This document shows, one piece after another, positions 1 to 33,161 of a stretch of DNA of 33,161 bases; within the stretch, counting starts at the first letter, position 1; each line of letters opens with the position of its first letter. The DNA comes from an uncultured Gammaproteobacteria bacterium (GTDB taxonomy: Bacteria; Pseudomonadota; Gammaproteobacteria; DRLM01): assembly GCA_947259075.1 (NCBI GenBank), contig CAMYKQ010000054.1, forward strand, positions 1 through 33,161, given 5' to 3'. The notes beneath the pieces were generated by a model. That model was not told the origin of the DNA, searched no databases, and worked only from the letters and a program-made list of their open reading frames with translations. The position numbers were made by a program, and so were the translations under genes.

Positions 1-2
1 CG

Positions 3-998
3 CCGGGCGGCGGCCCGCCGCCCGCGCCGGTCGTGGTGGCGGAGGCCCGCGAGACGCAGCTTGCCCCCATGACCTGGGTGGCGGGCACGGTGGCCAGCCG
101 CAATGACGCGCGCATCGCCGCGGAACTGGGCGGCCGCCTCACTTGGGTGGCCGAGGTGGGTGAACGCGTCAAGGCCGGCGCGGCGCTGGCGCGGCTCGAT
201 GACACTACAGTGCGTTTGAAACTCAGCGAGTTCGAGGCGGAAGCGGCGCGCGAGCAGGCGCGGCTGAAATTCCTCGAACAGGAGGCGCAGCGTTTAGCTC
301 GTCTCGCCCAAGAAAATAACGCGGCGCGTACCCGCTTGGAGCAAACCGAATCGGAGCGTGACGTGGCGCGCAGCGAGCTGGCCGCCGCCGAGGCGCGCAT
401 GGGTGAGGCGCGCGAGCAGCTGCGGCGCGCCACGGTGCCGGCGCCCTTTGACGGGGTGGTGGCGGAGCGGGCGCGCCGTGCCGGTGAATGGGTGGGCGCC
501 GGCGATGAGATTTTACGCTTGGTCGATACCCAGCGCTTGGAAGTGGTGGCCTTCGTGCCGATGGAGCTGGCGCCGTATTTGTCGTCCGGTATGCGGGTGA
601 TGGTGCGTGCGGGCGAGCTGCAAGCCCTGGCCAAGCTGCGCACCGTGGTGCCGGTGGGCGATGCGCGTTCGCGCTTGATGGAGATGCGCTTGGATGTGAA
701 CGGCCGCGAGTGGAACGCCGGGGCCGCGGTGCGGCTGGCCCTGCCCAGCGCCGCGCCGCGCAAAGTCTTGGCCGTGCCGCGCGATGCCTTGGTGCTGCGC
801 CGCGAGGGCGCGGCGGTGTTTCGCGTTAATGCGGATGACACGGCCGAGCGCGTGGCGGTGAACACCGGCGTCGCCTCGGGTGAACTCATCGAGGTCAGCG
901 GTGAGTTGCGCGCCGGCGACCGCGTGGTGATCCGCGGCGGCGAACGCATGCGGCCCGGACAAAAGCTGCGGATCCTGCCGGGCACTGGCGCGCCGTGA
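3..998 (+). CDS. RND efflux periplasmic adaptor subunit (5' end outside window)
   Basis: This is a membrane fusion protein that would link an inner-membrane RND pump to an outer-membrane channel. The frame is open to the window edge and reads a Pro/Gly-rich stretch (PGGGPPPAPVVVAEAR) before the first possible start (GTG at 33). That is usual just after the signal peptide or lipobox of adaptors, so the true start lies upstream. Visible parts, in order, are a lipoyl half-motif (GGRLTWVAEVGERVKAG), a Glu/Ala/Arg-rich coiled-coil hairpin over about 70 residues, the second lipoyl half (PAPFDGVVAERARRAGEWV), a beta-barrel region, and a membrane-proximal end (GDRVVIRGGERMRPGQKL). The stop codon overlaps the start of the RND permease, so the two are surely co-translated. 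The substrate cannot be read from the sequence. Confidence 0.9.
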   Translation, partial: PGGGPPPAPVVVAEARETQLAPMTWVAGTVASRNDARIAAELGGRLTWVAEVGERVKAGAALARLDDTTVRLKLSEFEAEAAREQARLKFLEQEAQRLARLAQENNAARTRLEQTESERDVARSELAAAEARMGEAREQLRRATVPAPFDGVVAERARRAGEWVGAGDEILRLVDTQRLEVVAFVPMELAPYLSSGMRVMVRAGELQALAKLRTVVPVGDARSRLMEMRLDVNGREWNAGAAVRLALPSAAPRKVLAVPRDALVLRREGAAVFRVNADDTAERVAVNTGVASGELIEVSGELRAGDRVVIRGGERMRPGQKLRILPGTGAP

Positions 999-3900
999 CC
1001 CTGACGCGTTTATCGCTCAGTAACACCGTGGCGGTGGCGGTGGCCGTGCTGCTGGTCTTGCTGTTCGGCTTCATCAGTCTCGACCGTCTGCCCGTGCAAC
1101 TCACCCCCGAGGTGGAAGAACCGGAGATCAGCATCTCCACCAGCTGGCGCGCCGCCGCGCCGGAGGAAGTGGAGGCGGACATCATCGAGCCGCAGGAAGA
1201 CGCGCTGCGCGGTCTGCCCGGCGCCACCAAGTTGCTATCACAAGCGCAGCGCGGCCAAGGCAAGATCACGATTACCTTCGCCGTGGGCACCGATCTGCGC
1301 CGCGCCCTGCTCGAAGTGCTCAACCGCCTCAACCGCGTGGCGCGTTATCCCGCCGATGCCAACGAGCCGGTGATTAGCGCCGTGGGCGAAAACAGCCGCG
1401 CCATCGCCTGGTTTATCTTGAAACCGCTGCCGGGTAATGAGCGCGACATCGCCAGCTACGAGGATTTCGCCGAGGAGGTGATACAAGCGCGCTTCGAGCG
1501 CGTGCCCGGCGTCGCCATGTCCGAGGTGCGCGGCGGCCGCGAACAGGAGCTGCGCATCACCTTCGATTCCTACAAGGCGGCGTCCCTCGGCGTGGAATTG
1601 CCCAAGGTGATCGACTTGGCGGGCAGCAAGGATGTCACCGGCGGCTTCGCCAATGTAGGCAAGCGCCGTTACACCCTGCGTTTCACCGGCGCCTACGGCG
1701 TGAATGATTTGGCGGAGATGGTGATCGATTGGCGCGACGGCCGCCCGGTGCTGCTGCGCGATGTCGCCGAGGTGGAGCTGCGTCTGGTGGACCGCAGCAG
1801 TTTCGTCATTCAAAACGGCGCGCCCGCCATGGCGATCAATGCCCACCGCGAGACCGGCGTGAATGTTTTGGAGGTGATGCAGGGTCTGCGCGAGGCCGCG
1901 GAGGAGTTGCGCGCCGGGCCGCTGGCCAAGGCCGGCCTGTCCTTCGAGCAGGTCTACGACGAGACGGTGTACATCGATGATTCCGTCGCCATGGTGCGCG
2001 CCAATCTCATCATGGGCATCCTGCTGGCGGTGGGCGTGTTGTGGTGGTTTCTGCGTAAGCTGCGCGCGACGCTCATCGTCGCCTTGGCGATTCCTGTGTG
2101 CGTGATCGGCGCCTTCGTTTTTCTCAACGGCGCCGGGCGCACCATCAATGTGATTTCGCTCGCCGGTCTCGCCTTCGCGGTGGGCATGGTGCTGGACGCG
2201 GCCATCGTGGTGCTGGAGAACACCGTGCGTCTGCGCGAGCAGGGCGTGGCGGCGCGCGAGGCGGCGCTGCAGGGGGCGGGGCAAGTGTGGGGCGCGCTGC
2301 TCGCGTCCACCGCGACGACGGTCGCGATCTTTTTGCCCGTGGTGTTCTTGCAGGACGAGGCGGGGCAGTTGTTCGCCGACTTGGCGCTCACCATCGCCGT
2401 GGCCGTGAGTCTGTCCTTGATCGTAGCGGTGACGGTGTTGCCCGCCGCGGCCATGACGTGGTTGCGGAATGTGCAACTCGCCGATCCGCACCGTGGCTGG
2501 TGGGACGCGATCACCGCGCGCATCATGCGTCTGACCGCGACCCCGGCGCGGCGCGCGCTGTGGATCGCCGCCTTGATCTCCCTGCCGCTGGCCTTGGCGT
2601 ATTTCATCAAACCCGCGGCGGATTATCTGCCCGAGGGCAATCGCAATCTGGTGTTCACCTTCATCAACCCGCCGCCGGGGCAGAACATCGATGCGATGGA
2701 AAAAGAAATGGGGCAGGTCATCGCCCGCGAGATGCAGCCTTATTTGACGGGCGAGAAACAGCCGCAGGTGGACAATTACTTTTTCGTCGCCTTCGCCAGC
2801 GGCATGTTCATGGGCGCGCGCACCAGCGACCCGGCGAGCACCGGCGCGCTGCTGCCGGTCATCAATCAAATCGTGCAAGGTTTTCCCGACACCCTCGGCT
2901 TCGCCTTCCGCGCCTCTTTGTTCGGCGGCTTCGGCGGCGGCCACAGTATCGACGTCGACATCCAAAGCCGCGATGTCGAGTCCGTGCTGCAGGCGGCGGG
3001 CGCGGCCTTCGGCATAATCCGCGAAGTCATTCCCGGCTCCTCGGTGCGGCCCTTCCCCGGGCTGGCGCTCGCCGAACCGGAACTGCGCCTGCTGCCCAAT
3101 GAACGCGCCATCGCCGAGGCCGGCTGGAACCGCGCCACCATGGGCGGCGTGGTGCGCGCCTTGGGCGATGGCCTGTACGTGGGCGATTACTTCGACGGCG
3201 AGAAACGTCTCGATATCATTCTGCGTTCCGAGCGTTGGGAGAATCCCGAAGACCTGGCCGCCCTGCCGCTGGCGACGCCCGATGCGGGTATTCAGCCTTT
3301 GGGGCAGCTGGTAAAACTAGAACGCACTGCAGGGCCGGAAGAATTGCGCCGCATCGACCGCCGCCGCACCGTGACCCTGCAAGTGCGGCCGCCGGACACC
3401 ATGTCGCTGGAAGAGGCGCTGGCCGTATTGCGCGAGCAGGTTGAGCCGATGCTGCTGGACATGCTGCCCGAGGACGGCAGCGTCAGTTACGGCGGCACCG
3501 CTGATAAACTCGAAGACGCCTTGCGCAGCATGGGCGGTTCGTTTCTGTTGGCCATCGCGATTTTATATTTATTGATGAGCGCGCTGTTTCAATCCTTCCG
3601 CGACAGTTGGCTGGTGCTGCTGGCCATTCCGCTGGCGGCGGTGGGCGGCATCATCGCCCTGCAAGCCACCAATCTGTGGATGGTCAATGTCGTGCCCATG
3701 TGGGGCGGACTGCCCACCATTCAAGCCATGGATCTGCTCACGATGATCGGCTTCATTATTCTGCTGGGTCTGGTGGTGAACAACGCGATTCTGCTGGTCT
3801 ATCAAACCCGCAATGGCGAGCGCGAGGGTTTGGCGCGCCGCGAGGCGGTGGAGCATGCGGTACGCCTGCGTCTGCGGCCGATCTTGATGAGCACCCTCAC

Positions 3901-4081
3901 CACCACCTTCGGCATGCTGCCGCTGTGGTTCGTGCCCGGCGCCGGCACGGAGTTGTATCGCGGCCTCGCCGCGGTCATCGTCGGCGGCATGAGCGTGAGC
4001 ATGGTGTTTACTTTGATATTGCTGCCGAGTTTGCTGCGGATTGGGGAGGGGCGGGTTAAGGCGGAAGAAGCGGCGGTGTGA
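995..4081 (+). CDS. RND family efflux transporter permease (AcrB/HAE1-like)
   Basis: At 1028 residues this is the normal length for an RND permease, an inner-membrane proton-driven pump working with the adaptor upstream. It starts at GTG 995, sharing GTGA with the adaptor stop; no Shine-Dalgarno is visible, which suggests translational coupling. The N-terminal transmembrane helix (residues 11-28), two large periplasmic loops and two helix bundles are apparent. The TM4 motif reads GMVLDAAIVVLEN with one Asp at residue 401, where AcrB has an Asp pair. TM10 reads GLVVNNAILLVY (residues 925-936), with Asn929 where AcrB has Lys940. Thus the proton-relay residues are only partly kept; related non-AcrB RND clades have the same substitution. 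No outer-membrane channel gene is in the window. Substrate is unknown. Confidence 0.93.
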   Translation: MTLTRLSLSNTVAVAVAVLLVLLFGFISLDRLPVQLTPEVEEPEISISTSWRAAAPEEVEADIIEPQEDALRGLPGATKLLSQAQRGQGKITITFAVGTDLRRALLEVLNRLNRVARYPADANEPVISAVGENSRAIAWFILKPLPGNERDIASYEDFAEEVIQARFERVPGVAMSEVRGGREQELRITFDSYKAASLGVELPKVIDLAGSKDVTGGFANVGKRRYTLRFTGAYGVNDLAEMVIDWRDGRPVLLRDVAEVELRLVDRSSFVIQNGAPAMAINAHRETGVNVLEVMQGLREAAEELRAGPLAKAGLSFEQVYDETVYIDDSVAMVRANLIMGILLAVGVLWWFLRKLRATLIVALAIPVCVIGAFVFLNGAGRTINVISLAGLAFAVGMVLDAAIVVLENTVRLREQGVAAREAALQGAGQVWGALLASTATTVAIFLPVVFLQDEAGQLFADLALTIAVAVSLSLIVAVTVLPAAAMTWLRNVQLADPHRGWWDAITARIMRLTATPARRALWIAALISLPLALAYFIKPAADYLPEGNRNLVFTFINPPPGQNIDAMEKEMGQVIAREMQPYLTGEKQPQVDNYFFVAFASGMFMGARTSDPASTGALLPVINQIVQGFPDTLGFAFRASLFGGFGGGHSIDVDIQSRDVESVLQAAGAAFGIIREVIPGSSVRPFPGLALAEPELRLLPNERAIAEAGWNRATMGGVVRALGDGLYVGDYFDGEKRLDIILRSERWENPEDLAALPLATPDAGIQPLGQLVKLERTAGPEELRRIDRRRTVTLQVRPPDTMSLEEALAVLREQVEPMLLDMLPEDGSVSYGGTADKLEDALRSMGGSFLLAIAILYLLMSALFQSFRDSWLVLLAIPLAAVGGIIALQATNLWMVNVVPMWGGLPTIQAMDLLTMIGFIILLGLVVNNAILLVYQTRNGEREGLARREAVEHAVRLRLRPILMSTLTTTFGMLPLWFVPGAGTELYRGLAAVIVGGMSVSMVFTLILLPSLLRIGEGRVKAEEAAV

Positions 4082-4094
4082 TGGGCGTGGTGGA

Positions 4095-4499
4095 TTAACA
4101 GACTAGGCCTTGCGTGATCGACCATGAATCATATCCGGGACCGCCCCCACTTCCTCCCTTGCCGACGAAGCCGCCCAAGGACAGCGAAGAGAGTCCACCA
4201 CAGCCGCTCACGAAATGACCCGGCCCCACCAGCCCCGAGTAGCGTGCGCGCAGGGTTAACCACGTATCCCAGTTCTCGTCATTTTTTTGCCCCATGACCT
4301 GGAGCATGCGCTTGCTTTCGCGGCAGGCCCAGTAGTCCATGCTGCCAGCGGTGTAGCCTTGTTCGAGGCAGACGCCGTCCTCATTTTGTGGGGCGGTGGA
4401 TGCCGCGGACAAGGAAGCGGGCGAGGTGGCGCAAGCCGTTAAATACAGGGTGGCGAGCAAAGCAAACGCAATGAGTTTTTTGTGCTGGAATTGCGGCAT
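4095..4499 (-). CDS. small predicted lipoprotein of unknown function
   Basis: This 134-residue protein starts at ATG 4499. An in-frame start 12 codons upstream (4535) would put a hydrophilic stretch before the signal peptide, so the shorter form is preferred. The N-terminus is a lipoprotein signal (MPQFQHKKLIAFALLATLYL) ending in LTAC, with lipidated Cys23. The mature part has Cys-containing motifs (VCLEQGYTAGSMDYWACRESK), a charged middle, and a Gly/Ser-rich tail ending in a terminal Cys; five Cys besides the lipobox Cys suggest disulfides in the periplasm. It converges with the RND permease (13 bp gap) and is the last minus-strand gene after the GlyGly-CTERM lipoprotein, from which it is separated by a hairpin. 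I do not recognise the family. Confidence 0.7.
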   Translation of the reverse strand: MPQFQHKKLIAFALLATLYLTACATSPASLSAASTAPQNEDGVCLEQGYTAGSMDYWACRESKRMLQVMGQKNDENWDTWLTLRARYSGLVGPGHFVSGCGGLSSLSLGGFVGKGGSGGGPGYDSWSITQGLVC

Positions 4500-4597
4500 G
4501 GTATTGGACTCGGCCTCAAGCGTGCTGGGGGCCATTCTGCGCCCCGGCGGAATGTGCTGTCAAAGCGCGGGCGGCTTGGGGTGTTTGATTAGGTGGT

Positions 4598-4639
4598 CCC
4601 GAAGAAACCGCGAGGCTTTGGCCGCTGCGGTTCTTCGGG
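4598..4639. repeat. 13-bp inverted repeat between two lipoprotein genes
   Basis: The arms at 4598-4611 (CCCGAAGAAaCCGC, one bulged A at 4607) and 4627-4639 (GCGGTTCTTCGGG) pair over 13 bp, with a short inner GGC/GCC pair. The element lies in the gap between the minus-strand genes ending at 4693 and starting at 4499. No T-run follows on either strand, so it is not a canonical intrinsic terminator; it may stabilise the upstream transcript's 3' end or be a REP-like unit. Confidence 0.55.
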
Positions 4640-4692
4640 GGCCAACTATTGATGTGCGCCTTTGATTATTTAATGTGTTTTTTCATCGATGA

Positions 4693-5586
4693 TTAAACTG
4701 CCGGTTTTGAATTTCCAAACAAAACGCGTGCGGTCCATGCACACGCAATAAGGACCAAGCTCAGTATGTCGATGCCGCCGCCGCCACTGAATTTAAAGTT
4801 ATTCACCTTGCGCCATTGGTCGTCATGCGATCCATCCGCGACGGCCGCTTCGGTATCAGCGACAGTTAGTGCCGACATGGAGACGGCTTGTGAAAGATCG
4901 TAGTGGTCGAACTGCGTTAAGGTGGTGGTAAGGGTGTTGCCAAGGTCTTCGGTCGCGGCCAGTATGCCTTTGATGGATTGTTGCGAAAAAGCAGCGTCTC
5001 TCCCATAGCTCGTTGAATGGGTTGAACGGCTATCGATGCCGCTGGTTCGGAACATCAAAGCGTCGCTATCGATGTGGACGATTTTGCCGTCAATGAGAGT
5101 TGACGTCATCGTTTTGACCGAGGGCACGAGAAACGCGCCCACTATCGTGGCGTCGACCAGACCGCCCGGCCCGCTTTGCTGGCTTTGCTGATCTTGCTGA
5201 TAGGAGAGAATGATGGCGATGTCCGCGTCATACATGGCCCGTATCTTACTCAGATCGATCTTGGTTTTTGCGTCCTCGACGGCTACCACAGCGACGGACC
5301 TAATATATTTGGTTTGGGCGAGAAGCTGTTGCTTGAGCTGGTCTCCGGCTAGACGGAGCGTAGTCGCGGGTACATCCTGATGTTTGCTGGGAATAAAAAT
5401 GATGGCCACCGAGGCCGGGAAGCTCAGTGGCGCTCGCGTGGTCGATTGCCTCGAGTCCTTGGTGGTTTCAAGCATGGAGTTAAGCGGCTCTGACGCCGAG
5501 CCTTTCGTGGCGAACGAGCCGCAGCCACTGAGAATGGCAAGTGTGAAGAAAGTAATGCCTGCGATGAATGTACGGTAGTGAAACAT
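4693..5586 (-). CDS. GlyGly-CTERM lipoprotein (rhombotarget lipoprotein-like)
   Basis: This 297-residue protein starts at ATG 5586, chosen because AAGGAGA lies 7 nt upstream; a longer frame to 5673 overlaps the neighbour and lacks such a site. It has a lipoprotein signal with lipobox LSGC (Cys22). The C-terminus has the tripartite look of a GlyGly-CTERM sorting signal: SGGGG near residue 267, a hydrophobic helix (IDILSLVLIACAW), then a basic residue and a short tail. The body (SVAIIFIPSK, then DADIAIILSYQQD, then DATIVGAFLVPS and later DALMFRTSG) matches the pattern I know for rhombotarget lipoproteins, which rhombosortase, a rhomboid-like intramembrane protease, is thought to process. A protein lipidated at one end and membrane-anchored at the other is unusual. 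It is third in the run with the PspA-like and polytopic proteins. Family call from memory, not a search. Confidence 0.75.
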   Translation of the reverse strand: MFHYRTFIAGITFFTLAILSGCGSFATKGSASEPLNSMLETTKDSRQSTTRAPLSFPASVAIIFIPSKHQDVPATTLRLAGDQLKQQLLAQTKYIRSVAVVAVEDAKTKIDLSKIRAMYDADIAIILSYQQDQQSQQSGPGGLVDATIVGAFLVPSVKTMTSTLIDGKIVHIDSDALMFRTSGIDSRSTHSTSYGRDAAFSQQSIKGILAATEDLGNTLTTTLTQFDHYDLSQAVSMSALTVADTEAAVADGSHDDQWRKVNNFKFSGGGGIDILSLVLIACAWTARVLFGNSKPAV

Positions 5587-5639
5587 ATTGCGTCTCCTTG
5601 GTAGTAGGATGTGTGGGTGACTTGTGTGTTTGTGCGCGC

Positions 5640-7049
5640 TTACATTTCCCATGCCTGCAATTTGGCCTTCCACGTCTCCATGCGAACGCGGATATTGCCG
5701 CTTTGCGATTCCATGACCGAGGCGATGACGATTGCGCTGATGCCGAGGGCGGTCAGGGCCGTCCAGCCGCCGAGGTCGAAGTGATGCACCAGTTGGTAGA
5801 CTTGATGCAGCAGGCCCGCCGTTGTTAACACCGCGCCGCCGCTGAAGAGGCTGCGTTGCCGCGCACGATAGCCGCGGAGCAGGAGCATGATTCCGGTGAC
5901 GAGGCAGGCGAAGGCGGCGAGTTGGCCGCTGAAGAAAAGTAGGTTGACTAGCATGCCCAGCAAGAGCGTGCTGACGGCGATGCGGCGATAAAGACCGCCG
6001 TTGTTTTGATTGCGCGCGGCGATGTCGTACACCATGACCGCCGTGGTGAACGTGCCCACGGGGAGCACCAGTGCATCGGGGAAAGCCGCGCCTTTGCTCA
6101 ACATGCAGGCGAACCAGAGGCCGGATGAGATGGCTGGAATGACGGACAGCAGATCAAGTGTGTGACGCGTTGTCGAGTCATTTTCAAAATAGAAAGAGGT
6201 CTGGCGCAGGATGAGAAAGACGCTGACGGACAGCGCGCTCATGAGGAAAAAATCCGCCGAGTAAAGCCAGAGGCTGCGGCCCATGAGTACGGCCAGCGGC
6301 AGAAATTGCAGGGCTAGGGCGGTAACGCCTTCCTGCGTTTTCGCCGCGCTGTGTTGCGTCGCGGTGCTGCGGTTGAGGATGAGCGTGATGGCGCAGAGGG
6401 CGAGGCCCAGCAGGCCGATCAGTTGCGGGTCGCGCAGCGGCAGCAGCAAGGCCGCGTTGCTGATTAAAAACAGCAGCGACAGATTTTTCGATAGGCTGCG
6501 CGCCAGCACGCTGAAGCCGAGCAGTACCACTGGCGTCAATATCAACAGTGCGCCGCCCGTGGTGAGTAATGCGCTTTGCAGGCTGTCGACGTGCCAGGCG
6601 ACGTAGTGCGGGTAGTCGCCGAGTTTTGCCGCGGTTTGCGAAAAAATGAAGGCGCCGAGGATGGCGAAGTTGGCCGGTACCGCGACCAGCGCCAGGCTTA
6701 GCAATAAGCGCGCGCCTTTACTCTCCTTGAGCCAGTGGCCGCTGGCCAAGCCGATGGCCGCCAGCGCGCCGGTGTGAGCGAGCAGCAGCAGATAGCGCAG
6801 CACGTCATTACCGTTTTGCCAGCCCTGGACGAGGAAGCTGTATATCGCGATCACCAGCGCGGCGGCGCCCAGCGTGCGCAACAGCATGGGAAATTTTTTC
6901 ATTGCGCCGGGCGCGCCGTTTTCTCCGATGGATTCGACCTGCCACGCGCCGGCGTGAGCGCCATCCGCGGCCGAGTTGGTGTTGTGATGCGTGGTAGATG
7001 CGCCGGCATTGGGCTTCGTTTGATTGAGTATCGAGCTTTGCGTGTTCAT
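5640..7049 (-). CDS. polytopic inner-membrane protein of unknown function
   Basis: This 469-residue protein has a hydrophilic, Asn/Ser/Ala-rich head of about 50 residues followed by roughly eleven or twelve hydrophobic segments (e.g. LLRTLGAAALVIAIYSFLV, ALLILTPVVLLGFSVLA, LALCAITLIL). It ends in a short, positively charged amphipathic tail (RVRMETWKAKLQAWEM). The start ATG overlaps the PspA-like gene's stop (ATGA), so the two are translated together, and the lipoprotein gene follows 53 bp downstream. I see no rhomboid catalytic GxSG/His pair, so it does not look like the rhombosortase for the next gene. There is no known transporter signature that I can identify. Partnership with a PspA-type protein suggests a membrane-integrity role; this is inference from context. 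Confidence 0.8.
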   Translation of the reverse strand: MNTQSSILNQTKPNAGASTTHHNTNSAADGAHAGAWQVESIGENGAPGAMKKFPMLLRTLGAAALVIAIYSFLVQGWQNGNDVLRYLLLLAHTGALAAIGLASGHWLKESKGARLLLSLALVAVPANFAILGAFIFSQTAAKLGDYPHYVAWHVDSLQSALLTTGGALLILTPVVLLGFSVLARSLSKNLSLLFLISNAALLLPLRDPQLIGLLGLALCAITLILNRSTATQHSAAKTQEGVTALALQFLPLAVLMGRSLWLYSADFFLMSALSVSVFLILRQTSFYFENDSTTRHTLDLLSVIPAISSGLWFACMLSKGAAFPDALVLPVGTFTTAVMVYDIAARNQNNGGLYRRIAVSTLLLGMLVNLLFFSGQLAAFACLVTGIMLLLRGYRARQRSLFSGGAVLTTAGLLHQVYQLVHHFDLGGWTALTALGISAIVIASVMESQSGNIRVRMETWKAKLQAWEM

Positions 7050-7696
7050 GGTTTCTCCTCCCCAGTTAGCAGCGCGGCCAGTTCTTCACGCAAGGCCTGT
7101 TGTTGTTCCTGGGTGATGAATTCATGTTCCAGCGCGTCTGCCGTGGCGTGCGTGTTGAGCGCCAGCTCCGCCTGGCTGAGGTTGATTTCCCAGCGCTCGA
7201 AACTGTCGTCCAAAAGGCGCGCGGTCCGGTCGTCCGTCTCGCCGGTCGCAATGAGCGCCGAGCTGGCCGATTGGCGGGCGCGTAGCAAAAGGTGTTTCTG
7301 CTTCATCTCGGCCAGCCGCCGTTCGCTGGTTTCGATGTCGCGCGCCAGCGTCAAGGTTTTGCCTTCGTATTGTGATAAGGCGTGGCCCAGTTGTTCCGTT
7401 CGTGCTTGGCAATGCTGGGCGCGGCGTAAACACGCCAGCGCCTTGGCTTCGTCGCTGGCCGCGCATTCACGCGCCCGCTGCCGCCAGCGCTGAGCTTTAT
7501 TGTTTTCTTCTTCTATCTGATTCTTGATGCGCTCTTCCTCGCGATGCAGCTGGTCCATGCGCAACTTGGCCTCGGCTACTTTTTTGCGTATCTCGCCGAG
7601 GCTGACTTGAATGAGGGCGTCGTGGTTTTCGATTTCGCCGACCACGTGGTCGATGCGCGAAACCAGGGTGGTGGTGAGACGTTTGATGATGGACAT
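7046..7696 (-). CDS. PspA/IM30-like coiled-coil protein
   Basis: This 216-residue, almost wholly alpha-helical protein resembles phage shock protein A/Vipp1: an N-terminal amphipathic helix (MSIIKRLTTTLVSRIDHVVG), a long charged coiled coil, and the segment QRWRQRARECAASDEAKALACLRR, which aligns with the AEWQEKAELAL region of E. coli PspA. Then come KQKHLLLRARQ and FERWEINLSQAE, comparable to PspA MLRHQAANS and FESFERRIDQME. Family members bind stressed inner membranes and form ESCRT-III-like assemblies. It is the first gene of the minus-strand run; GGAGG lies 9 nt before ATG 7696. It faces an XRE-type regulator rather than PspF, so control probably differs from the classical sigma-54 psp operon. 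No pspB or pspC is nearby. Confidence 0.85.
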   Translation of the reverse strand: MSIIKRLTTTLVSRIDHVVGEIENHDALIQVSLGEIRKKVAEAKLRMDQLHREEERIKNQIEEENNKAQRWRQRARECAASDEAKALACLRRAQHCQARTEQLGHALSQYEGKTLTLARDIETSERRLAEMKQKHLLLRARQSASSALIATGETDDRTARLLDDSFERWEINLSQAELALNTHATADALEHEFITQEQQQALREELAALLTGEEKP

Positions 7697-7762
7697 TGTG
7701 TTTTCCTCCGTTTGTTTGTGTTCACGGAGTCATTGTTGGTCGGGGGATTGGATAAATAAACT

Positions 7763-7774
7763 GTATCGTGATAC
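7763..7774. promoter_or_regulatory. candidate operator palindrome between divergent genes
   Basis: The sequence GTATCgtGATAC is a perfect 5-2-5 inverted repeat, and AAC and GTT flank it with one extra base on the left. It sits in the 142-bp gap between the PspA-like gene (start 7696, minus) and the XRE-type regulator (start 7839, plus). This is where an autoregulating XRE protein would bind to control both directions. The role is inferred from position and symmetry only. Confidence 0.45.
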
Positions 7775-7808
7775 GTTCCCCGATCGTGTGCCGGGGGTCT
7801 ATCAAATC

Positions 7809-7832
7809 TATACTTTCAGGGGGGGGGCGGGG
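7809..7832 (+). promoter_or_regulatory. putative -10 box and G9 tract before XRE regulator
   Basis: TATACT at 7809-7814 resembles a -10 element; the hexamer expected 17 bp upstream is poor. It is followed by an uninterrupted run of nine G (7819-7827), one C and four more G (7829-7832). The G4 lies 6 nt before ATG 7839 and could act as a degenerate ribosome-binding site; AAGG at 7834-7837 is too close to the start. The G9 run falls at the expected transcription start. Confidence 0.3.
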
Positions 7833-7838
7833 TAAGGC

Positions 7839-8582
7839 ATGGCTCAAATCGCGGCATTGATCGACGTGCTCAAACAGGCGCTGAAAAGCCATCGTCTCAC
7901 CTATGCCGAGGTGGCGCGCAAGCTGGATATGAGCGAGGCCAACGTCAAGCGCATGTTCGCCTCGAAGCGGTTCACGCTGGAGCGGCTGGAGGAGGTGTGC
8001 AAGCTGATGCGGATGGAGTTGAGCGATTTGTTTCAGCTCTATGAAGAGTCGCGCCAGCGCATCACTCAGCTGAGCCTGGAGCAGGAAGAGGAGTTGGTGC
8101 GCGATACCAAGCTGCTGCTGGTAGCGGTGAGTGTGCGCAACCGCCTCGGTTTTGATGACATCATTGCTCACTATCAAATCACCAAGAGCGAGTGCATCCG
8201 CGCCCTGGCCAAGCTCGACCGGCTCAAAATCATCGATCTCTTGCCGGACAACCGCATCAAGCTGCGCATCGACGAGGGCTTCCGCTGGCTGCCCAACGGC
8301 CCCATCGAGCGCTTCTTCGAAAAACAGATTCAGAGCCAGTTCTTGAAATCAGGGTTTAACGCCGAATTGGAGCGGCGTTTGTTCCTCTTCGGTTTGCTGG
8401 GTGACGCCTCAGTCCAGCTGGTGATCGACAAGATGCAGGCCCTGGCCAAGGAGTTCACCGAGCTGCACCGGCGCGATGCGCGCCTGCCCTTGGACAAGCG
8501 CCACAACATCGGTTTCATGCTGGCGCTGCGGCCCTGGGAGCTGGAGGTCTTCCGGCCCTTGCGGCGTAAGGGGCGTGAATAG
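7839..8582 (+). CDS. XRE-family transcriptional regulator with C-terminal sensor-like region
   Basis: This 247-residue protein has an N-terminal Cro/C1-type helix-turn-helix (HRLTYAEVARKLDMSEANVKRMFAS, then FTLERLEEVCKLMRMELSDL; about residues 17-70). Recognition-helix residues lie around SEANVKRM. A second winged-helix-like region may follow (residues 105-145, FDDIIAHYQITKSECIRALAKLDRLKIIDLL), and the remaining 100 residues are helical with no recognised ligand domain. It is divergent from the PspA-like/membrane protein/lipoprotein genes and is the likely regulator of that unit and of itself. It ends at TAG 8580-8582, after which the same frame stays open for 48 more codons. HTH assignment is firm; target and signal are inferred. 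Confidence 0.85.
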   Translation: MAQIAALIDVLKQALKSHRLTYAEVARKLDMSEANVKRMFASKRFTLERLEEVCKLMRMELSDLFQLYEESRQRITQLSLEQEEELVRDTKLLLVAVSVRNRLGFDDIIAHYQITKSECIRALAKLDRLKIIDLLPDNRIKLRIDEGFRWLPNGPIERFFEKQIQSQFLKSGFNAELERRLFLFGLLGDASVQLVIDKMQALAKEFTELHRRDARLPLDKRHNIGFMLALRPWELEVFRPLRRKGRE

Positions 8583-8729
8583 GCTATTGAAACGATACCG
8601 GCCGGTCAGCATCCCGCTATCAATCCCGAAATGCTTTATGCGGACGCCGCCTTTGATGATGATGTCCCCAAGCCGGCGCGCGGCCGGTTCATGAAAGACC
8701 GCGGCGGCTCGATAAGTTCAAAGCGATAA
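8583..8729 (+). other. open frame after XRE stop, holding a possible 32-residue small ORF
   Basis: After the TAG at 8580 the regulator's frame continues for 48 codons to TAA 8727. It reads a protein-like sequence (AIETIPAGQHPAINPEMLYA, then DAAFDDDVPKPARGRFMKDR). An ATG at 8631 could start a 32-residue peptide, but no convincing ribosome-binding site precedes it. It might be a remnant of a longer regulator or of another gene, or simply chance. I do not recognise the sequence. aas follows 13 bp downstream. Confidence 0.25.
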
Positions 8730-8742
8730 AAAGGAGACCACG

Positions 8743-10890
8743 ATGTTGAAGACGATGCTGCGCTGGCTGTTGCTCAAGCTGTACCGGGTCGAACTCAGGG
8801 GCGCCGAGCACTTAGATAATTTCAGCGAGCGCACCATGGTGGTGGCCAACCACACCTCCTTTCTCGATGCGCTCTTGTTTTATGCCTTTTTGCCGGTGAC
8901 GGCCACCTTCGCCATCAATACCTATGTGGCGCGCAGTTGGATGGGCCGGGCGGCGGGCTGGTTTTGCAGCCTTTTTCCGCTGGATCCCGCCAACCCGCTT
9001 TCCATCCGCGCCTTGATCCGCCGCGTCGAGCAAGGCGGCTGCGTGGTGATCTTTCCCGAGGGGCGGATCACCGTCACCGGTTCCTTGATGAAGGTCTATC
9101 ACGGCCCCGGCCTGGTGGCCGAACGTTCGCGCGCCACGGTTTTGCCGATACGCATCGACGGCGCGCAATACACGCCCTTTTCGCGCTTGAGCGGCCGCGT
9201 GCGCTTGAGCTGGTTTCCAAAAATCACCTTGAACGTGCAAGCCCCGCGCTGCCTGTACGTGGACGGACGCTATCGCGGCCGCGCCCGCCGCGAAGAAGCC
9301 GGCCGCCAGTTGACGGATTTGATGGCCGAGTTGATGTTCGAGACCGCCAATAAAGATCAAACCTTGGTGGAACGATTGTTGGAAGCGCGCCGCCTGCACG
9401 GCGGCGCGCACATCGTCGCCGAAGACGTCACCCGCAGGCCCTGGACATACAACACGCTCATCACTCGCGCGGCCGTGTTGGGCGCGCAATTGGCCAAACG
9501 CAGCGAAGCGCAGGAGACCCTCGGCTTATTGCTGCCCAGCACGCTCGCCACCGTCGCCACCTTTTGGGGTTTGCAGCTCCATGGCCGCGTGCCCGCCATG
9601 CTCAATTACACCGTCGGCGCGCAAGGCATGCGTTCGGCATGTGACACCGCGGTGTTGCGCCGCGTCATCACCTCGCGTCAATTTATCGAGAAGGCCAAGT
9701 TGCAGGAGGCCGTGGCCGAGCTGGCTGAGAAAGTCGAATTGATTTATCTCGAAGATATCGCGGCCACCATTGATTGGATGGATAAGTTGACGGGTTGGGT
9801 GCAAAGCCGTTTCGATCGCGGCTTGCTGCGCCTGGCGCACCGCGATGCCAAGCAGCGCGCCGTGGTGTTATTCACCTCTGGTTCGGAAGGCGTGCCCAAA
9901 GGCGTGGTGTTATCGCATCGCAATTTGTCAGCGAATATCCATCAGCTGGTATCGCGCATCGACTTCAACGCGCAAGACGTCGCGCTTAATGCGCTGCCGC
10001 TGTTTCACTCCTTCGGCATGACCGCGGGCATGTTGCTGCCGCTCACCTCCGGCGTGCGCGTGTTTTTCTATCCCTCGCCGTTGCACTACCGCGTCATCCC
10101 CGAGGTGGCCTACGATATCAATGCCACCATTCTGTTCGGCACCAATACCTTTCTCGGCAAGTATGCGCAATTCGCCGATCCCTACGATTTTTACAGCCTG
10201 CGGTACGTCTTCGCCGGCGCCGAGAAATTGCAGGAAGAGGTGCGCCGCATCTGGTCCGACAAGTTCGGCGTGCGCATCTTTGAGGGCTACGGCGCGACCG
10301 AGACCAGTCCGGTGATCGCCGGCAACACGCCGCTGGCCAATCGTCCCGGCAGCGTCGGCCGCTTGATGCCCGGCATCGAATACCGTTTGCTCAAGGTGCC
10401 CGGCTTGGATGAAGGCCAACGTTTACAGGTGCGCGGTCCCAACGTGATGCTGGGTTATTTGCTCAGCGACCGTCCCGGCGTGCTGGTGCCGCCGGTCACC
10501 GAGTTGGGCGCGGGCTGGTACGACACCGGCGACATCGTCACCATCGACGCCGAAGGTTTCGTACGCATCTGCGGCCGCGCCAAACGTTTCGCCAAAGTGG
10601 CGGGCGAAATGGTCTCGCTCACCTCGGTGGAGGTCTTGGCCAGCAAGGTTTGGCCCAAGGCCCTGCACGCGGCCATCGCCATTCCCGATGCGCGCAAGGG
10701 TGAGCAGGTGGTGTTGCTCACCACCGCGGCGGGCGCGGAACGCGCGGCCTTGCTCGCGCAGGCGCAGGCCGACGGCATTGGAGAAATCAATGTGCCGCGG
10801 CAGTTGCGGCATGTGGCCAATATGCCCGTGCTCGGCACCGGCAAAATCGATTATGTCGCCGCTAAAAGGCTGTTGGAGCGCGCGCCGTGA
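8743..10890 (+). CDS. aas: bifunctional 2-acylglycerophosphoethanolamine acyltransferase / acyl-ACP synthetase
   Basis: At 715 residues this is close to E. coli Aas (719). It re-acylates lyso-phosphatidylethanolamine at the inner membrane using acyl-ACP made by its own ligase domain. The acyltransferase domain (residues 1-200) has NHTSFLD (HX4D at 37-42) and FPEGR (104-108). The AMP-forming ligase domain has LFTSGSEGVPKG (376-387), EGYGATE (514-520), WYDTGD (592-597) and the C-terminal lysine in GTGKIDY (Lys701). All key motifs are intact. AAGGAG stands 7-8 nt before ATG 8743. It overlaps lplT by GTGA, so flippase and acyltransferase are made together. The order aas-lplT is the reverse of E. 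coli lplT-aas. Confidence 0.95.
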   Translation: MLKTMLRWLLLKLYRVELRGAEHLDNFSERTMVVANHTSFLDALLFYAFLPVTATFAINTYVARSWMGRAAGWFCSLFPLDPANPLSIRALIRRVEQGGCVVIFPEGRITVTGSLMKVYHGPGLVAERSRATVLPIRIDGAQYTPFSRLSGRVRLSWFPKITLNVQAPRCLYVDGRYRGRARREEAGRQLTDLMAELMFETANKDQTLVERLLEARRLHGGAHIVAEDVTRRPWTYNTLITRAAVLGAQLAKRSEAQETLGLLLPSTLATVATFWGLQLHGRVPAMLNYTVGAQGMRSACDTAVLRRVITSRQFIEKAKLQEAVAELAEKVELIYLEDIAATIDWMDKLTGWVQSRFDRGLLRLAHRDAKQRAVVLFTSGSEGVPKGVVLSHRNLSANIHQLVSRIDFNAQDVALNALPLFHSFGMTAGMLLPLTSGVRVFFYPSPLHYRVIPEVAYDINATILFGTNTFLGKYAQFADPYDFYSLRYVFAGAEKLQEEVRRIWSDKFGVRIFEGYGATETSPVIAGNTPLANRPGSVGRLMPGIEYRLLKVPGLDEGQRLQVRGPNVMLGYLLSDRPGVLVPPVTELGAGWYDTGDIVTIDAEGFVRICGRAKRFAKVAGEMVSLTSVEVLASKVWPKALHAAIAIPDARKGEQVVLLTTAAGAERAALLAQAQADGIGEINVPRQLRHVANMPVLGTGKIDYVAAKRLLERAP

Positions 10891-12074
10891 ATCCCGTGCT
10901 CTATCGCGTGTTAGCCACCCAATTTCTTACCGCCTTCGCCGACAACGCCGTGTTGTTCACCGCCATCACCATGGTGATGCAGCAGACGGCGGTGGGCGGC
11001 TGGTATGTGCCCGCCTTGCAGGCCTCGTTTCTGGTGGCCTTTGTTTTGTGCGCGCCGTGGGTGGGGCGTTATGCCGATGCGCGGCCCAAACCGCGGGTCT
11101 TGTTCGGCGCCAACATCATCAAGGCCATGGGCGCGGGTTTGTTGCTGCTGCACGTCGAGCCTTTGATCGCCTACGCGCTGATCGGACTCGGCGCGGCGGC
11201 CTACAGCCCGGCCAAATACGGCATCCTGCCGGAACTGGTGGACGAGCACAGTTTGGTGAAGGCCAATGGCTGGATCGAAGGCTCGACGATACTCGCCATT
11301 CTCAGCGGCACCTTGGCGGGTGCGGCACTGGCGAATTATTCCGTGATGCTGGCGCTGGCGCTGATCATCGCTTTATATATCGCCTCGGCGCTGATCGCGT
11401 TGACCATCCGTCATCAACTGATCGCCGGTCCCGCCGCCGGGCGCGCGCTGCGCAACTTCGTTTCGCAAATGCGCGGGCTGCTGGCCACGCCGCGCGCGCG
11501 TTTTTCGACCTTGGGCGTGAGTTTGTTTTGGGCCGCCGCCACCGTGTTGCGCGTGCTGCTGGTGGCCTGGGCGCCGGCGGTGTTATTGATTCATTCCACC
11601 ACCGACATCGCCATGTTGACGCTGTTCGTCGCCATCGGCATCGCCGCCGGTTCCGTGCTGGTGCCGCGCCTCATCCCCATGGCCTATCTGCGTCGCGCGC
11701 GCATGGCGGCGTATGCCATGGGTGCGGTGATCGCGATCCTGGCAACGCTTGACAGCCTGTGGGCCGCGCGCATCGCGCTGTTTCTCGCCGGCCTCTGCGG
11801 CGGGTTGTTCGTCGTGCCCATCAACGCCGCGCTGCAGGAGATCGGCCACAAGACCATCGGCAGCGGCGGCGCGGTCGCCATTCAAAACTTTTTTGAGAAC
11901 CTGGCGATGCTGTTGGCCTCAGGTATGTACGCCTTGATCGCCGGCGCGGGCGTCGACCCGGTGGCGACGATGATCTGGCTGGGGGTGCTGGTGATCATCG
12001 CCACCGTGCTGGTGTCGTGGCATTTGCCGCGGGATACCGGTGTTTTGCTGGAGGCGCCGCGGGATAAGGAATAG
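10887..12074 (+). CDS. lplT: lysophospholipid transporter LplT (MFS)
   Basis: This 395-residue major facilitator protein (E. coli LplT: 397) would flip lysophospholipids from the outer to the inner leaflet of the inner membrane, feeding Aas. About twelve hydrophobic segments are visible. The N-terminal QFLTAFADNAVLFTA, the GRYADARPKPRVLFGANIIKAMG loop after TM2, and SPAKYGILPELV are characteristic of the family. The late FVVPINAALQEIGH and AIQNFFENL segments also fit. GTG start at 10887 overlaps the aas stop. The 369 bases that follow hold no gene. Confidence 0.93.
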   Translation: MNPVLYRVLATQFLTAFADNAVLFTAITMVMQQTAVGGWYVPALQASFLVAFVLCAPWVGRYADARPKPRVLFGANIIKAMGAGLLLLHVEPLIAYALIGLGAAAYSPAKYGILPELVDEHSLVKANGWIEGSTILAILSGTLAGAALANYSVMLALALIIALYIASALIALTIRHQLIAGPAAGRALRNFVSQMRGLLATPRARFSTLGVSLFWAAATVLRVLLVAWAPAVLLIHSTTDIAMLTLFVAIGIAAGSVLVPRLIPMAYLRRARMAAYAMGAVIAILATLDSLWAARIALFLAGLCGGLFVVPINAALQEIGHKTIGSGGAVAIQNFFENLAMLLASGMYALIAGAGVDPVATMIWLGVLVIIATVLVSWHLPRDTGVLLEAPRDKE

Positions 12075-12443
12075 CTTCTGGGTGCGTTGATAATTGAGAA
12101 ATAAGTTTAGAGCGATGGCCGCCGTGCATAAATCTTTCTGGTTTGAAGCGCCAATACGCTAAAAAACGCGCATAGTGGAATTGCATCGTGTTTATTTAGG
12201 CGGTGAGTCCGCAAGCTCGATTTTATTCAATATGATTCGCGGCCGCCGTGCTGGTTCGTAGTCTTTCCCGGTTCAATGAAATCTTGGCTTCCAGATAAAG
12301 CGGCGGGTTGAAGTCCTCATCCGTGCTAGAGAGCATGCCGTATTTTTAGATCGGCAGGGAATTCAGTGTGTACAATAGCGCCTCAGTTTATGAATCTAGG
12401 CCGTGCGGCATCATGACTTGCTGGCGGAAACGGGGGTTTTGCG
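12075..12443. other. intergenic region, possible promoter near 12371
   Basis: No coding sequence or clear terminator is seen here. The base composition is more AT-rich than in the flanking genes. TACAAT at 12371-12376, about 70 bp before the CNNM-type gene, is a plausible -10 element on the plus strand, but no good -35 hexamer accompanies it. Confidence 0.3.
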
Positions 12444-13760
12444 ATGTTCATTTGGGAAGTGTTCATCATTTTCATATTGATTTTGTTGAACGGCGCTTTC
12501 GCCATGTCCGAGCTGGCGGTGGTCTCCTCACGCAAGGCGCGTTTGAAACGCATGGCGGCGCAGGGTTCGAGCGGGGCGGCGGTGGCTTTACGTTTGATCG
12601 CTGACCCCAGCCGTTTTCTTTCGACGGTACAGATCGGCATTACCTTGATCGGTATCGTGGCGGGCGCCTATGGCGGCGCCACTCTGGGCGCGGCTTTGGG
12701 TGCTTGGCTCGATACGTTTGCGCTTATCGCACCCCACGGCGCGGCCTTGGGTTTTGCCGTCGTCATTATGGCCATCACCTATTGTTCACTCGTCTTCGGC
12801 GAGCTCGTGCCCAAGCGCGTAGCCTTGCATAATCCCGAACGCATCGCGGTATTGGCGGCTCCGCCCATGATGTGGATCGCCAGAGCGGCGGCGCCCTTGG
12901 TGTGGCTGCTGAAAATTTCCATTGATACGGTGTTGCGCCTGCTCAAGCGCGATACGGCGCGTGATACGGCGGTGACGGAGGATGAGGTGAAGTCGCTCAT
13001 CACCGAAGGCACTTTGGCCGGCATTTTCGTTCCCGCGGAGCGGGAAATGATTGAAGGCGTATTGCGTTTGGCCGATCGCGCGGTGCGGGTGATCATGACG
13101 CCGCGTAATGAATTGGTGTGGCTGGACGTCGATGAGTCACCGGAACGCATTCGTGAAAAGATCCGCGCGTCGAATTTTTCGCGATTTCCGGTTTGCCGCG
13201 GTGAGGTGGATGAGTTGCTGGGCATCGTGCAGGCGAAAGATTTGCTCGACGTTGCGCTAAGCGGAGAAGCACTGTCCTTGTCCAATAGCCTCATCGAATC
13301 CATGGTGGTGTCGGAAAACACGCCGATACTGCGCCTGCTCGAACAATTCAAAAAAACGGGTGAACATATTGCTTTGGTGGTCGATGAGTTCGGTATGTTC
13401 GAAGGGGTGGTCACGCTGACGGATATTATGGAATCCATCGTTGGTGAATTGCCGGAACAGGGTGAAATACCCATCCCCGATGTCATACGGCGAGAGGACG
13501 GCTCATGGCTGGTGGATGGGGCGATGCCCATCGATGAGTTCGAGGACCGCGTCGGCCTGCAAGGTTTGCGTGAATTGGGTAGATTCGAAACCGTGGGGGG
13601 TTTCGTGCTGCATATCCTGGGGCGCTTCCCGGTCGTCGCGGAACATTTTATTTACGATGGCACCCGCTTTGAGATCGTCGACATGGATGGGCGTCGCATC
13701 GATAAGGTGCTGGTGCAGCCGTCCGCCGCGGATGATGAAGGCGAGACTTTGGATTTGTAA
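12444..13760 (+). CDS. CNNM/CorC (HlyC)-family membrane protein with CBS pair
   Basis: This 438-residue protein has the order DUF21 membrane domain (residues 1-170, starting FIIFILILLNGAFAMSELAVVSSRKARL), a CBS pair (about 210-330; VMTPR-like VIMTPRNELVWLD, FSRFPVCRG, IVQAKDLL, then HIALVVDEFGMFEGVVTLTDIMESIVGE), and a C-terminal CorC_HlyC domain (WLVDGAMPIDEFEDRVG, then TVGGFVLHILGRFP). Such proteins are linked to Mg2+/Co2+ efflux or homeostasis, with the CBS pair probably sensing nucleotide. The 'hemolysin' label in databases is historical and not supported here. It stands alone: no partner gene is adjacent, and a repeat begins 6 bp after its stop. Confidence 0.9.
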   Translation: MFIWEVFIIFILILLNGAFAMSELAVVSSRKARLKRMAAQGSSGAAVALRLIADPSRFLSTVQIGITLIGIVAGAYGGATLGAALGAWLDTFALIAPHGAALGFAVVIMAITYCSLVFGELVPKRVALHNPERIAVLAAPPMMWIARAAAPLVWLLKISIDTVLRLLKRDTARDTAVTEDEVKSLITEGTLAGIFVPAEREMIEGVLRLADRAVRVIMTPRNELVWLDVDESPERIREKIRASNFSRFPVCRGEVDELLGIVQAKDLLDVALSGEALSLSNSLIESMVVSENTPILRLLEQFKKTGEHIALVVDEFGMFEGVVTLTDIMESIVGELPEQGEIPIPDVIRREDGSWLVDGAMPIDEFEDRVGLQGLRELGRFETVGGFVLHILGRFPVVAEHFIYDGTRFEIVDMDGRRIDKVLVQPSAADDEGETLDL

Positions 13761-13766
13761 CTAAGC

Positions 13767-13827
13767 TTAAGGAGTCTCTGATTTGTTAGAGCTTGCGTGC
13801 GGCGCAAGGGCGCGCCGCTATTTTCAA
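13767..13827 (+). repeat. repeat copy 1, related to the element at 14636-14794
   Basis: This stretch (TTAAGGAGTCTCTGATTT onward) matches 14636-14698 at roughly four of five positions. Both include a GC hairpin (GCGGCGC...GCGCCGC here) followed by TATTTTCAAT versus CATTGTCAAT. No matching right end is seen, so this looks like a truncated or diverged copy. Confidence 0.6.
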
Positions 13828-13983
13828 TCTCGAATTCAACTCGCTAGGGCCTGTTAACACTCATTACAAAGCAGCGCTGGATGCCGCATCCGTGCCCGCC
13901 TGGTGGGTTGAGTTTATTAAGGGTTCTCAAATGACGCAATTAAAGCCTATGCCGGTGGGCGGGATGAGGCTGCTGGCATGTTT
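13828..13983. other. non-coding spacer with possible IS-end-like sequence
   Basis: The spacer between the repeat and the hairpin contains AGGGCCTGTTAACACTCATT (13846-13865). It reminds me of insertion-sequence termini, and its start resembles AGGAGCCTGTCGGACTT near the window end. No transposase fragment was recognised. Confidence 0.2.
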
Positions 13984-14014
13984 GCCGCCACCTCCTTGCA
14001 AGGGAGGTGGCGGC
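13984..14014. terminator. strong 12-bp hairpin downstream of cytochrome b561-like gene
   Basis: The arms GCCGCCACCTCC (13984-13995) and GGAGGTGGCGGC (14003-14014) pair perfectly around a 7-nt loop. It begins 8 bp beyond the stop of the minus-strand cytochrome gene, where a terminator is expected, but no U-run follows. It may end transcription with Rho or protect the 3' end. Confidence 0.4.
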
Positions 14015-14021
14015 GCGCCGA

Positions 14022-14603
14022 TCAGGGTTTGAGATTGAACATCAGCTGCAGGGTCTTGTGCCCCGCCCATTTGTGGAACAGGGCGAGAGCGATATGGCCG
14101 CCCCAGTAGACCCACACGAAGTTGGCGATAATCTCATGTGTCTCGGCGAAAAACTCCACCGTGTCGTTGGGCTTGCCGGTCTCGGGGAAGATGAAGAACA
14201 GTGTGGCGCCGGTCAGCACCATGCCGGTCACCGCGAGAAAACCCAGGCCATGGACCAAGCCAGGCAGGCCGCCGCGAGGGCCGCCCTCCGGCAGTTGGCG
14301 CTTCAGCAGCAGGCCAATATCGGATTTGACCTCCGCCCACGCGGCACCCGTCCAGGGAAAGAGATGCGACAGGCCGCCATGGGCGCGGCTGGCAAAATTC
14401 CACGCCCAATGGAGTAATACAATCACTAAGGCCGTCATGCCCGCAAATTCATGTGCCTCGAAGGCGGCGCGGGCGAGCGCGGTGGCCGATTCTTCATCCG
14501 GCGGCTCCATGAACAGGCTGATCGCGAGTTGCAGGCTGACGGTTGACGCCAAACCTATGTGTAGCCAGCGGGTTGGTAGGCTCCAGGTGCCTGCTGCTTT
14601 CAT
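14022..14603 (-). CDS. cytochrome b561-like di-heme membrane protein
   Basis: This 193-residue protein starts at ATG 14603, preceded by GGAGG with 8 nt spacing; a longer frame to 14675 would run into a repeat element. It shows four hydrophobic segments. Histidines suited to heme b ligation lie in TRWLH (15), FEAHEFAG (51), LLHWAWN (65), and the late segments AETHEIIANFVWVYWGGHIALALFHKWAGH. The pattern fits the bacterial cytochrome b561/b6 domain family, which passes electrons across the inner membrane (from quinol or to a periplasmic partner). No partner gene adjoins. Related repeats lie on both sides, so the gene may have been carried in or bracketed by repeat insertion. Confidence 0.85.
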   Translation of the reverse strand: MKAAGTWSLPTRWLHIGLASTVSLQLAISLFMEPPDEESATALARAAFEAHEFAGMTALVIVLLHWAWNFASRAHGGLSHLFPWTGAAWAEVKSDIGLLLKRQLPEGGPRGGLPGLVHGLGFLAVTGMVLTGATLFFIFPETGKPNDTVEFFAETHEIIANFVWVYWGGHIALALFHKWAGHKTLQLMFNLKP

Positions 14604-14635
14604 ATGAGATGCCTCCGGTAGGGTTGAGCTGTTAT

Positions 14636-14794
14636 TTAAGGGAGCCTCTGATTTATTCAGAGGTTCCTGCGGCACAGGGATGTGCCGCCATTGTCAATGG
14701 CAGCGGGCCATTGACAATGAAGGAAGGCGAAAATCGTATTTTTCGCTTTCCGTACTCTGAGAATTCCAGGATGGAATTATTCAGAGTTTCCTTA
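14636..14794 (+). mobile_element. MITE-like element with terminal inverted repeats
   Basis: The left end (TTAAGGGAGCCTCTGATTT, from 14636) and the reverse complement of the right end (TAAGGAAACTCTGAATAATTC, from 14774-14794) match over about 20 bp with one gap. The roughly 160-bp interior carries no gene but a chain of hairpins: GGAGCCTCTGA/TCAGAGGTTCC, GCGGCAC/GTGCCGC, CATTGTCAATGG/CCATTGACAATG, GCGAAAA/TTTTTCGC, and TCTGA/TCAGA. This is the form of a non-autonomous miniature element. A partial second copy lies at 13767-13827. Confidence 0.6.
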
Positions 14795-15342
14795 GAAGAG
14801 TAGACGATTTTCCTTAATTTAAGCTTACAGTTTGCCGCGTGGACAAAATGGCGGTGAGTCTTATGCGCGCGAGGTATGCAATGGAAAGGTGACGGGGAAT
14901 ATCGTGCCGGATTGGCGTGGCGCTTGGCTTCAATACCAGCATGGTTATTGTGAATAAAGAGGTGCAATGACTTGGAGTGCCGCGCGAAACTTCAAGCTAA
15001 ATTAGCAAGTGGGTATGCTGAGGGAATATTTTCTAGCGATAACTTCTGGTGTTGTTGTTTTTTCTTGGTGATGCCGCATGCCCGCGCCAGCCTGCGTTGC
15101 CGCGCGTGATTATCCCCCTCTTGCGGTCGATCTGCCCGCCGCAATAACTTGGATAAGGCGCCAGCGAGAGAGATAGGCGGCGCGGCTTCCCTCTTCCTGA
15201 TCCTATCTAATCCGATGAACTCGACTATAGTTTACTCACGTAGTGAGAGTGAAATAGCAATAATCGGCATGGGGTCTTTAGCATGATGCGGGGCGGGCTT
15301 ACCCGGAGTGTAGTGATACCCAAGACCTGAAGGATCGTGCGC
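14795..15342. other. intergenic region upstream of the GGDEF-EAL gene
   Basis: No gene is supported in these bases; the open frames here are short and have no recognisable content. The region is AT-richer around 14800-15060. Near 15226-15247 it holds a possible -10 box and palindrome, described separately. Confidence 0.5.
15226..15247 (+). promoter_or_regulatory. putative -10 box with adjoining palindrome
   Basis: TATAGT (15226-15231) is a possible -10 element 112 bp before the GGDEF-EAL gene. It is followed at once by CTCACgtaGTGAG (15235-15247), a perfect 5-3-5 inverted repeat that would cover the transcription start. The -35 region is poor. A repressor site or 5' mRNA stem is possible. 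Confidence 0.3.
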
Positions 15343-17784
15343 ATGGACGCATCGCGTATTTTTATCGTTGATGACGATGAATTGTTGGTGGCGGATCTGG
15401 GCCTTAAGCTGGAGGGTCTGGGTTATACGGTCGTGGGCAGCGCCGCGAATGCTACGGAGGCAGTGCGCGCGGTTTTGGCTGAACGCCCGGATTTGGTGCT
15501 GATGGATATCGTGCTTGAAGGGGATATCGACGGCATCGAAGCCGCGCGGGGCATACAAGCGCAGGTAGATATTCCCATTGTGTATCTCACCGCGTATACC
15601 GACGAGGCATTATTGGAGCGGGCGCGCGTGACCGACCCCTTCGGCTACGTGGTCAAGCCGGCCTCGCTGCGGGAATTGCACGCCGTCATCTCCATCGCCA
15701 TTTATAAAGCCGCGGCCGAGCGGGAGTTGCGTGCCAAGGCCTTGGCCTGTGATTCCCTGACCTTGATTTCAGACGCGGTCATTACGCTTGATGCCGACGG
15801 CCGGGTCGTGCTTGTCAACCGGGCAGCTAAGCGTTTCCTCCGTGTTGATGAGGCCAAGGCGATAGGTTTGCCGTGGATGGAGGCGTTGATGCCCGGTGGC
15901 GTTTCGGAGCGCGCGCTCATCCAAAGGGCGATCGAGCGCGCCATGGCGGGTGAAAGCACTTTGCCGCCCGGCGTTGAAGTCGTGTTGCTCGATGTAAATG
16001 GCGATGAGGGCTATGCGAGTTTGAGGGCCAGCCCGCATCGTATGTCCGCGGCGATGGGCGTGACATTGATGTTCGTCGATATCGCGGAATTAAAATCCAA
16101 TGAGAACGCCTTGCGCGTGAGTGAGAGGCGTTTCCGTGACGTGGTGGAGGCCGCCGGCGAATATGTGTGGGAGGTGGATGCGGCGTGGCGTTATAGCTAT
16201 GTCTCCACGCGTTTTAAGGGTGTGCTGGGTTACGGTGATAAAGAGATACTCGCTCAAGCCATGAGCGCGCACTTGCCACCGGATGAAAAATCGCTTTTCG
16301 ATGAACGCCTGCGTGCCATCGCGCGTGATAAAGCGCCTTTTAAAGGGCTGGAATACAACGCGATCACGCAATCAGGCGCCAAGGTGTGTTTGGAGATCAG
16401 CGGTTTGCCCTTGCTCAATCAGCGCGGTGAACTGATTGGTTTTCGAGGCGTGGGTCAGGATGTGAGTCAGCGTAAGGACGCGGCGGCGCGAATCGAGTTC
16501 CTCGCCACCCGCGATCACCTTACGGGATTACCCAACCGCACCTCTTTATTCGATCATCTGGAGCAACATTTGGCGGAGGCGCGCCGCGAGGCCCATGTGC
16601 TCGCGGTGTTGTTCATCGATCTCGATAATTTCAAATTCATTAACGACTCGCATGGGCATGATGTGGGTGATGTGGTGCTGCGCAGCACCACGCAACGCAT
16701 GCTTTCCTGCATACGCGAGCGCGATACCCTCGCGCGCATCGGCGGTGATGAGTTCGTGATGGTGCTGGGCGGTTTTAGTCATGTCTCGCAGGTGCATCCG
16801 CTTTTGTGTAAGGTGCTCGATGTGATGCGGCGCCCCTGTGAAGTAAAGGGCATGACCCTCGTTGTTCACGCCACCGTGGGTGTCAGCATCTTCCCCGGTG
16901 ACGGCGGCAACGCCGATACTCTGGTGCGTAATGCGGATACCGCCATGTATCACGCCAAGGCCATGGGGCGCGATCGTTATCAATTTTTCAGCAAAGAGAT
17001 GAATGACAGGGTGGTCGAACGGCTGGCCATGGAAAACGCGATGCGCCACGGTTTGAGGAATAATGAATTTATTTTGCATTACCAGCCCAAGATCGATGCA
17101 CGCGCGGGCAAGATGACGGGCGTGGAGGCCTTGGTGCGCTGGAATCACCCTGAAAAGGGCTTGCTCCTGCCGGCGGCCTTCATTCCCTTGGCCGAAGAGA
17201 CGGGCATGATCGTGGATCTGGGCGCGTGGGTGCTGCGCAAGGCGTGCGGGCAAGCGCGGGAATGGGTGCGGGCGGGGCATGAAACCTTCAAGACCGCGGT
17301 CAATTTATCCTTGGTGCAAGTGCAAGAACATTTGCCGCGATTGCTGCAGGATGTGTTGCGTGAGGCAGGTTTAGCCGGCCGCAACCTCGAGCTGGAAATT
17401 ACCGAGAGCATCATGATGAATGACCCGGATTTAAGTCAGAACGTTATGCGGGGCATTCGTGATTTAGGCGTGGGTATTTCCATAGATGATTTCGGTACGG
17501 GTTACTCATCGCTGAGTTTATTGCAGTCATTCCCTTTCGACACCTTGAAGATAGATCAGTCTTTCGTGCGCGATTTGCCGATTAAACCCGGCGACACGGG
17601 AGGCGCGATTATCCGCGCCATCGTCAGTATGGCGGAAGGTCTGCGGCTGAGCGTCATCGCCGAGGGGGTGGAGAACGAGGCCCAAGTGCGAGATCTACGG
17701 GCGATGGAGTGTTTCGAATATCAGGGTTATTTATTCGGGCATCCACTGCCCGCGGCGCAATTCGCCGCCGCGCATTTTCGTTGA
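15343..17784 (+). CDS. response regulator REC-PAS-PAS-GGDEF-EAL (cyclic di-GMP turnover)
   Basis: This 813-residue protein starts at ATG 15343 with GAAGGA 8 nt upstream; a GTG two codons earlier is too close to that site. The receiver domain (residues 1-115) has the acidic DDD pocket, phospho-acceptor Asp55 in LMDIVL, Thr in LTAYT and Lys105. Two PAS domains follow (about 130-250 and 260-375). The GGDEF domain has an intact GGDEF (467-471) and an RERD inhibitory site (458-461). The EAL domain has EALVRW (595-600), DDFGTG (715-720), the KID lysine and EGVEN. Both diguanylate cyclase and phosphodiesterase centres therefore look intact. The protein is cytoplasmic with no membrane segment. No histidine kinase is adjacent, so the phosphodonor is unknown. 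Confidence 0.93.
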   Translation: MDASRIFIVDDDELLVADLGLKLEGLGYTVVGSAANATEAVRAVLAERPDLVLMDIVLEGDIDGIEAARGIQAQVDIPIVYLTAYTDEALLERARVTDPFGYVVKPASLRELHAVISIAIYKAAAERELRAKALACDSLTLISDAVITLDADGRVVLVNRAAKRFLRVDEAKAIGLPWMEALMPGGVSERALIQRAIERAMAGESTLPPGVEVVLLDVNGDEGYASLRASPHRMSAAMGVTLMFVDIAELKSNENALRVSERRFRDVVEAAGEYVWEVDAAWRYSYVSTRFKGVLGYGDKEILAQAMSAHLPPDEKSLFDERLRAIARDKAPFKGLEYNAITQSGAKVCLEISGLPLLNQRGELIGFRGVGQDVSQRKDAAARIEFLATRDHLTGLPNRTSLFDHLEQHLAEARREAHVLAVLFIDLDNFKFINDSHGHDVGDVVLRSTTQRMLSCIRERDTLARIGGDEFVMVLGGFSHVSQVHPLLCKVLDVMRRPCEVKGMTLVVHATVGVSIFPGDGGNADTLVRNADTAMYHAKAMGRDRYQFFSKEMNDRVVERLAMENAMRHGLRNNEFILHYQPKIDARAGKMTGVEALVRWNHPEKGLLLPAAFIPLAEETGMIVDLGAWVLRKACGQAREWVRAGHETFKTAVNLSLVQVQEHLPRLLQDVLREAGLAGRNLELEITESIMMNDPDLSQNVMRGIRDLGVGISIDDFGTGYSSLSLLQSFPFDTLKIDQSFVRDLPIKPGDTGGAIIRAIVSMAEGLRLSVIAEGVENEAQVRDLRAMECFEYQGYLFGHPLPAAQFAAAHFR

Positions 17785-17805
17785 GGGCCGGGTGTAGTCC
17801 GCCGC

Positions 17806-18645
17806 TCAAACCGTAGCGAGAAAAGCCAGCGTCCCTTCCAAGCCGCAATGATTCAAGGCGGCACGGGCTTGGGCTTGCACCTTGGGCTTGGCGTGATAGG
17901 CGATGCTGAGACCCGCTGCGTCCATCATCAGCAAATCATTGGCGCCATCGCCCATGGCGATGGTTTGCGCCGGGGTGATGTTTAAGGTTTTGCACAGTTC
18001 AAGCAGAAATTGGCGCTTGGCTTCGGCGCCGATGATGTTGCCCTGCACCCGCCCCGTGAGTTTGCCGCCGATGATCTCCAAGGTGTTGGCGCGCGCGTAA
18101 TCGAGTTGCAGACGGGTCTTCAAGCGCTCGGTGAAATAGGTGAAGCCGCCGGAGACCAAGGCGATTTTAATGCCGTGCGCCTGTAGCCCCGCGAGCATGA
18201 CCTCGGCGCCGGGGTTGGGACGCAGGCGTTCCTGATAAACATGCTCCAAGGCGGCGGCATCGAGGCCGGCGAGCAGGCCGACGCGGCGTGTCAGCGATTG
18301 TTCGAAGTTCAGTTCGCCGCGCATCGCCGCTTCGGTAATGGCGGCCACTTGCGGCTTGAGTCCGGCGAAGTCGGCGATCTCGTCGATGCACTCGATATTG
18401 ATCAGCGTGGAGTCCATATCGGTGATCAGCAAGCGCGCGCGCGCGGGATCGAAATCCGCTGGCAGTAAATTGATATCGCAAGGCAGCTCCGCGCGCAGGC
18501 GCGCCAATAGCTCGGGCGCGGGTGCGTGCGCGCTATGCACGCGGTAATGATCGGCGCGTTGATCCACCGTGCCGGAGAGCCGTCGCGCCGCTGCTTCCGC
18601 GATGCCGGCGTTGAGTTGCGGGCCTTGTAAGATGAGGGTTGCCAT
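17806..18645 (-). CDS. serB: phosphoserine phosphatase
   Basis: SerB removes phosphate from O-phosphoserine in the last step of serine synthesis. This HAD-superfamily protein of 279 residues starts at ATG 18645, with GGTGA 5 nt upstream; a GTG three codons earlier (18654) is possible. The nucleophile motif is DMDSTLI (Asp76 and Asp78), followed by ECIDEIAD. Motif II is ALVSGGFTYF and motif III GDGANDLLMM, all intact. About 70 residues precede the HAD core, shorter than the full N-terminal ACT-like region of some SerB proteins. It converges with the GGDEF-EAL gene, 21 bp apart. TAGAAT at 18676-18681 on the minus strand may be its -10 box. Confidence 0.95.
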   Translation of the reverse strand: MATLILQGPQLNAGIAEAAARRLSGTVDQRADHYRVHSAHAPAPELLARLRAELPCDINLLPADFDPARARLLITDMDSTLINIECIDEIADFAGLKPQVAAITEAAMRGELNFEQSLTRRVGLLAGLDAAALEHVYQERLRPNPGAEVMLAGLQAHGIKIALVSGGFTYFTERLKTRLQLDYARANTLEIIGGKLTGRVQGNIIGAEAKRQFLLELCKTLNITPAQTIAMGDGANDLLMMDAAGLSIAYHAKPKVQAQARAALNHCGLEGTLAFLATV

Positions 18646-18715
18646 GGGGTTCACCGCCGCGAAAAACAGAGGCGCATTCTAGCAGCCCGGCGCGGGCTTG
18701 GGCAGCGCGGCGGCT

Positions 18716-19399
18716 TCAAAATAAAAGTTGAATCACGGCCTGGGCCGTTACGCTGGCGTGGCTGCTGCCCGCCTCGCTCGCCACCGGCGCGGGGCTGTCC
18801 ATCTCCGCCATGGCCATGCGTGATTGCATGATGACGGGCGGTTGCGCGCCGCCGCGCTGCACGCTGAGGCGGACGATGCGGTAGGCCTTCGCCCCCAGGC
18901 CGCGTTGGATGCGCGCGGCGCGTTCCTTGAAATTGTCCATGAGTTGATCCAGCAATTGCGTCTCCGCGGCGCGCTGTTTTGCCGGAGATACCAAGAAGCG
19001 CATGCTCTTAATTTGCAGCTTTTGTTGCAGGGCGCCGGCCACGGCATTGAGGCTTGCGATATTTTCGCTGCGCAGCACCAGGCTTTGCGCCGCGCGCCAA
19101 GATAGCAGGCGGTTTTTGTCGTAGACCGGAAAGGTTTGGTAGTCACCGCTGCGCGCTTCAATTGCCGCTGATTTGCGCGCCTCGGTCAGTGCCCAGTCCA
19201 TGGCGCGGTTGATCTCGGCGGCCAGTTGCGCCGGGTCCGCGTGTTCCGCCTCCGCCGCCAGCGTCACTTCGGCGAGGTCGTTTTGCAACTCGGTTTCCGC
19301 CGCCACGCTGAAGTCCACTTGATCGTATTGCAGCTCCTCGGCATGGGCAAGGCCGCAGACGGTGACTAAGAAAAGTGTAGCGATGAGTGCGCGCAACAT
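18716..19399 (-). CDS. SIMPL-domain (DUF541) periplasmic protein
   Basis: This 227-residue protein begins with a Sec signal peptide (MLRALIATLFLVTVCGLAHA, cleaved after Ala20). The mature part has the SIMPL layout: an N-terminal strand (VDFSVAAETELQNDLAEVTLAAEAE), a helix with AAEINRAMDWALTEARK, YQTFPVYDKNRLLSWRAAQ, and a later DQLMDNFKERAARIQRGLG helix. The end is beta-rich with a tail VTAQAVIQLLF. Members are periplasmic or outer-membrane associated and of poorly known function. The start ATG has AGGAG 9 nt upstream. serB follows 70 bp downstream on the same strand, possibly with its own promoter. Confidence 0.85.
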   Translation of the reverse strand: MLRALIATLFLVTVCGLAHAEELQYDQVDFSVAAETELQNDLAEVTLAAEAEHADPAQLAAEINRAMDWALTEARKSAAIEARSGDYQTFPVYDKNRLLSWRAAQSLVLRSENIASLNAVAGALQQKLQIKSMRFLVSPAKQRAAETQLLDQLMDNFKERAARIQRGLGAKAYRIVRLSVQRGGAQPPVIMQSRMAMAEMDSPAPVASEAGSSHASVTAQAVIQLLF

Positions 19400-19659
19400 G
19401 GCTTGGTCTCCTGATTAAAAGCCGGACTGGAATTTAACAGTGCATTTAGTTTCCCTCTCCCCCAGGGAGAGGGTAGGGTGAGGGGAGTTAAATACGATAG
19501 CTTTGGATTGATCCCCTCATTCTGTGCTTCTCCTTGGATGAGAAGTGATGTTCTTAAGTTAAGGTGTGCGCATGTGCGCAGCGCGCGCCATAAGGTCAAA
19601 ATGGAATAACGCATCACATTCGTCTTCACCCAGCGGGAGAAGGGGCAATAAAGAACTTC
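19400..19659. other. intergenic region with REP-like hairpins
   Basis: There is no gene here. CCCTCTCCC (19453-19461) and GGGAGAGGG (19465-19473) form a 9-bp stem with a 3-nt loop, followed by TAGGGTGAGGGG. Further on, CTTCTCC...GAGAAG and CAGCGGGAGAAGGGG recur. These are the forms seen in widespread proteobacterial extragenic palindromes. Confidence 0.5.
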
Positions 19660-20850
19660 TCAGCGCCGTGCCCGTGCTTCGCTTTTATCATTGGGCAGAA
19701 ATAGCGCGGTGAGATCGTTGAGAAAACGCTGGCCCAATTCCGTGGGGCGGATGCGCTGCAGCGTCCATTCGATCAAGCCTTTTTCTTCGGCGCGGCGCAA
19801 CGGCGCTTCGACGACGCTCAGCGGCAGGCCGGTGTGCTGTGCGAACAAGGGTGCGGGAAAGCCGTCATTTAATCGCAGCGCGTTGAGCATAAAATCGAAG
19901 CCCGCCTCGCGGCGCTTCAGCGCGTGCTCGCTGGCGATGCGCGCGGGACTCGCCGCTTTTTCCAAATACTCGCGCGGGTGACGCAGCTTGGCACGGCGCA
20001 GGATGTGCTGCTGTTGCGCGCTGCTGATCTTGCCGTGGGCGCCGGCGCCGATGCCGAGGTAATCGCCGAACTGCCAATAGTTGAGATTGTGGCGGCACTG
20101 ATGCCCCTCGCGCGCATAGGCCGAGACCTCGTATTGCCGGTAGCCCGCTTCAGCGATGCGCGCCTGGCACTGTTGCTGGATTTCCCACAGCGCGTCATGG
20201 TCCGGCAAGTGCGCCGGCGGCGCGTGGGCGAAGGCGGTATTGGGTTCCAAAGTGAGCTGATAGTGCGACAAGTGCGTGGGCGCTAGCGCGATGGCGGTTT
20301 CGAGATCGGCCAGGGCTTGCGCCGCGGTTTGGCCGGGCAGGCCGAACATTAAATCCAAATTCAATTCATCGAAACCGGCGTCATGCGCGCGTTCGGCGGC
20401 GGTGATGGCCTCGCGGCGGCCGTGGATGCGCCCGAGTTTTTGCAGCATGCCGTCGTCGAAACTCTGCACGCCGATGGAAAGGCGGTTGATGCCCGCGGCG
20501 CGGAACTCCGCGAACTTGCCCGCCTCCATTGCGCCGGGATTGGCCTCCATGGTGATCTCGGCGCGCGCGGGCAGGCTCAGCAGCGCGCGCAACTGCGAAA
20601 ACAAACGGTCGATGCTCTCGGGTGAAAACAGGCTGGGCGTGCCGCCGCCGAGAAACACCGACTCAATAGAGCGCCCCCAAATCGCGGGCAGCTCCTGTTC
20701 GAGATCGGCGAGCAGCGCGTCGATGTAAGCCCGCTCCGGCACCACGCCCTTCGCCTCGTGCGAATTGAAGTCGCAATACGGACATTTGCGCACGCACCAG
20801 GGCAGGTGCACGTACAGCGAGAGGGGCGGCAGGGCGGTGAAATGAAACAT
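19660..20850 (-). CDS. hemW: radical SAM heme chaperone HemW
   Basis: This 396-residue protein is a member of the HemN-like radical SAM group. The [4Fe-4S] cluster motif is CVRKCPYC (Cys19, Cys23, Cys26), followed by FLGGGTPSLFS, MEANPG, GINRLSIGVQSF, the HDAGFDELNLDLMFGLPGQT segment and HNLNYW. A C-terminal winged-helix region (FDFMLNALRLNDGF) is present. It lacks the extra N-terminal Cys of true coproporphyrinogen dehydrogenase, which supports HemW (heme trafficking) rather than HemN. In many gammaproteobacteria hemW directly follows rdgB; here about 3.6 kb intervenes. It starts at ATG 20850, 66 bp after the cytochrome gene. Confidence 0.93.
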   Translation of the reverse strand: MFHFTALPPLSLYVHLPWCVRKCPYCDFNSHEAKGVVPERAYIDALLADLEQELPAIWGRSIESVFLGGGTPSLFSPESIDRLFSQLRALLSLPARAEITMEANPGAMEAGKFAEFRAAGINRLSIGVQSFDDGMLQKLGRIHGRREAITAAERAHDAGFDELNLDLMFGLPGQTAAQALADLETAIALAPTHLSHYQLTLEPNTAFAHAPPAHLPDHDALWEIQQQCQARIAEAGYRQYEVSAYAREGHQCRHNLNYWQFGDYLGIGAGAHGKISSAQQQHILRRAKLRHPREYLEKAASPARIASEHALKRREAGFDFMLNALRLNDGFPAPLFAQHTGLPLSVVEAPLRRAEEKGLIEWTLQRIRPTELGQRFLNDLTALFLPNDKSEARARR

Positions 20851-20875
20851 GGCAGCAGCTTAACAGTAATGGGAG

Positions 20876-20892
20876 CCGCGATTATATCGCGG
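20876..20892 (-). promoter_or_regulatory. palindrome overlapping a TATAAT box upstream of hemW
   Basis: CCGCGATTATATCGCGG is a perfect 7-3-7 inverted repeat. On the minus strand it contains TATAAT (20881-20886), a consensus -10 box 30 bp before hemW, though no good -35 is seen. A repressor or activator could act here, or hemW may simply be read from the cytochrome gene upstream. Confidence 0.35.
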
Positions 20893-20916
20893 TTGTCGCC
20901 CGTTTGCGCTGGGAGC

Positions 20917-21318
20917 TCAGTTGTCCTTCGCGCCCTGCTTCACCCACTCGCGCAGAATCTCGACCTGCTGTTTGAGCAACGGCCGCGCGTGGTGCGGCAT
21001 GCGAATGCTGGGGTCGGCGCGCCCCTCGATCAGCACCATCAAATTGCTGGTCAATGGCTCACCCGGCGTGACGATCCGCCCGTGCTTGGTGCCTTTCATC
21101 AAACCTTCGTAACTGCGCAGATCGAGACCGCTGGCCTCATGGCCCGGTCCGCCGGGCTGGTGGCACTTCACGCAATGGCTCTCGATGATGGGCAACACGT
21201 CGAGGCTGAAGCTGACCAGTTGCGCGGCGGCGGCAGGCGTACACCAGATCGCAACTTGCGCCAATGCGGCCGTGGTGAGGGTAAAGGCAACATAGCGGGA
21301 TCGTTTTGGGGAAGGCAT
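20917..21318 (-). CDS. small periplasmic c-type cytochrome-like protein
   Basis: This 133-residue protein has a signal peptide ending near AAAA (about residue 32), a single heme c motif CVKCH (Cys49-His53), and a likely distal ligand Met107 in IRMPHH. The arrangement (PIIESHCVKCHQPGGPGHEASGLDLRSYEGLMKG, here broken into parts) matches the 'planctomycete-type cytochrome c' domain also common in Gammaproteobacteria. It would carry electrons or bind a partner in the periplasm. AAGGAG lies 8 nt before ATG 21318. It precedes hemW on the same strand, between hemW and rdgB. Confidence 0.85.
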   Translation of the reverse strand: MPSPKRSRYVAFTLTTAALAQVAIWCTPAAAAQLVSFSLDVLPIIESHCVKCHQPGGPGHEASGLDLRSYEGLMKGTKHGRIVTPGEPLTSNLMVLIEGRADPSIRMPHHARPLLKQQVEILREWVKQGAKDN

Positions 21319-21646
21319 GACACGGCTCCTTGCCGTTTATGAGAATGTCATTTTAGCGCGTGGCGAGGGGGGAAGTCTCGCGATCGCAACTAAGGCGCGG
21401 TGGCGTCTTTGAAAGCGCGTCCAAAGTCACAGCTTGGCGCTGAGTAATCCTTCCCCGCTCTTTGCCGTACCCGTATCGCCGTCGTTGCGCTAAGCGGTTC
21501 GCGGCGACCGACTCCCTGCCTACGATGTGGTAGCGTGTAAAATTCTAACTTAGACACCTCGCCCAGCTGGCGCGCCTCATCCCACAATGGTTATGGTAAG
21601 CTGCTTCCTCGCGGTAAATCACCGCGACCCATAACGAGGCGCGCTC
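21319..21646. other. intergenic region with possible degraded ORF
   Basis: A minus-strand open stretch (21390-21587) reads VSKLEFYTLPHRRQGVGRRE. It resembles translations of dispersed repeats rather than a real protein, though I cannot assign it. CGCGGTaaatcACCGCG at 21612-21628 is a 6-bp hairpin just before the channel gene. No clear promoter is visible. Confidence 0.25.
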
Positions 21647-22582
21647 ATGGAAGGCAGTGATGTTCGGTGGTTATTTGACCCCATGATGGGCAAAGTCGTT
21701 GCCGCGGTCATTGGCATCATCCTCATCGTGGTTTTGGTGCGCTTCGCGCAAGGCTCCTTGTCACGCTATATTAAAGACAGCAACACTCGCTACCGTACCC
21801 GCAAATTCGTCTCCTTCGCCGGTTACCTCATCGGCTTTCTGATCATCGTCGTCATCTTCAGCGACAAGCTGGGCGGCTTCACCGTGGCGCTGGGCGTGGC
21901 GGGCGCGGGCATCGCCTTCGCCCTGCAAGAAATCATCGCCAGCGTCGCCGGCTGGTTCGCTATCAGCTTCGCCAAGTTTTACAACACCGGCGACCGCGTG
22001 CAATTGGGCGGCATCAAGGGCGACGTCATCGACATCGGCATCCTGCGAACCACGGTGATGGAGGTCGGCGATTGGGTGAAAGGCGATCAATACAACGGCC
22101 GCGTCGTGCGCATCGCCAACAGCTTTGTTTTCAAGGAGCCCGTGTTCAACTACTCCGGCGATTTTCCTTTTTTGTGGGATGAAATCAGCATACCGGTCAA
22201 ACACGGCAGCGATCATCAGCTGGCGCGTGAGATACTTCAGCGCGTGGCGCACGAGATCGTCGGCGACTACGCCGGCTATGCCCAAACGGCGTGGAACGAG
22301 TTGGTGAAAAAATACCTCATCGAAGACGCGCAAGTAGAACCCATGATCGCCCTGGTCGTCACCGACGGTTGGCTAGAATTCTCGGTGCGCTACGTCGTCG
22401 ACTACAAAAAACGCCGCCTCACCAAAGACCGGCTCTATACCCGCATCCTCGACGAATTCGCCCAAACTCAGGGCCGCGTCGCCATCACCGCCGCGACCTT
22501 GGAGGTCACGGCCGTGTCACCGCTCGACACACAACTCAAATCACGTGATGCGAATGCAGCTGAAACGCTGAAGCGCAGCTAA
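21647..22582 (+). CDS. MscS-family mechanosensitive ion channel
   Basis: This 311-residue protein has three hydrophobic segments (about 16-34, 55-71 and 78-108). The third is the pore-lining helix GVAGAGIAFALQEIIASVAG, with the Gly/Ala spacing typical of MscS TM3. The beta domain follows (YNTGDRVQLGGIKGDVIDIG, then RVVRIANSFVFKEPVFNYS), then a C-terminal alpha/beta domain. Members release solutes during osmotic downshock. It is close in size to E. coli MscS (286). It stands alone on the plus strand within the accessory block between hemW and rdgB. Confidence 0.9.
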   Translation: MEGSDVRWLFDPMMGKVVAAVIGIILIVVLVRFAQGSLSRYIKDSNTRYRTRKFVSFAGYLIGFLIIVVIFSDKLGGFTVALGVAGAGIAFALQEIIASVAGWFAISFAKFYNTGDRVQLGGIKGDVIDIGILRTTVMEVGDWVKGDQYNGRVVRIANSFVFKEPVFNYSGDFPFLWDEISIPVKHGSDHQLAREILQRVAHEIVGDYAGYAQTAWNELVKKYLIEDAQVEPMIALVVTDGWLEFSVRYVVDYKKRRLTKDRLYTRILDEFAQTQGRVAITAATLEVTAVSPLDTQLKSRDANAAETLKRS

Positions 22583-22589
22583 AATTTTT
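22558..22589 (+). terminator. candidate intrinsic terminator at end of MscS-type gene
   Basis: AGCTG (22558-22562) pairs with CAGCT (22576-22580), and CGCT (22566-22569) pairs with AGCG (22572-22575), leaving an AAA bulge. AAAA then a T5 run follow. The stem includes the last codons and the stop. It is weak but correctly placed. Confidence 0.4.
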
Positions 22590-22601
22590 CCCCTGCCCAA
22601 G

Positions 22602-22690
22602 CGCAATCGCAATCGCAATCGCAGGCGCAGGTGTTGGTGTTGGTGCAGGTGTTGGTGCAGATGTTGGCGCAGATGTTGGCGCAGGAGCAG
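22602..22690 (+). repeat. short tandem repeats (6-bp and 12-bp units)
   Basis: Five 6-bp units (CGCAAT three times, then CGCAGG twice; 22602-22631) run into four 12-bp units (GTGTTGGTGCAG twice, ATGTTGGCGCAG twice; 22637-22684) and a partial unit. There are no spacers, so it is a simple tandem repeat rather than CRISPR. Confidence 0.9.
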
Positions 22691-22705
22691 GTGACTTATC
22701 TTCCT

Positions 22706-22740
22706 CCCCTCCTCTCCGAGGAGGGGTGCCCCGCAGGGGC
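22706..22740. repeat. paired REP-like hairpins
   Basis: CCCCTCCTC/GAGGAGGGG (22706-22726, 3-nt loop) is followed directly by GCCCC/GGGGC (22728-22740, 3-nt loop). This form is common in extragenic palindromic repeats. Confidence 0.6.
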
Positions 22741-22785
22741 GGGGTGGTGATCCGCTCAAGGTTGAAAGCGCATTTGCCTCGCCAG

Positions 22786-22916
22786 ATGTAGGGTGGGTTA
22801 GCGATGCGCCAGCATTGCGTAACCCACCAAGCGTCGCGGATCGACACAAGAATCAACACATAGGGAGCGCCTGCGGCGCGGGTTGGTGGGTTACGCTACG
22901 CTAACCCACCCTACAT
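22786..22916. repeat. inverted pair of GTGGGTTA-type extragenic repeats
   Basis: ATGTAGGGTGGGTTAGCG (22786-22803) is matched exactly by its reverse complement at 22899-22916. Inside, GCGTAACCCACCAA (22817-22830) is matched by TTGGTGGGTTACGC (22883-22896). The whole is thus two copies of one repeat in opposite orientation around a central ~50 bp. This repeat type is seen between genes in many gamma- and betaproteobacteria. Confidence 0.8.
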
Positions 22917-23236
22917 TGATTTGTTCAATGCAAAAATGCGCTGCCGTTGATTTTATATCCCGTCGGGGCCGCCGAGCACTGCAGGGTGGCGCGGATCAGG
23001 CCCGCAGGGGCGAAGCCAGGGAGGGGGAGCCTTTGCCAGCAGCACAGGATGTGCTGCTGGCAAAGGCCCGCGTCACCCGAAGCGCGCAGGGTATTCCGTG
23101 CAATGCGCGCGTTTTTAATGGTAATCAAGACCGACAATGCTGGCGACTCAATGACAATGAGTATCGAATCCATGAGCACGATTTGATCGTGCGCACAGTT
23201 CACCCTGCGCTTGCTCTCCGACCGGTCACTGGACAC
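22917..23236. repeat. repeat-rich non-coding stretch with an 18-bp perfect hairpin
   Basis: The bases 23029-23067 form a perfect 18-bp stem around the loop GGA (left arm GCCTTTGCCAGCAGCACA). The stretch before it (around 22965-23025) reads on the minus strand as PGFAPAGLIRATLQCSAA. I associate this with dispersed repeat DNA rather than a gene. No supported coding sequence is present. Confidence 0.6.
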
Positions 23237-23608
23237 CTATTTGGTTTCTCGATGTGGTCGGAAAATTGGACGCCAACTGCAAATGCAGTTTGGGCCGCAA
23301 GGCAAAGGCATTTTTTTCAGAGCTTCATCCACGGAAAATACCTTTCCGGAATACTTTTCGCACTGCGGTCCCGTTCTTGGGTCTTCACCGCGGGTTTTGA
23401 GATTCCGTTCCACTGCAGGCACGGAATAGCCGGTTTTCTTCGCAATTGCTTTTGTATCCATGCCCGCTTCGTGGAGTTGAACCATTTCGGCGGCAGGTGG
23501 CCACGGCTTGGGTTTCGAGATTTCAACCCCAACAACAAACCCACGCCGTTCGTTGTCCTTCAAGCACCCCAGCTCTTCAATCCATCTTGTCTTGAATTCG
23601 GGGTCCAT
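23237..23608 (-). CDS. small hypothetical protein with HTH-like segment
   Basis: This 123-residue protein starts at ATG 23608, preceded immediately by an in-frame TAA, so the start is fixed unless a non-ATG is used. It has a charged head (MDPEFKTRWIEELGCLKDNE), a helix-turn-helix-like stretch (MVQLHEAGMDTKAIAKKTGY, then SVPAVERNLKTRG, about residues 42-74), and a tail with closely spaced Cys (MPLPCGPNCICSWRPIF). The start is 31 bp after the stop of the gene upstream on the same strand, so the pair is probably one transcript; the ribosome-binding site is poor. Function is unknown. The Cys pair could bind metal; a resolvase-like or DNA-binding role is only a guess. Confidence 0.6.
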   Translation of the reverse strand: MDPEFKTRWIEELGCLKDNERRGFVVGVEISKPKPWPPAAEMVQLHEAGMDTKAIAKKTGYSVPAVERNLKTRGEDPRTGPQCEKYSGKVFSVDEALKKMPLPCGPNCICSWRPIFRPHRETK

Positions 23609-23639
23609 TTATTTCGATGTGGCCTCATTTATGAGAGGG

Positions 23640-24239
23640 CTAACGATGACTGAAAAAGCGTGCCGCATATTGGTTCCAATTGCGTAACAAAGCCCCACGC
23701 CGCTCGAAATCGTGCTCGTACTTGAGGGCGCGATATGTGTCTATATATACGTCCCTGAGACTTACGAACGGGGCGCTATTGTATTCTTGCTTAATCCATT
23801 GTCGTTCCTTCTCAGTAGGTTCGTTCAGATACTCTTCGACCTCCCATAAATAATCTGATTGATCTCGATTGGAAGAGTGCCAGATATCTAACGAACCAAG
23901 TGGCTCTGCGAACAGGAATGGCAGCATGTAAAGCTGACTGAGCATGGCATGTTGTAACCGATCACGTGCCTGCTCCTCATTGCCATTTCTGTATTCCGCC
24001 AGCGCCCAATACAAATTAAAAATTGGCTCTCCGATATCGTCCGGGAATTCAGATTCAAACCATGAGAAGAACTCCAGTGCTTTGCGATTTTCGCCAGCAA
24101 GGACAAAAAAGACGCCGGCCCGGTAGCGCTTTCCAGAACCATCATTGATATATCCGTGTTGTTCTTTTTCTTTTAGTAGAGCCTGCCGGTTCCGGTTCGC
24201 GCGGTTTCGAAATCGCTTTTTTATTTCTTCGGAGGTCAT
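23640..24239 (-). CDS. hypothetical protein, TPR-like helical repeats
   Basis: This 199-residue protein starts at ATG 24239 with AGGAAC about 7 nt upstream. The sequence is mostly helical, with alternating patterns reminiscent of tetratricopeptide repeats (AGVFFVLAGENRKALEFFSW, then PIFNLYWALAEYRNGNEEQA). Charged and aromatic residues are frequent, and it lacks a signal peptide or membrane helix, so it is probably cytoplasmic. Its GC content is clearly lower than that of rdgB, rph or hemW nearby, suggesting recent acquisition. It forms a two-gene unit with the small HTH-like gene downstream. I do not recognise the family. Confidence 0.7.
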   Translation of the reverse strand: MTSEEIKKRFRNRANRNRQALLKEKEQHGYINDGSGKRYRAGVFFVLAGENRKALEFFSWFESEFPDDIGEPIFNLYWALAEYRNGNEEQARDRLQHAMLSQLYMLPFLFAEPLGSLDIWHSSNRDQSDYLWEVEEYLNEPTEKERQWIKQEYNSAPFVSLRDVYIDTYRALKYEHDFERRGALLRNWNQYAARFFSHR

Positions 24240-24475
24240 TCGGAGTTCCTGTTGTAGCTAACTAAAATTTGATCCTAGCATTGAGATGCTGTGACACACC
24301 ACTCTTGGCGCCTTATTCTGCCAGCATACCTATAACCCTTTACTTTAACTGGCGTCAGCCTAATCAACCCGCAAAAATTCACCACTCAACGCGAGGGATA
24401 ATAAGCTAGTGCTGAAACTGGGTCGGATGGAGTTTAGCGCGTCCTGCTTGCGGCATCAGGTGAATTGCGGCGCAC
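24240..24475. other. AT-richer intergenic region
   Basis: No gene is seen. TAGGAT on the minus strand (24272-24277) could be a -10 box for the hypothetical gene starting at 24239, but no -35 supports it. The composition shifts from AT-rich back to GC-rich near rdgB, so this may be the edge of the accessory insert. Confidence 0.3.
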
Positions 24476-25066
24476 TTACCCCCGCAACCCCTCAATCAAC
24501 TTCCGCAACGCCTGCCCGCGATGGCTCAAGCTGTTTTTGATTTCGGGTGAGAGTTCGGCGGAGGAGCAGTCGTGGGTGGGGACGTAGAACACCGGGTCGT
24601 AGCCGAAGCCGTTTTCGCCGCGTGGTGAAAACAGGATGCGGCCTTCCCAGGTGCCTTGGCAGATGAGCGGGGTGGGGTCGCTGGCGTGGCGGAGATAAAC
24701 CATCACGCATTGGAAGCGTGCGCCGCGTTGTTGCTCGGGGACGTTAACGAGATCGGCCAGGAGTTTTTGCAGGTTGTCGCGGTCGTTGGCGTGTGGGCCG
24801 GCGTAGCGCGATGAATAAATGCCGGGCGCGCCTTTGAGCGCGTCGACTTCCAGGCCGGAGTCGTCGGCGATGGCGGGAAGGCCGGTGTGCTGCGCGGCGT
24901 TGCGCGCCTTGATGATGGCGTTCTCGACGAAGCTGAGGCCGGTTTCTTCCGCCTCAGTGACGCCGAACTGCGATTGCGGGTCGACATGGAGGCCGAGGCC
25001 CGCGAGGACTTCGTTGATTTCGCGGACCTTGCCTGCGTTGCCGGTGGCGAGGACGATGCGTTTCAT
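24476..25066 (-). CDS. rdgB: dITP/XTP pyrophosphatase (RdgB/HAM1)
   Basis: This 196-residue enzyme hydrolyses dITP, XTP and dXTP to monophosphates, keeping deaminated purines out of DNA and RNA. The start is ATG 25066; a TTG ten codons earlier is less likely. Motifs are [11 protein letters not shown] (residues 7-17), [58 protein letters not shown] and the C-terminal [10 protein letters not shown]. All match the HAM1 family. It lies 158 bp after rph on the same strand, in the usual rph-rdgB order; hemW, often next, is displaced. Confidence 0.95.
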
Positions 25067-25224
25067 GCGCGGCGCGCTTTTACTGCACCAGCGCAACGCG
25101 TCGCGCGCTGAGTTACCACATGCCGCTGCGGGTGAGATGTCATCGCACAGTCCTCTCTATCTCTGTCTCTTTGCTCTTTTAGCTTATGGCTTTAAAGCGT
25201 ATTCGCGCCGTTGCATGGCGGGGC

Positions 25225-25941
25225 TCAGCCCGCCAGCGCCGCGCGCTGTTTTTCGATGAGCTCGGCGATGCCGCCCTGCGCCAGGGCGAGCATGGCTTGC
25301 AGTTCATCCATGCGGAAGGCATGGCCCTCTGCTGTGCCCTGCACCTCGATGAAGGCGCCGGTCTCGTTCATCACTACGTTCATATCGGTCTCGGCGTTGG
25401 AGTCTTCGGCGTAGTCGAGGTCGAGCACCGGCACGCCTTGAAAAATGCCCACCGACACCGAGGCCACTTGGCCGTAGATGGGGCTTTTCTTGATCGCGCC
25501 GCGTTGGATTAAATGTTGTATCGCGTCCATCAAGGCGACGTAGCCGCCGGTGATGGAGGCGGTGCGGGTGCCGCCGTCGGCTTGGAGCACGTCGCAGTCG
25601 ACGGTGATGGTGCGTTCGCCCAGCGCGTTCAAGTCCACCACCGCGCGCAGTGAGCGGCCGATGAGGCGTTGGATCTCCAGGGTGCGGCCGCCTTGTTTGC
25701 CCTGCGCCGCTTCGCGCTGGGTGCGCTGGCCGGTGGCGCGGGGCAGCATGCCGTATTCGGCGGTGACCCAGCCTTTGCCGCTGCCTTTGATCCAGCGCGG
25801 CGTGCGCTCGTCGACGCTGGCGGTGCAGAGCACGCGGGTGTCGCCGAACTCCACCAGCACCGCGCCTTCGGCGTGCTTGGTGTAGTTGCGGGTGAGTTTG
25901 ATGGCGCGGAGTTGATCGGGCTGTCGGCCGCTGGGACGCAT
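25225..25941 (-). CDS. rph: ribonuclease PH
   Basis: This 238-residue protein is a phosphate-dependent 3'-5' exoribonuclease that trims tRNA 3' ends and acts in RNA turnover. Full family length and key stretches are intact: [19 protein letters not shown] at the N-terminus, [73 protein letters not shown], and [19 protein letters not shown]. There is no sign of the frameshift known from E. coli K-12. GAGG lies about 9 nt before ATG 25941, and a good promoter lies 35-65 bp upstream. It is divergent from yicC, as in many relatives. Confidence 0.96.
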
Positions 25942-25976
25942 GGGTATTCCTCATAGGTACTGCTGAAAGGCCGGGC

Positions 25977-26006
25977 ATTATAGCCCGCGGCCGCGATGCG
26001 GGTCAC
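25977..26006 (-). promoter_or_regulatory. sigma70-type promoter of rph
   Basis: On the minus strand, TATAAT (25977-25982, a perfect -10) lies 18 bp from GTGACC (26001-26006, a 4-of-6 match to the -35). The expected start is near 25970, giving a leader of about 28 nt. This is the best promoter I find in the window and drives rph and probably rdgB. Confidence 0.6.
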
Positions 26007-26093
26007 GGTAATAAAGCCCGTGGCGGGTTTCTCAATTTAGGGTGAAGGGCGTACTATTGCGCCTCATCGCAATTTGCCTTCGGAGACGCACAC

Positions 26094-26960
26094 ATGATTC
26101 GCAGCATGACGGCCTTTGCCCGCCACGAGCGTGAGACGCCATGGGGGACGCTCACTTGGGAGCTGCGTTCGGTGAATCACCGCTATTTAGAGGTGACGCC
26201 GCGGTTGCCGGAGGAATTGCGCGCCTTGGAGACGCGGGTGCGCGAGCGCGCCAACGCCGCCTTGGGCCGCGGCAAGCTGGAATGTCAGCTGCGTTTTCGC
26301 TCGCTGGAAGCCGCCGCGAGAGGTATCGCGCTCAATCGCGAGTTGATTGCCGGCGTGGTGGCCGCCGCCGGCGAGGTGTCGGCGGTGACGCCCAACGCGG
26401 CGGCGGTCAATCCCCTCGATGTGTTGCGCTGGCCGGGCGTGGTGCAGGCGGCGCCGCTTGATTACGAAGGCCTCGCCGAAGAAGTGATGGCCGCCTTCGA
26501 TGCCGCGTTGATGGAGCTGGTCGAGACCCGCGCGCGCGAGGGGGCGCAGTTGAGCGCCTTGATCGAGCAGCGCTGCGAGGGCATCGAGACCCAAGTGGCC
26601 GAGGTGAAGCAACGTGTGCCCGAGGTGATGACGCGGCTGCGCGAAAAGCTGCTGGCCCGGCTCGCCGAGGTGCGCGCCGAGCTGGACCCCGCGCGTCTGG
26701 AGCTGGAAATGGTGCTGTTCAGCCAGCGTTTGGACGTGGAAGAAGAAATAGACCGCCTCGGCGCCCACGTCGCCGAGGTGCGCCGGGTGCTCAAGCAAAA
26801 AGAGCCGGTGGGCCGCCGTCTGGACTTTTTGATGCAGGAGCTCAATCGCGAGGCCAATACCATCGGCTCGAAATCGGCGGACGTGGAGACCACCCGCGCC
26901 TCGGTGGAGTTAAAGGTGCTGATCGAGCAAATGCGTGAGCAAGTGCAGAATATCGAGTAG
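26094..26960 (+). CDS. yicC: YicC-family endoribonuclease
   Basis: This 288-residue protein has the YicC N-terminal domain (MIRSMTAFARHERETPWGTL, then WELRSVNHRYLEVTPRLPEE) and the DUF1732 C-terminal domain (KQKEPVGRRLDFLMQELNRE, then ANTIGSKSADVETTRASVELK). E. coli YicC has been reported to act as an endoribonuclease affecting small RNA stability. The middle is a long charged helix. GGAG lies 9-10 nt before ATG 26094. It is divergent from rph, with both start regions sharing a 152-bp gap; TACTAT at 26052-26057 could be its -10. Confidence 0.93.
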   Translation: MIRSMTAFARHERETPWGTLTWELRSVNHRYLEVTPRLPEELRALETRVRERANAALGRGKLECQLRFRSLEAAARGIALNRELIAGVVAAAGEVSAVTPNAAAVNPLDVLRWPGVVQAAPLDYEGLAEEVMAAFDAALMELVETRAREGAQLSALIEQRCEGIETQVAEVKQRVPEVMTRLREKLLARLAEVRAELDPARLELEMVLFSQRLDVEEEIDRLGAHVAEVRRVLKQKEPVGRRLDFLMQELNREANTIGSKSADVETTRASVELKVLIEQMREQVQNIE

Positions 26961-26965
26961 TAAAA

Positions 26966-27005
26966 GAATATAGAGTGAGGAATATAGCGTAAGGAATAGA
27001 ATAAG
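26966..27005 (+). repeat. AT-rich tandem repeat between yicC and gmk
   Basis: Two 14-bp units (GAATATAGAGTGAG, GAATATAGCGTAAG) and a shorter GAATAGAATAAG are joined head to tail, starting 6 bp after the yicC stop. The rest of the 163-bp gap (to 27123) has no gene. Confidence 0.7.
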
Positions 27006-27120
27006 CGCGGCGGCGGCCCGCTCTAAATTCTTGGCGGAACAGTCCGCTAGCTTTAAACAAGCCGGTTCCGCGCGCCGTGGCGCCGCTGAACCTAAACCGT
27101 AGCCCGAAACCCGAAATTAA

Positions 27121-27741
<621 letters not shown>

Positions 27742-27777
27742 GCGCTGCCGCCATTCCAAATCGTCCCAAAGACGGGG

Positions 27778-27783
27778 TATACT
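27778..27783 (+). promoter_or_regulatory. possible -10 box before rpoZ
   Basis: TATACT lies 48 bp before rpoZ; TATATT at 27798-27803 is an alternative. Neither has a convincing -35. rpoZ often has its own promoter, so one may be real. Confidence 0.25.
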
Positions 27784-27825
27784 CCCGCGTTACTATTTAT
27801 ATTGTCTTCCGTGTAGGGGAATTTC

Positions 27826-28152
27826 ATGGCGCGAGTCACTGTAGAAGATTGTCTGGACAACGTCGACAACCGTTTTCAATTGGTTTTGATCGCCACCCGG
27901 CGCGCGCGCCAATTGGCCAATGGCACGGCGCAGCCCGGTCTGCCCTGGGAAAATGACAAGCCCACCGTCATGGCCTTGCGCGAAATCGCCGAGGGCCTGG
28001 TCGATGTGTCGATCTTGGATGAGGTGCCCGCCGATGAGTTCGTCCATTCCGCCGAGATGACCGAGGCCCAGCGTGCCGAGCTCGAGGCCGAGGTGGGCGA
28101 AAAAGCGGCCGTGGCGGTCGCCGCCGGCCGGGAGGACGCGGGGGAGGAGTAA
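27826..28152 (+). CDS. rpoZ: RNA polymerase omega subunit
   Basis: Omega (108 residues) helps fold and hold the beta-prime subunit and forms part of a ppGpp-binding site on proteobacterial RNA polymerase. The N-terminal [30 protein letters not shown] and [17 protein letters not shown] are diagnostic. The C-terminal tail is acidic and Ala-rich and somewhat longer than in E. coli (91 residues). AGGGGA stands about 6 nt before ATG 27826. It precedes spoT by 24 bp in the same reading frame; a ppGpp effector and the enzyme that makes it are thus adjacent. Confidence 0.97.
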
Positions 28153-28176
28153 TCCTGCTCCCTTTGCTCCGCCACC

Positions 28177-30414
28177 TTGAATAAGCCCGCGCCCGGCCCC
28201 GTCCCCACCGATCCGCCACAGGATTCCACCCGCGCCGCCATCGACGATCTGAGCGCGTTGCTGGCCAGCTATCTTGAGTCTTCGCAGGTCGAGGCCGTGG
28301 GCCGCGCCTGCGATTTCGCCGCCGCCGCCCACGTCGGGCAGCAGCGCGCCTCGGGCGAGCCCTATGTGCAACACCCCATCGCCGTGGCCCGTATCCTCGC
28401 CGAGATGCGCATGGACCACGAGAGCATCATGGCGGCCATCCTCCATGATGTGATCGAAGACACCCCCACCGCCAAGGATCAATTGGTGAGCCAGTTCGGC
28501 AACGAGGTGGCGGAACTGGTCGATGGGGTGAGCAAGCTCACGCAAATCCGCTTCTCCAGCAAGGCCGAGGCCCAGGCGGAAAACTTCCGCAAGATGATGC
28601 TGGCCATGGTGCGCGACATCCGCGTCATCTTGGTCAAGCTCGCCGACCGCGTGCACAATATGCGCACCGTGTCGGCGCTGCCACCGCCCAAGCGCCGCCG
28701 CATCGCCCGCGAGACCCTGGAAATCTACGTGCCCATCGCCAACCGCTTGGGCATGAATGCCATCCGTTTGGAGTTGGAAGACCTCGGCTTCGCCGGTCTC
28801 TATCCCTTGCGCCACCGCATCCTCGCCGAGGCGGTGAAAAAGGCGCGCGGCAATCGCAAGGAGATCGTGCAGAAGATTCAAAACGTGATGGAGCAGCGCC
28901 TGCGCGAGGAAGGTCCGCCGGGGCGGATCATCGGCCGCGAGAAACACCTCTACAGCATCTACCGCAAGATGCGCCAAAAAAATCTGCCCTTCGCCGAGGT
29001 GTTCGACGTCTACGCCTTCCGCATCGTCGTCGACAAGGTCGACACCTGTTACCGTGCGCTGGGCGCGGTGCATAATCTCTACAAGCCGGTGCCCGGCAAA
29101 TTCAAAGACTACATCGCCATTCCCAAATCCAACGGCTATCAATCGCTGCACACCGTGCTGTTCGGACCTTACGGCGTGCCCATCGAGGTGCAGATCCGCA
29201 CCGAAGAGATGGACACCGTCGCCGAGGCGGGCATCGCCGCGCACTGGTTGTACAAAACCGGTGATGGCAGCGGCGCCAGCGCCCAAGTGCGCGCGCGCGA
29301 ATGGCTGCGCGGCTTGCTGGAGATGCAAAAGAGCGCGGGCAATTCCCTGGAGTTTTTGGAGAACGTCAAGATCGACCTCTTCCCCGATGAGGTCTACGTC
29401 TTCACCCCGCGCGGCGAAATCATCAAGCTGCCGCGCGGCGCCACCGCGGTGGACTTCGCCTACACCGTGCACACTGATGTCGGCAACACCTGTGTCGCCG
29501 CCAAGATTGATAGACGCCTCGCGCCGCTGCGCAGCCAGCTGGGCAACGGCCAGACCGTGGAAATCATCACCGCGCCCGGCGCGCGCCCCAACCCGGCCTG
29601 GCTCAACTTCGTGGTCAGCGGTAAGGCGCGGGTCAATATCCGCCACTATTTGAAAAACCTTAAACAGGATGAAGCGGTCCAGCTTGGCCGCCGTTTGCTC
29701 GACCGTTCCTTGGCCGCGAGTTCGCTGAGTTTCGAGCAAGTGCCGCCGCCGCGTCTCGCTGCCGCGCTCAAGGAGCTCAAATTCAATACGCTCGATGACC
29801 TCTTGGAAAATATCGGTCTCGGTAATCGCGTCGCGGCCTTGGTGGCGCGTTACCTGGTCTCGGATAAAGAAGTCACGCGTGAGCCCGCGGGTAAACCCGG
29901 CGCCTTCAAAAAGGCGATTACACGTTATGTTCCCGCTTGGCTGCGCGGCGGCGCGGAACCGGGTTCACCGCGGCCGCTGGCCATCAAGGGCACCGAGGGC
30001 ATGGTGGTGACCTATGCCAAATGCTGCCGCCCCATTCCCGGCGATCCCATCGTCGGCTTCGTCACCACCGGGCGCGGCATCGTCGTGCATACCGAGAATT
30101 GCAAAAATCTCGCGGAATTGCGCGGCCGCCCGGAGAAGTGGATCGACGTGGCCTGGGCGCCGGAGATCAAAGGTGAATTTCCGGTGGAGATCCGCCTCGA
30201 GGTCGCCAATCAGCGCGGCGCCTTGGCCACGGTGGCCGCCGCCATTGCCGAGATGGAGGCGAACATCGACAATGTGATCATGGACGAGCGCGACGGCCGT
30301 TACAGCGCCATGACGCTGCTGGTGGAGGTGCATGACCGCCGCCACTTGGCGCGGGTGATACGCCGCGTGCGCTCCATCGACATCGTGGCGCGTATCGCGC
30401 GAACCAAAGGCTAG
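28177..30414 (+). CDS. spoT: bifunctional (p)ppGpp synthetase/hydrolase SpoT
   Basis: This 745-residue protein sets the level of the alarmone (p)ppGpp. The HD hydrolase domain has HDVIEDT (His90-Asp91) and KLADRVHNMRT. The synthetase domain has REKHLYSIYRKM, GKFKDYIAIPKSNGYQSLHT (308 onward), and IEVQIRTEEMD. The regulatory half has TGS (VYVFTPRGEIIKLPRGATAV, from about 407), a conserved YAKCCRPIPGDPIVGF, and a C-terminal ACT domain (from about 669). The HD residues support real hydrolase activity, unlike RelA. The start is TTG 28177: only this fits between the in-frame rpoZ stop and the conserved N-terminus. No Shine-Dalgarno is visible, so coupling to rpoZ is likely. Confidence 0.96.
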   Translation: MNKPAPGPVPTDPPQDSTRAAIDDLSALLASYLESSQVEAVGRACDFAAAAHVGQQRASGEPYVQHPIAVARILAEMRMDHESIMAAILHDVIEDTPTAKDQLVSQFGNEVAELVDGVSKLTQIRFSSKAEAQAENFRKMMLAMVRDIRVILVKLADRVHNMRTVSALPPPKRRRIARETLEIYVPIANRLGMNAIRLELEDLGFAGLYPLRHRILAEAVKKARGNRKEIVQKIQNVMEQRLREEGPPGRIIGREKHLYSIYRKMRQKNLPFAEVFDVYAFRIVVDKVDTCYRALGAVHNLYKPVPGKFKDYIAIPKSNGYQSLHTVLFGPYGVPIEVQIRTEEMDTVAEAGIAAHWLYKTGDGSGASAQVRAREWLRGLLEMQKSAGNSLEFLENVKIDLFPDEVYVFTPRGEIIKLPRGATAVDFAYTVHTDVGNTCVAAKIDRRLAPLRSQLGNGQTVEIITAPGARPNPAWLNFVVSGKARVNIRHYLKNLKQDEAVQLGRRLLDRSLAASSLSFEQVPPPRLAAALKELKFNTLDDLLENIGLGNRVAALVARYLVSDKEVTREPAGKPGAFKKAITRYVPAWLRGGAEPGSPRPLAIKGTEGMVVTYAKCCRPIPGDPIVGFVTTGRGIVVHTENCKNLAELRGRPEKWIDVAWAPEIKGEFPVEIRLEVANQRGALATVAAAIAEMEANIDNVIMDERDGRYSAMTLLVEVHDRRHLARVIRRVRSIDIVARIARTKG

Positions 30415-30420
30415 GACATC

Positions 30421-30807
30421 ATGACCCGCAAGATCATCAACACCCATCAGGCCCCGGCCGCCATCGGCACCTATTCCCAAGCGGTGCGCGCGGGCGACAC
30501 GGTTTATTTATCCGGCCAAATCCCGCTGCTGCCCGCGACCATGCAATTAGTAGAGGGCGATATGCGGGCGCAGATCACCCAGGTCTTCGATAACCTCAAG
30601 GCCGTGGCCGAGGCGGCGGGCGGCGGACTCGCCGATGTCGTCAAGCTCAACGTCTTTCTCACCGATCTCGCGCATTTCCCGCTGGTCAACGAAGTGATGG
30701 CCCAGTATTTCAGCGCACCCTATCCCGCCCGCGCCGCCATCGGCGTCGCCTCGCTGCCCAAGGGCGCGGCGGTGGAGGCGGACGCGGTGATGGTGTTGCG
30801 CGGCTAG
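30421..30807 (+). CDS. ridA: RidA-family reactive intermediate deaminase
   Basis: This 128-residue protein hydrolyses reactive enamine/imine products of PLP enzymes such as threonine dehydratase. It has [40 protein letters not shown], and [16 protein letters not shown], with active-site Arg104 (Arg105 in E. coli RidA) and Glu119. The key residues are intact. It starts 6 bp after the spoT stop, so it is co-transcribed with spoT. Confidence 0.95.
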
Positions 30808-30860
30808 CGTGCGCCGTCTCGCCGCGCGCTGATCTTCATTCAATCATTCGAGGCCGCGTC

Positions 30861-32987
30861 GTGACGCACTCCTCTTTCCAGCCCGCGCGGGAGGCTGCCC
30901 TCGCCGCGATGAGCGCGCCGGTCACCGGTCTCAAAGGCGTGGGTCCGCGCTTGGCGGCGCGGCTGGAACGCCTCGGTATTTTCAGCGCGCAAGACGTCTT
31001 GTTCCACCTGCCGCTGCGTTATCAAGACCGCACCCGCGTCGTGCCCATCGGCGCGCTGAGCGTGGGAGACGAGGCGGTGATCGAGGGCGAGGTGCAGCTC
31101 ACCGAGTTGCGCTACGGCAAGCGCCCGACGCTGTTGAGCCGCATCAGCGACGGCACCGGCAGCCTCACCCTGCGTTTCTTTCACTTCAACGCCAAACAGC
31201 GCGACGCCTTGCAGCGCGGTGTGCGCTTGCGCTGTTACGGCGAGGTGCGCACGGGTCCGGTGACGCTGGAAATGGTGCATCCCGAATACCGGCCCTTGCT
31301 GGCGGCGGAAGATGAGGGCGCGGCGCAGATGGAAGAAACACTCACGCCGATTTATCCCACGACCGAGGGACTGCATCAGCTCAGTCTGCGTAATCTCACC
31401 ACCCAGGCGCTGGCGCGTTTGAGCACGGATGAGGGCGTGGAGGAGTGGCTGCCCGCGGCGCTGCTGAGCTCATTCCGTTTACCCAGTTTGGCCGCGGCGC
31501 TGCGTTATGTGCATCGCCCGCCGGTGGGCGCGCCGGTGGATTTATTGCTCGCCGGCCGCCACCCCGCGCAGCAGCGTTTGGCCTTCGAGGAATTGCTCGC
31601 GCATCATTTGAGCCTGCGCCAATTGCGCGAACGGGTGCAGCGTCATCGCGCGCCCGCATTGCATCCGCCCGGCGATTTGTTCTCCGCCTTGCAGGCCGCT
31701 CTGCCTTTTCAACTCACCGCCGCGCAACAGCGGGTGATCGCGGAGATCCGCGCCGACTTGCAACGCGCCCATCCCATGCAGCGTCTGGTGCAGGGCGATG
31801 TCGGTTCGGGCAAGACCCTGGTGGCCGCCGCGGCGGTGCTGGCGGCGGTGGAGGCGGGTTATCAGGCGGCGGTGATGGCGCCGACGGAATTGCTGGCGGA
31901 ACAGCATCTGCGCAACTTCGGCGCCTGGCTCGCGCCGCTCGGACTCGCCGTGGAGCCGCTGACAGGTAAGCCCAAAACCAAGGCGCGCGCCGCCGCCGTC
32001 GCACGCTTGGCGGCTGGCGAGACGCAGGTGACGATCGGCACCCATGCCTTGTTTCAAGACGAAGTGCGCTTCAACAAACTCGGCCTGGTGGTGATCGACG
32101 AGCAACACCGCTTCGGCGTGCATCAACGCCTCGCGCTGTGGGAGAAGGGCAATCGCGGCGGTGAGTACCCGCATCAACTCATCATGACCGCCACGCCCAT
32201 CCCGCGCACCTTGGCGATGACGGCCTACGCCGACCTCGATGTGTCGGTGATCGACGAATTGCCGCCCGGCCGCCAGCCGGTGGAGACCGTGGTGCTGCCC
32301 GGCAGCCGCCGCGACGAAGTCGTGCAGCGGGTGCTGGCCGCCTGCCGCGCGGGCCGGCAGGCTTATTGGGTGTGTACCCTCATCGAAGAGTCCGAGGCGC
32401 TGCAATGCCAAGCGGCGGAAGACACGGCGGTGCAGCTCAGCGCGGCCCTGCCCGATTTGCGCGTGGCCTTGGTGCATGGGCGCATGAAGGGCGCGGACAA
32501 AGAGGTGGTGATGGCCGCGTTCAAGGCGGGCGAAGTGGATGTGCTGGTGGCGACCACGGTGATCGAAGTGGGCGTGGACGTGCCCAACGCCAGTTTGATG
32601 GTGATCGAAAACGCTGAACGGCTGGGCTTGGCGCAGTTGCATCAATTGCGCGGCCGTGTGGGACGCGGTACGCAAAAGAGCGCCTGCGTGCTGCTGTATC
32701 AGCCGCCGCTGTCGCGCCAGGGCCGCGCGCGCCTGGCGAGCTTGCGCGAGACCAGCGACGGCTTCGAGATCGCGCGCCGTGATTTGGAAATCCGCGGCCC
32801 CGGCGAGGTGCTGGGCACGCGCCAGAGCGGCCTGTTGCAATTGAAGATCGCTGACTTGTCGCGCGACCAGGATTTGATTCCGAAGGTGGACGCGGCGGCG
32901 CGGCAGTTGTTGCGCGATTATCCCGATCACGCCGCGCCGCTGATCCGCCGCTGGCTGGGCGAGGCGGCGCGGTTTGGGGATGTGTGA
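30861..32987 (+). CDS. recG: ATP-dependent DNA helicase RecG
   Basis: This 708-residue helicase reverses stalled replication forks and migrates branched DNA. The N-terminal wedge domain begins at VTGLKGVGPRLAARLERLGI and contains the OB fold. The motor has Walker A GDVGSGKT (312-319), APTELLAEQH, the DEQH box (413-416), TATPIPRTLA, HGRMKGADKE, and ATTVIEVGVDVPNA then QLRGRVGRG. All helicase motifs are intact. It starts at GTG 30861 with GAGG 8 nt upstream; ATG 30909 is an alternative. It is the last gene of the yicC-to-recG run. Confidence 0.96.
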   Translation: MTHSSFQPAREAALAAMSAPVTGLKGVGPRLAARLERLGIFSAQDVLFHLPLRYQDRTRVVPIGALSVGDEAVIEGEVQLTELRYGKRPTLLSRISDGTGSLTLRFFHFNAKQRDALQRGVRLRCYGEVRTGPVTLEMVHPEYRPLLAAEDEGAAQMEETLTPIYPTTEGLHQLSLRNLTTQALARLSTDEGVEEWLPAALLSSFRLPSLAAALRYVHRPPVGAPVDLLLAGRHPAQQRLAFEELLAHHLSLRQLRERVQRHRAPALHPPGDLFSALQAALPFQLTAAQQRVIAEIRADLQRAHPMQRLVQGDVGSGKTLVAAAAVLAAVEAGYQAAVMAPTELLAEQHLRNFGAWLAPLGLAVEPLTGKPKTKARAAAVARLAAGETQVTIGTHALFQDEVRFNKLGLVVIDEQHRFGVHQRLALWEKGNRGGEYPHQLIMTATPIPRTLAMTAYADLDVSVIDELPPGRQPVETVVLPGSRRDEVVQRVLAACRAGRQAYWVCTLIEESEALQCQAAEDTAVQLSAALPDLRVALVHGRMKGADKEVVMAAFKAGEVDVLVATTVIEVGVDVPNASLMVIENAERLGLAQLHQLRGRVGRGTQKSACVLLYQPPLSRQGRARLASLRETSDGFEIARRDLEIRGPGEVLGTRQSGLLQLKIADLSRDQDLIPKVDAAARQLLRDYPDHAAPLIRRWLGEAARFGDV

Positions 32988-33002
32988 GTTTCACCGTCCG
33001 AT

Positions 33003-33161
33003 CACTAGGAGCCTGTCGGACTTGGGCGATCGTAGCGAGCAAGGCGGGAGGGCGAGGCCAGTTTTTCGATCGTTCGAGGGAAGAGCGAAGCGAAGGGTGG
33101 AGCCGTCGCTATTTGACGAGAAGGATCGGAAAAATGGACCGCTCTCCCACCGGCGCAGTAG
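33003..33161. repeat. possible dispersed-repeat or IS edge at window end
   Basis: After recG the sequence turns to short GC/purine-rich tracts beginning ACTAGGAGCCTGTCGGACTT. This start reminds me of repeat or insertion-sequence ends seen in other proteobacteria and partly resembles AGGGCCTGTTAACACTC at 13846. No gene is seen before the window stops. Confidence 0.25.

Follow-up and report, generated by a model that had tools for sequence, protein, structure and literature searches.

The window, a stretch of 33,161 nucleotides analysed as a whole, encodes a protein with both an N-terminal lipobox and a C-terminal sorting tail. This protein is a new and divergent representative of the rhombotarget lipoproteins, a known family, and the enzyme expected to process it is encoded in the same genome. 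Against the NCBIfam model TIGR04179 ('rhombotarget lipoprotein') the protein scored 183.8 bits (cut-off 150, 3.7e-54), in a match spanning profile positions 1-249 of 259; in Pfam, no family was found for it. TIGR04179 proteins have been described as full-length proteins ending with a variant GlyGly-CTERM signal (PMC5300114). Since the match exceeds the cut-off, the double-anchor architecture is an already catalogued design of an existing family and is not unusual in itself. We consider it probable that the double anchor is a stage of maturation, at which rhombosortase removes a temporary hold on the inner membrane and the protein then moves to the outer membrane; so read, having two anchors is nothing odd and reflects a maturation design that the whole family shares and that is linked to rhombosortase. 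No experiments on TIGR04179 proteins were found in the literature searched. The features of the locus are collected in Table 1.

Table 1. Features of the rhombotarget lipoprotein gene and its surroundings in the window.
Feature	Positions	Strand	Basis
Rhombotarget lipoprotein, 297 aa	4693..5586	minus	ORF from the ATG at 5586 to the end of the stop codon at 4693; TIGR04179 match
Lipoprotein signal peptide, residues 1-22, lipobox LSGC	5521..5586	minus	Translation; Cys invariant in 49 members
Predicted folded core, residues 58-228 (b-a-b-a-b-b-b-a)	4903..5415	minus	AlphaFold2, Foldseek, VIA-align
SGGGG, residues 267-271, expected rhombosortase cleavage region	4774..4788	minus	Translation; aligned Gly conserved
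C-terminal hydrophobic helix, residues 274-290, removal expected	4717..4767	minus	AlphaFold2 secondary structure, hydropathy
Polytopic membrane protein, weak DUF2157	5640..7049	minus	Pfam match below cut-off; no rhomboid match
PspA/IM30 family protein	7046..7696	minus	Pfam PF04012 1.2e-9, over cut-off
Helix-turn-helix regulator, divergent	7839..8582	plus	Relatives near lipoprotein gene in 10 other loci
Aas-like acyl-ACP synthetase / 2-acyl-glycerophosphoethanolamine acyltransferase	8743..10890	plus	NF005959 825 bits (cut-off 886), NF005291 1030 bits
Lysophospholipid transporter LplT	10887..12074	plus	NF008397 371 bits (cut-off 297)

In the N-terminal sequence of the lipoprotein (MFHYRTFIAGITFFTLAILSGC), an n-region with Arg and then a hydrophobic stretch precede the lipobox L19-S20-G21-C22, of which Cys22 is the residue expected to be lipidated. 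The C-terminus consists, in this order, of SGGGG, IDILSLVLIACAWTARVLF and GNSKPAV, with R287 and K294 as the only basic residues at the end, which is thus weakly basic. In an alignment of 49 members, including the window protein with its Cys22, the lipobox Cys never varies and the tails can be aligned column by column. The combination of lipobox and sorting tail is more than chance, an accidental pairing of two motifs being ruled out by the family model match and this conservation. The general GlyGly-CTERM model TIGR03501 (22 positions) did not match the tail in either search, of the genome at E<=10 or of the protein at E<=1, but this failure says little, since the same model matches only 3 of the 49 family members at E<=1. 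The original prediction of lipidation at LSGC is in agreement with these data. Its proposal of a rhombosortase-type tail with a basic end holds for SGGGG and the helix, and less well for the basic end; among the profile models, the family-specific one recognized the protein and the general GlyGly-CTERM one did not.

For the family as a whole, about 93 non-duplicate lipoprotein loci were collected; the 286 relatives found, of which 80 were kept, include Shewanella and Rheinheimera strains. One weak match in the class (G037/L027, 22 bits) was rejected as a member, and its longer locus yielded no lipoprotein. The tail helix is near-universal, being absent among the 93 loci only from L063, L131 and L103, the last of which is truncated by the contig. 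The member in L131 (6010-6738, near a contig end) stops before any tail though its genome keeps rhombosortase, indicating that the tail can be lost and is not indispensable. The window protein shares with the family the lipobox, the core, the Gly-rich motif followed by a C-terminal helix, and the presence of rhombosortase in the genome. It differs in being divergent, with 19-26% identity to the other aligned members and the lowest score among class members over the cut-off (183.5 bits; others 218-349), in its weaker basic end and in lacking the YLYP segment that is conserved after Cys in the family. Its gene also sits behind a PspA-like/membrane-protein pair and not beside rhombosortase.

As originally noted, no rhombosortase was detected in the window. 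One is encoded elsewhere in the genome, on another contig (L001, G000:C11:39381-39836; TIGR03902 159-160 bits, cut-off 84), and was confirmed on the translated protein, with GLSG at 139-142 (S141) and H199. This removes the doubt about a processing enzyme, and the original prediction has both a model match of the protein and a rhombosortase gene in the genome behind it. The membrane protein encoded next to the lipoprotein was rejected as the protease, no rhomboid match being found for it in Pfam, consistent with the earlier remark that it lacks rhomboid motifs. In a search of the genome for GlyGly-CTERM tails, about four other proteins emerged as plausible rhombosortase substrates, with the tails STGGGSLG...RRRR (L003), SGGGATDW...ARR (L006), EGGGASPA...RRR (L007) and AAGGGGALA...RR (L008). 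Two more proteins, L002 and L004 (G000:C59, G000:C29), were left out of this count because their tails resemble PEP-CTERM; this genome may have an exosortase system alongside rhombosortase. One rhombosortase with several plausible substrates fits the many-to-one arrangement described by Haft and Varghese, in which genomes with multiple targets keep the protease gene away from them (PMC3237569).

The association of the lipoprotein with rhombosortase was also seen across the class. In a survey of 369 genomes the lipoprotein was found over the cut-off in 17 and rhombosortase in 126, and 16 of the 17 carried both (hypergeometric 2e-7, not corrected for kinship). At the level of gene order, 50 of the about 93 lipoprotein loci have rhombosortase as the next gene downstream, in the same orientation. 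The sole class genome with the lipoprotein and without rhombosortase over the cut-off is G163, in which only a general rhomboid (52 bits) was found. Its lipoprotein (L063, 7849-8769) keeps SGGGG, but a hydrophilic tail replaces the helix and the protein ends with SGGGGRSERENSRYKESRNDSYTEGAGRSREGQEY. This natural example fits a tail that is kept for rhombosortase, with the reservation that the G163 assembly is about 92% complete.

The AlphaFold2 model of the window lipoprotein (mean pLDDT 78.5) begins with a signal helix (2-24) and has a well-predicted core at about 58-228, joined to the C-terminal helix by a linker of low confidence. By Foldseek the core resembled LptE, PelC, CsgG, HpaA, FlgT and a DUF330 protein (4e-7 to 1e-4) with no sequence match, and VIA-align to the LptE/PelC/CsgG-type group gave Z of 9-11 over 120-165 residues. 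The core is predicted to adopt an LptE/PelC/CsgG-like alpha/beta fold, shared with the DUF330 type and the FlgT domain without significant sequence similarity; the group is rich in outer-membrane lipoproteins, and the fold gives no function. No rhombosortase tail is known in LptE, PelC, CsgG, DUF330-type proteins or FlgT. Searched against PDB sequences, the family profile gave only weak hits of the S100/ribosome-hibernation kind, located in the helical region, and these were set aside as noise. In E. coli, lipoproteins without Asp after Cys are sent to the outer membrane by the Lol system (the +2 rule). The +2 residue of the window protein is Gly, and Asp occupies this position in 0 of 84 scored members, so that by the Lol rule the family members would be outer-membrane lipoproteins. 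A lipoprotein with this destination would hardly retain a helix in the inner membrane, and removal of that helix would reconcile the two signals most simply. The genome also encodes Lnt and a T2SS secretin.

In the maturation pathway that we propose, Sec would export the lipoprotein, Cys22 would receive the lipid and signal peptidase II would remove the signal peptide, as the lipobox suggests, and the C-terminal helix would hold the protein in the inner membrane until the rhombosortase from the other contig cuts within SGGGG. Cleavage at this site is suggested by the model match, the co-occurrence and the gene adjacency in relatives. As published, the rhombosortase pathway serves maturation, the helix being exchanged for a lipid-containing group (PMC6219818). 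VesB of Vibrio cholerae is cut after the second Gly, and this Gly carries ethanolamine (+43 Da) or glycerophosphoethanolamine (+197 Da), possibly derived from phosphatidylethanolamine (PMC6219818); GlyGly-CTERM and RssP suffice for membrane association (PMC13393428). By analogy with VesB, the new C-terminal Gly of the window protein may be joined to a glycerophosphoethanolamine lipid, and loss of the helix would free the protein to leave for the outer membrane, where the LptE/PelC/CsgG-like core probably serves as a structural or transport-linked lipoprotein. The end product would carry one lipid, at the N-terminus, or two, at both ends; were the VesB chemistry to apply here as well, each end of the mature protein would bear a lipid.

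The likeness to the VesB/GlyGly-CTERM and RssP system (PMC6219818, PMC13393428) lies in the Gly motif, in the single C-terminal helix after an unstructured linker and in rhombosortase as the expected processing enzyme. VesB differs in having an ordinary signal peptide, with no lipobox, and in being a protease moved by T2SS, and a further difference is that the window tail has no TIGR03501 match. The myxosortase/MYXO-CTERM system is similar in that an intramembrane protease removes a C-terminal helix and lipid anchoring has been proposed, but the protease is an unrelated one of the CPBP type and the lipid is proposed to reside on Cys of the C-terminal motif (PMC11980579).

Several observations count against maturation, namely the tail unmatched by the general GlyGly-CTERM model, the few basic residues, the divergent sequence and the loss of the tail in L131. 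The first two of these would suit a helix that is never cut, the lipoprotein staying permanently in the inner membrane by its lipid and its helix. We regard this as unlikely, because family members occur almost always together with rhombosortase and often next to its gene, and because the tail helix is missing in the class genome that lacks rhombosortase over the cut-off; an outer-membrane-type +2 residue would also conflict with a permanent inner-membrane helix. Decay of the window copy, which would then carry the N-terminal lipid only and a divergent tail no longer recognized by rhombosortase, is a decidedly improbable reading: the reading frame is unbroken, SGGGG is still there, as is a helix of normal length, and rhombosortase and other substrates are present in the genome, even though the protein scores lowest among class members over the cut-off, its tail is weakly basic and L131 shows that loss of the tail is tolerated.

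In the window, the membrane-protein gene is located upstream of the lipoprotein gene in the same direction, and its start overlaps the stop of the pspA-like gene. A homologue of this membrane protein is encoded directly upstream of the lipoprotein in L080 and L059, the order pspA-membrane protein-lipoprotein is repeated in L080, and the pspA-membrane protein pair is near the lipoprotein gene in L120. The module made up of the pspA-membrane protein pair, regulator and aas-lplT recurs in other genomes and in the family to which the window belongs, there with no lipoprotein, and the window lipoprotein therefore looks like an addition behind that operon. In several genomes of the class (L154, L155, L156, L159, L160 and L161), PspA-like and DUF2157-like genes with the divergent helix-turn-helix gene form a conserved module with no lipoprotein, sometimes beside aas-lplT. 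The original suggestion of a switch, here taken to mean that both anchors persist until a signal-triggered cut at one end releases the protein or starts signalling, could draw on the neighbouring genes, a PspA-like one ahead of the lipoprotein gene and a regulator close by, which hint at envelope stress, but it is very improbable, because the published rhombosortase pathway is maturation, neither a regulatory aspect of the cleavage nor any feature tying the lipoprotein to a sensing pathway was found, and close relatives have the PspA/membrane-protein/regulator module without the lipoprotein.

Irrespective of the pspA module, genes for Aas and/or LplT were found in the flanks of 13 of the 93 lipoprotein loci (the window, L071, L086, L088, L091, L093, L099, L120, L130, L133, L134, L144 and L147). 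These loci belong to Gammaproteobacteria, Betaproteobacteria and two Verrucomicrobiota bins and show several gene orders, such as aas-lplT-lipoprotein-rhombosortase in L093 and L133 and lipoprotein-rhombosortase-lplT-aas in L130. For a single aas gene, the chance of lying in such a flank is well below 1% per locus; at an assumed 0.5%, the binomial probability of at least 10 in 90 is about 4e-11, a value that overstates independence, L088 and L091 being close relatives. That the link to aas simply follows from rhombosortase was considered and rejected: among 49 class genomes with a listed rhombosortase and Aas, only G313 has the pair within 15 kb, and there the lipoprotein gene lies between them. 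For the window, the aas link may reflect just the local PspA/regulator/Aas module, which does not apply to the betaproteobacterial and verrucomicrobial loci. In the literature searched, no description of an aas/lplT neighbourhood of rhombotarget lipoprotein genes was found, and this seems to be the undescribed part of the system.

Lnt adds the third acyl chain to lipoproteins and yields lysophospholipid, which LplT and Aas recycle (PMC13170283), and a lipid-supply link between the lipoprotein and Aas/LplT is for this reason reasonable, if unproven. The fuller proposal, that the lipoprotein is lipidated at both ends, with N-acyl diacylglyceryl Cys at one and phosphatidylethanolamine at the C-terminus, and works with the Aas/LplT pair, is a tentative one and more likely wrong than right. 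The recurrent aas/lplT neighbourhood points to a lipid-related role that is directly testable, and, being small and provided with a rhombosortase tail, such a lipoprotein would serve well as a substrate for testing whether rhombosortase itself joins proteins to phosphatidylethanolamine.

Other genes adjoin the lipoprotein gene in the window and in its relatives. Directly downstream in the window (4095-4535, minus strand) is a gene for a small predicted lipoprotein with an LTAC lipobox and a Gly-rich C-terminal half, for which no family match over the cut-off was found. A gene for a lipase-like alpha/beta hydrolase, recognized by eye and without an NCBIfam match, adjoins the lipoprotein gene in L088 (6813-7571), L091 (6813-7571) and L065 (7351-8061), overlapping its stop in two loci. 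In Gallionella-related bins, a tandem paralogue or fragment is located directly upstream of the lipoprotein gene (L105, 312-1100; L132, 620-1417; L119, 5896-6174; L133, 5941-6159).
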